Below, piece by piece: positions 1-64,000 of a DNA stretch of 64,000 nt (position 1 is the stretch's first letter; the number at the start of each line of letters is the position of its first letter). This DNA comes from Candidatus Binatia bacterium (GTDB lineage: Bacteria; Vulcanimicrobiota; Vulcanimicrobiia; Vulcanimicrobiales; Vulcanimicrobiaceae), in NCBI GenBank assembly GCA_035541935.1, contig DATKMJ010000056.1, forward strand, positions 1 to 64,000. The letters run 5' to 3'. Position numbers and translations under genes: made by a program. The notes under the pieces were generated by a model. It was not told the DNA's origin, searched no databases, and saw only the letters and a list, made by a program, of their open reading frames with translations.

Positions 1-1
1 G

Positions 2-274
2 CAGATCGTCGTCGAGAACGACCAGGACGGCTATTACACGTGGCTCTACGGCGGCGACTCGGCCGCACCCGACTCACAGCAGCTCGTGCTGCGCCTGCGG
101 ACGCCGACGCACGCCTACCACTACGTGCGCATCCCGATGACCTTTCCGATGCCGTGGCGCGGCTGGCCCGAATCCATCCAGCTCAACGTCACCGAGGACA
201 TGGTGGACGGGCTCGCGGGCGATCCGTTCGACACGCTGCTCTGTCCGAAGTTCTGGAAAACGTCAGCCGGCTGA
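2..274 (+). CDS. Hypothetical protein, 3' end only
   Basis: The frame is open from the window edge to a TGA at 272-274, giving the last 90 residues of a protein that begins outside the window. It is rich in Tyr and Trp near the start (GYYTWLYGG) and ends CPKFWKTSAG. There is no signal, membrane segment or motif I can assign to a family. The reading frame is believable because codon use matches the neighbours and the next gene follows 90 bases later in the same direction with its own ribosome binding site. Function unknown. Confidence 0.55.
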   Translation, partial: QIVVENDQDGYYTWLYGGDSAAPDSQQLVLRLRTPTHAYHYVRIPMTFPMPWRGWPESIQLNVTEDMVDGLAGDPFDTLLCPKFWKTSAG

Positions 275-364
275 CGCCGGAAGGGCGCGCGGCCGCACGC
301 CGGCGGCACGGCCCCCTGCTACGGTGTGGGAAAACCCGCCCACCCGTAGATAGGAGTACCCGCG

Positions 365-1045
365 ATGCCCAACCAGACGATCGATCGCGCCGGCGTCGCC
401 GACGCCGCGGCCGAGCACGCCTTCGCGCAGAGCTTGATCCGAGCGAAAGTCAGCGGCGAGACCGCCGTATCCGTGCGCCGAGATCCAGGCGCCGCAGTGT
501 CGATGAACGAGAAGAATCTCGAGAAACACCCGCTGTGGGCGTCCCTCAATCCCGCACTGCAAAAATACGCGCAAAATCTCGTTACGCCGCAGCCTCCGCC
601 GCAGCTGCCGTCTCAACTCGGCCCCTTCAACAGCGGCTACATTACGTTCGACAACGGCGTCCCCGTCGGCGGCTCGATGTCGCTCACGCTCTATCAAGAC
701 GGGGGCTACGCGTTCTCCGGGTCGTTTCACGATTCGGGGTTCCCAAGCTACAAAATCGAGGCCGACTGGGTCATCGTCTCCCAAAGCGGTAAGGCATTCA
801 CGTTCTCGCACGCAGGCGAAACCTACGGCACGATCGATAGCGGATCGCGAGACTTCACGTTTTCGGACATCGGAAACAACGGCGACATCAAGGACGCTTG
901 GGCGGATCTGTGCGCCGGTTACACGTGGCGTTGGACCGCGTACTGCAATTGGGACGTTCAAGCTGCCATCGACGACCTCATCAACGCGTTGAAGGTAGCC
1001 GGAACGGTCATCACGGCGGTCATCGCGGTCGTCGCGCTCTTCTGA
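365..1045 (+). CDS. Hypothetical protein with C-terminal hydrophobic helix
   Basis: A 226-residue protein I do not recognise. The ATG is preceded by a good ribosome binding site (GGAG about 8 bases upstream). Residues 1-60 are polar, a short Pro-rich linker (PQPPPQLP) follows, and residues 85-170 look like a beta-rich domain with many Gly, Ser and aromatic residues (GGSMSLTLYQDGGYAFSGS). The last 20 or so residues (VAGTVITAVIAVVALF) form one hydrophobic segment that could anchor the tail in a membrane. A hairpin terminator follows the stop, so this looks like the last gene of its transcript. No function is inferred. Confidence 0.7.
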   Translation: MPNQTIDRAGVADAAAEHAFAQSLIRAKVSGETAVSVRRDPGAAVSMNEKNLEKHPLWASLNPALQKYAQNLVTPQPPPQLPSQLGPFNSGYITFDNGVPVGGSMSLTLYQDGGYAFSGSFHDSGFPSYKIEADWVIVSQSGKAFTFSHAGETYGTIDSGSRDFTFSDIGNNGDIKDAWADLCAGYTWRWTAYCNWDVQAAIDDLINALKVAGTVITAVIAVVALF

Positions 1046-1069
1046 CGACCCGCAAAACAGAACAAGAAG

Positions 1070-1101
1070 AAGGCGCGTCTTGCGACGCGCCTTCCGTTTT
1101 T
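1070..1101 (+). terminator. Intrinsic terminator between convergent genes
   Basis: Perfect 10-bp stem (AAGGCGCGTC and GACGCGCCTT) with a TTGC loop, followed by CCGTTTTT. It lies 25 bases after the stop of the upstream plus-strand gene and about 30 bases after the end of groEL on the other strand. The T run is on the plus side, so it best serves the plus-strand gene; the same stem may also help end groEL transcripts. Confidence 0.8.
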
Positions 1102-1129
1102 CGTCCTTCGACGGTCTCGGTATGCGACG

Positions 1130-3111
<1,982 letters not shown>

Positions 3112-3153
3112 GGAAACCTCCACAAGCTTGGTAAACTGAGGGAACTGAGCGCT

Positions 3154-3180
3154 TTAGCACTCTCGGCGCACGAGCGCTAG
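3154..3180 (-). promoter_or_regulatory. CIRCE operator of groESL (HrcA site)
   Basis: TTAGCACTC, then exactly nine bases, then GAGCGCTAG. This matches the CIRCE consensus TTAGCACTC-N9-GAGTGCTAA with two changes in the second arm. It lies about 40 bases upstream of the groES start and begins 7 bases after a -10 box, so it covers the expected transcription start, the standard position for HrcA repression relieved by heat. hrcA itself is not in the window. Confidence 0.93.
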
Positions 3181-3187
3181 CCGTGCC

Positions 3188-3216
3188 ATCCTAGCAGAGT
3201 CTGCCCCGGAGTGCAA
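3188..3216 (-). promoter_or_regulatory. Sigma-A-type promoter of groESL
   Basis: On the minus strand TTGCAC and TAGGAT are separated by exactly 17 bases, directly upstream of the CIRCE operator. The -35 box coincides with a GTG at 3211 that could otherwise be read as a start for alr on the other strand, which argues for the later alr start. Confidence 0.75.
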
Positions 3217-3252
3217 GCCGGAAGGGGGGCAGCGGGCTCGAATGGCTCGCCC

Positions 3253-4383
3253 ATGATCGGGGGGCTGGAGATCTCGCCGGGGGCCCTGCGCCACAACGCC
3301 GGGCTGCTCCGCGACCTCGTCGGGGCGCGCCGGGCGGCCTTCGTCGTGAAGGGGAACGCCTACGGCCACGGTCTCGTCCCGGTCGCCCGGGCGATCGAGC
3401 CGTTCGCGACCCGCCTCTGCGTCTACACGATCGAGGAAGCGATCGCGCTGCGCGAGGGCGGCGTGAGCGCGCCGATCCTCGTCCTCGGCCCGATTCCGCC
3501 CGACGCCCTCGACGATGCCCTCGCGGCCGGCGTGGAACTCGCTCTTTGGGGTGCGGGTGAGTTCGCTCGACGCGTCGCGACCGCGGCGCGCAAGCGACAG
3601 CGTGCGGTGCAGGTGCACGTCAAGGTCAACACCGACCTCAATCGCCTCGGCTGCGAGCCGCACGAACTCGTCGACGCGCTCGAAGATATGCTGCGCCTGT
3701 CGGAGATCTCGATCGCCGGCATCTTTTCGCATCTGGCCGCGGCAGAAGAACTCGACTCGCCGTACACGATGCGCCAGCTCGGCGCGTTCGAGAAGGCGCT
3801 CGCGCAGGCGAAGCCGCTGCTCGACCGGCGCGGCATCGCTCCGGTGCGCCACATCGCGGCGTCGGCGGCGGCGATGCTCTGGCCGCAGACGCATCTCGAC
3901 ATGGTGCGCTTCGGCATCGCGCTCTACGGATTGATGCCCTCGCCGCAGACGCGCGAGGCGCTCGGCGCGTCGGCGCCCGCGCTGCGGCCGGCGCTAACCT
4001 ACCGCTCGCAACTCGTCGTCACGCGCACGATCGCGGCCGGCGCCTCGGTCGGCTACGGCGGAAGCTTTCACGCGCCGCGCGACATGCGCATCGGCGTCGT
4101 GCCTGCCGGTTACGCGGACGGCCTGCCGCGTGCGCTCTCGAATCGCGGCGCCTTTCTCGTTGACGGCGCGCGCTGCCCGATCGTCGGACGCATCGCGATG
4201 AACATGACGCAGATCGATCTCACGCTCGCGCCGCGCGCAAAGGCCGGCTCGACGGTGACGCTGATCGGAAGCGATGGAAGCGAGACGGTCGCCGCCGACG
4301 ACTGGGCTGCCTGGGCGGAGACGATCAACTACGAGATTGTAACGCGCCTCCCGGGCGAGCTGCGCCGCGAGTACCCGCAGTAG
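3253..4383 (+). CDS. alr: Alanine racemase
   Basis: PLP enzyme that interconverts L- and D-alanine, supplying D-Ala for the Ddl enzyme encoded nearby. With the ATG at 3253 it has 376 residues. The PLP lysine is in FVVKGNAYGHG (K33), and the second catalytic Tyr region is SVGYGGSFHAPRDMRIGVVPAGYADGLPR. The C-terminal domain contains PIVGRIAMNMTQIDLT. The frame stays open to a GTG at 3211, but that codon overlaps the groES -35 box and adds a non-conserved stretch. No strong ribosome binding site is visible for either. It converges with hisA, with 8 bases between the stops. Confidence 0.93.
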   Translation: MIGGLEISPGALRHNAGLLRDLVGARRAAFVVKGNAYGHGLVPVARAIEPFATRLCVYTIEEAIALREGGVSAPILVLGPIPPDALDDALAAGVELALWGAGEFARRVATAARKRQRAVQVHVKVNTDLNRLGCEPHELVDALEDMLRLSEISIAGIFSHLAAAEELDSPYTMRQLGAFEKALAQAKPLLDRRGIAPVRHIAASAAAMLWPQTHLDMVRFGIALYGLMPSPQTREALGASAPALRPALTYRSQLVVTRTIAAGASVGYGGSFHAPRDMRIGVVPAGYADGLPRALSNRGAFLVDGARCPIVGRIAMNMTQIDLTLAPRAKAGSTVTLIGSDGSETVAADDWAAWAETINYEIVTRLPGELRREYPQ

Positions 4384-4391
4384 CCTCGCGG

Positions 4392-5111
4392 CTACGCGAC
4401 GGCCGCGATCGCCGCTTTGAGATCGAGCGTGCCGTTGTAGAGCGCGCTCCCCACGATGCACGAGTCGACGGCGCTCGGCGCCGAGTCGCGCAGCTCGCGC
4501 AGGTCGTCGAGATTGCGTGCGCCGCCGCTCGCCGTCACTCTCACCGCCGCGGCGTTCGCGACGGCGGTGAGCGCCTCGATGTCGTAGCCCTCGCCCATGC
4601 CGTCGCGCCGGATCTCGGTGAAGATGACGCGCGAGACGCCCCACTGCGCGACGCGGCGCACGAGCGCGTCGCGATCGACGGGCGTGCGCTCCTGCCATCC
4701 GTGCGTTGCGACCTGCGAGCCGCGGGCGTCGATGCCTGCGATCACCTTACCGGGAAAGCGGTTGATGATGTTGCGCGCGAGGCGCTCGTCCTCGACCATC
4801 AGCGTCCCGAGTATGATCTCCGCCGCTCCCGCGGCAAACGCGTCCTCGGCGTGCTTGACCGCGCGCAAGCCCCCGCCGGTCTGCACGGGAACGCCGACCG
4901 CCTTGCAGATGCGCTCGACGGCAGCGAGATTCTCGCCGGAGCCGAAGGCGCCGTCGAGGTCGATGACGTGCAGCCGCTGCGCGCCGGCCTCGACGAAGGC
5001 CTTCGCGCGCTCGACCGGATCGTCGTCGTACTCGACCTCGGTCGTGGGATCGCCCTGGCGCATGCGGACGCACTTTCCGCCGCGCAGGTCGATCGCCGGC
5101 ACGACCAGCAT
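4392..5111 (-). CDS. hisA: Phosphoribosylformimino-5-aminoimidazole carboxamide ribotide isomerase HisA
   Basis: Fourth step of histidine synthesis, an Amadori-type isomerisation in a TIM barrel. Its 239 residues start MLVVPAIDLRGGKCVRMRQGD, with the catalytic Asp in AIDLRGG. The phosphate-binding repeats are VQTGGGLR and VTASGGARN, and the second acidic residue lies in GIDARG/TEIRRDGMGEGYD. No other his gene is in the window; the gene follows citrate synthase by 11 bases on the same strand, so it is probably co-transcribed with it. PriA-type dual function cannot be excluded from sequence alone. Confidence 0.95.
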   Translation of the reverse strand: MLVVPAIDLRGGKCVRMRQGDPTTEVEYDDDPVERAKAFVEAGAQRLHVIDLDGAFGSGENLAAVERICKAVGVPVQTGGGLRAVKHAEDAFAAGAAEIILGTLMVEDERLARNIINRFPGKVIAGIDARGSQVATHGWQERTPVDRDALVRRVAQWGVSRVIFTEIRRDGMGEGYDIEALTAVANAAAVRVTASGGARNLDDLRELRDSAPSAVDSCIVGSALYNGTLDLKAAIAAVA

Positions 5112-5122
5112 CGAGATTGCTG

Positions 5123-6289
5123 CTATCCGCGCGCGCCGTTGACGGCGCGTTGTTCGATCGGCACGTACGGACCGGCTGCGGGTCCTTCGTAGGTTGCCTG
5201 CGGACGGATCAGCCGGTTATCGGCGAGCTGCTCGAGGATATGACCGGTCCATCCGGCGATGCGGCCGCACGCAAAGAGACAGGTGAACTCGTCGCCGGGA
5301 ATTCCGAGATCGGTGAGAACCGGCGCCGTGTAGAAATCGACGTTGGCGTAGATCGTGTTTCCGGGCTTGCGCTCTTGCAGCACCTTCCGGCTCGCCTCTT
5401 CGACCGCGTGCGCGGTCTCGTACCAGCGATCGCCTCCGGCATGCGCGGCGAGTTCCTTCGCCATCGCTTCGAGATGGCGCGCGCGCGGATCGCGCACTTT
5501 ATATTCGCGATGGCCCATGCCCATGATCCGCTGGCCGCGATCGAGGATGCCGCGCACGTACGCCTCGGCGTTCTCCGGCGACTTCACCTCGGCGAGGGTT
5601 CGGTACGCCGCGCTCGCAGCGCCGCCGTGCAGATCGCCCTGCAGCGTCGCCAGCGCCGCGGTCACCGACGCGTAGATATCGGCCCGGGTCGAAGCGGCGA
5701 CGCGCGCGGCAAAGGTCGACGCGTTATACGAGTGGTCGGCGAGGAGCACGAAGTACGTATCGAGCGCGTCCTCTTCGATCGCGTGCGGAACCTTGCCGCC
5801 GCGCATATAGAGAAAGTTCCCGGCTTGGGAGAGGTCCGTGCGCGGCGCGATCGGCTCGAGGCCGCGGCGAATCCGATCCCATGCGGCGACGATCGTCGGG
5901 ACCTTCGCGATCAACTCGATCGCCGTGTGCACGTCGGAGAGATGCTCGCCCTGGGCGTTGACCGGCGAGAAGAGGCCGAGCCCGCTGACGATCGTCCGCA
6001 GGACGTCCATCGGCCAGGCAGCCTTCGGAACGTTTTGCATCGCGTTGACGAGCGGCTCGGGAAGGGAGCGCGACGCGCCGAGCTCGCGTTTGAGAACCTC
6101 GAGCTCGTGACGATTCGGCAGATGTCCGTAGAGTAGAAGGTGGACGATCTCTTCGAACGTCGCCTGCGGCGCGAGATCGTCGATGTCGTATCCGCGATAG
6201 GTGAGGCGTCCGATCGCCCCTTCGACGTTACTGAGCTGCGTGGATCCGACGACGACGCCTTCGAGACCACGATCGACAACGGTAGGCAA
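5123..6289 (-). CDS. gltA: Citrate synthase
   Basis: Condenses oxaloacetate and acetyl-CoA to open the TCA cycle. The TTG at 6287-6289 is preferred: GGAGGA lies 5 bases upstream and the product then begins PTVVDRGLEGVVVGST, the usual N-terminus of the short bacterial type. The longer frame from 6346 reads through non-conserved sequence. Length is 388 residues. Catalytic elements are GDLHGGAASA (first His), GMGHREYKVRDPRA (second His) and NVDFYTAPVL (Asp). A 2-methylcitrate synthase cannot be fully excluded, but no prp genes are nearby. Confidence 0.93.
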   Translation of the reverse strand: MPTVVDRGLEGVVVGSTQLSNVEGAIGRLTYRGYDIDDLAPQATFEEIVHLLLYGHLPNRHELEVLKRELGASRSLPEPLVNAMQNVPKAAWPMDVLRTIVSGLGLFSPVNAQGEHLSDVHTAIELIAKVPTIVAAWDRIRRGLEPIAPRTDLSQAGNFLYMRGGKVPHAIEEDALDTYFVLLADHSYNASTFAARVAASTRADIYASVTAALATLQGDLHGGAASAAYRTLAEVKSPENAEAYVRGILDRGQRIMGMGHREYKVRDPRARHLEAMAKELAAHAGGDRWYETAHAVEEASRKVLQERKPGNTIYANVDFYTAPVLTDLGIPGDEFTCLFACGRIAGWTGHILEQLADNRLIRPQATYEGPAAGPYVPIEQRAVNGARG

Positions 6290-6381
6290 CGAATTCCTCC
6301 ATGGATGGTGAGGTGATAGCGGTGGGGTTCCTTCGACGGCCTCCATCCTTCGACTCTTTTAGGCCTGCTCCAAAGGCATTG

Positions 6382-6843
6382 ATGGACCGCCCGGTTGAAC
6401 ATGGCGCGCCTATGGACGCACTCGACCTTTCTCGCAGGCCTCCGCGCAGTCCGCGCGCCCTCCTGCCCGGCCTCGACCTCCTGATGGCGGCCCGCACGGT
6501 CGACAAGATTCGTGCGACGCTGCCGGGCGGCAACATCGGCGAATACCAAATCACGGGCTTCAGCTCGAGCTTGCTCAATGCGCTGGAGATATCCGAATCG
6601 GTGCTCCGCAAAGTTATCGCGGAGGCGCACTCCGATGCCGACGTCGCCGCTTGGATTCGAGAGCATAGCAACCCGGATCGCTACGCGGAGATCAACGCAA
6701 AGTTGGAGAGCCGTACGGTCGGAGAGCGCTTGAACGATCCGGGATTCTTGCGACGATATCCCAACGCGCGCAACCTCCCTCCGGAGACGCCGCGCCTCGA
6801 CCACCTCGTCGCCGACGACGCGGAAGCGTTCGGTGCGGAGTGA
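6382..6843 (+). CDS. DUF5069 domain protein
   Basis: Small cytoplasmic protein of about 153 residues, family DUF5069, function unknown. The family core is visible as LDLSRRPPRSPR, then DKIRATLPGGNIGEYQITGFSSSLLNALEIS, and a C-terminal AAWIREHSNPDRYAEINAKL segment. The ATG at 6382 follows AAAGG by 5 bases; an in-frame ATG at 6412 is also possible, and the frame is open back to 6301. It is divergent from citrate synthase and convergent with ddl, whose stop lies 3 bases away. Confidence 0.8.
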   Translation: MDRPVEHGAPMDALDLSRRPPRSPRALLPGLDLLMAARTVDKIRATLPGGNIGEYQITGFSSSLLNALEISESVLRKVIAEAHSDADVAAWIREHSNPDRYAEINAKLESRTVGERLNDPGFLRRYPNARNLPPETPRLDHLVADDAEAFGAE

Positions 6844-6846
6844 CTC

Positions 6847-7800
6847 TTAGGCGACGGATTCCCGGAGATCGGCGCGCGCTCGCGCGAAACCCACGAGTTT
6901 CTCGATCAAGGCCTCGAAGCCAATGCCGATCGCGGCGCAGGCGTCCGGGACGAGGCTCGTCGGCGTCAATCCCGGGAGCGAGTTGATCTCCAAGAGATAC
7001 GGCCGGTTGTCGGCGGTGACGATAAAGTCGCTGCGCGAGTAGTCGCGCAGGCCGAGCAGCCGGTGCGCCGAGAGCGCGATCATCTGCAGGCGGGCGGCCA
7101 AGTCGCCGTCGATCGGCGCGGGAACGATGTGCGTGCTGCCGCCGGGCTCGTACTTCGCGCCGTAACTGTAGAAGCCGTCGCGGTTGGCGACGATCTCGAG
7201 GATCGGCAGCGCCTCTTCGCCGAGCACGGCGCACGTGAACTCCCGCCCTTGCACGTACTCCTCGGCGAGAATCTGCGCGTAGTTCTTCGAGGCGTCGAGC
7301 ATCGCGCTCGTCCACTCCTCGTGCGTGCGCACGATCGTGACGCCGGCCGACGAGCCCTCGAAGCGCGGCTTGATCACGAGCGGCAGATCGAGCGATCCCG
7401 GCAGCAGCGGCAGCGTGCCGCCGGTGAGATCGAAGAGATCCCAAACCGGCGTCGGCAGACCCTCGGCGGCAAGGAGCTTCTTCGTTAGATGCTTGTCCAT
7501 CGAGAGCGCCGCCGCTTCGAGCGCGCTTCCCGTGTAGGGAATCGAGAGGTACTCGAGCAGAGCCTGTACGTGACCGTCCTCTCCGCCGGGTCCGTGGAGC
7601 GCGATGAAGACGAGGTCGGGCCGCAGTTCGCGCAGCGCGTCGAGGAAACGTTCGTCGTAATCGAGCGAATGCGCGTCGTAGCCGAGTGAGTGCAGCGCGC
7701 GCAGAACCTCCGACCCCGATTTGAGCGAGATCTCGCGTTCGGCGCTGTTGCCGCCCATGACGACGGCGACCGTGGCTTTGCCACCGTTACTACGTTGCAT
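6847..7800 (-). CDS. ddl: D-alanine--D-alanine ligase
   Basis: ATP-grasp ligase that makes D-Ala-D-Ala for MurF. It is 317 residues, the usual size. It starts VAVVMGGNSAEREISLKSG (substrate serine loop), followed by HGPGGEDGHVQALLEYLSIPYTGS, LVIKPRFEGSSAGVTIV and the C-terminal LEINSLPGLTPTSLVPDACAAIGI with the Mg-binding Glu and Asn. It is the last gene of the mur operon and overlaps murB by 11 bases. In many bacteria ftsQ, ftsA and ftsZ follow here; in this genome the operon stops. Confidence 0.96.
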   Translation of the reverse strand: MQRSNGGKATVAVVMGGNSAEREISLKSGSEVLRALHSLGYDAHSLDYDERFLDALRELRPDLVFIALHGPGGEDGHVQALLEYLSIPYTGSALEAAALSMDKHLTKKLLAAEGLPTPVWDLFDLTGGTLPLLPGSLDLPLVIKPRFEGSSAGVTIVRTHEEWTSAMLDASKNYAQILAEEYVQGREFTCAVLGEEALPILEIVANRDGFYSYGAKYEPGGSTHIVPAPIDGDLAARLQMIALSAHRLLGLRDYSRSDFIVTADNRPYLLEINSLPGLTPTSLVPDACAAIGIGFEALIEKLVGFARARADLRESVA

Positions 7801-8746
7801 CGATGAAGACTCCGACCAAGTGCACTTCGAGTTGCAGTTCGACGCCCCAGCGGTCGAGCACCGCGCGGCGCACCCGCGCGAGCAACGATGCGACGTCTCG
7901 CGCCGTGGCTCCGCCTAGGTTGTTGATGAAGTTGGCGTGCAGCGGCGAGACTTCCGCCCCTCCTTCGCGCCACCCCTTGGCGCCGGCGGCCTCGATCAAC
8001 CGCGCCGCCTTGTCGCCCTCGGGATTGCGGAAGCACGACCCGGCGTTGGGGAGCGCGATCGGCTGCGTCGCCTTCCGCCTGACCAGCCGGGATCGCATCT
8101 CCTCGCGCACCGTGCTGACGCTCGCGCGCGGAAAGGCGAGCGTCACGCGCGAGACGACGACGTTCCGGTCGAGCGTCGAGTGCCGGTAGAGGTAGCGTAC
8201 GCCGGCGAGGTGCGGCTCGGGACGCCCCGGCGACTGCACCCATACCTCGCGGACGAAATCGCCGATCTCGCGGTCGGTGCCCGCGTTCATCCGCAGCGAG
8301 CCGCCGACCGTGCCGGGAATTCCCGCGAGCGAGCCGATTCCCGCGGCCCCGGCCGACGCGGCCTTCGCGGTGACGAGCGACATGTCGGCCGAGCCCCCGG
8401 CTTCGACGATCGCGTAGTCGTCATCGCCGGTAACCCGCACCGACGCGAACTCGCCGGCGAGACGTATCACGATGCCGCGAATTCCCCCGTCGCCGACGAG
8501 CACGTTGCTTCCGCCGCCGATCATCCACCACGGCATGCGCCGCCGCGCGCAAAAGCGCAGGAGCTCCGCCAGCTCGGCCTCGCTCTCGACCGTAACCAAC
8601 GCGTCGGCGGGACCGCCGATCTTCCACGACGTGTACGGCGCGAGCGGCTCGTCGAAACCGGCGCGCTCTCCGAAGAGCTCGCGCAGCGCGGCGCGGTCGC
8701 TCTCGCGCAAGAGGCTGCGCAACGCGCGCTCGGTCGTGACGCTCAC
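7790..8746 (-). CDS. murB: UDP-N-acetylenolpyruvoylglucosamine reductase
   Basis: FAD enzyme that reduces enolpyruvyl-UDP-GlcNAc to UDP-MurNAc with NADPH. The true start is the GTG at 8744-8746, overlapping the TGA of murC (GTGA); the same frame stays open much further upstream only as a shadow of murC. Length is 318 residues. Features include YTSWKIGGPADALVTVES and GGGSNVLVGDGGIRG (FAD), GIPGTVGGSLRMNAG, NAGSCFRNPEG with the catalytic Ser, and VSPLHANFINNLGGATA. It is translationally coupled to murC and to ddl. Confidence 0.96.
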   Translation of the reverse strand: MSVTTERALRSLLRESDRAALRELFGERAGFDEPLAPYTSWKIGGPADALVTVESEAELAELLRFCARRRMPWWMIGGGSNVLVGDGGIRGIVIRLAGEFASVRVTGDDDYAIVEAGGSADMSLVTAKAASAGAAGIGSLAGIPGTVGGSLRMNAGTDREIGDFVREVWVQSPGRPEPHLAGVRYLYRHSTLDRNVVVSRVTLAFPRASVSTVREEMRSRLVRRKATQPIALPNAGSCFRNPEGDKAARLIEAAGAKGWREGGAEVSPLHANFINNLGGATARDVASLLARVRRAVLDRWGVELQLEVHLVGVFIDAT

Positions 8747-10134
8747 GCTTGCACCGGCGCCGTTTGGCCGGCAGCCGCTTCGCGTACGCGCCGCGCGAGC
8801 GACACCGCGACCTCGCTGATGTTGCCTGCGCCGAGCATCAGCACGATCGCGCCGGGCGGGGCCTCGGCGAGCAAGCGGCTCTCGAGGTCTTCGACGCGTT
8901 CGACGTAGGCGACGTTCGCGCCGATCGCGGCGAGCGCGTCGCCGATCGAGCGTTCGCTCACGCCGGGAATCGCCGGCTCCGATGCGGCGTAGACGGGCGC
9001 GAGATAGACGCGGTCGGCGTCGCGCAGCGCTTGCGCGAACTCGCGCGCGAGATACGCGGTCCGAGAGTAGCGGTGCGGCTGAAAGGCGACGACGATCGGG
9101 CCGCGATGATAGAGACGCGCCGCGGCGATCGTCGCGCGCACCGCCGTCGGATGGTGCGCGTAATCGTCGACGACCGTCGCGCGAGCGTTGTTCGCGAGGA
9201 TGTCGAAGCGGCGTCGCACGCCGCGGAAACCGCGCAGCGCCGCGGCGATCCGGGCGAACGGAACGCCGAGCTCGTTCCCGACGGCGATCGCGGCGAGCGC
9301 GTTCTGGACGTTCATCACTCCGGGAACGCGCAGCTCGACCACGCCGAGGCGCCGATCGCCGCTCCACGCCTCGAATTCGGAGCCGAAGTCGCGGAAACGC
9401 ATCGCGGCGGCGCGGACGGTCGCGCGCGCATCGAGGCCGAAGGTTACCGTGCGCGCGCGCAGATCGTGCGACGTCAGCGACGCGGAGAGCGCGTTATCCG
9501 TTCCGACGATCGCGAGACCGTCGTCGGGAAGCTTGCCGAGAAATTCGCCGAACGCGCGCGCGAGCGCGGGAAGCTCGTCGTCGCTCGTCAAGTGATCGTT
9601 CTCGACGTTGGTAACGATCGCGATCGACGGCTCGAGCAGCGCGAAGGAGCCGTCCGACTCGTCGGCCTCGGTGACGAACCACGGAGCGGTGCCGTCGTGC
9701 GCGTTCGTTCCGAGCGCGACGTCGATGCCGCCGAGCACGAGCCCGGCGTCGATGCCGCCGCCGCGCAGGACGGCGTGCGTCATCGCGGTCGTCGTCGTCT
9801 TGCCGTGCGTTCCGCAGACGGCGATGCTGCGCCGGCCCCGCAGCAGCTTCGCGAGCATCTCGCCGCGATGCAGCAGCGGAACGCCGCTGCGCGCTGCCGC
9901 GAGATACTCCGGATTGTTGCGATCGATCGCGGAGCTGACGATGACGACGCTTGCGTCGCGAACGTTGCGCGCGTCGTGCCCGATCGTCACCCGCACGCCC
10001 TCCGCGCGCAGCTCCTCGATGAGCGGCGTGACGCAGACGTCGGATCCGGAGACCGATTCGCGGCGCGCGAGCAGCACGCGCGCGATCGCGCTCATCCCGA
10101 TTCCGCCGACGCCGACGAAGTGATACGTCGTCAC
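8743..10134 (-). CDS. murC: UDP-N-acetylmuramate--L-alanine ligase
   Basis: Adds L-Ala to UDP-MurNAc in the cytoplasm. It is 463 residues, starting at a GTG that overlaps the murG stop. The N-terminal Rossmann motif is FVGVGGIGMSAIARVLL, the Mur-ligase P-loop is CGTHGKTTTTAM, and the central domain has EADESDGSF and TNVENDHL. The C-terminal domain carries RRFDILANNARATVVDDYAHHPTAVRAT and VVAFQPHRYSRT. It sits between murG and murB in the operon. Confidence 0.97.
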   Translation of the reverse strand: MTTYHFVGVGGIGMSAIARVLLARRESVSGSDVCVTPLIEELRAEGVRVTIGHDARNVRDASVVIVSSAIDRNNPEYLAAARSGVPLLHRGEMLAKLLRGRRSIAVCGTHGKTTTTAMTHAVLRGGGIDAGLVLGGIDVALGTNAHDGTAPWFVTEADESDGSFALLEPSIAIVTNVENDHLTSDDELPALARAFGEFLGKLPDDGLAIVGTDNALSASLTSHDLRARTVTFGLDARATVRAAAMRFRDFGSEFEAWSGDRRLGVVELRVPGVMNVQNALAAIAVGNELGVPFARIAAALRGFRGVRRRFDILANNARATVVDDYAHHPTAVRATIAAARLYHRGPIVVAFQPHRYSRTAYLAREFAQALRDADRVYLAPVYAASEPAIPGVSERSIGDALAAIGANVAYVERVEDLESRLLAEAPPGAIVLMLGAGNISEVAVSLARRVREAAAGQTAPVQA

Positions 10135-11222
10135 GCCGCGTTCTTTCTCGCCGCGAGCGCGTCGATCCGGGCGAGGATCGCGTCGAGCGGATCTCCGCCG
10201 GCCAGACGCGCCGCGGCATCGGTGAGTTCGCGCAGGCGCGGCTCGCCGGCGGCGCTCGCGAGCGCCGCGGCCAGGCCTCCGGCGCGCAGCTCGTCGTCGG
10301 TCAGCACGACCGCGGCGCCCGCTCGCTCGAAGCGCGTCGCGTTCGCCGTCTGGTGGTCCTCGGCGGCAAACGGATACGGAACGAGGATCGCCGGCTTACC
10401 GAGCGCCGCCAGTTCGCCAAGCGTCGAGGCGCCGGCGCGCGCCAGCACGAGATCGGCGACGGCATAGGCGTCGGCCATGTCGTCCAAGTACGGACGCGAG
10501 TGCGGCAAGCTCGCGCGCACGCGCTCGTAGTCGCCGGCCCCGGTCAGCGCGAGCACCTGCCAACCCGGCGGAACGGCGCCGCTCTCGACGAGCGCGACGA
10601 GCGCATCGTTGATCGAACGCGCGCCTTGGCTGCCGCCCATCGCGACGAGCGTTCGCAACGACGGGTCGAGACCGAGCGCGGCGATCGCGTCCTCGCGGCG
10701 CGGCAGCGCGCGCAACGACGCGCGAATCGGAACTCCGGTCGCCCTGTACTTGCGTTCCGCGCGCGAATCCGCGGGAGCCGAGCCCCAGATCTCGTCGACG
10801 ATCGGCGCCAGCAGCCGGTTCGTCAATCCCGGCGAGACGTTCGGCTCGAGGAGCACGACCGGAGCCGTCGAGAGGCCGAACGCGCGGCGAATGCGCGCGG
10901 CGAGCGCGACCGGAAAGCAGACGTAGCCGCCGGTCGCGATCACGAGATCCGGGCGGCGCGCCGCCAGCAGGCGAAGACTCTGCAAGGTTCCGCGCAGATT
11001 CGATGCGAGCGTCGCGAAGAGTCCGAACGAGAGCGCGCGGGGCAGCGGCCGGCTCGCGATCGTATCGAGCGCGTACCCCGCTTTCGGAACGATCGTCGCC
11101 TCGAGCCGGTCGGCGGCGCCGATGAACGCGATCTGGGCGCTCCGCCCGCGCAGCGCGTCGGCGATCGCGATCGCCGGATAGAGATGCCCGCCGGTGCCGC
11201 CGCCTGCGAAGACGACGGTCAC
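10131..11222 (-). CDS. murG: UDP-GlcNAc:undecaprenyl-PP-MurNAc-pentapeptide transferase
   Basis: Peripheral membrane glycosyltransferase that turns lipid I into lipid II. It is 363 residues. The N-terminal G-loop is VVFAGGGTGGHLYPAIAIADAL. The C-terminal donor-binding half has GGSQGARSINDAL and the loop RAGASTLGELAALGKPAILVPYPFAAEDHQTANA. GTG start, overlapping the last four bases of ftsW. The order ftsW-murG-murC is the classical dcw order. Confidence 0.97.
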   Translation of the reverse strand: MTVVFAGGGTGGHLYPAIAIADALRGRSAQIAFIGAADRLEATIVPKAGYALDTIASRPLPRALSFGLFATLASNLRGTLQSLRLLAARRPDLVIATGGYVCFPVALAARIRRAFGLSTAPVVLLEPNVSPGLTNRLLAPIVDEIWGSAPADSRAERKYRATGVPIRASLRALPRREDAIAALGLDPSLRTLVAMGGSQGARSINDALVALVESGAVPPGWQVLALTGAGDYERVRASLPHSRPYLDDMADAYAVADLVLARAGASTLGELAALGKPAILVPYPFAAEDHQTANATRFERAGAAVVLTDDELRAGGLAAALASAAGEPRLRELTDAAARLAGGDPLDAILARIDALAARKNAA

Positions 11223-12388
11223 GCGTTCCTGTTTATTCGGCGATGACGTCCGACGTTCGCGATGAGCGCGACGGCGATCAGATTAACGACGAGCGAGCTC
11301 CCGCCGAACGAGATGAAGGGCAGGGGAACGCCGGTTACCGGCCACGACGACGAGACCACGCCGATGTTGATGAATGCCTGGATCGTGATCATCGCCGCGC
11401 ATCCGACCGCCAGGAAGAATCCGAAGCGATCCGGCGCGGCGAGCGCGATCCGAATCGCCCGGTAGGCGAGCGTAACGAAGAGCACGATGACGGCGAGCGT
11501 GCCGATCAACCCGAGCTCCTCGCCGAGCACGGAGAAGATGAAGTCCGTGTACTGTTCCGGCAGATAGAAGAACTTTGCGCGCGACGCGCCGAGGCCGACG
11601 CCGAAGATGCCGCCGCTGCCGAGCGCCAAGAGCGATTGCACGATGTGGAAGCCCGTGTTCAACGGATCCTTCCAAGGGTCGACGAACGCAAAGATCCGCG
11701 CTCGCCGGTACGGGCTCGCGAGCACCGTCAGCGCGGCAAACGGAACCGTCGCGATCAAGACCGCGCCGAGATGAACGAGGCGCGCGCCGGCCGCGAAGAA
11801 GAGCGCCAGCGCGGTGAAGACGAGCAGACTCGCGGTTCCCATATCGGGTTCCTTGAGCACGAGCACCGCCATGATCGCGACCGGGACGCAAAGCGGGAAG
11901 AGACCGCGCGGCAGCGAGGTTATGCGCTCGCCGCGCGCCGACAGCGCCGCGGAGAGATAGATCACGAGCGCGAGCTTCGCGAACTCCGACGGTTCGAGGC
12001 TGAACGACGCGGTGCCGATCCAGCGGCGTCCGCCGTTGACGCCGAGGCCGATGTGCGGAACGAAGACGAGAACGAGGCCGATGCCCGCCGCGAGCAAGAG
12101 CCACGGCGCGACTTGGCGCAGACGCTGATACTGCAGCCGGTAGCATGCGTAGGCGGCGACGAGCCCGACCGCGAGCCAGACGAGTTGGCGCTTTAGATAG
12201 TAGGCGATGTCGCCGTGCTGCGCGTACGCCGTCGCGCTCGATGCCGAGAATACCATGACGAGCCCGATCCCGATGAGGGCGGCGACCGCTGCAAAGAGCA
12301 CGGTATCGAGCGGAGCCGCCGCGTGCGCCGGAAGCGGCGAGCCGTGCGCCGGATCTCGGCGCTGCCGAAGCGTCGCCGTGCTATGCAC
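11219..12388 (-). CDS. ftsW: SEDS-family peptidoglycan glycosyltransferase FtsW
   Basis: Multi-pass inner-membrane lipid II polymerase, the septal partner of the class B PBP encoded upstream. At 389 residues it has about ten hydrophobic segments. SEDS signatures are GRRWIGTASFSLEPSEFAKLA, LVLKEPDMGTASLL, NTGFHIVQSLLALGSGGIFGVGLG, FIFSVLGEELG and the C-terminal GVPLPFISFGGSSLVVNL. RodA is the alternative, but position between murD and murG supports FtsW. It overlaps murD by 8 bases. Confidence 0.95.
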   Translation of the reverse strand: MHSTATLRQRRDPAHGSPLPAHAAAPLDTVLFAAVAALIGIGLVMVFSASSATAYAQHGDIAYYLKRQLVWLAVGLVAAYACYRLQYQRLRQVAPWLLLAAGIGLVLVFVPHIGLGVNGGRRWIGTASFSLEPSEFAKLALVIYLSAALSARGERITSLPRGLFPLCVPVAIMAVLVLKEPDMGTASLLVFTALALFFAAGARLVHLGAVLIATVPFAALTVLASPYRRARIFAFVDPWKDPLNTGFHIVQSLLALGSGGIFGVGLGASRAKFFYLPEQYTDFIFSVLGEELGLIGTLAVIVLFVTLAYRAIRIALAAPDRFGFFLAVGCAAMITIQAFINIGVVSSSWPVTGVPLPFISFGGSSLVVNLIAVALIANVGRHRRINRNA

Positions 12389-13781
12389 CGGCGGGCTGCC
12401 TCAACGCTTCGACCGCGGCAGCGAAGCGCTCGCCGCGATCTTCGGCCGACGCGAACATGTCGAACGACGCGCACCCCGGCGAGAGCAATACGATGCCTCC
12501 CGGCGGCGCGAGTTCGCGCGCGCGACGCACCGCCGCCTCGATCGACTCGGCGCGTTCGCCGGCAACGCCGTCGGCGGCGCGCAGGATCTCGCCGGCGGTC
12601 TCGCCGATCGCGATCAGCGCCGAGGCGCGCTCGCGAATCTGCTCCCCCATCGCGTCGAACGCCATTCCTTTCGAACGTCCGCCGGCGATGAGAACGATCG
12701 GCCGGTCGTAGGTTCGCAGCGCGGCGATCACCGATGCGGGATTCGTTGCCTTCGAATCGTCGACGTAGCGCACGCCGTCGATCTCGGCGACCGTCTCGAG
12801 CCGGTGCGGCATCGGCACGAACGTTGCGACCGCATCGCGCAAGGCCGCCGGGGAGCAGCCGGCTGCGAGTGCGGCGAGCAGCGCCGCCATCGCGTTCGCA
12901 ACGTTGTGATCGCCGGCGAGCGGGATCTCGGCGCGCGTCACGACCGGGACCGGCCGCGGATCGCCCGCCACCGGAGCGTAGATAACGACGCCGTCGCGCA
13001 GGTACATCGTGGCCGCGTCGTCGCCGTCGAGCGAGAACCAGAGCTGACGCGCCTGGACGCGGGTATCTCCGTGACGCCAGTGGAGCGATCGGATGCGCGG
13101 GTCGTCGAGATTGCCGACGAACCAGTCGGTCAGCGATTGGTTCGCGCAGATGCGGTACTTCGCTTCGGCATACTCGTCCATCGAGTGGTAGCGATCGAGA
13201 TGATCGGGGGCGATGTTGAGCAGCACCGCGATCCGCGGTTTGAACGCGCGGATCGTCTCGAGTTGGAACGACGAGACCTCGGCGACCACCCACGCGTCCT
13301 CGCCGACACCGCGCACTTCCTTAATAAGCGGGTTGCCGATGTTGCCGCCGACGCGAACGGTCAGGCCGCAACTGCGCAGCAGGTGGCCGATCATGGCGGT
13401 CGTCGTCGACTTGCCCTTCGTTCCGGTAACGGCGACGATCGGCGCCTTGCAGAGCCTGTACGCAAGCTCGATCTCGCCGAAGACGGGAACGTTTGCCTCG
13501 TGGAGACGCCGCACGACGGGCGCTACCGGCGGCACGCCCGGCGAGAGCACGGCGCAGGTCAGCTCCCCGACTATCCGCTCGATCTCGCTCGCCTCGACGA
13601 AGCGCGCTCCGAAAGCGCTCGCCGTCGCGATCGCCTCACCGAGTTCGGCGCTCGGCTTCTCGTCGGTCGCGTAGAGCTTCACGCCCTGCTCGCCGAGCAC
13701 CTCGATGGACGCGAGGCCGCTGCGGCCGATGCCGATGACCAACACCGTGTCGCGCCGGTCGAACTGGTAGGCGTCGCTCAT
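12381..13781 (-). CDS. murD: UDP-N-acetylmuramoyl-L-alanine--D-glutamate ligase
   Basis: Adds D-Glu to UDP-MurNAc-L-Ala. The start is the ATG at 13779-13781, overlapping the mraY stop as ATGA; upstream in-frame sequence is a mraY shadow. It is 466 residues. Motifs are VLVIGIGRSGLASIEVL, the P-loop VTGTKGKSTTTAMIGHLL, NIAPDHLDRYHSMDEYAEAK, and the C-terminal MPHRLETVAEIDGVRYVDDSKATNP and IAGGRSKG. It couples mraY to ftsW in the operon. Confidence 0.97.
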   Translation of the reverse strand: MSDAYQFDRRDTVLVIGIGRSGLASIEVLGEQGVKLYATDEKPSAELGEAIATASAFGARFVEASEIERIVGELTCAVLSPGVPPVAPVVRRLHEANVPVFGEIELAYRLCKAPIVAVTGTKGKSTTTAMIGHLLRSCGLTVRVGGNIGNPLIKEVRGVGEDAWVVAEVSSFQLETIRAFKPRIAVLLNIAPDHLDRYHSMDEYAEAKYRICANQSLTDWFVGNLDDPRIRSLHWRHGDTRVQARQLWFSLDGDDAATMYLRDGVVIYAPVAGDPRPVPVVTRAEIPLAGDHNVANAMAALLAALAAGCSPAALRDAVATFVPMPHRLETVAEIDGVRYVDDSKATNPASVIAALRTYDRPIVLIAGGRSKGMAFDAMGEQIRERASALIAIGETAGEILRAADGVAGERAESIEAAVRRARELAPPGGIVLLSPGCASFDMFASAEDRGERFAAAVEALRQPAGA

Positions 13782-14749
13782 CGCGCGATCGCCCATCCGA
13801 GCAGCGAACAGAGCAGCGACGCAACCCAGAAGCGCTCCGTCACTCTCGTCTCGGGCCAGCCTCCGAGCTCGAAGTGATGGTGCAGCGGGCTCATCCGCAG
13901 AATGCGGCGCCCGCGCGTCGCCTTGAAGTACGAAACCTGCAAGATAACGGAGAGCGCTTCCGCCACGAAAACTCCGCCAACCACCACGAGCAACAGCATT
14001 TCGCCGCTGAGGATCGCTACGCCCGCGAGAAGCGCGCCGAGCGCGAGCGAGCCGGTGTCGCCCATGAACATCTTCGCGGGATGCCGGTTGAATAACAGGA
14101 AGCCCGCGCACGCGCCCGCACCCGCCGCGGCCGCGCTCGCGGGACCCGGCAGCGCCGTCGCCGACGCGACGAGCGCGCAGGCGGCGAGCGGCGGAATCAT
14201 CGTGCCGGCCGCGAGACCGTCGAGACCGTCGGTCAGGTTGACGGCGTGGGTCGTCGCCGTGATCGCGAGGATTCCGAGCACGAGCCAGAGCCAGTGCGGC
14301 CCGATGAGCCAGAACGTGCCGGCGTGGAAGAGCGCGTCGGGCCGCGCGAGACTCGACGACTCGGCCACGAGACGTAAGAAGATTACGGCGGCCAGTGCGG
14401 TCGCGAGAAGCTTCGTGCGCGCGCGCAATCCCCGGTTCGAGCCCGCGCGGATGGCGAGGAGGTCGTCAATCGCCCCGACGCCGGCGCAGAGCGCGACGAG
14501 GAGCACCAGCTCCGGCAGCAACGGAGCGCGCTCGATCGCGAGCACGCCGAGAAGTACGACGACGAAGATAATCCCGCCCATCGTCGGCGTCCCGGTTTTG
14601 ACGCCGTGCGTCTGCGGCGCGTCTTCGTAGGCCCGCTGACGCACGCCGAGCCGCTGGAAACTACAGAGCAGCACCGCTCCCGTCAATGCCGCGACCGCGA
14701 GGCCGAAGAGCGTCCAGAGAGCGAGCGCGAGGAGCGCGTGCCCGGTCAC
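13778..14749 (-). CDS. mraY: Phospho-N-acetylmuramoyl-pentapeptide-transferase
   Basis: Integral membrane enzyme that transfers phospho-MurNAc-pentapeptide to undecaprenyl phosphate to give lipid I. The start is the GTG at 14747-14749, overlapping the stop of the CofE-like gene (GTGA). It is 323 residues with about ten membrane helices. Signatures are HGVKTGTPTMGGIIF, NLTDGLDGLAAGT, KMFMGDTGSLALGALL and the His motif MSPLHHHFELGGWPETRV, all with intact catalytic Asp and His residues. Confidence 0.97.
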   Translation of the reverse strand: MTGHALLALALWTLFGLAVAALTGAVLLCSFQRLGVRQRAYEDAPQTHGVKTGTPTMGGIIFVVVLLGVLAIERAPLLPELVLLVALCAGVGAIDDLLAIRAGSNRGLRARTKLLATALAAVIFLRLVAESSSLARPDALFHAGTFWLIGPHWLWLVLGILAITATTHAVNLTDGLDGLAAGTMIPPLAACALVASATALPGPASAAAAGAGACAGFLLFNRHPAKMFMGDTGSLALGALLAGVAILSGEMLLLVVVGGVFVAEALSVILQVSYFKATRGRRILRMSPLHHHFELGGWPETRVTERFWVASLLCSLLGWAIAR

Positions 14750-15462
14750 GACGCGCCGCCGGAGAGCAGCGGATTGGCCCCGTCGCCGCGCCATTTGAGG
14801 ACGACGACCGGCGTCTGCTCGTCGCTGTTGCCGTGCGGATTCTCGAGCAGCGCCGATTCGACGCCGGCCGCATTCACGCCGCCGCCGGCGCCGAGGACCT
14901 TCGCGACGCGCAGGTCGTTCGCGTCGACGACTGCGGCCGCGACGCCGGTTCGCTCGAAGAGCGTGCGCGCGAACCCCGCGGGATCGCGCGGCGCGAGCAC
15001 GATGGCGCGCTCGTAGGGCGGCATCGTTCCCGTGTAGCCGTCGAAGGCGGCGATCGCACTTCCCATCACGCGGTAGAAGGCGCCGCGCACGCCGATGAGG
15101 CGCCCGGCAGCCTGCAAGAAGGTCGCGCAGAGAACGCGCCATCGGCCCGCGCTGTCGATGACGAGTTGCATGGACTCGGGCTGGCTGATCGTCGCCATCG
15201 GACCCGCCCGGCGCGCGAGCGCATAGGCGAGTCGCGACGGGCGAATCGCTTCAGCCGCCACGAACTCGCCTTGCGCGATGGCAACCGCGCTCTCGGAGAC
15301 GGCGATGACGTCGCCGGGCCGCGCGATGCCGCGCACCGCGCGGGCGACGAGCGCGGCGAGGTCGTCTCCCGGCCGAACGAGCGGCGTTCGAACCGGAATC
15401 GCCGTCAGGCCGGCGGGGAGGCCGGAGCGCGAGAGGGCGAGGCTCCGCATTGCAAGGCTCAC
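14746..15462 (-). CDS. CofE-like (coenzyme F420-0:gamma-glutamyl ligase family) protein in the dcw operon
   Basis: A 238-residue protein of the F420 gamma-glutamyl ligase fold family. It shows IPVRTPLVRPGDDLAALV and GDVIAVSESAVAIAQGE near the N-terminus, then MQLVIDSAGRWRVLCA, GAFYRVMGSAIAAFDGYTGTMPPYERAIVLAP, VVDANDLRVAKVLGAG and ENPHGNSDEQTPVVVLK. CofE itself adds gamma-linked Glu to F420; members in bacteria without an adjacent F420 pathway have, to my knowledge, no settled function. Here it overlaps murF at one end and mraY at the other by 4 bases each, so it is co-translated with lipid II enzymes. A role in modifying a wall precursor is inference only. The start is the GTG overlapping the murF stop. 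Confidence 0.8.
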   Translation of the reverse strand: MSLAMRSLALSRSGLPAGLTAIPVRTPLVRPGDDLAALVARAVRGIARPGDVIAVSESAVAIAQGEFVAAEAIRPSRLAYALARRAGPMATISQPESMQLVIDSAGRWRVLCATFLQAAGRLIGVRGAFYRVMGSAIAAFDGYTGTMPPYERAIVLAPRDPAGFARTLFERTGVAAAVVDANDLRVAKVLGAGGGVNAAGVESALLENPHGNSDEQTPVVVLKWRGDGANPLLSGGAS

Positions 15463-16841
15463 GAGCGCAACTCTTCGACGATCTCTTCCAACTTGTATTT
15501 ACGCGAGCCCTTGAGCAGCACGACGTCGTCGGGACGCGCGTGCTCGCGCAGCCATCGGGCTGCGTCCGCGTTCGTCTCGATCCGCACGATGCGCTCCGTG
15601 CCGAGCCCGCCGCGCTCCGCGCCGCTGGCGAGATCGCCGGCGTGCTCTCCCTGCACGAGCAGCAGCAGGTCGACGCTCCCGGCTGCGTGCTCGCCGACGC
15701 GTTCGTGCAGCGCGGCCGACTCCTCGCCCAGCTCGGCCATCCCCGCAAGAACGGCGATGCGACGCCCGGCCGTCTCCGCGGCGAAGGCGTCGAGCGCGGC
15801 GATCGTCCCGCTCGCGTTCGCGTTGTAGGCGTCGTAGATCAGCGCGACCCCGCCGGCGAGCGCAATCCGATCGTACCTTCCGTGCGGCAGCCGCGCGCAT
15901 GGAATCCGGCGGACGATCTCGTCGACGGCCACGCCGAGCTCGAGCGCGCCAGCGACGGCCGCCGCGAGGTTTGCGCGATTATGAAGCCCCGGAAGGCGCA
16001 CGTCGACCTCGTACTCGATCGTCGCACCGCGGTCGCGGCGGACGAGGCGCGTAGCGCCGTCGAACGCGATCAGCGGCTCCAATCCGCTCGGATGCTCGAT
16101 CGCATTGAGATCCCCGGCGAACCAAACGGGAGGATGCGCGAGCGAGCCGGCGCGACGGCGCGAGACCTCGTCTCGGGCGTTGAGGATCGCGCGCGCTCCC
16201 AGCGCGAAGAGCGACCACTTCGTCTCCTCGAGGCGCCGGCGCGAACCCATGATCTCGAGGTGCGCCTCGCCGACGTTCGTCAAGATGCCCAGTTGCGGGC
16301 GAACGATCTCGACGAGCGCCGCAATATCGCCGAACCGGCGCGCGCCGAGCTCGGCGATCACGACGTCGTTGCTCTCGTTCGCGGCGGCGAGAAGCAACTT
16401 GCTCACGCCGATCTCGTTGTTCTCGTTCTCCGGCGTCGCCGCGACGCGCTCGCCGTACTTCGCGACGAGCAGCGCGGCCAGCAGCTCCTTCGTCGTCGTC
16501 TTGCCCGCGCTTCCGGTGATCGCGACGACGCGGCCGCGAAAGAGGGCGCGCGCGGCGCCTGCCAGCGCCATGTAGGCCGCCTTCGTATCCGCGACGATCG
16601 CCGTCGCGACGCCTGCGACCGCGCGATCGGGTCGATCCACGACGAGCATCGCGGCGCCGCGGCGCGCTGCCTCGGCGACGAAGTCGTGTCCGTCGAAACG
16701 TTCGCCGTGCAGCGCGACGAACGTGTCGCCCGCTTCGAGGGTACGGGTGTCGGTGGTCGCTCGAACGCGCTCGGGAGCGGCCGCGGCGTCGTGGAGGCGC
16801 GCGCCCGTCGCGGCGATCGCGATCTCGAGAGGAAGGCTCAT
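15459..16841 (-). CDS. murF: UDP-MurNAc-tripeptide--D-alanyl-D-alanine ligase
   Basis: Adds D-Ala-D-Ala to complete the pentapeptide. It is 460 residues, with an ATG overlapping the murE stop. The N-terminal substrate domain has TTDTRTLEAGDTFVALHGERFDGHDF. The P-loop is ITGSAGKTTTKELLAALL, followed by TPENENNEIGVSKLLL, IAELGARRFGDIAALV and TNVGEAHLEIMGSRRRLEETKW. The C-terminal domain has GRYDRIALAGGVALIYDAYNANASGT and VLAGMAELGEES. The next gene downstream is the CofE-like protein. Confidence 0.97.
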   Translation of the reverse strand: MSLPLEIAIAATGARLHDAAAAPERVRATTDTRTLEAGDTFVALHGERFDGHDFVAEAARRGAAMLVVDRPDRAVAGVATAIVADTKAAYMALAGAARALFRGRVVAITGSAGKTTTKELLAALLVAKYGERVAATPENENNEIGVSKLLLAAANESNDVVIAELGARRFGDIAALVEIVRPQLGILTNVGEAHLEIMGSRRRLEETKWSLFALGARAILNARDEVSRRRAGSLAHPPVWFAGDLNAIEHPSGLEPLIAFDGATRLVRRDRGATIEYEVDVRLPGLHNRANLAAAVAGALELGVAVDEIVRRIPCARLPHGRYDRIALAGGVALIYDAYNANASGTIAALDAFAAETAGRRIAVLAGMAELGEESAALHERVGEHAAGSVDLLLLVQGEHAGDLASGAERGGLGTERIVRIETNADAARWLREHARPDDVVLLKGSRKYKLEEIVEELRS

Positions 16842-18286
16842 CGTCGCGCGAGCGCCTCGCGCGCGACCGCGGCATCGTCGAAGGGCAGCACGCGCTCGCC
16901 GACGATCTGATACGTCTCGTGACCCTTGCCTGCGATGAGGACGACGTCGCTCGCGCGCGCCTCTGCGATCGCCCGTTCGATCGCACGCCGGCGGTCGAGC
17001 TCGACGACGTGGTCGGCGCCGCCGACGCCGCGCTCGATCGCATCCACGATCGCTTGCGGCTCCTCGGAGCGCGGATTATCGCTCGTCAGGTAGATACGGT
17101 CGGCGTGCCGCGCGGCCACCGCGCCCATCTCCGCGCGCTTGCCGCGGTCGCGATCGCCGCCGCAGCCAAAGACGACCGCCAGCGAACCGCTCGTCGTCTC
17201 GCGCAGCGCGCGCAGCACGTTCTCGAGCGCGTCGGGGGTGTGGGCGTAATCCACCACGACGTTGACGCCGCCTGCGCTCAACCGTTCCATGCGCCCGGGG
17301 ACGCCCGGCATCGCGGCGAGGCCGCGCGCGCTCGTTGCGTCGTCGATTCCGCAGAGACGCGCGACGCCGATCGCCGCGAGCGCGTTCCAGACGTTGAACC
17401 GGCCGCCGACTTGCAGCTCGAAGCGCCGTCGGTCGAGTGTGAAGCGCGTCGCGTCGGACGCTACCTCGATATCCGCGGGCGCGAGCAGCGCCCCGGGTTG
17501 AGTTCCGTACGTTACGACCTCGCGTCCCTCGTCGCGAAGCTCGCCGGCCCATCGCGCTCCGTAGGCATCGTCGAGGTTGAGAACGGCTGCCGGCGCGAGC
17601 TCGAAGAGGCGGCGCTTCGCCGCGGCGTATGCCTCGAGCGTCTCGTGAAAGTCGAGATGGTCTCGGGTCACGTTCGTCAGCGCCGCGACGCGAAGGCGCA
17701 CGTCGTCGACGCGTCCGAGCGCGAGCGCGTGCGAACTGACCTCCATCGCGACGGCCTTCGCGCCGTCGTCGCGCATCTGCGCGAGCAACGCCTGGAGCTC
17801 GGGAGGCTGCGGCGTCGTGTTCTCCACCCGCCACCGGCGCGAACGAAATTCGGCGCCGACGGTTCCGATGATGCCGCACGGAATCTTCCCCGCATCGAAA
17901 ATCGCTGCGACCATGTGTGCCACGCTCGTCTTGCCGTTCGTGCCGGTGATGCCGATCGCATCGAGCGAGCGAGAAGGATCGTCGTAGAATGCGGCGGCGA
18001 GCAGCGAGAGCGCTCGCCGCGAATCGGCGACGGTGACGACCGTCGCGCTCGCGGGAACCGGCGTTGCGCGCTCGACGACGACCGCGGCCGCTCCGGCGGC
18101 GACGGCGTCCGCGGCGTGGTGATGGCCGTCGCTCTTCGTTCCACGCAACGCGACGAAGAGCTCGCCCGGCTTAACCGCGCGCGAGTCGATCGCGATGCCG
18201 GTAATCGGCAGATCCTGGTTGCCGCTAACGTCCGCCGCGGGCAGACGGCCGAGCAACGCCGTCAGCGGGACCCGTCTACCGTCCAT
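16838..18286 (-). CDS. murE: UDP-MurNAc-tripeptide synthetase (meso-DAP type)
   Basis: Adds the third stem-peptide residue. The ATG at 18284-18286 lies inside the last codons of the ftsI-type gene (11-base overlap) and gives 482 residues. It has ITGIAIDSRAVKPGELFVALRG, P-loop GITGTNGKTSVAHMV, ENTTPQPPELQ, LTNVTRDHLDFHETLEAYA, MERLSAGGVNVVVDYAHTPDALE and GCGGDRDRGKRAEM. The specificity motif reads DNPRSEEP; DNPR is the form found in meso-diaminopimelate-adding enzymes, so the wall is probably DAP type. The carbamylated Lys region LFVALRGTKSDGHHHA is also normal. Confidence 0.96.
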   Translation of the reverse strand: MDGRRVPLTALLGRLPAADVSGNQDLPITGIAIDSRAVKPGELFVALRGTKSDGHHHAADAVAAGAAAVVVERATPVPASATVVTVADSRRALSLLAAAFYDDPSRSLDAIGITGTNGKTSVAHMVAAIFDAGKIPCGIIGTVGAEFRSRRWRVENTTPQPPELQALLAQMRDDGAKAVAMEVSSHALALGRVDDVRLRVAALTNVTRDHLDFHETLEAYAAAKRRLFELAPAAVLNLDDAYGARWAGELRDEGREVVTYGTQPGALLAPADIEVASDATRFTLDRRRFELQVGGRFNVWNALAAIGVARLCGIDDATSARGLAAMPGVPGRMERLSAGGVNVVVDYAHTPDALENVLRALRETTSGSLAVVFGCGGDRDRGKRAEMGAVAARHADRIYLTSDNPRSEEPQAIVDAIERGVGGADHVVELDRRRAIERAIAEARASDVVLIAGKGHETYQIVGERVLPFDDAAVAREALARR

Positions 18287-20018
18287 TGCGCGCGACGACC
18301 GCGCTGGGCAGAACCCCTGCGTGCAGCATCGCGGCGCGCGCGATCTCCGAGAACGCGGGCGCTGCGACGACGCTGCCGTAATACGAACCGATAGGACGCT
18401 CGATCTTGACGTAGATGAGATATCTCGCGCGCGGATACGGAACCATGCCGATGAACGACGCGGCGTAATAGCCCGGCCGGTAGAGGCCGTCGACGACCAT
18501 CTGCGCGGTACCGGTCTTTCCGGCGGTCGCATAACCGGGGATCTGCGCGGTCGGATCGCCGGTGCCGTGCAAGACGACGGCGCGCAGAAACTCGCGCAGC
18601 TGCGCGGCGGTTCGTTCGGAGAAGATGCGGCGACCGACGGCGGGCGCGTAGTGCTGGACGAGCTTGCCGTCCTGGTCGTAGACGGCGTTGACGATGCGCG
18701 GCTGCACGAGCAGCCCGCCGTTTGCAATCGCGCAGTAGTAACGCGCCATCGCGAGCGGCGTCACCGAGACGCCCTGTCCGAACGACATCGTCGCAAGCGA
18801 CGAGCCGCTCCACTGCGAGGGCGGCGGAACGATTCCCGGGTTCTCGCCGGGCAGGCCCGCCCCCGTCGGCGACCCGAAGCCGGCCTTGCGTTCCATCGCG
18901 TAGAGCGTCTTCGCGCCGATCGCGAGCCCGACTTCCGCGGCGCCGACGTTGTGCGAGTACTCGACGATCTGCTCGAGAGTCTCGCTTCCTCCGGTTCCGG
19001 CCATGAAGCCGTCTTCCGCGTTGTGAATCGTCTGACCGCCTACCTCGAGCACGTCGTGAGCGGGGAAACGCGACGAGAGCGTCACCTTGTGCGATTCGAG
19101 CGCCGCCGCGGCGGTGACGAGCTTGTACGTCGATCCCGGCTCGTACGCGTCCATGACGGCGCGGTCGCGCCGCTGGGAATCGCCGAACTTCCAGAACCGA
19201 TTCGGATCGAAATCGGGCAGATTCGCGAGCGCGAGGATCTCGCCGGTCCACGGATCCATCACGATGACGGAGCCGTCGAGCGCGTGGAAGCTCTGCACCT
19301 GCTTCGCGAGCGCGCGCTCGGCGACGAACTGCAGGTAGGGATCGATCGTTAGCTGCAGGTTCAGGCCCGGCTGCGACGGCGTGATGATGCGTTCTTGGCC
19401 GAATGGGATCGGACGCCCGAACTCGTCCGCCTCGAGCGTTACGCGGCCCGAGCGCCCGCGCAGCACGTCGTCGTAGGCGTACTCGACGCCGTCGAGGCCG
19501 TTCTCGTCGGTTCCAACGAAGCCGAGCACGGTCGAAGCGAGGCGCCCGCTCGTGTCGACGCGCAGTCCGGTATCTTCTTCCTTTAAGTCGACGCCGAGCA
19601 GGTTGAGGCCGCGCACGCGCGCCGCGGTCTCGTGCGGAACCTTGCGCGCGATCCAGACGAACCAGAGATGCCGGTCGTGCAGCGCCGCGACGGTTGAGGC
19701 ATCGAGCTTGCCGAAGATCCCTTGGAGCTTCAGCGCGGTCGCGTCGGGATCCACGATCTCGCGCGGCACGGCGTAGACGCTCTCCGACGGCATCGAGCGA
19801 ACGAGCACGTTGCCGTTGCGGTCGAGGATGCTGCCGCGGCGCGCGAAGATTTCAACCGTGTCCGAACGCTGCGCCAGCGCCTTGCGCGCGTAGAGCGCCC
19901 CTTTGAGCCCTTGCACGTCGACGAGCCGCCACGCGAGAAAGAGCGCGACGGCGAGGCATAGATAGAAGAAGATTCGGGCGCGCATCGGAGCGACCCGCGC
20001 AAAGGTTCGCTGATGCAT
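18276..20018 (-). CDS. ftsI: Class B penicillin-binding protein, FtsI/PBP2-like transpeptidase
   Basis: Single-pass D,D-transpeptidase that crosslinks septal peptidoglycan with FtsW. It is 580 residues: a cytoplasmic start, one membrane helix at about 15-35, a dimerisation domain with RRGSILDRNGNVL, then the transpeptidase domain. The catalytic triad motifs are STYK in YEPGSTYKLVT (S296), SHN in EYSHNVGAAEVG, and KTG in TAGKTGTAQMV. Its place between ftsL-like and murE supports the division role. A C-terminal PASTA domain is absent. Confidence 0.95.
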   Translation of the reverse strand: MHQRTFARVAPMRARIFFYLCLAVALFLAWRLVDVQGLKGALYARKALAQRSDTVEIFARRGSILDRNGNVLVRSMPSESVYAVPREIVDPDATALKLQGIFGKLDASTVAALHDRHLWFVWIARKVPHETAARVRGLNLLGVDLKEEDTGLRVDTSGRLASTVLGFVGTDENGLDGVEYAYDDVLRGRSGRVTLEADEFGRPIPFGQERIITPSQPGLNLQLTIDPYLQFVAERALAKQVQSFHALDGSVIVMDPWTGEILALANLPDFDPNRFWKFGDSQRRDRAVMDAYEPGSTYKLVTAAAALESHKVTLSSRFPAHDVLEVGGQTIHNAEDGFMAGTGGSETLEQIVEYSHNVGAAEVGLAIGAKTLYAMERKAGFGSPTGAGLPGENPGIVPPPSQWSGSSLATMSFGQGVSVTPLAMARYYCAIANGGLLVQPRIVNAVYDQDGKLVQHYAPAVGRRIFSERTAAQLREFLRAVVLHGTGDPTAQIPGYATAGKTGTAQMVVDGLYRPGYYAASFIGMVPYPRARYLIYVKIERPIGSYYGSVVAAPAFSEIARAAMLHAGVLPSAVVARNGR

Positions 20019-20038
20019 CGCGCGGCGGCTCTAGCGGC

Positions 20039-20488
20039 CTACTGCTGGCGGCGCAACGCCGGCGCGAAGAATCCGGCGAGCGACGAGAACACCGGGAAGC
20101 GCAGTCCGGATTGCGCGACTCGCGGCTGCTCGAGGCGAACGACGGCGAGACGCTGCGGCTCGTGCATGCCGAGGCGCGCCGCGAGCTGCGCCAGCCGATC
20201 GTCGGAGCGCAACGCGGCGATGCGGTCGTCGAGCCGCATCGTCTGCTCCTGCAGGGCCTCGCGCTGCGCGCGCGCCTTCGCCACTGCGTAACTCAGTCCG
20301 GTCAGGCTCGACGTCAGCACGACGTAGCCCATGAGCAGCACGAGCACGCAGAAGAGCGCGGTGAAGACGCGAGCGACGCCCGTGTAGCGGGCGCGCGACT
20401 TCCGCACGATTCGCCGCTGCGTCGCGGCTCGAGCGGTGCGCGGGTTTGCGATGCGCGAGGGTCGGTCGAAGAAACGCGGCTGGACCAC
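20039..20488 (-). CDS. ftsL: FtsL/FtsB-like division protein
   Basis: A 149-residue bitopic protein: basic cytoplasmic N-terminus, one membrane helix at about 40-60 (VFTALFCVLVLLMGYVVLTS), then a coiled-coil-like stretch KARAQREALQEQTMRLDDRIAALRSDDRLAQLAARLGM, ending in a Pro/Leu/Phe-rich tail. This topology and the slot between rsmH and ftsI identify FtsL, which recruits the FtsQLB-FtsWI complex. The GTG start directly follows the rsmH TGA with no gap. FtsL sequences diverge widely, so the call rests on architecture and place. Confidence 0.85.
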   Translation of the reverse strand: MVQPRFFDRPSRIANPRTARAATQRRIVRKSRARYTGVARVFTALFCVLVLLMGYVVLTSSLTGLSYAVAKARAQREALQEQTMRLDDRIAALRSDDRLAQLAARLGMHEPQRLAVVRLEQPRVAQSGLRFPVFSSLAGFFAPALRRQQ

Positions 20489-21358
20489 TCAACTCACCTT
20501 TCGTTCTGCCGCGCGAAGCTTCGCGCTGCGCGAGCGGCGATTCTCGGTTACTTCTCGGTCGTCGGGAAGAACGGGGCGCTTCGTGAGGACGTCGAGGCGC
20601 TCGTCGTCGCGGAAGGTCTCCTTGACGATGCGATCCTCGCCCGAATGAAAGCTGATCGCGACGATGCGTCCGGCCTTGCGCAGCCTGCCGATCGCGCCGT
20701 GCAGGCCGTCCCGCAGCGCGTCGAGCTCGTCGTTGACGACGATGCGCAGCGCTTGGAAGACGCGCGTCGCGGGATGAATCCGCTCGCGCCGGCCGCGCCG
20801 CTGCACGACGCCGGCGACGAGGCTCGCGAACTCCGACGTCGTGTTCGGAAGCGTTCCGCGCGAACGGCGCGTTACGATAACGCGCGCGATGCGCCGCGCT
20901 TGGCGTTCCTGGCCGTAGCGGAAGAAGATCTCCGCGAGCTCCGCCTCGCTCGCGGTCGCAAGAATATCGTAGGCGCTCGGCCCGACCGCGGGGTTCATGC
21001 GCATATCCAGCGGCCCCGTGCTTCCCAGCGAGAAGCCGCGGTCCGCATCCTCAATTTGCATCGAAGAGACTCCCAGATCGAAGAGAACGCCGTCGACCGT
21101 CTCGATCGAGAGCCGGTCGAGGACGTTGGGAAGATCCCGAAAGTTGGCTGACGCGAAGGTGAAGCGCGGATCGGAGATCGCCTCCGCCCGCCGCACCGCT
21201 TGCGGATCGGCGTCTATTCCGATCAGGCGTCCCGAGTCGAGGCGCTCCAAGATCGAACGCGTATGGCCGCCCGCACCGAAGGTCGCATCCACGTAGATGC
21301 CGCCCGGCCGGACCGCGAGATACTCGACGGCCGGTTTGAGCAGCACGGCAACGTGCAT
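20489..21358 (-). CDS. rsmH: 16S rRNA (cytosine(1402)-N(4))-methyltransferase RsmH
   Basis: SAM-dependent methylase that modifies C1402 in the ribosomal P site. About 289 residues. Motifs are YVDATFGAGGHTRSILERL (SAM loop), IGIDADPQAV, DGVLFDLGVSSMQIEDADRGFS and the C-terminal RIVAISFHSGEDRIVKETFR. The ATG at 21356-21358 is preferred; a GTG directly before it is also possible. It follows mraZ by 17 bases, as in most dcw clusters. Confidence 0.96.
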   Translation of the reverse strand: MHVAVLLKPAVEYLAVRPGGIYVDATFGAGGHTRSILERLDSGRLIGIDADPQAVRRAEAISDPRFTFASANFRDLPNVLDRLSIETVDGVLFDLGVSSMQIEDADRGFSLGSTGPLDMRMNPAVGPSAYDILATASEAELAEIFFRYGQERQARRIARVIVTRRSRGTLPNTTSEFASLVAGVVQRRGRRERIHPATRVFQALRIVVNDELDALRDGLHGAIGRLRKAGRIVAISFHSGEDRIVKETFRDDERLDVLTKRPVLPDDREVTENRRSRSAKLRAAERKVS

Positions 21359-21375
21359 CACGCGCGCGCCACATC

Positions 21376-21816
21376 CTATAACCCAAACTCGGCCATGAAG
21401 CCGGGTGTCTCGTCGTCCGGAGGCGCGCCGAACGTGTAGCGTTCCTTGGCCCAGACTTCGATTCGAGTCAGGAGCCCGACGGAGACGACTTGGCGTTCGA
21501 TGCCCGCGTAGGAGCGAAGGAGCGCCGGGACGAGCATGCGGCCTTGGCTGTCGGGCGCAACCTCCTCGGTGTGCGCGAAGAGGTATCTAAAGTAGCGCCG
21601 ATACTTATCGTCCTTCTGGTGGACCGACTCGAATCGGCCGCAAAGCTCGATCCAGGTGGCCATCGGGTAGAGGGCGAGGCAGGGGTCCGGGTAGGCGATG
21701 GTTAGGACGAACTGGGGGCCGAGGCGCTCGCGGAACCGCGCAGGCACGATGAGGCGTCCCTTGTGGTCAAGGGCATGCTGCTCCGAGCCGGCAAAGCGCG
21801 GCAGTTCAGCGTGCAA
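21376..21816 (-). CDS. mraZ: Transcriptional regulator MraZ
   Basis: First gene of the dcw operon. MraZ is a ring-forming DNA-binding protein that regulates its own operon. It is 146 residues with two SpoVT/AbrB-like MraZ repeats: the first around HALDHKGRLIVPARFRERLG, the second around EEVAPDSQGRMLVPALLRSYAGI. Start is TTG at 21814-21816, supported by GGAGG 5 bases upstream. The leader holds a promoter, period-10 repeats and a CIRCE (separate entries). Confidence 0.95.
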   Translation of the reverse strand: MHAELPRFAGSEQHALDHKGRLIVPARFRERLGPQFVLTIAYPDPCLALYPMATWIELCGRFESVHQKDDKYRRYFRYLFAHTEEVAPDSQGRMLVPALLRSYAGIERQVVSVGLLTRIEVWAKERYTFGAPPDDETPGFMAEFGL

Positions 21817-21830
21817 AGAATCCTCCGCAA

Positions 21831-21860
21831 AGCACCACTAGGCACTACTTCACACCACTA
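21831..21860 (-). promoter_or_regulatory. Candidate MraZ box: three 10-bp direct repeats
   Basis: On the minus strand three successive decamers read TAGTGGTGTG, AAGTAGTGCC and TAGTGGTGCT. MraZ binds short direct repeats with a 10-base period, and mycoplasma boxes contain AAGTG cores, so period and content both fit. The repeats run from the -10 box into the leader just upstream of the mraZ ribosome binding site, suiting autorepression. Inference from pattern; not tested. Confidence 0.65.
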
Positions 21861-21885
21861 TACGCCCCAGGGTTGGCGAAGGCAA
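21857..21885 (-). promoter_or_regulatory. Sigma-A-type promoter of the dcw operon
   Basis: On the minus strand TTGCCT and TATAGT are separated by exactly 17 bases. The predicted start falls about 35 bases upstream of mraZ, inside the triple decamer repeat. The CIRCE element ends 5 bases upstream of this -35 box. Confidence 0.7.
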
Positions 21886-21890
21886 GGCTG

Positions 21891-21917
21891 TTAGCACTCC
21901 CCTAAGAGGAGTGCTAT
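21891..21917 (-). promoter_or_regulatory. CIRCE element (HrcA operator) upstream of mraZ
   Basis: TTAGCACTC, nine bases, GAGTGCTAT: first arm perfect, second arm 8 of 9 against CIRCE. It is a better match than the groES copy. It lies between the stop of a minus-strand lipoprotein gene and mraZ, immediately upstream of the mraZ -35 box; no plus-strand gene starts here. CIRCE normally sits at the transcription start, so this upstream placement is unusual. It lacks a T tract on either side, so an intrinsic terminator is unlikely. Confidence 0.85.
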
Positions 21918-21968
21918 GGACCTCCGAGCCCCTATTGATAAAGAGGAGAGCTCGAGGGCGCGCTTGGG

Positions 21969-22958
21969 CTAGAGTGCGATCAGCAGCGGATCGCGCTGCC
22001 CTTTCTTGGCGCCGATCTTGTAGGTCTTCGTCGGTTTCGCCGACGGCTTCGTCGCGTCGAACAGGTCGATCTGGCCGTTGACGTCGGTCGCGTTCGGCGC
22101 GGCTGCGTAGAGGACGTTCGAGGAGTCTACGGCGACCCCGGCATAGCCGTAATCGCCGGCGCCAAAGGTCGCCGCGGGCTTCGCGTTTCCGTTCTGCGAG
22201 CCGCCGAACTCGAGCACCATACCGTCGTCCTCGTCGGCCACGTAGACGTTGCCATTGGCGTCGACGGCGATGCCCTCGGGTTCGTTGACGAGCGTCTTCG
22301 AACCGGCGATCGTTCGGATCGGCGCAACGTTCTGAGCCCCCGGCGCCAGCGGCGCGAATTCCAACACGTCGTTTGTGCAGTTCGTCCCGAAGCCTTGCTG
22401 CGTTACGAAGAGATCGCCTTTGCTATCTACTGCGATTCCGATGGCCGCGCAGAGCGTCGTCTTCTTGCCGGAGAGCGTCGCGATCGGCGTGCTGCCGAGC
22501 GGATCCGCCGCGTACTCCGAGATTTCGCCCGTGTACTGATCCGCGATGTAGACGTGCGCCCCATCGCCGGCGAGCCCGTCGGCGGTCAGGCCCTTGTCGA
22601 AAGCGATCGGCGCGGCGTTGCCGCTCGCGCCGGCGGCGTACTCGTAAACGCCGAGCGCCGTTCCGCTCCCTGAGACGTAGACGTTCCCTTCCGCGTCCGT
22701 CGTCGCGCCGAGCGGACCCGAGAGTCTCGTCTTCTTCCCGGAGATGAGCGTCAGGCGTTTGCCGGTGGTCGCGTCGAACGTGCCGAGCGACTTCGAGAGC
22801 GAAAACGGAACGACGATCTCCTGCGCCGATTTCGCCGGACGCGCGCCGGCTTGGGCGCCTGCGCCGGGCGCCGGCCCGGTGACGCCGGGCAACGAGCAGC
22901 CCGCCAGCACCGAAGCCGAGGCAAATGCAAAGAAAGCGGCCGATAAATAACGGTACAT
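21969..22958 (-). CDS. Beta-propeller (NHL-like) lipoprotein
   Basis: A 329-residue secreted protein. The lipobox SVLAGC puts the lipidated Cys at residue 21. After a Gly/Ala/Pro-rich linker come repeated units of about 45-50 residues with the pattern G-hydrophobic-AVD-x-x-G-N-hydrophobic-YVAD (for example GIAVDANGNVYVADEDDG, ATTDAEGNVYVSGSG), typical of NHL or SMP-30-like six-bladed propellers. No catalytic motif is seen; ligand unknown. It is monocistronic, ending 150 bases before mraZ on the same strand. Confidence 0.8.
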   Translation of the reverse strand: MYRYLSAAFFAFASASVLAGCSLPGVTGPAPGAGAQAGARPAKSAQEIVVPFSLSKSLGTFDATTGKRLTLISGKKTRLSGPLGATTDAEGNVYVSGSGTALGVYEYAAGASGNAAPIAFDKGLTADGLAGDGAHVYIADQYTGEISEYAADPLGSTPIATLSGKKTTLCAAIGIAVDSKGDLFVTQQGFGTNCTNDVLEFAPLAPGAQNVAPIRTIAGSKTLVNEPEGIAVDANGNVYVADEDDGMVLEFGGSQNGNAKPAATFGAGDYGYAGVAVDSSNVLYAAAPNATDVNGQIDLFDATKPSAKPTKTYKIGAKKGQRDPLLIAL

Positions 22959-23006
22959 GGGAAATCTATTCCGCTTCCAATCCGAGCTACCCCTGCGCGA
23001 CCCGTC

Positions 23007-24362
23007 CTACGGAGGGGCGAGCATCGCGGCGATATCCGACGACGCGGTCGGATAGCCGAAGAGCACGCTCCCGAGGGCGATCGCGGGAATCTTCGCGCGG
23101 ATCGCGAGCGCGAAGACGTTGATGAGTTCCTCGGCATGCGGCGAGAGAACGTGGGCGCCGAGAATCAAGCCGCTTCCCTCTTCGATGAGGATCTTGTATG
23201 CGGCGGCGCGCGCGCGCACGCGGCGCGACGAGTACCACGTTACCGCGTCGCCTTCGCGCACGGCGAATCGCAGCCCGAGCGCTCGCGCCCGCTCCTCCGT
23301 CAATCCGGCCGACCCGAGCGCGGGATCGGTATAGACGAGGCTGGCAAGCCCCGCGAAATCCATCGGGTAACGATTGCCTTCGAGCAGGTTGCGCGCGACG
23401 AGGTCGCCCTCGGCGGCGGCCGTCGGCGTCAGCGGCAGCCCGCCGCCGTCGGCGCAGTCGCCGACCGCGTAAACCGCGGGATTGCTCGTGCTCTGCAGGT
23501 ACTCGTTCACCTTGACGCCCCTCGGCGTGCGTTCGACGCCGGCCGCCTCGAGCGCGAGCGCGTCGAGATCGGGAACGCGCCCTGCGGCGTGAACGGCGAG
23601 ATCGCAATCGTACGCGAACTCCGTTCCGTCGCGCGTTCCGTGCAGGCGCAGGCCCTCGGCCGTCTTCTCGACGGCGCCGAGATCGACGTTCACGCGCACG
23701 TCGATGCCGACGCTCGCGCTGACGCCGACGATGCGATCGACGAGCGAGGGCTCGAAGCCGGTCAGCACGCGCGGGCCGCGTTGAAAGACGACCGGCGCAG
23801 CTCCGGCGCGCGCGCCGAGGTGCGCGAACTCAAACGCGATGTAGCCGCCCCCGACGAACGCGATGCGCTCGGGCAGCCGATCGAGATCGAGAAAGCCGGT
23901 GCTCGTGATGAGATGCTCTTCGCCCGTCAGATGCAGCGTCTGCGGACGCGCGCCGGCGGCGAGCACGATGCGAGGCGAGTGCAGTGGCTCGCCTGCCACG
24001 ACGAGCGTCGTCGCGTCGGTAAACTTCGCCTCGCCGTGATACGTTGCGATTCCGGCCGCGCGGAACTGCGCTTCGCGCGCGGCGGGCACCGGATCGGTGA
24101 ACGTTCGCTTGAATGCCATCAACTGGGGCCAGTCGATGCGGGCGCCGCCCGCGATGCCGCTGCCGGTCATGCGCCGATCCCAATCGACGAGCTCGGCCGC
24201 GCCGACGAGAACTTTCTTCGGATCGCAACCCCGCAGTTCGCACGTGCCGCCGTACGGAAGCTCGTCGACGACCGCGATGCGCCATCCGGCCTTCGCACAG
24301 CCGAGAGCGGCGCTCGTTCCGGAGCTTCCGGTGCCGACGACGACGAGGTCGAACTCGCTCAT
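23007..24362 (-). CDS. Pyridine nucleotide-disulfide oxidoreductase (glutathione reductase-like)
   Basis: FAD/NAD(P) flavoprotein of 451 residues using the ATG at 24360-24362 (MSEFDLVVVGTGSSGTSAALG). It has the redox pair C41-x4-C46 in GGTCELRGCDPKK, an NAD(P) loop IAFVGGGYIAFEFAHLG, and FAD motif YAVGDCADGGGLPLTP. The C-terminal dimerisation domain is present, but the usual catalytic HPT-x-x-E reads YPTASSD: His is Tyr437 and Glu is Ser442, next to Asp443. The substrate is therefore uncertain; dihydrolipoamide, glutathione, mercuric-reductase-like and related activities are all conceivable. It could supply E3 activity for the E2-E1 fusion elsewhere in the window, but nothing shows this. Confidence 0.85.
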   Translation of the reverse strand: MSEFDLVVVGTGSSGTSAALGCAKAGWRIAVVDELPYGGTCELRGCDPKKVLVGAAELVDWDRRMTGSGIAGGARIDWPQLMAFKRTFTDPVPAAREAQFRAAGIATYHGEAKFTDATTLVVAGEPLHSPRIVLAAGARPQTLHLTGEEHLITSTGFLDLDRLPERIAFVGGGYIAFEFAHLGARAGAAPVVFQRGPRVLTGFEPSLVDRIVGVSASVGIDVRVNVDLGAVEKTAEGLRLHGTRDGTEFAYDCDLAVHAAGRVPDLDALALEAAGVERTPRGVKVNEYLQSTSNPAVYAVGDCADGGGLPLTPTAAAEGDLVARNLLEGNRYPMDFAGLASLVYTDPALGSAGLTEERARALGLRFAVREGDAVTWYSSRRVRARAAAYKILIEEGSGLILGAHVLSPHAEELINVFALAIRAKIPAIALGSVLFGYPTASSDIAAMLAPP

Positions 24363-24444
24363 GCGCGACTCTGCCGCGCGGCGCGGCGCCATTCCTAGCG
24401 GGCGGTAGGCGTCGCTCAGGCGCGCTCAAGGGAGTGCGGCTATC

Positions 24445-24472
24445 GTAGGCGGTGGCGCCCTGCCAGGCCTAC
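24445..24472 (+). other. Hairpin in the leader of the transglycosylase gene
   Basis: GTAGGC, GG, TGGC, GCCCT loop, GCCA, G, GCCTAC: two stacked stems with a small internal loop, in the 140-base divergent region upstream of the transglycosylase start. No T tract follows, so it is not a clear terminator. It may be a folded leader or chance pairing. Confidence 0.35.
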
Positions 24473-24502
24473 CCGCCGGACGGGAAGAAAGGCGCGTGTG
24501 CT

Positions 24503-24979
24503 ATGAGTCGTCGAGTGCTGGGTATTTTCGGCCTGACGGCCCTACTCTGCGGATGCGCAGGAGGGGGATATCTTCCATACGCCCCCGGGGCGCTCGACTC
24601 GATGACGCTCAACGCGCTTGTCTCCGGCGCTTCGCAGGCCAACGGCGTGCCCCCGGGTCTCGTACGCGCCGTCCTCATGGCGGAATCGGGCGGCAATCCG
24701 TCGGCGATCAGCGTTGCCGGCGCGCAAGGTTTGATGCAATTGATGCCGGGCACGGCGGCGAGCTGCGGGATCGCCAATCCGTTCGACCCGACCGAGAACG
24801 TGCAGTGCGGCGCGGGCTACCTGCATTCGCTGCTCCATCGCTACCATAACAACGTAACGCTTGCGGTGGCCGCATATAATGCCGGCCCCGGCGCGGTCGA
24901 CCGCTATCATGGCGTGCCGCCCTATTCCGAGACGCGCGCGTACGTCGTGCGCGTGATGAGCGCGTACAAAAGCTACTGA
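24503..24979 (+). CDS. Lytic transglycosylase (SLT domain) lipoprotein
   Basis: Cleaves peptidoglycan glycan strands to 1,6-anhydro ends in the periplasm. It is 158 residues from the ATG at 24503, which gives an N-terminal lipobox TALLCGC (Cys18); the frame is open to 24452. The small SLT domain has the catalytic Glu in LMAESGGNPSAIS, then GAQGLMQLMPGTA, GAGYLHSLLHRY and AVAAYNAGPGAVDRY, as in Slt70/MltC-type catalytic domains. LptF/G follows 13 bases downstream, probably in one transcript. Confidence 0.92.
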   Translation: MSRRVLGIFGLTALLCGCAGGGYLPYAPGALDSMTLNALVSGASQANGVPPGLVRAVLMAESGGNPSAISVAGAQGLMQLMPGTAASCGIANPFDPTENVQCGAGYLHSLLHRYHNNVTLAVAAYNAGPGAVDRYHGVPPYSETRAYVVRVMSAYKSY

Positions 24980-24992
24980 CTTCGGTTCCTAG

Positions 24993-26147
24993 ATGGCGAC
25001 GCTGATTCAACGCCAGCCGCTTCCTCACGTGCGTTCGACGCTCTTTCGCGTACCGATTCTCGACGGCTATCTCCTGCGCGAGATGGTCGGTCCGTTCGGC
25101 TTTGCTTTCGGCGCGTTCTTGCTCTTCTGGGCGCTCAACATCTTCGTTCTGGCGGCCGACTACATCATCAACCAGCACGCGCCTTTCTTCTTGGTGCTGC
25201 GGTTCGTCATCTTCCGCATCCCGCAAGCGATCCCGATGGCCTTTCCCTTCGCTTGTCTCTTCGCCGCTCTGCTGGCGATGGGACGCATCATGGGCGACAA
25301 CGAGATGACCGCGATGCGGACGTCGGGGATCTCGGTGCTGCGCATCGCGCTCTCGCCGCTGCTCTTCGGCTTCACGATGTTCGTGCTCGCCTACGCGATG
25401 AACGAGTGGGTGGCGCCGGCTTCGGTGGATCTCTCGACGCGCACGTTCTATCAGATCATCTATCATACGGACGCGCTGCCGGTCGAACCGCAGTTCTTCC
25501 GCAAGGATCCCGACACCGGCAACACGTTCTACGTGACGCAGGTCGCGCCCGACAACAAGACGATGGTCGAGGTGCAGATCTTCAAACCGGCCAAGTACGG
25601 GCCGTGGAACGAGACGCTGCAGGCAAAGACCGCCACGGTCTCGGGCACCAACCTCGTGCTCCACGACGTCATCGACACCCGCTACAACAACGACGGCCTC
25701 CTCACGAACCAGCAGCACGTCAACAGCATCACGATCGGACTGCCGCTCGGAGAGACGGCCTCGCAGTTCGTGAGCTCGGTCAACAGCGATCCCTGGACGA
25801 TGAGCAGCAAGTCGCTGCGCATGCAGGTGAACTCGCTCCAAGCGCAGGGCATCGGCGGCACGGCGATGGGCACGCTGCAGATCAGCCTCGCGAACAAGCT
25901 CGCGTGGCCGTTTGCGTGTTTCGTCGGCGTCGTCATAGCGCTGCCGCTGGCGCTGCGTTTCGGCAAGCGAGGCCGGACGCTCGGCATCGCGTTATCTCTC
26001 GTCGCGTTTTTCTGCTACTATCTCATGACCTCGGCGGCATCCGCGTTCGGACGCAACGGTGCGATCAATCCGTTCCTCGCCGCCTGGTTGCCGAACATCG
26101 TCATGGGAACCGCCGGTGCGATCCTCCTTTGGCTGGAAGAGCGCTGA
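24993..26147 (+). CDS. LPS export permease LptF/LptG family
   Basis: Inner-membrane permease of the Lpt ABC exporter that extracts lipopolysaccharide. It is 384 residues with the YjgP/YjgQ layout: two or three membrane helices in residues 20-120, a periplasmic beta-jellyroll (about 130-275), and three C-terminal helices. Motifs include ILDGYLLREMVGPFGF, DNEMTAMRTSGIS and LANKLAWPFACFVGVVIALPLALRFGKRG. Only one copy is seen, so it could be LptF or LptG, or a homodimer. LptB is not in the window. lptD follows by 4 bases. Confidence 0.9.
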   Translation: MATLIQRQPLPHVRSTLFRVPILDGYLLREMVGPFGFAFGAFLLFWALNIFVLAADYIINQHAPFFLVLRFVIFRIPQAIPMAFPFACLFAALLAMGRIMGDNEMTAMRTSGISVLRIALSPLLFGFTMFVLAYAMNEWVAPASVDLSTRTFYQIIYHTDALPVEPQFFRKDPDTGNTFYVTQVAPDNKTMVEVQIFKPAKYGPWNETLQAKTATVSGTNLVLHDVIDTRYNNDGLLTNQQHVNSITIGLPLGETASQFVSSVNSDPWTMSSKSLRMQVNSLQAQGIGGTAMGTLQISLANKLAWPFACFVGVVIALPLALRFGKRGRTLGIALSLVAFFCYYLMTSAASAFGRNGAINPFLAAWLPNIVMGTAGAILLWLEER

Positions 26148-26151
26148 CGCG

Positions 26152-28644
26152 GTGCCCTTCGGGAAGCGGATACGTTGCGGCGTCGCCGCGATTGCGGCTC
26201 TCGCTGCCTTCATAACCGGCGCGTTTCCGCCGAAGACGCAGGCGTCGGCCGAAGACCAGGGACAGCTCGCGCTCGAGCTCTTCAACACGCAGACGTGCGC
26301 GCAGCACTATAGCGACGCGCCGATCGCCGTCGCGCAGGCGACGCCCGCGCCGACGAGCTCGCCGGCGCCGGTTTCGACGCCGGGCCTCCCGACCGTCCCG
26401 GCCGGAGTGAGCAACGGAACCTACACGCTCAATCGAACGCCGCCGCCGAATCCCGGCGAGACTCCCGGGGTCTCGCCGCCGCCGATCCCGCAGACGACGC
26501 CCCAGCCGCTATCGTCGCTCGAGCCGGTCTTCTTGCAACGGGGGGGCGAGACGCCGCCCCCGATCACGCCCGCCGGCGAGACGCCGCCGCGGCCGACTCC
26601 GCAACCGACCGGCGTGCCGACGCTCGCGCCGGGATACGTGGCCGTGATCTCCGACAAATGGACCGGCAATCGCGCGCGCGGACAGCCGAGCGACGCGATC
26701 GGCAACGTGCACATCTACTACGGCGACGAAGAGATCGTCGGCGAGAAGGCTCACTTCGACGGCCTGCGCACGATCACGATCACCGGCAATCCGTATCTCG
26801 TCAACCACGAGCACGACTCCGTGCTCACGGCCGACGTGATCGTCTTCGACACGGTCCTGCAGACGGCAAAGCTGAGCAACGGCAAGGGCGCGAGCGACGA
26901 AGGCGTCCAGCGCGGCCTCATTCACTTCTCCGCCGACGACTTGCACACCGATCCCGACGGAACGGCGCACGGATCGAATCCGTACGTGACGACGTGCGAG
27001 AATCCGCGCGGCGGCTATCACATCACCGGCAAGGACATGGAGGTCGTGCCCGGCGACAAGATCGTCATCCACAAAGCGGTGCTGTGGCTCGGCGCCGCCG
27101 CGGTCTTCTATCTACCGCTGCTCGTCATTCCGCTGCGCACGCTGGAGAACACCCGCGTCCGCACGCGCTGGTTCCCCGAGATCGGGTACAACTCGTACCA
27201 GGGCGCGTGGATAAAGATTCAGATTCCGTTCGGCAAGGATCAATACTACTACGGCTACTACACCGTCGACTACTACACGAAAGAGGGGCTCGGGCTCGGC
27301 TACGTCGGCTTCTTCGCGGCCCACAACGGGCGCCGGAGCATCAACGTCAATTTCTACACGATCAACGACCGCATCGCCGGCGGTCCGCAGACGAACGCCG
27401 CTCTCCAGTATCAAGAGAACATCACCCAGCATCTTCGGAGCAACTTTCAGTTCGCGTACCAGTCGAACTACGGCCCGCTGATCAGCATCCCGCCGAACGA
27501 GACGATCAGCGAGGCGATCGCGCATCAGACCGCGCAGACGCAGCAGACCTACACGGTCAGCCACAACTCCGTCGGCGGCCAGTCGAGCAGCAACAGCTTC
27601 ACCTTCAGCGACACGCGCCAGTTCAACGAATTCCTCAATCAGACGGTCACCTACGATATCAGCGACAGCAGCGCGAGCTTCGGCGGCGTTAATACGTTCA
27701 GCAACCAGTCGGAGTTCGACTACTTGATGCAGTACACGACGGCGGGCGCGGACTATCAGGCGGAGTTCGACAAGACGTACTCGCAAGAGGCCGTCGGCAT
27801 CAACAAGATTCCCGAATTCAACATGCGGCCCACGGACTTTTTCCAGCATTTCATCTTTCCGCTTTCGGCCGAACTGACGGCCGGCGAGTACAGCAATCCG
27901 TCCGGCGAGGGCGCGCCGCAGAGCCTTGCGACGTGGCGCGTGGATGCAAACCTCGTCGCCGGACCGATCGAAGCGAAAGTGCTCGGCAGCGACTTCCAGG
28001 GCACGGTCACCGTCGATCAGTACGCCTACGGCACCGGCGATCTCAAAGCGGCGGTCGAACAAGATCTCAGCCTCAACACGCCGATCAGCCGGCACGTCGT
28101 CAACACGCTGACGTACAACGAGGCGAACTACAACGGTCCGGCGCTCGTGCCGTTCCAGTATCTCGACCAGCAGCCGACGGAGAACACGAAGAACGCCCAG
28201 GACTTTCTGCGGCTCTTCAACGACGACGTCTACGCGTTCTCGCTGGGATGGTCGACGAACTTCGACGGCGTCGCGCTGCCGCTCAGCTATCAGTTATCGG
28301 CGCGTCCGTCGCCGCGCTCCGTCGTGATGCTCAGCGGCTCGTTCATCCCGGGTCCGGGCCAGGGGTTCGTCACGACGAACCTGCAACTCTCGACGCCGTT
28401 CGGTCGCGACGCATCGCTGCAGTTCGTTACGAACATCAACTGGAAGGGCCCCGGCGAGATGATCGCCGACAAGATCATCTACTACACGCGCACGATCGGC
28501 AATTGTTACCAGTTGCTCGTGCTCTACAACGAATCGCAACAGGCCGTCAACGTCGGCCTCAATCTGCTCGCATTCCCGACGCAAACCGCGGTATTCAACA
28601 TCGGCCAACCGCAGTCGGTCGTCCCGAGCACCTTCAACTTCTAG
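26152..28644 (+). CDS. lptD: LptD/OstA-like outer-membrane LPS assembly protein
   Basis: Outer-membrane barrel that inserts lipopolysaccharide. The GTG at 26152 is chosen because upstream in-frame sequence overlaps the permease gene. It is 830 residues: signal peptide (to about 34), an unusual Pro/Thr-rich linker at about 65-160 with GETPP units, an OstA-type jellyroll (IGNVHIYYGDEEIVGEKAHFDG through about residue 300), then a long beta-barrel with alternating aromatic strands. It ends in TFNF, a C-terminal Phe as in many barrel proteins recognised by BamA. Divergent from Proteobacterial LptD; the call rests on domain order and neighbours. Confidence 0.82.
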   Translation: MPFGKRIRCGVAAIAALAAFITGAFPPKTQASAEDQGQLALELFNTQTCAQHYSDAPIAVAQATPAPTSSPAPVSTPGLPTVPAGVSNGTYTLNRTPPPNPGETPGVSPPPIPQTTPQPLSSLEPVFLQRGGETPPPITPAGETPPRPTPQPTGVPTLAPGYVAVISDKWTGNRARGQPSDAIGNVHIYYGDEEIVGEKAHFDGLRTITITGNPYLVNHEHDSVLTADVIVFDTVLQTAKLSNGKGASDEGVQRGLIHFSADDLHTDPDGTAHGSNPYVTTCENPRGGYHITGKDMEVVPGDKIVIHKAVLWLGAAAVFYLPLLVIPLRTLENTRVRTRWFPEIGYNSYQGAWIKIQIPFGKDQYYYGYYTVDYYTKEGLGLGYVGFFAAHNGRRSINVNFYTINDRIAGGPQTNAALQYQENITQHLRSNFQFAYQSNYGPLISIPPNETISEAIAHQTAQTQQTYTVSHNSVGGQSSSNSFTFSDTRQFNEFLNQTVTYDISDSSASFGGVNTFSNQSEFDYLMQYTTAGADYQAEFDKTYSQEAVGINKIPEFNMRPTDFFQHFIFPLSAELTAGEYSNPSGEGAPQSLATWRVDANLVAGPIEAKVLGSDFQGTVTVDQYAYGTGDLKAAVEQDLSLNTPISRHVVNTLTYNEANYNGPALVPFQYLDQQPTENTKNAQDFLRLFNDDVYAFSLGWSTNFDGVALPLSYQLSARPSPRSVVMLSGSFIPGPGQGFVTTNLQLSTPFGRDASLQFVTNINWKGPGEMIADKIIYYTRTIGNCYQLLVLYNESQQAVNVGLNLLAFPTQTAVFNIGQPQSVVPSTFNF

Positions 28645-28661
28645 GGTCTACTGCCCGTGTT

Positions 28662-28825
28662 CGATCCTCGGCGGGCACCGTGCCGGTTCGAAGACGCCCG
28701 TCGCTCACATCCTGTTCGCTCCTACTCGCACACTTTTTCGGGCCAGCAAGCTTTGAAGCAGCCATCCGTGGCTGGCCCGAAAAAGCTGTGACGCTTCTCA
28801 CCGGCACGGTGCCGGCCGGGGATCG
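28662..28825. mobile_element. MITE-like 164-bp element with 32-bp terminal inverted repeats
   Basis: The 32 bases at 28662-28693 and the reverse complement of 28794-28825 agree at 28 positions; the shared core GGCACCGTGCCGG is perfect and itself nearly palindromic. TGTT flanks the element on both sides (28658-28661 and 28826-28829), as a target-site duplication would. An inner perfect 14-bp inverted repeat lies at 28734-28747 and 28771-28784. There is no coding capacity. It sits between the convergent ends of lptD and the metallothionein-like gene. A large transcript-ending hairpin is the alternative, but T runs are on the 5' side of the inner stem on both strands. Confidence 0.55.
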
Positions 28826-28832
28826 TGTTAAC

Positions 28833-29000
28833 TTACGGGACGTCGCATTGCGGGTGACCGCACCCGCAGCTCTCCGATTCGAGGCTGGATTCGTCAGAGT
28901 TTTGGCAGAACGCGCTGCAGTAGACGTCGCCGCCGGAGACCGGCCCGGTGACGGTGCAGCTGCACGGTTCGTGCGAGCATTCGACGGGCGTTTCGTGCAT
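28833..29000 (-). CDS. Metallothionein-like small Cys-rich protein
   Basis: A 55-residue protein, MHETPVECSHEPCSC onward, with eight Cys (8, 13, 15, 28, 32, 45, 47, 52) and three His. The order C-x4-C-x-C, then YC-x3-C, then CGCGHPQC closely follows cyanobacterial and pseudomonad metallothioneins of the SmtA/PmtA type (EPCLC, YYCCEAC, CGHTGC). Those bind Zn, Cd or Cu through Cys and His. Its ATG shares a base with the TAA of the upstream lipoprotein gene (TAATG), so the two are translationally coupled. No metal-sensing regulator is nearby. Confidence 0.82.
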   Translation of the reverse strand: MHETPVECSHEPCSCTVTGPVSGGDVYCSAFCQNSDESSLESESCGCGHPQCDVP

Positions 29001-29731
29001 TACGGACACGCCGCCGCCACCTTCGGATTGTTCGCGATCTCGACGCTGACGATCTGCGCCGACGGATCCGAGGGCGTGTAATATGCGTAGTACGTGTTGT
29101 CGAACGGTTCGGTCATGCAGAGTTTCGGCGAGACGAACTGCGGATCGATCGGACCGCCCGCACCCATCGAGTCGAGGAAGGTCCACTGCCCCTGACCGTT
29201 CGCCTGCGTAACGAACGCGTTGAAGGTCCAGACGTTCGAAGGGGTCGGCGTCGGCGAGGGATTCGGCGACGGAATCCCTTTGAAGATCGACTTCTGGACG
29301 AGCATGGAGAACTCGGTGTTCGTTCCGTTGTTGTCGAGGTTGTAGCTGAACTGCTGGGGCGTCGTTCCCAGGCGCAGCCAAGCCGGCGGGATGTGCGGGT
29401 TGTTGTTGCTTCGCACGAACTGTATCGGCTCTGCATACGTGGAGACGCCGTTGCCGAGCGCTACCAACGCGAAGGAGTACCCGGCCCAATTGGTCTGCAG
29501 GGTATCCGTCGACGGCGTCACGCCGCTCCCCGTCGTGTTCAGGACGATCAAATACTGATAGTTGCTGAAGTTGAAAGGAGCCGCGGTGTCAAAGAAGACC
29601 GACATGTATCCCGGAGGAGCGCCGCCGGGTCCGAGACCCGGAGGATTCGGCGTGACCTGACGACCGCACGCCGAAACGATGAACGCCGTTACTAGAACGA
29701 TTACGAAACCGAAACTCAACTTACGAATCAT
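29000..29731 (-). CDS. Putative lipoprotein of unknown function
   Basis: A 243-residue protein from the ATG at 29729-29731 (AGGAGA upstream); the longer frame to 29950 is a shadow of lnt. The lipobox FIVSAC gives lipidated Cys22, then a Pro/Gly linker and a beta-rich domain with many Asn, Thr and aromatics (FDTAAPFNFSNYQYLIVLN, YNLDNNGTNTEFSMLV). A Pro/Ser/Thr spacer PSPNPSPTPTPS sits near residue 170. I do not recognise the family. It is first in a two-gene unit with the metallothionein-like protein and interrupts the plus-strand lpt/lnt run. Confidence 0.75.
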   Translation of the reverse strand: MIRKLSFGFVIVLVTAFIVSACGRQVTPNPPGLGPGGAPPGYMSVFFDTAAPFNFSNYQYLIVLNTTGSGVTPSTDTLQTNWAGYSFALVALGNGVSTYAEPIQFVRSNNNPHIPPAWLRLGTTPQQFSYNLDNNGTNTEFSMLVQKSIFKGIPSPNPSPTPTPSNVWTFNAFVTQANGQGQWTFLDSMGAGGPIDPQFVSPKLCMTEPFDNTYYAYYTPSDPSAQIVSVEIANNPKVAAACP

Positions 29732-29741
29732 GGTCTCCTCG

Positions 29742-31229
29742 ATGCCGGTTCGCGACGCTGCCGTCGCAGCCGGTGCGGCCATCGCGTTAGCTGCGGCATT
29801 TCCGAAGCTCGGCGCGGCATGGCTCGTGCCGTTCGGCACTGCAGCGCTGTTCTGGCTCTGGCAAGGCGCCTCCTGGAAACGCGCGGCGTTACTCGGCTGG
29901 TTAGCGGGCTTTATTTTCTTCGCGCTCGCGTTCGCGTGGGTCGGGCACACGGTCGGCCGTTACATCGGCATCTTCGGCCCATTTCTCGCGTTCGGTCCCG
30001 CGCTCTTCGAGGCGCCGTTCTTCGCGCTCGCCGGAGCGCTCGCGGCGACCGCGTACGCGCGGATGCAGCCGAACGTCGCTCCGCTTGCCGCGGCGGCCGC
30101 ATTTACGGCGTGCGAATGGCTGCGATCGATCGGCGTCTTTGCCGCGCCGTTCGATCAGCTCGGGTACACGCAGGCCGACACGCCGCTGCGCGTCGTCGCG
30201 GCCTACGCCGGGACCTACGGCATCACGTTCGTCCTCTGCACGATCGGCGCGTACGCAGCCGACGCGCTGCATCGGAGAAACCTGCGGCCGCTTGCGATCG
30301 CGGCGAGCGCGCTCGTCGTCGCGACGTTCGCGGCGTGGATCTTCTGGCCGGCCCGAAGGCTTGCGCCGCCGGCGATTCGAGTCGCCGCGATTCAAGGCAA
30401 CATCGCGCAGTCGTTCAAGTGGAACTCGCTCGACCTTGCCGTCAAGCGCTACACGAACATGACGGAGAGGGCGAGCGCGAGCCGGCCGCGTCTGATCGTC
30501 TGGCCGGAGACGGTCATTCCCGCGGTGCTCGACTTGGACTCGGGGCTCTTCAATCGATTCTCGAATTTAGCGCGCAAGGTTCGCGCAACGATCGTCGCCG
30601 GCAGCCTCTCCGAAGGCGGCCCGCGCACGCTCTACAACGCGCTCTACATCTTCTCGCCCGACGGCAGTTACGCGATCTACCAGAAGCGGCAGCTCGTGCC
30701 GTTCGCGGAATGGTTCCCCGGGCACGAGTTCCTTTCGTGGCTGCCGTACGTCGGAACGCTCAACGGCGGCATCACGCCGGGCGTCGTCGACGGCGTCTAT
30801 CCGACGAGCGCGCTGCCGATCGCACCGCTGATCTGCTGGGAGTCGGCCTTCTCCGACCTCGCGTACGAGCAGGTGCGGCGAGGCGCCGCACTGCTCGTCG
30901 TCAGCACCGACGACGCGTGGTTCGGCACGACGTCGGGACCGTACATGCACGCGCAGATCGCGCAGCTGCGCGCGATCGAGAGCGGCGCCTACGTCGTGCG
31001 CGCCGCCGCAACCGGAATCAGCGGCGTCGTTCGTCCCGACGGCACGTGGCAGTCTCGCGCCCGCCTCGAGACGCGGGCGATCGTCGCCGGCCGCGTGGGC
31101 CCGCGCGTTCCCACGGTCTTCTCGCATCTCGGTCCGAACGCGATCGGACTCTTTCTCGCGCTGCTCTACGCGGCGCTCGTCGTACCGCTCAAAACGGCGG
31201 CCGCGGATCCGGCCGAATGGCCCGAATGA
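29742..31229 (+). CDS. lnt: Apolipoprotein N-acyltransferase
   Basis: Inner-membrane enzyme that adds the third acyl chain to lipoproteins. From the ATG at 29742 it is 495 residues: about six N-terminal membrane helices, a nitrilase-like periplasmic domain, and a final helix. The catalytic triad is visible: E256 in LIVWPETVIP, K315 in YQKRQLVPF, C365 in PLICWESAF. An in-frame ATG at 29730 or 29679 could also be used. Its start lies only 10 bases from the divergent lipoprotein start, leaving no separate promoter region. lptC-like follows with ATGA overlap. Confidence 0.95.
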   Translation: MPVRDAAVAAGAAIALAAAFPKLGAAWLVPFGTAALFWLWQGASWKRAALLGWLAGFIFFALAFAWVGHTVGRYIGIFGPFLAFGPALFEAPFFALAGALAATAYARMQPNVAPLAAAAAFTACEWLRSIGVFAAPFDQLGYTQADTPLRVVAAYAGTYGITFVLCTIGAYAADALHRRNLRPLAIAASALVVATFAAWIFWPARRLAPPAIRVAAIQGNIAQSFKWNSLDLAVKRYTNMTERASASRPRLIVWPETVIPAVLDLDSGLFNRFSNLARKVRATIVAGSLSEGGPRTLYNALYIFSPDGSYAIYQKRQLVPFAEWFPGHEFLSWLPYVGTLNGGITPGVVDGVYPTSALPIAPLICWESAFSDLAYEQVRRGAALLVVSTDDAWFGTTSGPYMHAQIAQLRAIESGAYVVRAAATGISGVVRPDGTWQSRARLETRAIVAGRVGPRVPTVFSHLGPNAIGLFLALLYAALVVPLKTAAADPAEWPE

Positions 31230-31786
31230 AGATCAAACCGATCTGGTGGAAGCGCATCGCGCTCGTCGCGGGGCTGCTGCTGGGAGTCTACGTGGTCGTG
31301 GAGATCGTCTTGGCCGGCGGTGGAGCGCCGCCGCTGCCACCCGACGAAGCGCCGATCGATCTGCGCGGCGGGCACGTGCTCAACAACCACATCGCGACGA
31401 AGTCGTGGAGCTTCGATTACGATCACGCGCGCCTCTCGTCGGACGGTCTGAGCGGAATCGTCGACGGCGTGCGCAACGGCATCGTCTTCCGCAAAGGCAA
31501 GCCCTACCTGCGGATCTCCGCCAAGCACGTCCAGTTAAACGTACAAACTCTGGATTTTACGGCCGTCGGCAAGGTGCACATCGAGCGCATCGACGACCCC
31601 GAGCATCGCTCGTTCGACACCGACCTCGTCACCTGGACGAATGATGCGAAGCTCCTTCGCATGTCACATCCGAGTTATATTCACTCCGGGGGTCAAACGC
31701 TTCGCATCGACGGAATCACCGTCAACTTCGACGACAACACGATCCATCTCGGGAAAGTGAGCGGCGGCGTGGAGATCCACCACTAG
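31226..31786 (+). CDS. lptC: LptC-like LPS export protein
   Basis: A 186-residue bitopic protein: one N-terminal membrane helix (IALVAGLLLGVYVVVEIVLA), then a periplasmic jellyroll with the OstA/LptC pattern (NNHIATKSWSFDYDHARLSSDG, FTAVGKVHIERIDDPEHRSFDTDLVTW, TLRIDGITVNFDDNTIHLGKVSGGVEI). LptC bridges the LptBFG exporter to LptA. The start is the ATG at 31226 overlapping the lnt stop; an ATG three codons earlier is possible. With LptF/G and LptD upstream, this completes most of a transport operon; LptA and LptB are not seen here. Confidence 0.8.
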   Translation: MKIKPIWWKRIALVAGLLLGVYVVVEIVLAGGGAPPLPPDEAPIDLRGGHVLNNHIATKSWSFDYDHARLSSDGLSGIVDGVRNGIVFRKGKPYLRISAKHVQLNVQTLDFTAVGKVHIERIDDPEHRSFDTDLVTWTNDAKLLRMSHPSYIHSGGQTLRIDGITVNFDDNTIHLGKVSGGVEIHH

Positions 31787-31799
31787 GGAAAACCTCGCC

Positions 31800-32108
31800 T
31801 TAACGCTTCTCGTCGTTTAGCTTCTTCTTTGCTTCCGCGATTAGCTTCTTGACCTTCTGGCCGCCTTTGTGCCCGATCTCTTCGTAGAAATCTGAGCCAT
31901 ACTTTTCCTTGACGACCTTTCCGCCTTTTTGACCGATGTTTTCGTAGAACTCGACGCCGTGGCGGTCGCGCGTCGCCTTCCCGCCCTTACGGCCGATGTC
32001 TTCGTAGAACGTCGAGCCGTAGCGATCGCGGACGGTGTCGCCGCCCTTCTTGCCCGCCTCGCGTACCGACATCTCGCGCTTCGCAGCGCGGTCGGGTTTG
32101 TCAGCCAT
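31800..32108 (-). CDS. KGG-repeat stress protein (four repeats)
   Basis: A 102-residue, highly charged, hydrophilic protein. Four units of about 20-22 residues follow the pattern GxKGG-x6-8-YG-x2-FYE-x-IG (AGKKGGDTVRDRYGSTFYED, IGRKGGKATRDRHGVEFYEN, IGQKGGKVVKEKYGSDFYEE, IGHKGGQKVKKL). This is the stress-induced KGG motif seen in GsiB, Con-10 and related desiccation or acid-stress proteins. There are no membrane segments and disorder is likely. The C-terminal tail is Lys-rich. It is tandem with a paralogue 20 bases upstream on the same strand. Confidence 0.92.
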   Translation of the reverse strand: MADKPDRAAKREMSVREAGKKGGDTVRDRYGSTFYEDIGRKGGKATRDRHGVEFYENIGQKGGKVVKEKYGSDFYEEIGHKGGQKVKKLIAEAKKKLNDEKR

Positions 32109-32128
32109 CGGCCGTCGCTAGACCCGCG

Positions 32129-32344
32129 CTACGACGCGGCCGTCTTGCGCTTCGGGCGCTGACCGCCTTTTTGACCGATCACTTCGTAGAACGAGGGGCC
32201 GTACTTGCTCTTCGTGGCTTCCCCGCCCTTGCGGCCGATCTCTTCGTAGAATTCCGAACCGTATTTCGCTTTCACGCGTTCGCCGCCGCGGCGGCCCGCC
32301 TCGCGAACGCTCATTCCGCCGGCTTGTCCGGAATCTTGTGCCAT
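32129..32344 (-). CDS. KGG-repeat stress protein (three repeats)
   Basis: A 71-residue paralogue of the next gene, with three KGG/RGG units (AGRRGGERVKAKYGSEFYEE, IGRKGGEATKSKYGPSFYEV, IGQKGGQRPKRK). The ATG at 32342-32344 follows GAGGAGAG by 5 bases and begins MAQDSGQAGGMSVREAG; the open frame runs upstream to 32389 without support. Both paralogues share MSVREAG before the first repeat, consistent with duplication. Together they form a stress-response pair downstream of coaE, with their own leader of about 95 bases. Confidence 0.9.
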   Translation of the reverse strand: MAQDSGQAGGMSVREAGRRGGERVKAKYGSEFYEEIGRKGGEATKSKYGPSFYEVIGQKGGQRPKRKTAAS

Positions 32345-32441
32345 CTGGACTCTCCTCTCAAAGTACCGAGTAAACCTATTCCCATACAAGCGCTCGGTAA
32401 ACTAAGGATTCCCTGAGAATTCCAACGACTCTGCTTAGAAT

Positions 32442-33017
32442 TTAACGAAGCGCGTCGTAAACGGCACGCGCGCGTTCGCGAAGGTGATTGAGGTTACCAT
32501 CGTTTTCGATGACGAAGTCGGCGGCGGAACGCGCTCGTTCGGGGTCGATCTGCGCCGCGATGCGCGCCCGGACGCGCGATTCGTCCACCTTGTCGCGCTC
32601 GACGACCCGGGCGACGCGCTGCTCGAGCGGCGCCACGACGAGCACGGTCTTGTCGACGAGCCGGTCGTATCCGGTCTCGAAGAGTAAGGGCACGACGTGC
32701 ACGACGACCTGGCCGGGCGCCGCGCTCCCCTCGCGCTCGCGCGCTACGCGCCGGATATGCGGATGAAGCAGCGCGTTGAGCCGCCCGCGGGCCGCCGGGT
32801 CGGAGAAGACGATCTCCGCAAGCGCGGCCCGGTCGAGCACGCCGTTGCGTACGACCTGCGGCCAGACGCGGGCGATCTCCAAGAGGCCGTCGCTATTGGG
32901 GGCGACGACCTCGCGGGCGATCGCATCGGTATCGACGATGAAGGCACCGAGGCTCGCGAATATCTCCGCGACGGCGCTCTTTCCGGCTCCGATGCCGCCG
33001 GTCAAGCCAACGCGCAC
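32442..33017 (-). CDS. coaE: Dephospho-CoA kinase
   Basis: Last step of coenzyme A synthesis: phosphorylates dephospho-CoA on the ribose 3'-OH. It is 191 residues with a GTG start. The P-loop is GLTGGIGAGKSAV, followed by VDTDAIAREVV, HPHIRR, VHVVPLLFETGYDRLVDKTVLV and the lid segment RVARVVERDKVDESRVRARIAAQ. It follows the S1-type gene by 8 bases, within the polA-DUF192-mutM-S1-coaE run. Confidence 0.95.
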   Translation of the reverse strand: MRVGLTGGIGAGKSAVAEIFASLGAFIVDTDAIAREVVAPNSDGLLEIARVWPQVVRNGVLDRAALAEIVFSDPAARGRLNALLHPHIRRVAREREGSAAPGQVVVHVVPLLFETGYDRLVDKTVLVVAPLEQRVARVVERDKVDESRVRARIAAQIDPERARSAADFVIENDGNLNHLRERARAVYDALR

Positions 33018-33025
33018 GGCGCGAA

Positions 33026-34099
33026 TTACTCGGCCGGAGTCGGCTCCGTCGGCTGCTCGGGGGCCTCGGCAGAGGCGACGACCGGGCCGCCCCCCTCCTC
33101 CTCGGCCGCGAACTGCTCGATCTCCTCAGGCGCGACGTCGGCGACGTGCTGTATCGAAGCGGTGATGCGGCGAGTGGCGTGGTTGATCGTCAGGAGGGTG
33201 ACCTCGACGTCTTGGCCGGCGACGAACGCGGCCGATGCGTCGAACTCGCCCTTCGGCACCATCGCGAGGATGCCGGGAATGACCTCGACCAAGAGGTAGT
33301 TCGGCGTGACCTTGACGATTTGCGCGCTCAGCTTGTTCGTCTCGTAGAGCCGATCCGCATATTGATCCCACGGGTCGGGGAGCGCATGCTTGAGCGATAG
33401 GCTCACCTTTTTCGCGTCGGGATCGAACTTCATGATCTCGACCTGGACGACGTCGCCGATCTTCACGACCTCGGACGGGTGCTTGATCCGCGCGTACGCA
33501 AGCTCGCTGTTGTGAATGAGACCGTCGATTCCGCCGAGATCGACGAACGCGCCGAAATCGGCCAACCGCACGACGACGCCTTCGCGAATCTGACCGACCT
33601 CGAGCGTGTCGAGCAGCTCTTGTTTCTTCGCCTGGAGCTCCTCTTCGAGAACGAGCCGCTGCGAAAGCACGACGCGATGGCGCTTGTGGTCGAGATCGAT
33701 GACCTTCAGGCGCAGATGCTGGCCGACGAGCTCGTCGAGATTACCGACGGGCTGGCGCCGAATCTGCGACGCGGGAACGAAGCCGCGCATGCCGAGATCG
33801 ACGAGGACGCCGCCTTTGACGACTTGCGTGACGGTCGCTTCGATCACTTCATCGCGATCGTGCGCCTCGATGACCTTCTCCCAGGTCTTGAGCGCGCGGG
33901 CCCGGCGCTCCGATAGAAAGAGCGTTCCGTCGAGTTCGTCGATGCGATGCACCATGACCTCGACGGTGTCGCCGACGCGCAAGAGTTTGGGATCGATTGC
34001 GAGCGAGAGCTCGCGAAACGGGAGAACGCCTTCGGACTTTCCGCCGACGTCGACGAGCACTTCGTCCTTGTCTTTCTGGACGATCGTGCCGGTGAGCAC
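33026..34099 (-). CDS. rpsA: Ribosomal protein S1-type RNA-binding protein (start uncertain)
   Basis: At least 357 residues with four S1/OB domains: GTIVQKDKDEVLVDVGGKSEGVLPF, ATVTQVVKGGVLVDLGMRGFVPAS, GVVVRLADFGAFVDLGGIDGLIHNSEL and a diverged fourth; an acidic Pro/Glu tail follows. S1 helps mRNA bind the 30S subunit. The GTG at 34097-34099 is the first standard start, but the same frame continues upstream as TEEEDQLALEQRLYEESLKVLDEGQ, which looks like a normal S1 N-terminus and has no ATG, GTG or TTG before a stop near 34220. The real start may therefore be upstream, up to 34201. Confidence 0.9.
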   Translation of the reverse strand: MLTGTIVQKDKDEVLVDVGGKSEGVLPFRELSLAIDPKLLRVGDTVEVMVHRIDELDGTLFLSERRARALKTWEKVIEAHDRDEVIEATVTQVVKGGVLVDLGMRGFVPASQIRRQPVGNLDELVGQHLRLKVIDLDHKRHRVVLSQRLVLEEELQAKKQELLDTLEVGQIREGVVVRLADFGAFVDLGGIDGLIHNSELAYARIKHPSEVVKIGDVVQVEIMKFDPDAKKVSLSLKHALPDPWDQYADRLYETNKLSAQIVKVTPNYLLVEVIPGILAMVPKGEFDASAAFVAGQDVEVTLLTINHATRRITASIQHVADVAPEEIEQFAAEEEGGGPVVASAEAPEQPTEPTPAE

Positions 34100-34227
34100 C
34101 TGGCCCTCGTCGAGAACCTTGAGCGACTCTTCGTACAGGCGTTGTTCTAGAGCGAGTTGATCTTCTTCCTCAGTGATCGGAGCGGCTTGCGTTGTAGAGA
34201 TTTGACTTGTCCCACTTTCTTATTTTT

Positions 34228-35043
34228 TTATCGTTGGCAGCGCCGGCACCACCACGTCCCGCGCTGCGCGAGCACGGTGCGCACGATGCGGCCGGTGCCG
34301 CAGCGGGGACAGAGACTGCCCCCTTTTCCGTAGACCGAGAGGTTGTTCTGGAAACCACCTTGCAGTCCGTCGGCGTCTACGTAGTCGTCGACGCTCGTTC
34401 CGCGCATCTTCACTGCGCGTTGGAGAACGTCGACGATCGCGCGACGTAAGCGGTACGCCGCCGGTTTCGTCAATCTCCCGGCGGGCCGGCTCGGACGAAT
34501 CCGAGCCTCCCAGAGCGCCTCGCACGCATAGATGTTACCGATGCCTGCGATGCGCCGCTGATCGAGGAGCAAGGCCTTGATCGGCGTCGTCCGCCCCGAC
34601 AGCATACCGATAAAGGCTTTCGGTGTAAAGCCTGAACCGAGCGGCTCGACGCCCAGCTCGGCGTCCCACGCCTCCCCCTGGCGCACGAGGCGCATTCGGC
34701 CGAACGTCCGCACGTCGGAGAAGCGCAGCCGCGAGCCGTCCGTGAACCGCAAGACGACGTGCGTCGCCGGCCACTCGGGCGCGCCGTCCCGCGCGACGAC
34801 GAGCCGGCCGGTCATGCGCAGACTCGTCACGAGCGCCTCGCCCGTGGCGAGCGCGATCACGGCATACTTCCCTCGACGGTCGACGCGGGCGACGCGCTTG
34901 CCTCGAACCGCGCGTTCGAAACGCACGTTCGGCGGCGCGACGACGATCCGCGCCAGCCGGACCTCAGCCCCTTCGATCGTCTTGCCGACGATCGAGCGGC
35001 GCAACCCGCGCACGATCGTCTCGACTTCGGGCAGCTCGGGCAC
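34228..35043 (-). CDS. mutM: Formamidopyrimidine-DNA glycosylase (Fpg)
   Basis: Base-excision repair enzyme for 8-oxoguanine, with AP lyase activity. It is 271 residues with a GTG start. The N-terminal catalytic proline is in MPELPEVETIVRGLRR. A Lys after GRLVVARD, the helix-two-turn-helix RRIAGIGNIYACEALWEARI and the C-terminal zinc finger C-x2-C-x16-C-x2-C (LCPRCGTGRIVRT, WWCRRCQR) are intact. It lies 3 bases after DUF192. Confidence 0.96.
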   Translation of the reverse strand: MPELPEVETIVRGLRRSIVGKTIEGAEVRLARIVVAPPNVRFERAVRGKRVARVDRRGKYAVIALATGEALVTSLRMTGRLVVARDGAPEWPATHVVLRFTDGSRLRFSDVRTFGRMRLVRQGEAWDAELGVEPLGSGFTPKAFIGMLSGRTTPIKALLLDQRRIAGIGNIYACEALWEARIRPSRPAGRLTKPAAYRLRRAIVDVLQRAVKMRGTSVDDYVDADGLQGGFQNNLSVYGKGGSLCPRCGTGRIVRTVLAQRGTWWCRRCQR

Positions 35044-35046
35044 GCG

Positions 35047-35469
35047 TTAGTTCGCCGAGGTGAGAGAGCGCGGAAGCGCGAGCTTGATGCCCGGCGCGAT
35101 GCCGTCGGCGGCGGCCTCTCCCGCGTGCAGTTCGATCACGTACTCTCCCTGGGCCGATTCGAGCGGAATCCGATCGTCGGGAAGCGCGGGCGCCACGACC
35201 GGGACTCTCGCGAAGACCTTGCGCACCGTGCCGTCGGCCGCCACGAAGATCATGTCGAGCGAAACGAGGGTGTTCTTCATCCAGAAACTGATCTCGTCGT
35301 CGCTATCGAAGACGAAGATCATCCCGGTGTGCGGCGGCACCGACGTGCGATTCATCAGCCCGTGTTCGCGCTGCGCTTCGGTTCGCGCGACCTCGAGCGT
35401 CAGGTCGGCCTTCGGCGCGTGAACCACGACCGTTTGCAGTGCGGCGAGCAGCGCCGCCAACTCACGCAT
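35047..35469 (-). CDS. DUF192 family protein
   Basis: A 140-residue protein of the DUF192 family, function unknown. The family core is clear: LEVARTEAQREHGLMNRTSVPPHTGMIFVF, then SFWMKNTLVSLDMIFVAADGTV and YVIELHAGEAAADGIAPG. The N-terminal MRELAALLAALQTVVV may be a short signal or membrane segment, as many members are exported. The start overlaps the end of polA by 8 bases and mutM follows by 3, so it is part of a repair-type operon, but no repair role is implied. Confidence 0.9.
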   Translation of the reverse strand: MRELAALLAALQTVVVHAPKADLTLEVARTEAQREHGLMNRTSVPPHTGMIFVFDSDDEISFWMKNTLVSLDMIFVAADGTVRKVFARVPVVAPALPDDRIPLESAQGEYVIELHAGEAAADGIAPGIKLALPRSLTSAN

Positions 35470-38083
35470 GCGTCAGGCGCTCTCCGGGGATCGGCTCGAC
35501 GTCGTACCAGCTGCGTCCCGATTTCAGCGTCACCTCGAGCGGCACCGAGAGCGAATATGCGTGCTCCATGTGCTCGCGCACGAGCTTCGCCGCGTCGCCC
35601 ACGTGCGCGGCGCGGACTTCGAAGATCAGCTCGTCGTGAATCTGCAGAAGCATCGCGGCGTCGAGTCCCGACTCCGCGAGCGCGCGGTCGATCTTCACCA
35701 TCGCGAGCTTCATGAGGTCCGCCGCGCTCCCTTGCAGCGGAGCGTTGGTCGCCTCGCGTTCCGCGGCGGCGCGCAGCATGTAGTTCCCCGACGTCAATCC
35801 CGGCATATATCGCCGTCGCCCGAGGAGCGTCGAGACGTATCCCTTCGCGCGTCCCTCTTCGAGCGTGCGGTCGATGTAGGCGCGCACGTCGGGGAAACGC
35901 GCGAAGTACGCGGTGGTGATCTCCTTCGCTTCGGCGCGGCTGATCTCGAGCCGCGCGGCGAGACCGAAATCCGACATGCCGTAGAAGAGCCCGAAGTTCA
36001 CGCTCTTGGCCATGCGACGCTGATTCGGGTCGACGCTCCCCTCGGGCGGAATGTTGAAGATTTGGCGAGCCGTGAAGTCGTGCACGTCCTGCCCTTCCTC
36101 GAACGCCGAGCGCATCGCGGCGTCGCCGGAGAGGTGCGCCATCAGCCGCAACTCGATCTGGCTGTAATCGGCCGCGAGCAGAACGTGCTCGTCGTCGCGC
36201 GCGACGAAGGCGCGGCGGATGCGGCGGCCCAGTTCGCCGCGCACGGGGATGTTCTGCAGATTCGGATTCGTCGACGAGAGCCGCCCGGTCGCCGTCGCGG
36301 TCTGATTGAACTCGGTGCGCAAGCGGCCGTCCCGCGGGTCGACGAGCTGCGGTATGACGTCGATGTAGGTATTCTTCAGCTTCGTCACCTCGCGCCATTC
36401 GAGCACGAGCGCGCAGATCGGATACTCGCGCGCCAGGCCTTGCAGCACTTCCACTCCCGTCGCCCAGCCGGTCTTCGTCTTCTTGCCGCCGGGAATGCCG
36501 AGCTTCCCGAAGAGCACCTTGCCGAGTTGCTGCGGCGAGCCGATGTTGAACTCTTCGCCCGCGAAATCGTGAATGCGCCGCTGCAGACGAGTCGCCGCCT
36601 TCTCCACCTCGTCGCCGACCGCGTGCAGCTCGCGCAGATCGATGCTGACGCCGGCCGATTCCATCTTCGCCAGCACCGGCGCGAGCGGAACTTCGACGTT
36701 CTCGTACAGGTCGAGCTGGTCGCGAGCCGCGAGCTCTTCGCGCGCGCGGCCGACGAGTTGAAAGGCCGCGTCGGCACGAGCGGCCGGGTCGTCGGGAAGC
36801 CCCAGATGCAGCAGCGCCTGCGCGGCGTCTTCGATATCCGCGTAGCCGCGCGCCGGATCGAGCAGGTGCGCTGCGATCATCGCGTCGTCGGAGAATCGCG
36901 CGTTGCGGACGCCGCCCTCGCGCAGGGCGTGAAGCATCGCCTTCGCGTCGTAGGCGCCGGCCGCCGTTCGCGAAGCGAAGATCTTCTCGATCGCGTCGCG
37001 GACGTTCTCGCGTGCGAGCGCGGCGCGCGCGAAGCTCATCGCCTCGCCCGCCTTCGCCGCGACCGCGACCGCGTCGCCGTTCAGCGCGAAGACGACGCGC
37101 TGCGCGCCGGCCATCTCCGTTACATCGCGCGCGAGCAGGGCGAACTCGGGCGGATCGACCGAGGAAACGTAACTGCGATACGCACCCGTTACTTTCGCGC
37201 TCTCGTCGAAGAGCGGCAGATCCGCGGGCGGCTGCAGGCGCGCGAGCAGCGTCTTGAACTCCAGTTCGCCGTAGAGCGGGTAGAGCGCGGCGTCCGAGGG
37301 CTGGCGATAGCGGCTGCCCTCCCAGTCGATCGAGAGCGGCAGGTCGCGGCGCACGAGCGAGACCGCCCGGCAGAGCGCCGCCTGCGCGCCGTACTCGCGC
37401 ACGAGCCGTTCGAGTTTCTCGCTGCCGGCAAGACTCGGATCGGCGACGAGAGCGTCGAGCGAACCCGCGCTCTGCAAGAGGCGGCTCGCGGTCTTCTCGC
37501 CCACGCCGGGGATGCCGGGAAGATTATCCGATGGATCGCCTTTGAGCCCGCGATAGTCGGGCAGTTGCGCGGGATCGAGACCGAAACGCTCGCGCACGGC
37601 TTCCGGATCGTAACGCCCCAACTCGGTGATGCCGCGGCGCGTCGTGAGAACGGTCGTCCGATCGTCGACGATCTGTAGGAGATCGAGGTCGCCGGTGACG
37701 ACGATCGTCTGCTCGCCGGCCTCTTCGGCTTGGCGCGCGAGCGTCGCGATGACGTCGTCCGCTTCTTGCCCCTCGATCTCGACGATCGGAATGCCGTACG
37801 TGTCGAGCACGCGCCGCACGAGCGCGAACTGGCTGCGCAGCTCGTCGGGCATCGCTTCGCGCTGCGCCTTGTACTCGGCGAAGAGCGCGACGCGTTCCGC
37901 CGGCATCCCTTTGTCGAACGCCGCGATGACGTGCGTCGGCTTCTCGTCGGCGATCAATTTATTCAGCATCATCGTGAAGCCGTAGACGGCGTTGATCGGC
38001 ACGCCCTTGCTCGTCGTCAATCCGGGAAGCGCGAAGAATGCGCGATAGACGAGGCCGTAGGTGTCGAGGAGCATCAGCGCCAT
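35462..38083 (-). CDS. polA: DNA polymerase I
   Basis: Repair and Okazaki-fragment polymerase, 873 residues from the ATG at 38081-38083 (GAGGT upstream). The N-terminal 5'-3' exonuclease has LLDTYGLVYRAFFALPGL and GLKGDPSDNLPGIPGVGEKTA. The middle 3'-5' exonuclease-like domain lacks clear DEDD residues, as in Taq-type enzymes. The family A palm shows ATGRLSSTNPNLQNIPVR, LLAADYSQIELRLMAHLSGD (motif A), RRMAKSVNFGLFYGMS (motif B) and LLQIHDELIFEV (motif C). It follows the macroglobulin-like gene by 5 bases. Confidence 0.96.
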   Translation of the reverse strand: MALMLLDTYGLVYRAFFALPGLTTSKGVPINAVYGFTMMLNKLIADEKPTHVIAAFDKGMPAERVALFAEYKAQREAMPDELRSQFALVRRVLDTYGIPIVEIEGQEADDVIATLARQAEEAGEQTIVVTGDLDLLQIVDDRTTVLTTRRGITELGRYDPEAVRERFGLDPAQLPDYRGLKGDPSDNLPGIPGVGEKTASRLLQSAGSLDALVADPSLAGSEKLERLVREYGAQAALCRAVSLVRRDLPLSIDWEGSRYRQPSDAALYPLYGELEFKTLLARLQPPADLPLFDESAKVTGAYRSYVSSVDPPEFALLARDVTEMAGAQRVVFALNGDAVAVAAKAGEAMSFARAALARENVRDAIEKIFASRTAAGAYDAKAMLHALREGGVRNARFSDDAMIAAHLLDPARGYADIEDAAQALLHLGLPDDPAARADAAFQLVGRAREELAARDQLDLYENVEVPLAPVLAKMESAGVSIDLRELHAVGDEVEKAATRLQRRIHDFAGEEFNIGSPQQLGKVLFGKLGIPGGKKTKTGWATGVEVLQGLAREYPICALVLEWREVTKLKNTYIDVIPQLVDPRDGRLRTEFNQTATATGRLSSTNPNLQNIPVRGELGRRIRRAFVARDDEHVLLAADYSQIELRLMAHLSGDAAMRSAFEEGQDVHDFTARQIFNIPPEGSVDPNQRRMAKSVNFGLFYGMSDFGLAARLEISRAEAKEITTAYFARFPDVRAYIDRTLEEGRAKGYVSTLLGRRRYMPGLTSGNYMLRAAAEREATNAPLQGSAADLMKLAMVKIDRALAESGLDAAMLLQIHDELIFEVRAAHVGDAAKLVREHMEHAYSLSVPLEVTLKSGRSWYDVEPIPGERLTHA

Positions 38084-38088
38084 CGCCG

Positions 38089-40437
38089 TTACCTCACCAC
38101 CACGGGGCACGAGCCCGCGCTGACGCTGCCGTCGTCGGAGATGCCGAGCACCGAAAGATCGTACCGTCCGCTGCGCGAGGGCATCTCGACCGCGAGCGCG
38201 TTGCCTGCCGCGCGCGCGACGCTCCACGAGACCGCTTCGCTCTCCGCCTGCGAGAGCGAGAGCTCCGGCGGCGGCTGCGTGCGGCGAACGAAGCCGAGCA
38301 CCTGCGCGTGTTCGCCGGTCGAGTCCACCCACGGATGCCACGTCAGCGACGCCGGCGCGCTGTTCTGCGTCGTCGTCACGCCGACCGCGATCAGCGCGGG
38401 CGCCGAAGCGAAGAGCGCGCTGCCCGAAGGCACGCCGCGGCTGATCCGCACGACGTACGTTCCCGCACCCGAAGCGCCGCCATTCAACGCAAGCTTGGCC
38501 GATTCGCCCGGCGCAAACTCCGCGCTAGGGAGCGACAGCGCGACGGCGTGCGCGCGCCCCGGGCCCGAGAGCGAGAGCGGCATGGAGGTCCACTCGATCG
38601 CGCCGTCGCGCACGAAGGCCGCACCGACGCGCACCTCTCCCGTTGCGTCGGTGGCGCGAAGGCGCGCCGTCGCAGTTCCATCCGACGTTCGCACGACGCG
38701 TTCCCAAACGCCGAGCGCGCTCTCGAACGTGATCACCGCGGTGCCCTGCGAGCCGGCCAGGCTCGCGTTGACGGTCACGTCTTCGTCGGAACGGTAGCCG
38801 CCGCGGTCGACCGCAAGACGAACGTTCGTATCGGCGCCGTCGCTCGCCGGCGTCGCCCCGTGCGGATCTATGCGCACCTGCGCCGCGTCCATCGCGCGGC
38901 CGCCGCGTTCGACCGACGCGAAGAGAAAGTTCGTGCCGAGATCCGGCGACGCAAACGTCCCGCGCGCGTGACCAGCGGCGTCGAGCGCGAGCTGCTGCTG
39001 CTGGCTCGATGCGCCGTGGATGAGGTCCACGGTCACCGGTTCGTTCGCCAACGGCCGTCCGTCGAGCGTCACTGCGTAGACGTCGAAGCCGAGCGGCGTT
39101 CCGAGGCTCGCCTCGGTGCGATCCACCGTCAGGCGCACCACCGCCTGCGCCGTCGGAACGACGACCCGCGTGTGCGCGGTCGCACCGCCGGATTCGACCC
39201 GCACGCCGTACGTCGAGGCGAGCCCGTCGTTCGGCCGAGGAATCGCAACCGTTGCGTTTCCGGCGTCGTCCGTGCGCACGGAACCGTCGAACCATTGCTC
39301 CGTTCCCCACGGCGCGTTCGCGCCGGCGGCGCCGGCATCGATGTGCGGCGATCGAACGACGGTGACGTGGACGACCGCGCCGCCGCGTGACGAGTGCACC
39401 GAGAGCGGAACGTCCTGGCGCGCGTCGCAGCTCTCGTTACACGCCGCGTTCACCGAAAGCGATAGACCGCCGGCGTTCGCATCCACGTAAACGCTCGCAC
39501 CGCCGACGCCGCCGGCCGCTTGCGCCAGCACGGCGTACTCGCCCCCGGCGGCGTTCTCGGGAACCGTGAACGAGGCCGCGAACGCGCCCGCCTCGTCGAG
39601 CGGAACGCGCTGCTCTCCGATCGAGGCCGGGCCGGTGCGAAGCGAAACGGTCGCGCTTCCGGCGCTCGCGCGGAAGACGCCGCGCACGCGCGTTCGCGCG
39701 AAGCCTACCACGCGCACGACGTCGCCGGCGTGGACGACCGCGGAGTCGGTTCGCACGCCGACGATCGTCGAGGGCACCGGCGCCTGCGGAAGCAGGCTCA
39801 AGAACGCATAGCTCGCTCCCCACTGCGCGAGCGCGAAGACCGGCCGGTCGGAACGCGTCCAGCGCACGAGGCCCTGCCCGTCGGTCGTCGCCGTCGCGAA
39901 ACCGCGGTCCACGACGAACTGCACGCGCATCCGCGAGAGCGGGATGCCCGTCCCGAGGTCCGCTCCATAGAGCAGCAGTTCCTTCGGCGTCTCCTTTAAT
40001 AGAAGGCCGACGCGCGAGCGATTGATCCACACCTGCTCGCCGACGTTGCCGCGCCGCGCTTCGACGACGAAGAAGCCCTCGCGCGAGCCGAGCGGCACGT
40101 CGACCTCGTTCGATTGAAACTGGTACCCGCCCGGCGGCGTGTAGTTAAAGGAGAGCACGGCGCGACGGTGCGCGGTGACGATCGCGCGCGGGCTGAAGTT
40201 CGACCCCGCCGTGAGAACGTCGGCCGGATCCACCTTATAGACGGAGAATGCGACGGGCGCGCTTGAGTAGGTGTCCAGGCGAACCGCGGTCGGCTTCCAC
40301 GGCACGCTCGAGTCGGCAGCGAAGAGCTCGAAGTACGCGTCCAGCCTGTGAAGATCGACGATCGGCCGCTCGGCTCGAACGGGCGCGACGCAGACGGCGA
40401 CGGCAAGAACGACTCCGAGAAGACGGGCGAGCAGCAT
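38089..40437 (-). CDS. Secreted macroglobulin (MG2)-like multi-domain protein
   Basis: A 782-residue exported protein from the ATG at 40435-40437 (GGAGA upstream); the frame beyond is unsupported. Signal peptide MLLARLLGVVLAVAVCVAPVRA, then a chain of Ig-like beta domains. PGGYQFQSNEVDVPLGSREGFFVVEAR, GVRTDSAVVHAGDVVRVVGFARTRV and TVDRTEASLGTPLGFDVYAVTLDGRPLANEPVTVDL resemble MG domains of bacterial alpha-2-macroglobulins. It is about half the usual length and I see no thioester CXEQ motif, so protease trapping of the classical kind is unlikely. It lies upstream of polA, probably co-transcribed. Confidence 0.65.
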   Translation of the reverse strand: MLLARLLGVVLAVAVCVAPVRAERPIVDLHRLDAYFELFAADSSVPWKPTAVRLDTYSSAPVAFSVYKVDPADVLTAGSNFSPRAIVTAHRRAVLSFNYTPPGGYQFQSNEVDVPLGSREGFFVVEARRGNVGEQVWINRSRVGLLLKETPKELLLYGADLGTGIPLSRMRVQFVVDRGFATATTDGQGLVRWTRSDRPVFALAQWGASYAFLSLLPQAPVPSTIVGVRTDSAVVHAGDVVRVVGFARTRVRGVFRASAGSATVSLRTGPASIGEQRVPLDEAGAFAASFTVPENAAGGEYAVLAQAAGGVGGASVYVDANAGGLSLSVNAACNESCDARQDVPLSVHSSRGGAVVHVTVVRSPHIDAGAAGANAPWGTEQWFDGSVRTDDAGNATVAIPRPNDGLASTYGVRVESGGATAHTRVVVPTAQAVVRLTVDRTEASLGTPLGFDVYAVTLDGRPLANEPVTVDLIHGASSQQQQLALDAAGHARGTFASPDLGTNFLFASVERGGRAMDAAQVRIDPHGATPASDGADTNVRLAVDRGGYRSDEDVTVNASLAGSQGTAVITFESALGVWERVVRTSDGTATARLRATDATGEVRVGAAFVRDGAIEWTSMPLSLSGPGRAHAVALSLPSAEFAPGESAKLALNGGASGAGTYVVRISRGVPSGSALFASAPALIAVGVTTTQNSAPASLTWHPWVDSTGEHAQVLGFVRRTQPPPELSLSQAESEAVSWSVARAAGNALAVEMPSRSGRYDLSVLGISDDGSVSAGSCPVVVR

Positions 40438-40490
40438 GCGTCTCCGCTGCTTCGGCAGGTCGAAGTGCGAAGCCCGCGTAAGCGAACGGC

Positions 40491-40658
40491 GTGGACGAAC
40501 CCGCGGCAGGAGAGCACCCGACCTCGACGCGATGCCGTTTCTGCGGCTTCGCAGAGGGCCCGAGCGATGCGCGCAGCGTGCGCGAGAAGGCGCACTTTCA
40601 AGTCGTCGTCGCCTGTGGATCGTGCGGCCATCCGTTTGCCGTTCTTTCGCGTAACTGA
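40491..40658 (+). CDS. Small zinc-ribbon protein
   Basis: A 55-residue frame beginning GTG and containing two knuckles: RCRFCGFAEGPSDA (C15, C18) and VACGSCGHPFAVLSRN (C42, C45), separated by REKAHFQVVV. The four Cys in two CxxC pairs form a standard zinc ribbon. Codon use is normal and there is a stop 2 bases before the next gene (TTG at 40661), so the two are likely one transcript. The ribosome binding site is weak. It is divergent from the macroglobulin-like gene with a 53-base gap. Function unknown; transcription or translation accessory roles are common for such proteins. Confidence 0.7.
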   Translation: MDEPAAGEHPTSTRCRFCGFAEGPSDARSVREKAHFQVVVACGSCGHPFAVLSRN

Positions 40659-40660
40659 TT

Positions 40661-41212
40661 TTGATTCGACGCAACGTTTTCGCCGCGGCCATCGCCGCCT
40701 CGCTCCTGACGAGCGGGGCGCCCGCGTTCGCCGCACCGACGCCGAAGCCGAGCCCGCATCCGACGCAGCTCGGCGTTCACATGCCCAACGTTCCGCTGCA
40801 CACCGAAGTCGTCGTCGAGGTGAACAAGAAGGGTCAGGTCGTGCGCGTGAAGTCTACGAAGCCGTGCAAGGTGCAGTCGTTTAACCTGCAGACGTACGGT
40901 AACGCGCTGCAGATGTGGATCCGCCATCCCGACGGCAGCGCCCAAGTCGGCCTCTATCGCGTCACGTACGATTACGATCCGAAGTCGCAGCAGGTGACGC
41001 GAAAGGTCGCGATCATCTCCCCCGGCGGGAACTGGGGCGACGAACCGGGTGCGGCAAACGTCATGATCGAGATGGCGAAGAAGCAGGCCGAAGATGCCGC
41101 GAAGCACGAGCAGCAGCTGCAACAGCAGCAGAACGCGAAGCTGCCCTCGCTCAACGAGATTCGCGGCGTTCCGACCTCGCGTCCGTCGCCCAGCGCAACG
41201 CTGCCGCCCTAA
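40661..41212 (+). CDS. Secreted protein of unknown function
   Basis: A 183-residue protein starting at TTG. A signal peptide ending at about AFAAP (residue 25) is followed by a Pro-rich linker, then a small beta-rich domain (TEVVVEVNKKGQVVRVKSTKPCKVQSFNLQTYGNALQMWIRHPDG...VGLYRVTYDYDPKSQQVTRKV) reminiscent of TonB-like C-terminal or energy-transducer folds, though not convincingly. The C-terminus has a Gln/Lys helix (KKQAEDAAKHEQQLQQQQ) that could form a coiled coil, then a Pro-rich tail. It has no recognised family. Confidence 0.7.
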   Translation: MIRRNVFAAAIAASLLTSGAPAFAAPTPKPSPHPTQLGVHMPNVPLHTEVVVEVNKKGQVVRVKSTKPCKVQSFNLQTYGNALQMWIRHPDGSAQVGLYRVTYDYDPKSQQVTRKVAIISPGGNWGDEPGAANVMIEMAKKQAEDAAKHEQQLQQQQNAKLPSLNEIRGVPTSRPSPSATLPP

Positions 41213-41220
41213 CCGCCGGC

Positions 41221-42078
41221 TTGCGGTTCGTCAGTTACCGCTCGCCCGGCGGGCAATCGCGCCCGGGCATCCTGGAAGGCCCGAACGACGGCACCGCGAT
41301 TCGCCGGATCGCCGCGTCGAGCATGCGCGAGTATATCGCGCTTCCGCCCGAAGAGCGGCTCGCGCTCCATACGACGGAGCTAATTCCACGCTCGAGCGTC
41401 GCGCTCGACGCGCCGGTTCGTCCGTCGCGTAACGTCTTCTGCGTCGGGCGCAACTACCTCGAACACGCGAGAGAGGGCGCGCGCGCCGCGGGACGCGAGC
41501 TGAAGCTCCCAACGGCTCCGACCTTCTTCACGAAAGCGCCGACCGCGATCGCCGCACCGGGCGCACGGCTCGAGTTCGAGGCGCGCGTCTCGCGCGAGTA
41601 CGATTACGAAGGGGAGCTGGCCGTCGTCATCGGCCGCGAGTGCAAGGACGTCTCCGAAGATGCGGCGCTCGGCGCCGTCTTCGGTTACACCGCGCTCAAC
41701 GACCTGACCGCCCGCGACCTGCAGCGGGAGCACGGCCAGTGGTTCAAAGGAAAGAGCTTGGACTTCAGCTGCCCGATCGGACCCTGCATCGTCACGCCCG
41801 ACCTCGTCGGCAATCCGCAGGCGCTCGCCATCACCGTCCACGTCAACGGCATCGAAAAGCAGCATGCCAACACCGCCGCGATGATCTTCCCGATCCCGCG
41901 TCTGATCGCCGAGCTCTCGAAGGGAATGACGCTCCTTCCCGGCGACGTCATCGCCACCGGCACGCCCGAAGGCGTCGGTTTCGCGCGTAACCCGCCCGAG
42001 TTTCTGGCCGACGGCGACGTCGTGGATCTCTGGATCGAGAACGTCGGACACCTCGTCAACACGATCGCCGTCTCGTAG
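41221..42078 (+). CDS. Fumarylacetoacetate hydrolase (FAH) family protein
   Basis: Metal-dependent C-C hydrolase, decarboxylase or isomerase fold, 285 residues from the TTG at 41221; earlier in-frame sequence overlaps the previous gene. FAH motifs are VFCVGRNYLEHARE, FFTKAPTAIAAPGA, the metal Glu in YDYEGELAVVIGRE, GYTALNDLTARDLQ, WFKGKSLDFSCPIGPCIV and LLPGDVIATGTPEGVGFARNPPEFLADGDVV. The substrate cannot be told; oxaloacetate tautomerase, acylpyruvase and 2-hydroxyhepta-2,4-diene-1,7-dioate isomerase are all possible. It precedes the transhydrogenase genes by 45 bases. Confidence 0.9.
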   Translation: MRFVSYRSPGGQSRPGILEGPNDGTAIRRIAASSMREYIALPPEERLALHTTELIPRSSVALDAPVRPSRNVFCVGRNYLEHAREGARAAGRELKLPTAPTFFTKAPTAIAAPGARLEFEARVSREYDYEGELAVVIGRECKDVSEDAALGAVFGYTALNDLTARDLQREHGQWFKGKSLDFSCPIGPCIVTPDLVGNPQALAITVHVNGIEKQHANTAAMIFPIPRLIAELSKGMTLLPGDVIATGTPEGVGFARNPPEFLADGDVVDLWIENVGHLVNTIAVS

Positions 42079-42123
42079 CGCTCCGAAGGGCGCCGTAACC
42101 CCCAAGCCGTATCATCGGGGGCT

Positions 42124-43245
42124 ATGATCGTTGCCGTTCCTCGCGAGGCCGCGGTAAAGGAGCGCAGGGTGGCGCTCGTGCCCGAGACCGTCGCGCGCTT
42201 CGCGAAGCTGGGCGTGAGCGTCTGCGTGCAGCGCGGCGCGGGCGACGCGGCCGCGTTCCCCGACGACCTCTACGCGACCGCGGGCGCAACGTTCGCCGAC
42301 GACGCGGCGTCGCTCGCCGCGCAGGCCGACGTCCTCGTCGGGGTCGGACGCCCGAGCGACGACGTGCTGGGCGCGCTGCGCGCAGGCAGCGTGGTCGTCG
42401 GATTTCTCAATCCTCTCGGCGATCCGGCGTACGTCTCGCGTCTCGCGGATGCCAAGGTAACGGCGCTCGCGATGGAGATGATACCGCGCATCACCCGCGC
42501 GCAGTCCATGGACGCGCTCTCGTCACAGAGCAACATCGCGGGATATAAGGCCGTCTTGCTCGCCGCCGCCACGCTGCCGAAGTTCTTTCCGATGCTTACG
42601 ACCGCGGCCGGAACGATCGCGCCGGCGAAGGTGCTTGTGCTCGGCGCCGGCGTCGCCGGATTGCAGGCGATCGCCACCGCGCGGCGGCTCGGCGCCGTCG
42701 TCAGCGGTTACGACGTGCGTGCCGTCGTGAAGGAGCAAGTCCTCTCGCTCGGCGCCGCGTTTCTCGAGTTCGACCTCGGCAGCGACGCCGAAGGCAGCGG
42801 CGGATACGCGAAGGAGCTGACGCCGGAACAGCAAGAGCGCCAGCGCGCGTGGATGGTCGAGCAGATCGGCGCGAACGACGTCGTCATCACGACCGCGCTC
42901 GTTCCCGGCCGCAAGGCGCCGGTGCTGATCACCGAAGCGGCGGTCGCGGCGATGAAACCGGGAAGCGCGATCGTCGATCTCGCCGCCGAGGCGGGCGGAA
43001 ATTGCGCGCTCACCGTTCCCAACGAGATCGTGACGACTCCGAACGGCGTCACCATCATCGGCACGACCAACCTGCCCGGCACGATGCCGGCCGACGCAAG
43101 CCGTCTCTACTCCAGAAACGTCTACGCGCTGCTCTCACCGTGGATTAGCGACGGCGTCCTTACCATAGACATGAACGACGACGTCGCCAAGGGCGCGGTG
43201 GTCGCGCGCGACGGCGCGGCGCTCGTCGGGGGAGCACAATCGTGA
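42124..43245 (+). CDS. pntA: NAD(P) transhydrogenase alpha subunit, NAD(H)-binding part
   Basis: First of three subunits of the proton-translocating transhydrogenase, which uses proton-motive force to make NADPH from NADH. It is 373 residues, the soluble dI component, with MIVAVPREAAVKERRVALVPETV, AQSMDALSSQSNIAGYKAVLLAA, the nucleotide fold VLVLGAGVAGLQAIATARRLGAVVSGYDVRA and KPGSAIVDLAAEAGGNC. The alpha subunit is split into two genes, as in Rhodospirillum and many actinobacteria. It overlaps the next gene by 4 bases. Confidence 0.95.
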   Translation: MIVAVPREAAVKERRVALVPETVARFAKLGVSVCVQRGAGDAAAFPDDLYATAGATFADDAASLAAQADVLVGVGRPSDDVLGALRAGSVVVGFLNPLGDPAYVSRLADAKVTALAMEMIPRITRAQSMDALSSQSNIAGYKAVLLAAATLPKFFPMLTTAAGTIAPAKVLVLGAGVAGLQAIATARRLGAVVSGYDVRAVVKEQVLSLGAAFLEFDLGSDAEGSGGYAKELTPEQQERQRAWMVEQIGANDVVITTALVPGRKAPVLITEAAVAAMKPGSAIVDLAAEAGGNCALTVPNEIVTTPNGVTIIGTTNLPGTMPADASRLYSRNVYALLSPWISDGVLTIDMNDDVAKGAVVARDGAALVGGAQS

Positions 43246-43552
43246 CCGACGTCTCGCATCTCCTCGAGCTGTTGACGGTCCTCGTCCTCGCGATATTCGT
43301 CGGCTTCGAGGTGATCTCGAAGGTGCCGACCACGCTGCATACGCCGCTGATGTCGGCGACGAACGCGATCCACGGCATCGTCGTCGCGGGCGCGATCGTC
43401 ATCACGGCCTCGCTCTTCGGCTCGGATGCGTTCTCGCCGGTTCTCACCGTGCTCGCCGTCGCGGCGGTGACGCTCGGCGCGATCAACGTCTTCGGTGGGT
43501 TCGCGGTGACCGAACGCATGCTGCAGATGTTCCGCCGGAAAGAGGACCGCAA

Positions 43553-43556
<4 letters not shown>
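43242..43556 (+). CDS. pntAB: NAD(P) transhydrogenase alpha subunit, membrane part
   Basis: A 104-residue membrane protein with about three helices (LLTVLVLAIFVGFEVISKVPTTLHTPLMSATNAIHGIVVAGAIVI). The segment PTTLHTPLMSATNAIHG is the conserved dII motif of the split alpha-2 subunit. GTG start overlapping the first gene; a second GTGA overlap joins it to pntB. It provides part of the proton channel with PntB. Confidence 0.95.
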
Positions 43557-44933
<1,377 letters not shown>

Positions 44934-44947
<14 letters not shown>

Positions 44948-47900
44948 CGCCCGTCTTCCGCTTCTTGCGCTCGGTCAGCTCGATCACGACGATGTAGAGC
45001 ACCGGAACGATCGCGAGGTTCAGAACCGTCGAGACGAGCATCCCTCCGAGCACCGCCGTCCCGAGCGAGATCCGCGACTGCGCGCCGTCGCCGTGCGCGA
45101 ACGCGAGCGGCAGGATGCCGAGAATAAACGCGATGGAAGTCATGAGGATCGGACGCAGGCGCGTCGCCGCCGCGTGCGCGACCGCCTCGACCGGCTCCAT
45201 CCCCTGCTCGCGAAGCTGGTTGGCGAATTCGACGATGAGGATCGCGTTCTTCGCGGCCAAACCGATCAACATGACGTAACCGATCTGCGCGTAGATGTCG
45301 GACGACGTGATCGGAATCGGCACCGGATGACCGGCGAGCAGCGAGTGAACGATCTGGCTCGCGAGTTCCGCAAGGCGGCGGAGGTAGATCGCGCCGATCG
45401 CGCCTAAGAGCGCGACCGGCACCGCCAGCATGATGACGAAGGGCGTCGAGAGGCTCTCGTACTGCGCGACGAGCACGAGAAAGACGAAGAGCAAACCCAT
45501 CGCAAAGACGGCGATCGTCTGCGGCCCGCTCTGCACCTGCTGCCGCGCGATGCCGCTCCAATCGTAGCCCATGCCCTTCGGCAGATTCTCGACGACGTGG
45601 CGCCGGATCGCGTCGAGCGACTGCCCCGAGCTCTCGCCGATGCCCGGCGATCCGTCGATCTCGATCGCGTTATACTCGTTGAACCGCATGATCGAGACGT
45701 TGTTCGTCTCCATCTTCGTCGTGAGAAACTGACTCACGGGCATCATCGCACCGGCGGAGTTAGCGACGTAGATGCGCGAGAGGTCCTGCGGCGACGTGCG
45801 CTGGGCCGCCTTCGCCTGGACGACGACCTGATACGAGCGCGTCCCGTAGTCGAAGAAGTTGACGAACGTCGAGCCCGTCGTGGCGTTGATCGTGTCGAAG
45901 AACGCCGACGGCGTGACCCCGAACGCGAGCGCCTTCGAGCGATCGAACTCGGTCGCCAGATACGTGCCGGTGAAGATCGTGGGGAAGCGCACCTGCGTCA
46001 GCGTCGGATCGGCCTTCGCTCGAGCCAGGACCGCGTTGCCGACTCGGTTGAGCTCCGGCAGCCCCAGATTGTTGATGTCCTGGATCTCGATCGCGAAGCC
46101 GCCCGTGCTGCCGAGACCCGGAATCGCCGGCGGGTTCGCCGGCAACGCCGCGATGCCGGGAATCTTGAGGAACTGCTGGTAGAGATCGTACTGCATCGCG
46201 AGCGACGAGTTGGCGACGCCGTGGCGTTGCGAGAGCGGCTTGAGCTGCAGAAAGATCGTCGCCTGATTCGAGCTGTTGTTCGCGAACCCAAAGCCGATGC
46301 CCGAAGTCGCGGCCTCGACCTGCGGCATCTTCAACATGATGCCTTCGAGCTTTTTGACCGCCGCCGTCGTCTGATCGATCGACGCCTGAATCGGCAGCGT
46401 CACGATCACGTAGAGCAAGCTCTGATCCTCGTTCGGCAAGAAGCCGGTCGGCGTGATCTTGAACAGTAGCCCGAGCAGCGCGATCGCAGCGACGAAGATC
46501 GCGATCATGAGGCGTTGGTGACCGATCAACCGCACGACGAAGCCCCGATACCAGCCGGTGAGCCGATGGATGCGATCGTTGAACCAGAGCATGAAGCGGT
46601 TCGACGTCGGTTCGGCACCGTGGACGAGCAGATACGTCAGCACGGGCGCGAGCGTCATCGCCGTGAAGAGCGAGATGCCGATCGACGCCGCCATCGTCAA
46701 CGCAAACTGCTGGAAGAGCAGGCCGGTCGTGCCCGGTAGAAATGCCACTGGGATAAAGACCGACATCAGCACGAGCGAAGTGGCGACGACGGCGCCGCCG
46801 ATCTCGCGCATCGCGTGGACCGTCGCTTCGAACGGCGTCTTCCGATCGTCGACGATATGGCGCACGATGTTCTCGAGAACGACGATCGCATCGTCCACGA
46901 CGAGCCCCGTCGCCAGCGTGAGCCCGAAGAGCGTCAGCGTGTTGATCGAGAACCCGAGCAGCTTCATCGCCGCGAACGTTCCGATCAGCGAGACCGGAAT
47001 CGTGATCGCCGGTATCAGCGTGCTGTGCCAGTTCTGCAGAAATACGAAGATGACGAGAACGACGAGCAGGATCGCGATCAGCAGCGTGACGACCACCTCT
47101 TTGATCGAGGCGCGCACGAAATCGGACGTGTCGAAGGCGATCTTGTAGTCGATCCCCGCCGGCATCGTCTTGGCCACCTGCTCCATCGTCGAGCGAACGC
47201 TCTTCGAGATCTGCAGCGAGTTCGCGGTCGGCTCGCCCAGAATCGCGAGCACGACCGCCGTCCGGCCGTTGTATCGCGCCGACGTCACGTAGTTCTGCGC
47301 GCCGAGCTCGACTTTCGCGACGTCGCCGAGTCGCAGGTAACCGCCGTTCGGTTGCGCCTGAACGACGATCTGCGCGAATTCCTGGGGCGTCTGCAGCCGG
47401 CCGTTGATCGAGATCGGAATCTGAAACGGCTGCGAGCCCGTCGTCGGCGGCTGGCCGATCGCGCCGGGAGCGACGTCGGCGTTGTTCTGCTTTATGACGT
47501 TGAGGACCGTATCGAGCGAGACGTTGTTCGCCTGCAGCTTGTGCGGGTCGACCCAGATCCGCATGCCGTAGGTGCGGTCGCCGAGCACCTCGACCTGCCC
47601 GACGCCCGGAACGCGTTTGAGATTCTCGATCACGTCGAGGTCGGCGTAGTTGCTCACGGCGACGTCGGAGACGGCCGAGCTCGTCGAGAGCATCGCGACG
47701 GCGATCGTGATGTTCCCCGAGCTCTTCTGCACGCTGACGCCCTCGCTCTGAACCGCGCTCGGCAACTGAGAGAGCGTGAGGTCGACGCCGTGCTGCACGT
47801 TCGTTTGATCGATCGTCGGATCGGTTCCCAGCGCGAACGTGCAGGTGATGACGCTCGTTCCGTTCGCGCTCGAGTACGATTGCATGTACTGGAGCCCGTC

Positions 47901-48116
47901 GGCGCCGTTGATGTTGATCTCGAGCGGCGTCGTCACCGATCGCATCACCATCGCCGCCGTCGCGCCCGGATACTGCGAGGTGACCGTGACCGTCGGCGGC
48001 GAGATCTGCGGATATTGCGCGATCGGGAGCGCCGGAATCGTCACGAGGCCCGCGAGCAGCACGATGAAACTCATCACCGCGGCAAAGTGCGGCCGCCGCA
48101 GGAAGAACTCGATCAC
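44934..48116 (-). CDS. RND-family efflux transporter (HAE1/AcrB-like)
   Basis: A 1060-residue inner-membrane proton antiporter with twelve helices and two large periplasmic loops, as in AcrB. It starts MIEFFLRRPHFAAVMSFIVLLAGLVTIPALPIAQYPQISPP. The proton-relay Asp pair is in LTLATGLVVDDAIVVLENIVRHI, and QYPGATAAMV, FDTSDFVRASIKEVVVTLLIA and YVMLIGLAAKNAILIVEFANQLR match HAE1 pumps. Usual partners, a membrane-fusion protein and an outer-membrane channel, are not adjacent. It lies 25 bases downstream of a peptide-type binding lipoprotein and may be co-transcribed with it. Confidence 0.95.
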
Positions 48117-48141
48117 GCGAGGCCTTTCAGCGTTCGGACCC

Positions 48142-49737
48142 TCATTCTCCTCGTACGTTCCATCCGTCGGCGTTCCACGTCGGCAGGAACGCGTTCGGCG
48201 CGAAGCCGTGCAGACGTCTGCGATACGCGTAGACGTACTCGGCGTTGAAGAGAAAGAGGATCGGGACGGCGCGCGCGACGATCCGGCCGATCGCGGCGTA
48301 CGCCGCTTTGCGCGCCGCTACGTGCATCTCGCTCAGCGCTTGGCGTTCGAGCGCTTCGACTCGCGCGTCGCACCAGCGCATGTAGTTCGACGGCGCGCCG
48401 CAGCCGAGCACCGACGAATCGTCGGGATCGGCGCCCATCGTCCACGGCACGTACGCCAGGTCGAACGAGCCCGACGCGAGCACGCCGGTCCGCGGAAGAA
48501 AGAGCTGCGCGTTGCTGACCGATTTGATCGTGAGGTCGACGCCGCGCTCGCGCAGCGCCGCCGCGACGGCGACCGCGACGCGAACGCCGGTCGCGCTCTC
48601 CGGAAACTGCACGTAGGTGAGGTGGAGCGGAACGCCGCCGCGTTCGCGCGCACCGCTGGAGCCGCGCCGCCAGCCGGCGGCGTCGAACGCGCGATCGGCG
48701 CCGCTCGGATCGTATCCGGGCTCGCGCACCGACGGATCGAACGCCCACGAGAATCGCGGCTGAATCATGTCGGTGACGGGGTAGTACCCGAGCGTGATCT
48801 TCCGCGAGATCGCCGCGCGATCGACGGACATCGCAATGGCGCGGCGCACGCGGACGTCGTCGAGCGGGCGATGGGCCGTATTGAACGCGAGGCCGGCCAC
48901 GACCGCAGTCGGCACCGCGATCAGGGAGATCCGCGGATCGCCGCGCACCACCGCGAGTTGCGCGGGCGCGAGCAGGTTCCAGTCGAGCGCTCCCGATTGC
49001 AGCAAGAGCAAATTCGTCGACGGGTCCGCAATCGTATTGACGGCGAGGGTTTCGACCGGCGGCTTCCCGCGCCAGTACGCATCGTTGGCGGCGTATCGCA
49101 AGCCCTCGCCGCGCTTCCACGAGACGAAGCGATACGGACCGTCGCCGACGGTCGGCGCCGCATTGAATCGTGCGTGGGCGAGCGGCGCTTGCGCGCGCAG
49201 CACGTGCGCCGGCAGCACGAACTGCGGCGAGAATCCGTACGAGAAGTAGGTCATCACCGCCGGCGCCCACGCGCGCTTGAGGTGGAAGACGACGACGCTG
49301 GGGCCGCGCGCGTACGCGCGATCGATCAGATCGTAGCCTTCGCGCGAGCGCACGGGATTTTGCGGATCGAGGATCGCGCGCAGCGTGAAGAGCACGTCGT
49401 CTGACGTGACCGGCCTGCCGTCGCTCCAGCGGATGGGGCGAAGCCGATAGACGATCGTCCGGCCGTCGGCCGAGACGCCGCCGTTGGCCGGGGTCGGAAT
49501 CTCCGCCAGGAGCGCCGGCACCGGGCGCCCCCCGGCGTCGAGGTCGATGAAGGGCTCGAAGACTAAGCGAGCAACCTGCTGCTCGACTGAGGCGGCGTCG
49601 GGCGCCAGGAAGAGAGGGTTGAGGTTGTGCGGATCGGCCGCTAAGTCGAACCGGACGACGTTCCCGGGCTCCGGAGGGGCCGTGCGGCTGCAGGCGCTCG
49701 GCAGGCCAAGCGCTGCAAGGAGGCAGATTGCCTGCAA
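48142..49737 (-). CDS. ABC transporter substrate-binding lipoprotein, family 5 (oligopeptide type)
   Basis: A 531-residue extracytoplasmic binding protein. From the TTG at 49735-49737 it has lipobox GLPSAC (Cys16); longer in-frame starts overlap the divergent lrp gene. The body follows the SBP_bac_5 pattern: DPHNLNPLF, VARLVFEPFIDLDAGGRPVPALLAEIPT, YRLRPIRWSDGRPVTSDDVLFTLRAI, GDGPYRFVSWKRGEGLRYAANDAYW and VRRAIAMSVDRAAISRKI. No permease or ATPase genes are nearby, so the partner transporter is unknown. Start codon assignment is tentative. Confidence 0.88.
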   Translation of the reverse strand: MQAICLLAALGLPSACSRTAPPEPGNVVRFDLAADPHNLNPLFLAPDAASVEQQVARLVFEPFIDLDAGGRPVPALLAEIPTPANGGVSADGRTIVYRLRPIRWSDGRPVTSDDVLFTLRAILDPQNPVRSREGYDLIDRAYARGPSVVVFHLKRAWAPAVMTYFSYGFSPQFVLPAHVLRAQAPLAHARFNAAPTVGDGPYRFVSWKRGEGLRYAANDAYWRGKPPVETLAVNTIADPSTNLLLLQSGALDWNLLAPAQLAVVRGDPRISLIAVPTAVVAGLAFNTAHRPLDDVRVRRAIAMSVDRAAISRKITLGYYPVTDMIQPRFSWAFDPSVREPGYDPSGADRAFDAAGWRRGSSGARERGGVPLHLTYVQFPESATGVRVAVAVAAALRERGVDLTIKSVSNAQLFLPRTGVLASGSFDLAYVPWTMGADPDDSSVLGCGAPSNYMRWCDARVEALERQALSEMHVAARKAAYAAIGRIVARAVPILFLFNAEYVYAYRRRLHGFAPNAFLPTWNADGWNVRGE

Positions 49738-49810
49738 GCATGGGCTTGCGCCGAACGGATTTCGGGTGTTATTGTTGGATGACCGAATATCGTTCGGCAA
49801 AACCCCTCCT

Positions 49811-50287
49811 ATGTCGAATATGGTGCTGATCAACGAAGAGCTCGACGAGCTCGATCTCCAACTTCTCGAGGCGTTGCAGCGCAACGCTCGCTCTACCTTT
49901 ACGGACCTGGGAGCGGTCGTCGGCCTCAAGGCGCCCGCCGTGCACGACCGCGTGAAGCGCCTCGAGCAGCGCGGTTACATCCGCGGCTACTCGGCGCTGC
50001 TCGACGCGGATCGCCTCGGGCTTCACTTAACGGCGTTCATCAGTTGCTACACGTCGCCCGATTGCGCGTACGACGACTTCACCCGCCGCTTGAGCGAGAT
50101 GCCGGAGATCTGCGAAGTGCACTCCGTCGCCGGCGAGGAGACGTTCCTCTGCAAGGTCGTCACCCGCTCGACGGCGCACCTCGACGACCTGCTCGCGCGC
50201 TTGAAGTCGACGCCCGGCATGGCACGCACGCGCACGACGGTCGTGCTCGGCGTGCCGTTCGAGCGCGGCGGGGTCACGGTTCGATGA
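49811..50287 (+). CDS. Lrp/AsnC-family transcriptional regulator
   Basis: A 158-residue DNA-binding protein: N-terminal winged helix-turn-helix (LDELDLQLLEALQRNARSTFTDLGAVVGLKAPAVHDRVKRLEQRGYIRGYSALLD) and a C-terminal RAM/AsnC effector domain (LHLTAFISCYTSPDCAYDDF...CEVHSVAGEETFLCKVVTRSTAHLDDLL). It overlaps kdd by ATGA, so it is co-transcribed with the lysine enzymes it probably regulates, with lysine or a pathway product as likely effector. No Shine-Dalgarno is seen before the ATG at 49811, so leaderless translation is possible. Confidence 0.94.
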   Translation: MSNMVLINEELDELDLQLLEALQRNARSTFTDLGAVVGLKAPAVHDRVKRLEQRGYIRGYSALLDADRLGLHLTAFISCYTSPDCAYDDFTRRLSEMPEICEVHSVAGEETFLCKVVTRSTAHLDDLLARLKSTPGMARTRTTVVLGVPFERGGVTVR

Positions 50288-51351
50288 GCGCGCACATAAC
50301 GTCGCGCTCCCATCCGCTCGGCGCCCACCGCGTGCTCGAGCCCGCGGGCGCGATGCCGCAAGACGCGTGGCGCATCGACAACACGCCGGTGGCGGCGGTC
50401 AACGAGCTGCTCTGCGAGGTCGACGTGCTCAACATAGATTCCGCGTCGTTCAAGCAGCTGCGCGACGAGTGCGAATCCGATCCGCGGCGCATCGGCGAAC
50501 GGGTCGCCGAGATCGTCGCAGAGCGAGGCAAGCAGCACAACCCGGTAACCGGAAGCGGCGGAATGTTCGTGGGGCGCGTGCTGACCGTCGGCGAGGAGCT
50601 GCGCGGCAAGACCGATCTGCGCGAGGGCGAGCGCATCGCCTCGCTCGTCTCGCTGACGCTGACGCCGCTCGCGATCGAAGAAGTTCTCGACGTCGACGTC
50701 GCGACGGGCCGGATCTGGGTTCGCGGCAAGGCAATTCTTTTCGAGAGTGGGTTGTGGGCGCGGCTGCCCGACGACGTCGATGAGGGCGTAGCGCTCGCCG
50801 TCTTCGACGTCGCCGGCGCGCCGGCGCAGGTGCGGCGGCTCTGCTCTCCGGGCGAAACGGTCGTCGTCATCGGAGCGGACGGAAAGAGCGGATTGCTCTC
50901 CTGCGCGCAAGCCAAGCGTCGCGTCGGACCGGAAGGGCGCGTCATCGGCATCGTGCCGAACGCCTCGACGCCGTCGGCGCAGTTGCTGCTGCGCACCGGG
51001 CTGGTCGACGAACTCGTCGAGACCGACGCGCGCAACGCGCTCGAGACGAGCGGCCGGATCCGCGCGCTCGCGCCTTCGCTCGCCGACGCGGTGGTCAACT
51101 GCGTCAACGTGCCGGGAACCGAGCTCGCCTCGATTCTCTGCACGCGCGACCGCGGCACGGTCTACTTCTTTTCGATGTCGACGTCGTTCACGGCCGCGGC
51201 GCTCGGCGCCGAGGGCGCCGGACGCGACGTCACGATGATCATCGGCAACGGCTACGCAAAAGGGCACGCCGAGATCGCGCTCCAGACCCTGCGCGAGAAC
51301 CCCGAGCTCCATCACCATTTCAACGCAATCTATTCGAGGAAGAGACCATGA
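50284..51351 (+). CDS. kdd: L-erythro-3,5-diaminohexanoate dehydrogenase
   Basis: NAD-dependent enzyme of the lysine fermentation route that oxidises 3,5-diaminohexanoate to 5-amino-3-oxohexanoate. It is 355 residues. It starts HPLGAHRVLEPAGAMPQDAWRIDN, contains GSGGMFVGRVLTVGEEL and VSLTLTPLAIEEVLDVD, and a nucleotide segment GETVVVIGADGKSGLLSCAQAKRRVG. The pairing with kamA downstream (4-base overlap) supports the name. KamD/KamE, Kce and Kal, the other pathway enzymes, are not in the window. Confidence 0.88.
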   Translation: MSAHITSRSHPLGAHRVLEPAGAMPQDAWRIDNTPVAAVNELLCEVDVLNIDSASFKQLRDECESDPRRIGERVAEIVAERGKQHNPVTGSGGMFVGRVLTVGEELRGKTDLREGERIASLVSLTLTPLAIEEVLDVDVATGRIWVRGKAILFESGLWARLPDDVDEGVALAVFDVAGAPAQVRRLCSPGETVVVIGADGKSGLLSCAQAKRRVGPEGRVIGIVPNASTPSAQLLLRTGLVDELVETDARNALETSGRIRALAPSLADAVVNCVNVPGTELASILCTRDRGTVYFFSMSTSFTAAALGAEGAGRDVTMIIGNGYAKGHAEIALQTLRENPELHHHFNAIYSRKRP

Positions 51352-52730
51352 GCGAACCGCTCGCCGCGACCCACATCAAGCCTCCCGTGCCGCCCGAGCA
51401 GTTCGAGTACAAGAACCTCAAGCAAGGCGAGTTTTGGCGCCACATCCCCGCGTACGCACAGGTAGACGAGGCGACGTTCCTCGATCATCTCTGGCAGCAG
51501 CGCCAATCGGTGAAGACGGCCGGCGAGCTGCTGCAGACGATTCGCGACGTCTGCTCCCCCGAGTTCTATCGAGATGCCGAAGCGGGCTTCGCGCGCGCGC
51601 CGATGGCGGTTCGCGTCTCGCCGTACGCGATCTCGTTGATCGACTGGAACGATCCGGTGAATGATCCGATCCGGCGCCAATTCATTCCGCTCGCCTCGAC
51701 GTCGCTGCCGGACCATCCGCGCCTGACGCTCGACTCGCTGCACGAACAAGAGGACTCTCCGGTCCCCGGACTCGTGCACCGCTACGTCGACAAGGCGCTC
51801 TTCCTGCCGCTCAACGTCTGTCCGGTCTACTGCCGCTTCTGCACCCGAAGCTACGCGATCGGTCCGGACACCGAGAACGTCGATAAGGTCGCTCTCGCCA
51901 AGACGCCCAAACAGTGGCAGGACGCCTTCCAATATATAGCGGAGCGCCCCGAGCTCGAAGATATCGTCATCTCGGGCGGCGACGTCTATCAGCTGCCGCC
52001 GAAGAACATCGAGTACGTCGGCAACGCGCTGCTCGACATCCCGCACGTCCGCCGGATGCGCTTCGCGACCAAAGGCCCGGCGATCATGCCGATGAAGCTG
52101 CTGACGCACACCGAATGGCTCGACGCGATCACCGCGATCGTCGAGCGCGGGCGCACGCTCGGCAAAGAGGTCGTGCTGCACACGCACTTCAACGCCCCCG
52201 AAGAGATCACGTGGATCACGCAAAAGGCGATGCGCGTCCTCTTCGAGCGCGGCATCTTCACGCGTAACCAGTCGGTACTCATCCGCGGCGTCAACGACAC
52301 GCGCGAGCGGATGCAATTGCTCGTCAAGCGCCTCGGGCACGTGAACGTCCACCCGTACTACGTCTACATGCACGACATGGTCAAGGGCGTCGAGGAGCTG
52401 CGCACGACGATCGCGACCGCAACCGACACGGAGAAGTTCGTCCGCGGCAGCACCGCCGGTTTCAACACGCCGACCTTCGTCTGCGACGCGCCCGGCGGCG
52501 GCGGCAAGCGCGACGTCCACTCCTACGAGTATTACGATCGCACGAACGGCATCGCGGTCTACGCGGCGCCGAGCGTCAAGCCCGGAAAGGCCTTCGTCTA
52601 CTTCGATCCGATCGACCGTCTCTCGCCCGAGGCGCAGGCACGGTGGATCGTTCCCGCGATCGCCGACGAGATGATCTACGAGGCGATTCGGAACGCCGGG
52701 GTCGGCGAGCAGCAACTGGTCCTCGCGTAG
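51348..52730 (+). CDS. kamA: Lysine 2,3-aminomutase
   Basis: Radical SAM, PLP-dependent enzyme that turns L-lysine into L-beta-lysine. It is 460 residues. The 4Fe-4S motif C158-x3-C162-x2-C165 lies in LNVCPVYCRFCTRSY. ISGGDVYQLPPKNIEYV, HPYYVYMHDMVKGVEELRT and PTFVCDAPGGGGKRDVHSYEYYDR (PLP and lysine-binding region) fit the family. The N-terminal segment WRHIPAYAQVDEATFLDHLWQQRQSV is also characteristic. EF-P modification (EpmB) is an alternative, but EpmB enzymes are shorter and this gene is coupled to kdd. Confidence 0.93.
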   Translation: MSEPLAATHIKPPVPPEQFEYKNLKQGEFWRHIPAYAQVDEATFLDHLWQQRQSVKTAGELLQTIRDVCSPEFYRDAEAGFARAPMAVRVSPYAISLIDWNDPVNDPIRRQFIPLASTSLPDHPRLTLDSLHEQEDSPVPGLVHRYVDKALFLPLNVCPVYCRFCTRSYAIGPDTENVDKVALAKTPKQWQDAFQYIAERPELEDIVISGGDVYQLPPKNIEYVGNALLDIPHVRRMRFATKGPAIMPMKLLTHTEWLDAITAIVERGRTLGKEVVLHTHFNAPEEITWITQKAMRVLFERGIFTRNQSVLIRGVNDTRERMQLLVKRLGHVNVHPYYVYMHDMVKGVEELRTTIATATDTEKFVRGSTAGFNTPTFVCDAPGGGGKRDVHSYEYYDRTNGIAVYAAPSVKPGKAFVYFDPIDRLSPEAQARWIVPAIADEMIYEAIRNAGVGEQQLVLA

Positions 52731-53302
52731 TGGAGGCGCGGCGCCTAAGGCTCGACTTCCTCATCGCCCTCTGCGCCCTGCTCGTCAGTGCCGTCACCGC
52801 AATAGCGGTCGTCTATCAGACGCGCGTCATCGCGAATCAGTTCAGCGCCGCGGTCTGGCCGTACGTCAGCTTCGACGCGACGTATTCGCCGACGGTCGCG
52901 GAGGTGGACGTCCGCAACGACGGGCTCGGCCCGGCGATCGTGCGCGGCGTCAAACTGACCTGGGACGGCAAGCCGCAGCCGTCGATCGAGGCGCTCTTCG
53001 CAACCATCGGCAGGCACGACGCGGCGGCGATGGCGTCGATTCGCGCCGCCCTGCGCGCCGGACAGACCATGCGCGTGACGACGAGCACGCCGACCGCCGG
53101 AATGGTCATTCCCGCAAACAGCCAGCACACGATCGTTCGAGTGGAAGGGGCGCTCCTCGTCGAACGCTTCCGCCCCGAGCTTTCGCGCTTCGGACTCTCG
53201 CTATGCTACTGTTCGCTGACCGGGAGCTGCTGGACGCAAAGTTACCAAAATCGCGCAGCCGAACCAAGGAGTGTCTCAACGTGCAGTTCGTCCGAAAACT
53301 AG
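52730..53302 (+). CDS. Membrane-anchored hypothetical protein
   Basis: A 190-residue protein with GTG start sharing one base with the kamA stop. An N-terminal membrane helix (LDFLIALCALLVSAVTAIAVVY) is followed by a beta-rich domain of Ig-like character (AAVWPYVSFDATYSPTVAEVDVRNDGLGPAIVRGVKLTWDG). This N-terminal layout recurs in proteins of unknown function in many bacteria. The C-terminal 30 residues are Cys/Ser-rich and overlap the peptidase start, so the true end is as read. No function is inferred. Confidence 0.65.
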   Translation: MEARRLRLDFLIALCALLVSAVTAIAVVYQTRVIANQFSAAVWPYVSFDATYSPTVAEVDVRNDGLGPAIVRGVKLTWDGKPQPSIEALFATIGRHDAAAMASIRAALRAGQTMRVTTSTPTAGMVIPANSQHTIVRVEGALLVERFRPELSRFGLSLCYCSLTGSCWTQSYQNRAAEPRSVSTCSSSEN

Positions 53303-55227
53303 GCGCCGCGCTCGCGGCGATGCCCATCGCCGCGCTGATCGTCGCAACGCCGGTCGCGACGCGCGCCGATCTCCCGCCGCTCATTCCCCGCGCGGTTCTC
53401 TTCGGGAATCCGCAGAAAGCGACGCCCGCGATCTCGCCGAACGGCAAGATGCTCGCCTACCTCGCGCCTTCGAGCGGCGTGCTCTCGATTTGGGTGCGGA
53501 CGCTCGGCAAGAGCGACGACCGCGTCGTGGCGACCGATCCGTTGCGTCCGATTCGCAACGTGCTGTGGCAGCCCGACTCCAAGCACGTCCTCTACGAGCA
53601 AGACAAAGGCGGCAACGAAAACTTTCATATCTACCAGACCGAGATCGCGACGAAGTCCACCCGCGATCTCACGCCCTACGGCGAGAAGGTCCGCTCCGAC
53701 ATCGAGAGCGTCGACCCGCGCTTTCCCAACGCGATGCTCTTCACGTCGAACAAACGCGACCCGAAAGTCTTTGACGTCTACCGGCTGAACTTCGCGACCG
53801 CCGCCGCCACGCTCGATACGGAGAATACCGGATCGATCGGCGGCTGGGCCGAGGACAACGACATGGTCGTCCGCGCCGCGGTGCAGAACAACCCCGACGG
53901 CTCGACGGCGATCCTCGTGCGGACGAACGCATCGGCGCCGTGGACGACGCTCTTGAAAGCCTCGCCGGACGACGAGATCGCGCCCGTCGCGTTCAGCGCC
54001 GACAACCGCTCCCTCTACGTCTCGTCGAGCGTCGGCGCCAACTCGTCGCGCCTGCTCCTCTACGATCTGAGCAACGACGCGTTCTCGGTCGTCGCCGCGG
54101 ACCCAACCTACGACGTCGGCGGTCCGTTGATCGACGCGAGAACGCGCAAACTCGTCGCCGTCTCGTTCGAGCGCGACCGCACGGAGTGGGACGTCCTCGA
54201 TCCTACGTATCGAGCCGATTTCGACGCGCTGCACGCGCTGCACGCGGGCGACATCTCGTTTCTCAGCAGCACGGCAAGCGGCAAGCGCCTCGTCGTCGCC
54301 TTCCTCGTGGATAACGGTCCGATTTCGTATTACTCGTACGACCGCGCGACGAAGCGCGGCACGTTCCTCTTCGTCTCGCGCCCGGCGCTGCTGAACTATC
54401 AGCTCGCCTCGATGAAGCCGATCTCGTACGCGGCGAGCGACGGACTGACGATCCACGGCTACCTGACGTTGCCGGTCGGGGTCGCACCGAAGAGCCTGCC
54501 GATGGTTCTCTTCGTCCACGGCGGTCCGTGGGCGCGCGATACGTGGGGCTATAGCGGTTACGTGCAGTGGCTCGCCAATCGCGGCTACGCCGTGCTCCAG
54601 GTGAACTTCCGCGGCTCGACCGGCTACGGCAAGAACTTCCTGAACGCCGGGAATCGCCAATGGGCCGGAACGATGCATCAGGATCTGCTCGACGCCAAGA
54701 ACTGGGCGGTCGCGCAGGGTTACGCCGATCCGGCGAAGGTCGCAATCATGGGCGGCAGTTACGGCGGCTATGCAGTTCTCGCCGGCGTCGCGTTCTCACC
54801 CGATGCGTTCGCGGCCGGCGTCGACATCGTCGGACCATCGAACCTCAACACGCTGCTCGCCTCGATTCCGCCGTACTGGTCGACCGGGCGCGCGACGTTC
54901 GCGGTTCGCATGGGCGACTCGGTGGATTTCCTGAACTCTCAATCGCCGCTCTTCAAGGCCGATCAGATCAAAGCTCCGCTGTTAATCGGACAGGGCGCAA
55001 ACGATCCGCGGGTCAACGAGCGCGAGAGCGATCAGATCGTCGCCGCGATGCGCAAGAACGGCAAACCCGTCGAGTATATCGTCTTTCCGGACGAGGGACA
55101 CGGTTTCGCGCGTCCCGAGAACACTCGCCGCTTCAACGCGGCCGTCGAGGCCTTCTTAGGGAAGTATCTCGGTGGACGCGTCGAGCCGGCCGGACCGGAC
55201 GAGAGCATCACCGCCTTCGAACACTAG
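53281..55227 (+). CDS. S9-family (prolyl oligopeptidase-type) peptidase, exported
   Basis: A 648-residue serine peptidase. The GTG at 53281 follows AAGGAG by about 8 bases and gives a signal peptide (LGAALAAMPIAALIVATPVATRA). An N-terminal beta-propeller (residues about 40-380) restricts access to the alpha/beta-hydrolase domain, where VLFVHGGPWARDTWGYS precedes the triad S493 (GGSYGG), D575 (GANDPRVNERES) and H607 (DEGHGF). Acylaminoacyl peptidase or DPP-like specificities are possible. The end overlaps the convergent P450 by 20 bases. Confidence 0.94.
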   Translation: MQFVRKLGAALAAMPIAALIVATPVATRADLPPLIPRAVLFGNPQKATPAISPNGKMLAYLAPSSGVLSIWVRTLGKSDDRVVATDPLRPIRNVLWQPDSKHVLYEQDKGGNENFHIYQTEIATKSTRDLTPYGEKVRSDIESVDPRFPNAMLFTSNKRDPKVFDVYRLNFATAAATLDTENTGSIGGWAEDNDMVVRAAVQNNPDGSTAILVRTNASAPWTTLLKASPDDEIAPVAFSADNRSLYVSSSVGANSSRLLLYDLSNDAFSVVAADPTYDVGGPLIDARTRKLVAVSFERDRTEWDVLDPTYRADFDALHALHAGDISFLSSTASGKRLVVAFLVDNGPISYYSYDRATKRGTFLFVSRPALLNYQLASMKPISYAASDGLTIHGYLTLPVGVAPKSLPMVLFVHGGPWARDTWGYSGYVQWLANRGYAVLQVNFRGSTGYGKNFLNAGNRQWAGTMHQDLLDAKNWAVAQGYADPAKVAIMGGSYGGYAVLAGVAFSPDAFAAGVDIVGPSNLNTLLASIPPYWSTGRATFAVRMGDSVDFLNSQSPLFKADQIKAPLLIGQGANDPRVNERESDQIVAAMRKNGKPVEYIVFPDEGHGFARPENTRRFNAAVEAFLGKYLGGRVEPAGPDESITAFEH

Positions 55228-56497
55228 CCCGCATCGTGACGGGTCCGCTCGGTCGCAGCGTCACCAGCGGCGCGATCCCGACGCGCGCGCCGGGCTCGAG
55301 TTCGAAGCGGTAACGGCGGAGAAGCGTCTCTAAGACGATCGCTGCCTCGGTGAGCGCGAACTCCTCACCGATGCAGCGCCGCGCGCCCGCGCCGAACGGG
55401 ACGTAGGCGAACGGCGGCGGCTCGCCGCGTGTCCAGCGATCGGGATCGAAGCGATCGGGATCGGGGAAGAGATCCGCGCGGCGGTGCAGCATCAGCGGCG
55501 CCAAGAAGACGGTCGTCTTTTTCGGCAGCACGTATCCGTCGCTCAGCGCAACGTCGCGCAACGCTTCGCGCCCGATGATCCACGCCGGCGGGTAGAGTCG
55601 CAGCGTCTCCTTGACGACGCGATTGACGTACTCGCGCCCCTGGTGTCCTTCGATGGACGCGGGACGACGCGGGGGCTCCTGTTGTCCGAGGAGATAGAGG
55701 GCCCAGGTCAGCGCGTTGGCCGTCGTCTCGTGGCCCGCGATGAAGAGCGTCATGATCTCGTCGCGCAAGCGTTCGTCGCTGATCCGTCCTTCGTGGCCCG
55801 CCGCTTCCAGCAGTAACGATAGCGCGTCGGCGCGGGTGACCGCGTCGGCGCGGCGGCGCGCGATCAACCCGTAGATGATCTCGTCGAGCATCCGGCGGGC
55901 GCGGCGAAAGCGCAGCGTATTCGGCAGCGGCAGGTGCTGCCGGAGCGATCCCAGCGGCGTCAGCATGTGCGGGAACTCGCCCATCATCAAGCGCAGCGCG
56001 TCGCCGACGCTGCGAGCGGAGTCGCTCTCATCGCTTCCAAAGAGCGTCTCGGTCGCGATCCGCAGCGTCAGTTCGGTCATCGCGGCGTGCGCGTCGAACG
56101 ACTCGCCCGGCCGAATCCGATCGGCGAAGTCGAGCGCGTCGCGTTCCATGATGCGCGCGTACTCCGCAATACGATCGTGGTGGAACGCAGGCTGCACGAT
56201 CCGCCGCATCTGCCGGTGGAGCGGCTCCTCGCTCGTCAGCAGCCCCTCGCCGAGGAGCAAGCGCAGCACCCGCGTCCCGAGCGACTTCGAAAACGCGTGC
56301 TGCTGCGTAACCAAGACGTCCTTCACTGCCGCGGGGTCGTTGACGAAGACGTACGAGCGCCATGGAAGGTCGAACGCGACGACATTGCCGTAGCGCGCCG
56401 TCATCTCGCGTAGAAATTCCGGAAAGCGCGCGAACGGAACCGGGAAGAGCCGGCGCAGCGTCGTCCAGCGGCTCGGCCCGGGAATCTTAGCGGGCAT
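55208..56497 (-). CDS. Cytochrome P450
   Basis: A 429-residue haem monooxygenase. The I-helix oxygen-activation motif is FIAGHETTANALTW, the K-helix ExxR is KETLRLYPPAW, the PERF-like segment is DPDRFDPDRWTRG, and the haem-binding loop is FGAGARRCIGEEFA with Cys375. The N-terminal PGPSRWTTLRRLFPVPFARFPEFLREMTARYGNVVAFDL resembles bacterial class E, CYP102/CYP110-like soluble forms rather than CYP107 types. Substrate unknown; no ferredoxin or reductase is adjacent. It overlaps the DUF2079 gene by 11 bases. Confidence 0.95.
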   Translation of the reverse strand: MPAKIPGPSRWTTLRRLFPVPFARFPEFLREMTARYGNVVAFDLPWRSYVFVNDPAAVKDVLVTQQHAFSKSLGTRVLRLLLGEGLLTSEEPLHRQMRRIVQPAFHHDRIAEYARIMERDALDFADRIRPGESFDAHAAMTELTLRIATETLFGSDESDSARSVGDALRLMMGEFPHMLTPLGSLRQHLPLPNTLRFRRARRMLDEIIYGLIARRRADAVTRADALSLLLEAAGHEGRISDERLRDEIMTLFIAGHETTANALTWALYLLGQQEPPRRPASIEGHQGREYVNRVVKETLRLYPPAWIIGREALRDVALSDGYVLPKKTTVFLAPLMLHRRADLFPDPDRFDPDRWTRGEPPPFAYVPFGAGARRCIGEEFALTEAAIVLETLLRRYRFELEPGARVGIAPLVTLRPSGPVTMRASVRRR

Positions 56498-57857
56498 CGG
56501 TCGCCTCGTACGCCGTCACCTCTCCGAAACGGCAGATCGCGCGATACCTTCCCGCCGCGACCTGGGCGGCGAGCGCCGGCGCGATCCGAGTGCGATACAA
56601 CTCGCCTGGGAAATCGGCGGCATAGACGAGATACGTCACGCCGCTCGTCCGATCGATCGTCGCGTTCGGACGCTGCGCGGCAACCGCCGAGAACCACTCG
56701 TCGTACGTCGCGAGCGACGCGTCCTTCGGCACGCAGCCGATCGCACGCCGCGCATCGGCGAGGTCGTGGTAGTACGGGTGCAGGTAGTGCAGCGGGTGGA
56801 GCGGATCGAAGGCGATCAGAAAGACGGCGCAGAGCGCGCTCGCGGCCGTCGTCCAGCGGCGCGCGACCGACTCGCTCGCGCGCGACTCGATCGCGGCGAC
56901 CGCCGCGACCGTCCCGACGAGCAGCCACCCAATCCAGAGCGCGGCGTAGTGATCGCCCATGCGCCAGACGTAGCCCGAGTTCGCGAGCAGAACGATCGCC
57001 GCGCCGGGGAGCGCGAGCAGCGACCAGCGCGAACGCAGCGGCAAGAACGCCAGCGGCACGAGCGCCTCGAGCACGTACGTCAGTCGCCCGAACGTAAAGA
57101 TCGCGCGCGCGAACTCGACCGGGTGCAGCACCGGAGCGACGATCAGCGCGAGCGGGCCGTCGGCGAACGGGTAGACGTAGAAGTGGCTCGGCTCCCACCC
57201 GCCGAGCCGCGGCGTGATGACGCCGTAGTACGTTACGAGCGCGAGCAGCGCGCCCGCCGCAAGCGCGGCGCCCGCCGCGGCGAGTTCTCGCGGCGCGGGA
57301 GCGTGGCGCGCGATCGCAACGAGCGCGACGCCGAAGACGACGAGCGTCAGCGCCGCATCCTCGCGCAGGCCGATCGCAACGAGCGCGCACGACCCGAACC
57401 ATAGCCACCTGCGGCGATCGGCGAAGAGAAAGAGCGCGAGCACGAGCGGCGTGAAGAGCCCGAGCTCGTGAAACTCGTCGAAGCCCAGCGCGAGCAGCGG
57501 CGGGTAGAGGAGCGTGAGATAGCCGAGCCCGCTCGCAACTCGTTCGCCGACGCGCGGCCGCGCCAGCAGCGCGACGAGCGGCGCGCAGATCGCGGTCGCA
57601 CCGGCCTGCACCAACTGCAAGGGGAGCGCCGAGTGCGTCGCCGCAACGAACGGCCAGAGCAGCGCGAGCGAGGGCGACCAATGGTAGCGAAAGTGCGATC
57701 CGCCCTCGAGGCCGTCGCGCATTCCGTTAAACGTGCCGGCGACGATCTGCGCGAAGGTGCCGGTGTCGGATCCGTACGTCCAGAGTTTCGTACGCACGAC
57801 CGCGAGCGCGGCGAGCACCGCGAACTCGACGAGAGCCCAGAGCCAGACTCGCCTCAC
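56487..57857 (-). CDS. DUF2079 membrane protein
   Basis: A 456-residue polytopic membrane protein from the GTG at 57855-57857; the frame is open to 57968 without support. About ten helices. Family features include VRTKLWTYGSDTGTFAQIV, GGSHFRYHWSPSLALLWPFVA, GFDEFHELGLFTPLVLALFLFADRRRWLWF and LREDAALTLVVFG, with a C-terminal extracytoplasmic domain containing HPYYHDLADARRAIGCVPKDASLATYDEWFSAVA. DUF2079 proteins resemble GT-C glycosyltransferases, so a sugar-transfer role is plausible but unproven. It is the first gene of a pair with the P450. Confidence 0.85.
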   Translation of the reverse strand: MRRVWLWALVEFAVLAALAVVRTKLWTYGSDTGTFAQIVAGTFNGMRDGLEGGSHFRYHWSPSLALLWPFVAATHSALPLQLVQAGATAICAPLVALLARPRVGERVASGLGYLTLLYPPLLALGFDEFHELGLFTPLVLALFLFADRRRWLWFGSCALVAIGLREDAALTLVVFGVALVAIARHAPAPRELAAAGAALAAGALLALVTYYGVITPRLGGWEPSHFYVYPFADGPLALIVAPVLHPVEFARAIFTFGRLTYVLEALVPLAFLPLRSRWSLLALPGAAIVLLANSGYVWRMGDHYAALWIGWLLVGTVAAVAAIESRASESVARRWTTAASALCAVFLIAFDPLHPLHYLHPYYHDLADARRAIGCVPKDASLATYDEWFSAVAAQRPNATIDRTSGVTYLVYAADFPGELYRTRIAPALAAQVAAGRYRAICRFGEVTAYEATDAR

Positions 57858-57898
57858 CGGCAGGCGCCTTCCAGCCGATTGACCAACCGCGTTGCTCG

Positions 57899-58447
57899 AT
57901 GAAGCGGATCTGCGTATTCTGCGGCGCTCACATGGGCAACGATCCATCCTACGCGCGCACGGCGGCACGGGCCGCGCAGCGAATCGTCGCGGCCGGCTAC
58001 GGCATCGTCTACGGCGGAGGCGGGATCGGCTTGATGAACGTCGTAGCCGACGCCGCGCTCGCCTGCGGCGGCGAGGTGATCGGCGTGATTCCGCACGCGC
58101 TGGCCCTCACCGAGATGGCGCACGAAGGTCTCACGAAACTTCACGTCGTCGGCACCATGCACGAGCGAAAGGCGCTGATGGAAGAGCTCAGCGACGCCTT
58201 CATCGCGCTGCCGGGCGGTTTCGGCACGATGGACGAGCTCTGCGAGATGCTGACCTGGCGGCAGCTCCGCATTCACGACAAACCGATCGGCCTGCTCAAC
58301 GAGGAGGGCTACTACGACGCATTGCTCGCGCTCTTCGATACGATGGTGGAAGAAGGCTTCGTCGATCCCGAGACGCGCGCGCTCTTCGTGCAAGCGCCTG
58401 CGATCGAGGAACTGCTGACCCTGATGTTCCCCCAGTTTACTCGGTGA
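57899..58447 (+). CDS. LOG-family protein (TIGR00730, cytokinin riboside 5'-monophosphate phosphoribohydrolase-like)
   Basis: A 182-residue Rossmann-fold protein. It has CVFCGAHMGNDPSYA, GYGIVYGGGGIGLMNVVADAAL, the Arg in MHERKALM and the signature LPGGFGTMDELCEMLTWRQL. Members remove the ribose phosphate from N6-substituted AMP or act on AMP; in bacteria the physiological substrate is mostly unknown. Divergent from DUF2079 with a 41-base gap and convergent with the oxoglutarate dehydrogenase gene, which it overlaps by 11 bases. Confidence 0.94.
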   Translation: MKRICVFCGAHMGNDPSYARTAARAAQRIVAAGYGIVYGGGGIGLMNVVADAALACGGEVIGVIPHALALTEMAHEGLTKLHVVGTMHERKALMEELSDAFIALPGGFGTMDELCEMLTWRQLRIHDKPIGLLNEEGYYDALLALFDTMVEEGFVDPETRALFVQAPAIEELLTLMFPQFTR

Positions 58448-61400
58448 GGGCGGTAGAGAGGATGCGCTCTTGCTCGACGGCGTGCTGCCCCGCATAGCCT
58501 TCGCTCGGGCTCGCGCGGTAGCCGCGCCCGACGTACTCGATGTCGAAGCCGTCGCGCTTGCCCTCGAGCAGGCGCCGCCGCACGAACGCGCGCGCTCCCA
58601 TGTTCTTCGGCTCTTCCTGCACCCAAAGGATCTTCTTTAGCCGCGGATAGCCGCCGATCAGGCGGTTAATCTCCGTAACCGGAAGCGGCGCGAGCAGCTC
58701 GATCCGCGCGATCGCGGTCCGCGAGAGCCCTCCGTAGGCTGCGTGACTTACGAGGTCGTGGTAGATCTTGCCGGTGCAGAGTATCAGCCGCTCGACCGAA
58801 TCGCGATCGAGCGCGCGCGGATCGTCGATCACCGGCGCGAAGGCGCCGCGCGCCATCTCGTCGAGCGAGCCGGCCGCGCTCTCGGCACGCAGCAGCGACT
58901 TCGGCGTCATCACGACGAGCGGCACGGCGATCGGCGAACGCGCTTGGAGGCGCAGCAGATGGTAGTAGTTGCTCGCGGTCGACGGCGAGGCCACGCGCAA
59001 GTTTCCTTCCGCGACGAGCTGAAGGAATCGCTCGGGCCGCGCGCTCGAATGTTCGGGTCCGCCGCCCTCGTAACCGTGCGGCAGCAGCAGCGTGAGGCGC
59101 GTCGTCTGCCCCCACTTCGCCTGGCCGGCCGCGATGAACTGATCGACGACGATCTCGGCGCCGTTGAAAAAGTCGCCGTACTGTGCTTCCCAAAGAACGA
59201 GAGCGACCGGCTGCTGCGTCGAGTAGCCGTATTCGAAGCCCACGCACGCGTACTCCGAAAGGGGGCTGTTGCGGATCTCGAACGATGCCTGCGTCGCGGC
59301 GATATGCTGCAGCGGAATCCACACGTCTTGCCGATCGCCGGAGCCTGCGCCCGGCGGAGTCGTGCCTGCCCGCAGCGGAGTCGAGGGGTGGAAGACTGCG
59401 TGGCGGTGGCTGAACGTGCCGCGCTCGGTATCCTGACCGGTGAGCCGGATCGGCGTCCCCGAGGTGAGCAGCGATGCGAACGCGAGCGATTCGGCCGTTC
59501 CCCAATCGACGATGCCCTTTTCCGCGATCGTCGCGGCGCGTCGCTCGAACTGGCCGCGCAGTTTGCGATTGAGTGCGAACTCTTGCGGCACCGCCGCGAG
59601 CGATTCCGTCCACGCGACGAGTTTCGCGCGGTCGACCGGCTCGAGCACCGTTCCGTCGAACGTGTTGCTTCCGGAGATCTTGCGCCCGGTGATGTGCGAC
59701 GCGAGCGCGCCCTTGACGGCGCGGCGCGCCTCTTGCAGGCGCTCCGTCGCCTCTTCGGCCATCGCGCGCGCGCGCTCGGCGGTAATCGCGCCTTGGTTGA
59801 TGAGTTTGTTCGCGAAAAGATCGCGCACGGTCGGATGGTTCTTGATGCGTTCGGCCATCTGCGGCTGCGTGTAGGCCGGCTCGTCCTGCTCGTTGTGGCC
59901 GAAGCGCCGGTAACCGATGAGATCGATGAGCACGTCGCGGCCGAAGGCTCGGCGGAAGTCAATCACGAGGTGCACGGCCGCGATGCACGCGTCCACGTCG
60001 TCGGCATTGACGTGAACGATCGGCACGTCGAAGCCCTTCGCGAGATCCGACGCGTAGCGCGTCGAGCGCGCGTCGGCCGCGTCGGTCGTAAAGCCGATCT
60101 GATTGTTCGCGATCAGATGGATCGTGCCGCCGGTCTCGTAGCCGGGCAGCGACTGCAGGTTGAAGACCTCGGATACGATTCCCTGACCGGTGAACGCCGC
60201 GTCGCCGTGGATCAGAATCGGCACGGCCCGCTTGCGGTCGAACGACGGCTCGCCGCGCGACGTGTCGGTCTGCAGCGCGCGAGCGCTGCCCTCGACGACG
60301 GGATCGACTGCCTCCAAGTGACTGGGGTTGTGCGCCAGCGTCACGCCGATCGTCTTGCCCTTCGAGGTCGTGAACGTGCCGGTGGCCCCGTGGTGGTACT
60401 TCACGTCGCCCATGACGTCGTCGTCGCCGAGATTGCCGCGGTACTGTGCGGCCTCGAACTCCGTCATGACCTCTTCGTAGGGGAGGTTGACGACGTGCGC
60501 GATCACGTTGAGCCGCCCGCGATGTGCCATGCCGAGCACCGCGTCGGCCACGCCGTCGTCGGCGAGCATGTCGAGCATCTCCTCGAGCATCGGCACCATG
60601 ACGTCGAGGCCCTCGCCGGAAAAAGTCTTCTGGCCTAGGAACGTCTTGCGAACGTACCGATCGAACGCCTCGACCTGCGTCAAGCGTTCGAGGAAGTCTA
60701 TCTGCCGTTGCGGCGAGAGCTTGACCTTATTGCGCCCCGACTCGATATAGTCGCGCAGCCAGACGCGCTGGTTCGCGTTGGAGATGTGCTCGATCTCGTA
60801 CGCGATCGTCGAGCTGTAGGTCTCCTTCAGTCGCGGAAGCACGTCGGCGAGCGTGTTGCCCGGCACCTTGACGCGCAGCACCGAGGCCGGAATCGCGCTC
60901 TGCAGCGCGGGCGTCAATCCGTAGGTCTGCGGCTCGAGCGAGGGATCGCCGACCGGATCGGCGCCGAGCGGATCGAGATTCGCGGCGAGGTGACCGTGAC
61001 GGCGGTAGGCCGATACGATCGCCATGCCCGCCGCGACCGCGCGCAGCATCTCGTCGGACGGCTTCGTCGAGGCCGGCCCGACGGACGCCGGCGCCATCTG
61101 CGGCGCCGCGGCGGCTTGCAACCCAAGCGAGGCGAAGATCGCCTCGTAGAACCCGTCTCGTCCTTGCAAGAGCTCGTCGACGCGGCGCAGATACTCGCCC
61201 GACTGCGCGCCTTGAATGACGCGGTGATCGTAGGTGCTCGTGATCTGCATCACTTTCGAGACGCCGAGCAGGCGCAGCGACTGTTCGTTCGCCGTTGCGA
61301 ATCCCGGCGGATAGCCGATCGCCCCCGTTGCGAGAATCGCGCCTTGTCCGGCCATCAATCGCGGTACCGACGCAACGGTGCCGATGCCGCCGGGATTGGT

Positions 61401-62390
61401 TAGCGTGAACGACGCGCCTTGGAGATCGTCGGCGGCGAGTTTATTCTCGCGCGCCTTTGCGACGAGCTCTTCGTATCGCGCGCGAAATGCCGCGAAATCG
61501 AGCGTCGCCGCGTCGCGAATGACCGGCACGACGAGCGAGCGCGAGCCGTCCTTCCGTTCGGTATCCACGGCGAGGCCGAGGTTGATGCCGGGCTCGAGCC
61601 GGCCCGGAGCCCCCGCGTCGTCCCGCCGGAACGAGTAGGTGATGAACGGGAGCTCGCTCGCCGCGCGCGCGAGCGCGTAAGCGATGACGTGCGTGAACGA
61701 GATGCGCTCCGAACGGCCGGCCGCGCGCACGGCGCCGTTGAGCTCTTTGCGGCGGGCGTCGAGCACGTCCACCGGAATCGTGCGGAAACTCGTCGCGGTC
61801 GGAATCGCGAGGCTCTGCTCCATGTAGCCGGCAAGCACGGCCGAGGGGCCCTTGAGAGGCGTCACCGTCGCGCCGGAGGGAATCGGGGGCGCCGGCGGAA
61901 GCGACGGCGTCGCGACGCGGCGCGCGCTATCGGCTTGCGAGAGCACGTCGGCTCGGAGAATCAACCCGTTCGGTCCCGACCCGCGCACGCGTGCGAGGTC
62001 GATGTCGAGACGTCGCGCGATGCGCCGCGCCTGCGGATCGGCGAGTCCTTCGCCGGTCGCCGGGGCCGCGGGCGCAGGAGACGCCGGCGGACGAGGAGCC
62101 GGCGCTCCGTTCCCCGTCTTCGCGGCGGCGGGCGCTCCATTGCTCTTCGATGTGTCGATCTCGGCGAGCGCCGCGCCGACGGCAACGTTCTCGCCCTCGC
62201 GCGCGAGGATGCGCGTCACGACGCCCGATGCGGTCGCCGGAACTTCGACGTCGACTTTATCGGTCGTTACTTCGACGAGCGGATCGCCCTCGGCAACGAA
62301 TTCGCCGACGCCCTTTCGCCACTCGACGATCGAGCCTTCGGTAACCGATTCTCCCATCTCGGGGAGCGTGACGCTGACGAGGGTCTCCAA
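58437..62390 (-). CDS. Single-chain E2-E1 2-oxoglutarate dehydrogenase with lipoyl domain
   Basis: A 1317-residue fusion. In order: lipoyl domain (1-78, lipoyl K45 in TTDKVDVEV), Ala/Pro linker, peripheral-subunit-binding domain (about 110-150, ADPQARRIARRLDIDLARVRGSG), E2 acyltransferase domain (about 180-425, catalytic His near 388 in TYDHRVIQGAQSG), then E1 (about 440-1317) with MAHRGRLNVIAHVV and TPP motif GDAAFTGQG...NNQIGFTT. E1 decarboxylates 2-oxoglutarate, and E2 passes succinyl to CoA. Actinobacterial OdhA/Kgd fuses E2 catalytic and E1 domains but lacks lipoyl and PSBD parts, so this is a fuller fusion. TTG start with AAGG upstream. No separate sucA or sucB is in the window. Confidence 0.92.
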   Translation of the reverse strand: METLVSVTLPEMGESVTEGSIVEWRKGVGEFVAEGDPLVEVTTDKVDVEVPATASGVVTRILAREGENVAVGAALAEIDTSKSNGAPAAAKTGNGAPAPRPPASPAPAAPATGEGLADPQARRIARRLDIDLARVRGSGPNGLILRADVLSQADSARRVATPSLPPAPPIPSGATVTPLKGPSAVLAGYMEQSLAIPTATSFRTIPVDVLDARRKELNGAVRAAGRSERISFTHVIAYALARAASELPFITYSFRRDDAGAPGRLEPGINLGLAVDTERKDGSRSLVVPVIRDAATLDFAAFRARYEELVAKARENKLAADDLQGASFTLTNPGGIGTVASVPRLMAGQGAILATGAIGYPPGFATANEQSLRLLGVSKVMQITSTYDHRVIQGAQSGEYLRRVDELLQGRDGFYEAIFASLGLQAAAAPQMAPASVGPASTKPSDEMLRAVAAGMAIVSAYRRHGHLAANLDPLGADPVGDPSLEPQTYGLTPALQSAIPASVLRVKVPGNTLADVLPRLKETYSSTIAYEIEHISNANQRVWLRDYIESGRNKVKLSPQRQIDFLERLTQVEAFDRYVRKTFLGQKTFSGEGLDVMVPMLEEMLDMLADDGVADAVLGMAHRGRLNVIAHVVNLPYEEVMTEFEAAQYRGNLGDDDVMGDVKYHHGATGTFTTSKGKTIGVTLAHNPSHLEAVDPVVEGSARALQTDTSRGEPSFDRKRAVPILIHGDAAFTGQGIVSEVFNLQSLPGYETGGTIHLIANNQIGFTTDAADARSTRYASDLAKGFDVPIVHVNADDVDACIAAVHLVIDFRRAFGRDVLIDLIGYRRFGHNEQDEPAYTQPQMAERIKNHPTVRDLFANKLINQGAITAERARAMAEEATERLQEARRAVKGALASHITGRKISGSNTFDGTVLEPVDRAKLVAWTESLAAVPQEFALNRKLRGQFERRAATIAEKGIVDWGTAESLAFASLLTSGTPIRLTGQDTERGTFSHRHAVFHPSTPLRAGTTPPGAGSGDRQDVWIPLQHIAATQASFEIRNSPLSEYACVGFEYGYSTQQPVALVLWEAQYGDFFNGAEIVVDQFIAAGQAKWGQTTRLTLLLPHGYEGGGPEHSSARPERFLQLVAEGNLRVASPSTASNYYHLLRLQARSPIAVPLVVMTPKSLLRAESAAGSLDEMARGAFAPVIDDPRALDRDSVERLILCTGKIYHDLVSHAAYGGLSRTAIARIELLAPLPVTEINRLIGGYPRLKKILWVQEEPKNMGARAFVRRRLLEGKRDGFDIEYVGRGYRASPSEGYAGQHAVEQERILSTALTE

Positions 62391-62456
62391 AGCGCCTTCA
62401 TCTTATCTTTTTCGCGCCCCGGGGCCTACGTTCAAAAGTAGCGAATCCAGGAAGTA

Positions 62457-63242
62457 ATGACGTTGAACCGTCGCACCTTCGTCGGTATCTCCGCCGCGGC
62501 GACGCTGGGAGCGAGGGGGGCGTGGGTGCCGGAGAACGATCCGGCCATCTCGGTCGATCGCGTCAGCCTGCAATCCTCGGGCACGGCAATCTCGGCATAC
62601 GCGGCGTGGCCGGCAGCGGCGACGCCGGGCACGCCGTCCGTCGTCGTGATCATGCACGTTTGGGGTGTCGACGCGACGATTCGCGACGTCGTGCGACGAT
62701 TGGCGAAGGAAGGCTTTGCCGCGATCGCGCCCGATCTCTACTCCCGCTTCGACGCGCCGAGCGGCGACGGGCAGACCGATTTCACGATCTTCCGTCCGTA
62801 CGCGCAGCGCCTCGATCGCGCGCAGGAGCGCGGCGACGTCGCGGCCGCCGTCTCCTGGCTCAAAGGAAAGTTCGCGGAAACGAAGGTCGGCATCATGGGA
62901 TTCTGCATGGGCGGACGCATCGTCCTCAACGAGGTCGTCGACGACGGCACGCTCTTCGCGGCGGCCGCTCCGTTCTACGGCGCGGTGGAGAGCGTCGATC
63001 CGAGGGCCGTTCGCGTTCCCGTCTGCGGAAGTTACGGCGCACTCGACAAGGGCATTCCGCCCGACTCCGTCCGCGCGTTTGCGGCCGCGCTGACGGTGCC
63101 CAACGATTTCCACGTCTACGACGGCGCCGGACACGCGTTCTTCGACGACGCGCGCGCGTCGTACGAGGCGTCGGCGTCGGCCGACGCGTGGGCGCGGACG
63201 CTCGCGTTTTTCAGAAAGTATCTCGGAGGCACGACGCAATAA
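62457..63242 (+). CDS. Dienelactone hydrolase family protein, Tat-type signal
   Basis: A 261-residue alpha/beta hydrolase. The N-terminus NRRTFVGISAAATLGA has the twin-arginine pattern, suggesting export in folded form. The catalytic triad is Cys150 (GFCMGGR), Asp in SYGALDKGIPPD and His in GAGHAFFDD; Cys as nucleophile is the dienelactone hydrolase form. It is divergent from the oxoglutarate dehydrogenase gene over a 66-base gap, with AGGA before the ATG. Its TAA overlaps the rmuC ATG (TAATG), suggesting coupling. Confidence 0.9.
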   Translation: MTLNRRTFVGISAAATLGARGAWVPENDPAISVDRVSLQSSGTAISAYAAWPAAATPGTPSVVVIMHVWGVDATIRDVVRRLAKEGFAAIAPDLYSRFDAPSGDGQTDFTIFRPYAQRLDRAQERGDVAAAVSWLKGKFAETKVGIMGFCMGGRIVLNEVVDDGTLFAAAAPFYGAVESVDPRAVRVPVCGSYGALDKGIPPDSVRAFAAALTVPNDFHVYDGAGHAFFDDARASYEASASADAWARTLAFFRKYLGGTTQ

Positions 63243-64000
63243 TGACACTCGAGGCACTCGGCATCTTTCTCTTCGGCGCGGCGATCGGCGCGGTCGTCGC
63301 CTGGCTGGCGGCGCGCTCGGAGAATGCCGCGCTGCGCACGGCGCTCGCGCACGCGCAAGACGCCGGCGAGACGAAGGTCGACGCGCTGATCGAGCGCGCG
63401 AAGAACGAGCTGCGCGAAGCGACCGCTCTGCGCGCCAGCGAGCGCGTCGGCGAGCTCGTCACGCCGGTCGCGCAGAAACTCGGGGAGTTCGACCGGCTCC
63501 TCACCGAGTTGCGCGGCCGCGCCGAGAAACTCGAGAACGCAACGGCGAATCTCACGACGCAGACCTCGACGCTCGTCACGGCCCTGCGCAACCCTACCTC
63601 GCGCGGGAAATGGGGCGAGATGCAGCTGCGCAACGTCGTCGAGAAGGCCGGCATGACGCCGTACTGCGACTTCGCCGAGCAGCAAACGGTCGCGCTCGAA
63701 GAGGCTCGCGCGCGTCCCGACATGACCGTGAACCTTCCCGGGGAGCGTTGCGTCTTCGTCGACGCGAAGGCGCCGCTCGATGCGATGCAGTCCGCGCTCG
63801 ACGAAGCCGACGACGACGCGCGCCGCAAGCTGGTCAAGCAGCACGCGCGGGCTCTGCGCGACCACGTGGACGCGCTTGCGCGCCGCGGCTATCACACCGC
63901 GAAGGGTTCGGCCGATTACGTCGTCATGTTCGTCGCGGGCGAAGCATTCTTGAGCTCCGCCTGCAACGACGATCCGGCGCTCATCGAGTACGCGCTCGAC
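63242..64000 (+). CDS. rmuC: RmuC-family DNA recombination protein, 5' part
   Basis: The first 253 residues before the window ends. An N-terminal membrane helix (LGIFLFGAAIGAVVAWLAA) is followed by a coiled-coil stretch (about 25-115), then the RmuC core with SRGKWGEMQLRNVVEKAGM and FVDAKAPLDAMQSALDEADDDARRKLVKQHARALRDHVDALARRGY. RmuC limits rearrangements at inverted repeats and has a restriction-nuclease-like fold. The gene continues beyond the window. Confidence 0.94.
   Translation, partial: MTLEALGIFLFGAAIGAVVAWLAARSENAALRTALAHAQDAGETKVDALIERAKNELREATALRASERVGELVTPVAQKLGEFDRLLTELRGRAEKLENATANLTTQTSTLVTALRNPTSRGKWGEMQLRNVVEKAGMTPYCDFAEQQTVALEEARARPDMTVNLPGERCVFVDAKAPLDAMQSALDEADDDARRKLVKQHARALRDHVDALARRGYHTAKGSADYVVMFVAGEAFLSSACNDDPALIEYALD

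Follow-up and report, generated by a model that had tools for sequence, protein, structure and literature searches.

A CIRCE operator upstream of mraZ, probably orphaned by the loss of a divergent hsp20 gene

The mraZ promoter and its CIRCE

The window, by which we mean the whole 64-kb stretch of DNA that was analysed, contains a dcw cluster that begins with mraZ and continues with rsmH, a division transpeptidase, murE, murF and mraY; a small ORF in the position of ftsL (20031-20492) had no Pfam match. The mraZ promoter has the form TTGCCT-17-TATAGT (21885-21857), and upstream of it lies an inverted repeat matching CIRCE, the operator of the heat-shock repressor HrcA. The features of the window referred to below are:

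3154 to 3180, no strand: CIRCE at groESL, the second one in the window, two mismatches
18276 to 20018, minus strand: division-type penicillin-binding protein, ftsI/spoVD-like, part of the dcw cluster
20489 to 21361, minus strand: rsmH (mraW), the next dcw gene
21376 to 21816, minus strand: mraZ, 146 aa, TTG start at 21816 (TIGR00242, PF02381)
21826 to 21821, minus strand: Shine-Dalgarno sequence GGAGGA of mraZ
21830 to 21859, minus strand: three 10-bp repeats, AGTGGTGTGA / AGTAGTGCCT / AGTGGTGCTT, probable MraZ autoregulatory boxes
21857 to 21862, minus strand: -10 box TATAGT of the mraZ promoter, conserved in the genus and the family
21880 to 21885, minus strand: -35 box TTGCCT of the mraZ promoter, conserved in the genus
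21891 to 21917, no strand: CIRCE (HrcA operator), TTAGCACTC-N9-GAGTGCTAT, 17/18 arm positions
21969 to 22958, minus strand: gene of an NHL-repeat protein, placed where relatives have hsp20
23007 to 24392, minus strand: gene of a pyridine nucleotide-disulphide oxidoreductase, the synteny anchor, which flanks hsp20 or CIRCE in relatives

A preliminary description of this DNA had claimed a 9-9-9 CIRCE with a perfect first arm and a second arm matching at eight of nine positions, just upstream of the mraZ -35 box, and the letters agree. The element reads TTAGCACTC-CCCTAAGAG-GAGTGCTAT; compared with the consensus TTAGCACTC-N9-GAGTGCTAA it is a 9-N9-9 inverted repeat with one mismatch, the left arm matching at 9/9 and the right arm at 8/9 positions. 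It ends 5 bp upstream of TTGCCT, spans roughly -41 to -67 of the promoter, and flanks both hexamers without overlapping them. The description was also right that this site is closer to the consensus than the one at groES (one mismatch vs two), and these two were the only CIRCEs in the window at ≤3 mismatches. Shuffled windows led us to expect 0.02 sites per window at this threshold, and none of the shuffles contained two. The single mismatch lies within the limit of at most two mutations that a study on Mycoplasma gallisepticum gives for functional CIRCEs (PMC5138195).

HrcA itself is encoded in the same genome (G000:C39, 351 aa, PF01628 match with E 1.3e-53). The 2.4-Mb assembly holds five CIRCEs at ≤3 mismatches, against one for a reversed-pattern control: at hrcA (C39), groESL, mraZ, a zinc-ribbon gene (C28) and, the weakest, upstream of an hsp20 gene (C70). 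The core of the regulon thus bears the element, at C39:7403 upstream of hrcA and at C56:3154 at groESL. Judged by its sequence and setting, the mraZ element is very likely to be a genuine CIRCE that can be bound. It resembles the class I operators of groESL, hrcA-dnaK and hsp20 in its fit to the consensus and in the company of an hrcA gene with its own CIRCE, a groESL CIRCE and hsp20 CIRCEs in relatives; it differs from them in having mraZ as the closest gene downstream and no chaperone gene as a neighbour, and in its location upstream of the -35 box. The CIRCE targets reported for delta-proteobacteria are groESL, hrcA-grpE-dnaKJ and rpoH (PMC545781).

The 10-bp repeats begin within the -10 box, run downstream, and are kept across the mraZ upstream regions of the relatives. 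Three repeats in this position recall the MraZ box arrays that autoregulate dcw clusters, and we presume them to be boxes of this kind. The repeat of the window is AGTGGTG, which we take to differ from the E. coli form.

Gene order in the genus and the origin of the site

The window belongs to a genome of Ca. Eremiobacterota, and the relatives compared were metagenome-assembled genomes of this group. The region upstream of mraZ was analysed in 61/85 cases; the start finder missed 24, among them the genus member G001, which was examined separately. With G001, thirteen genomes of the genus were covered. The preliminary description had held that absence of the element in close relatives would refute its reading, and the outcome was divided: CIRCE was present at 8/13 loci of the genus, but was absent from 5/13 and from all 49 upstream regions outside the genus, where the best candidate had six mismatches.

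The loci of the genus fall into several states. In G005, G008 and G010 a divergent hsp20 gene (PF00011) stands opposite mraZ, and CIRCE lies between the two genes, nearer to hsp20. The distance to the hsp20 start, upstream of which the element sits, is about 60, 23 and 60 nt, respectively, and the element is perfect in G005 and carries two mismatches in G008 and one in G010. G007 retains a broken hsp20 (a pseudogene) beside a CIRCE with one mismatch. In a further four genomes hsp20 is absent and CIRCE stands alone, with one mismatch in G013 and in the window genome, two in G011 and three in G002. Neither hsp20 nor CIRCE precedes mraZ in G003, G009, G014, G016 and G001. G001 has its ortholog of the linked hsp20 on another contig (82% identity), where the gene carries a one-mismatch CIRCE of its own, while mraZ has none; gene and operator therefore travel together.

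Synteny places the window locus in this series. The oxidoreductase homolog flanks the locus in several relatives, and in the window it was matched at 24362-23016 with 68% identity over 449 aa. The NHL-repeat gene separates it from the CIRCE; the other loci of the genus that were examined have no homolog of this gene in that position. The missing chaperone neighbour, present at the orthologous site in the three genomes with an intact hsp20, weakens the case for a working chaperone operator but not the identity of the CIRCE, because such a neighbour is a habit of these operators and not part of the motif's definition. A tblastn search for hsp20 debris between the NHL-repeat gene and the CIRCE, and at the other loci lacking hsp20, found none except the G007 pseudogene. 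The nearest hsp20 paralog in this genome, on contig C21, was considered as a relocated copy. It shares 60% identity with the linked genes but 72% with another paralog, and it lacks a CIRCE; a move of the missing gene to C21 is therefore improbable.

In a tree of mraZ and rsmH, the orphan locus G013 was sister to the hsp20-bearing G005 (support 99/98), the orphans G002 and G011 (100/100) grouped with the hsp20-bearing G010 (88/88), and G007 with its pseudogene joined the clade without CIRCE (100/99). Orphans are thus nested with hsp20-bearing genomes, so hsp20 was lost repeatedly, although the number of losses is uncertain because the basal forks are weak. CIRCE was retained after the loss in three lineages, that of the window included, and was lost in others. 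From these placements, the hsp20/CIRCE/mraZ arrangement is best traced to the root of the genus as sampled.

Since CIRCE lies beside a divergent hsp20 in relatives and hsp20 was lost repeatedly, we interpret the element as the orphaned operator of an hsp20 gene lost from the lineage of the window, with a probability of about 0.78 (about 0.8 for the origin alone). The ancestor of the genus would have had an oxidoreductase gene converging on hsp20, followed by CIRCE and then mraZ pointing away, CIRCE having come to lie before mraZ because it served the divergent hsp20. The latter would then have disappeared several times, and in the lineage of the window the NHL-repeat gene would have taken its slot, leaving CIRCE 5 bp from the -35 box. 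As far as its sequence tells, the element truly belongs to the CIRCE family, and its unusual location would be explained by the disappearance of the gene with which it was first paired. The opposite order of events, with an ancient CIRCE at mraZ on which hsp20 landed later, is conceivable in a strict sense, but the absence outside the genus and the case of G001 speak against it.

Present use at mraZ

Where the element came from and what it does now are separate questions, and the probabilities of the answers overlap. For its present use, we see an even chance that the site is a pure relic, whose function went with hsp20 and whose decay is pending; HrcA might still bind it, leaving mraZ unaffected. 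The disappearance of hsp20 down to any remnant that tblastn could find fits this, as do the complete loss of the site in G001 and in the clade of G003, G009, G014 and G016, and the variable spacing between CIRCE and the mraZ -35 box, about 5 to 81 bp among genus loci, which is not the pattern expected of an mraZ operator common to these loci. A relic is harder to reconcile with the 17/18 match in the window and the one-mismatch site in G013. The lack of hsp20 debris in the window moreover suggests that the loss was not very recent, so that drift should have shown by now.

The conservation of the arms also argues against decay. Between G002 and G011, both lacking hsp20, 1/18 arm positions had changed vs 16/42 neighbouring intergenic positions (Fisher one-sided p=0.008, from two genomes, hand-defined sites and a single alignment). 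The same contrast was seen between G013 and G005 (1/18 vs 23/57), although it says less because this pair contains a working hsp20 operator.

A somewhat less probable reading is that the site has become a heat-shock operator dedicated to the dcw cluster, maintained by selection, at which HrcA would repress mraZ and heat would derepress division and wall synthesis. It is favoured by the near-perfect site so close to the -35 box, by its retention in the three hsp20-less lineages and by the arm conservation in G002 and G011. The preliminary description had stated that there is no other gene for the CIRCE to serve, and in this genome mraZ is indeed the only one left: in the hsp20 direction, on the opposite strand, the window has neither a promoter-like site nor an evident gene. 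Against a dedicated operator stand the origin at hsp20, the loss of CIRCE in five of the thirteen genus genomes, the unconserved spacing to mraZ, and the two to three mismatches of the orphan sites in G002 and G011. The proposed coupling of heat stress to envelope synthesis accordingly held in part, in that the CIRCE is real, HrcA is present and mraZ is the remaining gene, but it is weakened by the relatives, in the light of which the element is most simply an hsp20 operator.

By analogy with known CIRCEs, HrcA would normally still occupy the site and leave it upon heat or protein-folding stress. Bound HrcA would lower transcription of mraZ and the dcw cluster because of the promoter stretch that the site now covers, and heat would then derepress the cluster, a step of which we are less sure and which we would not rate as high as even. 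Control of mraZ by HrcA itself is kept possible by the arm conservation and the proximity to the -35 box, and we hold it only tentatively. If true, the class I heat-shock repressor would let heat stress act directly on division and wall synthesis. In the openly searchable literature naming CIRCE, HrcA and mraZ together, we found no report of a CIRCE at mraZ or of a link between HrcA and mraZ, which is weak evidence of novelty. Even as a relic, the locus is a clear case with its stages intact (complete hsp20, pseudogene, orphan site, no site), and shows how an operator stays beside another promoter, where it may be re-used. A lone operator should be compared with relatives before regulatory coupling is inferred from it.

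In many relatives a different stress operator stands at this promoter, which also favours a dedicated dcw operator. A perfect CGAAC-N4-GTTCG was found within 250 nt upstream of mraZ in 22/61 cases across the class (5 in the genus and 17 outside; expectation 0.02 in a first-order Markov simulation), including L051, L052, L055, L057, L058, L063, L074, L078 and L079. The motif with one change recurs upstream of lexA (30 loci, L136-L165), in nearly all of them as a pair of copies separated by about 60 bp. It is therefore very probably the box that LexA recognises in this phylum, whose form would be close to CGAAC-N4-GTTYG. In the window, mraZ is preceded by a CIRCE and by no LexA box, for which the best candidate has three mismatches. 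A stress repressor operator at the mraZ promoter has precedents: the E. coli dcw cluster has three SOS boxes at mraZ, with LexA control known or inferred (PMC3265435), and an mraZ site from a gut metagenome was bound in vitro by B. subtilis LexA (PMC3998124). Judging from these motifs, a stress operator at mraZ is common in the relatives and is usually of the SOS type, and SOS control of dcw looks ancestral in the family.

Within the genus, CIRCE and LexA box were mutually exclusive upstream of mraZ, except in G007, and this distribution hints that one operator replaced the other. The locus of G007 (L053) has the hsp20 pseudogene, CIRCE and LexA box together, and is possibly an intermediate between the SOS and heat-shock arrangements. 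It is a more specific and unlikely proposal that mraZ and the dcw cluster took over the CIRCE of hsp20 and lost an ancestral LexA box, which would have moved them from DNA-damage to protein-folding stress control.

It is highly improbable that the palindrome acts at the RNA level, forming the 3' hairpin or the boundary of the transcript of the upstream NHL gene. As RNA it would form an 11-bp hairpin (51-nt stretch, -27.1 kcal/mol, z -4.2), and it lies 51 nt after the NHL-gene stop codon; yet it is followed by no T-tract and covered by no terminator-like match, so the earlier claim that nothing marks it as a terminator stands although it could fold, and the specific 9-N9-9 CIRCE is common to genomes without the NHL gene. 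A chance match has a negligible probability, given the shuffled windows and the orthologous sites in seven sister genomes.

Other CIRCEs of the genome

The CIRCE on contig C28 (L001:1501-1527, G000:C28:11479-11505) has one mismatch; 19 nt downstream of it lies a small gene for a zinc-ribbon protein (PF09723, FmdB-like). A spacer near-identical to its GGTCAATGA was seen again at CIRCEs of other genus members, and the gene may be another non-chaperone target of HrcA. The site on C70 (L120, G000:C70:2141-2167) has three mismatches and precedes a different hsp20 paralog, at about 95 nt from its matched domain; the ortholog of this paralog in G003 has a similar three-mismatch site in front.

In the window, groESL (1130-3180) is about 19 kb from mraZ (21816). 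CIRCE motifs were likewise found 22-29 kb from mraZ on one contig in G043, G045 and G047, genomes of the same class. The sharing of a contig by CIRCE and mraZ in several genomes of the class suggests that the linkage of groESL and dcw may be old.
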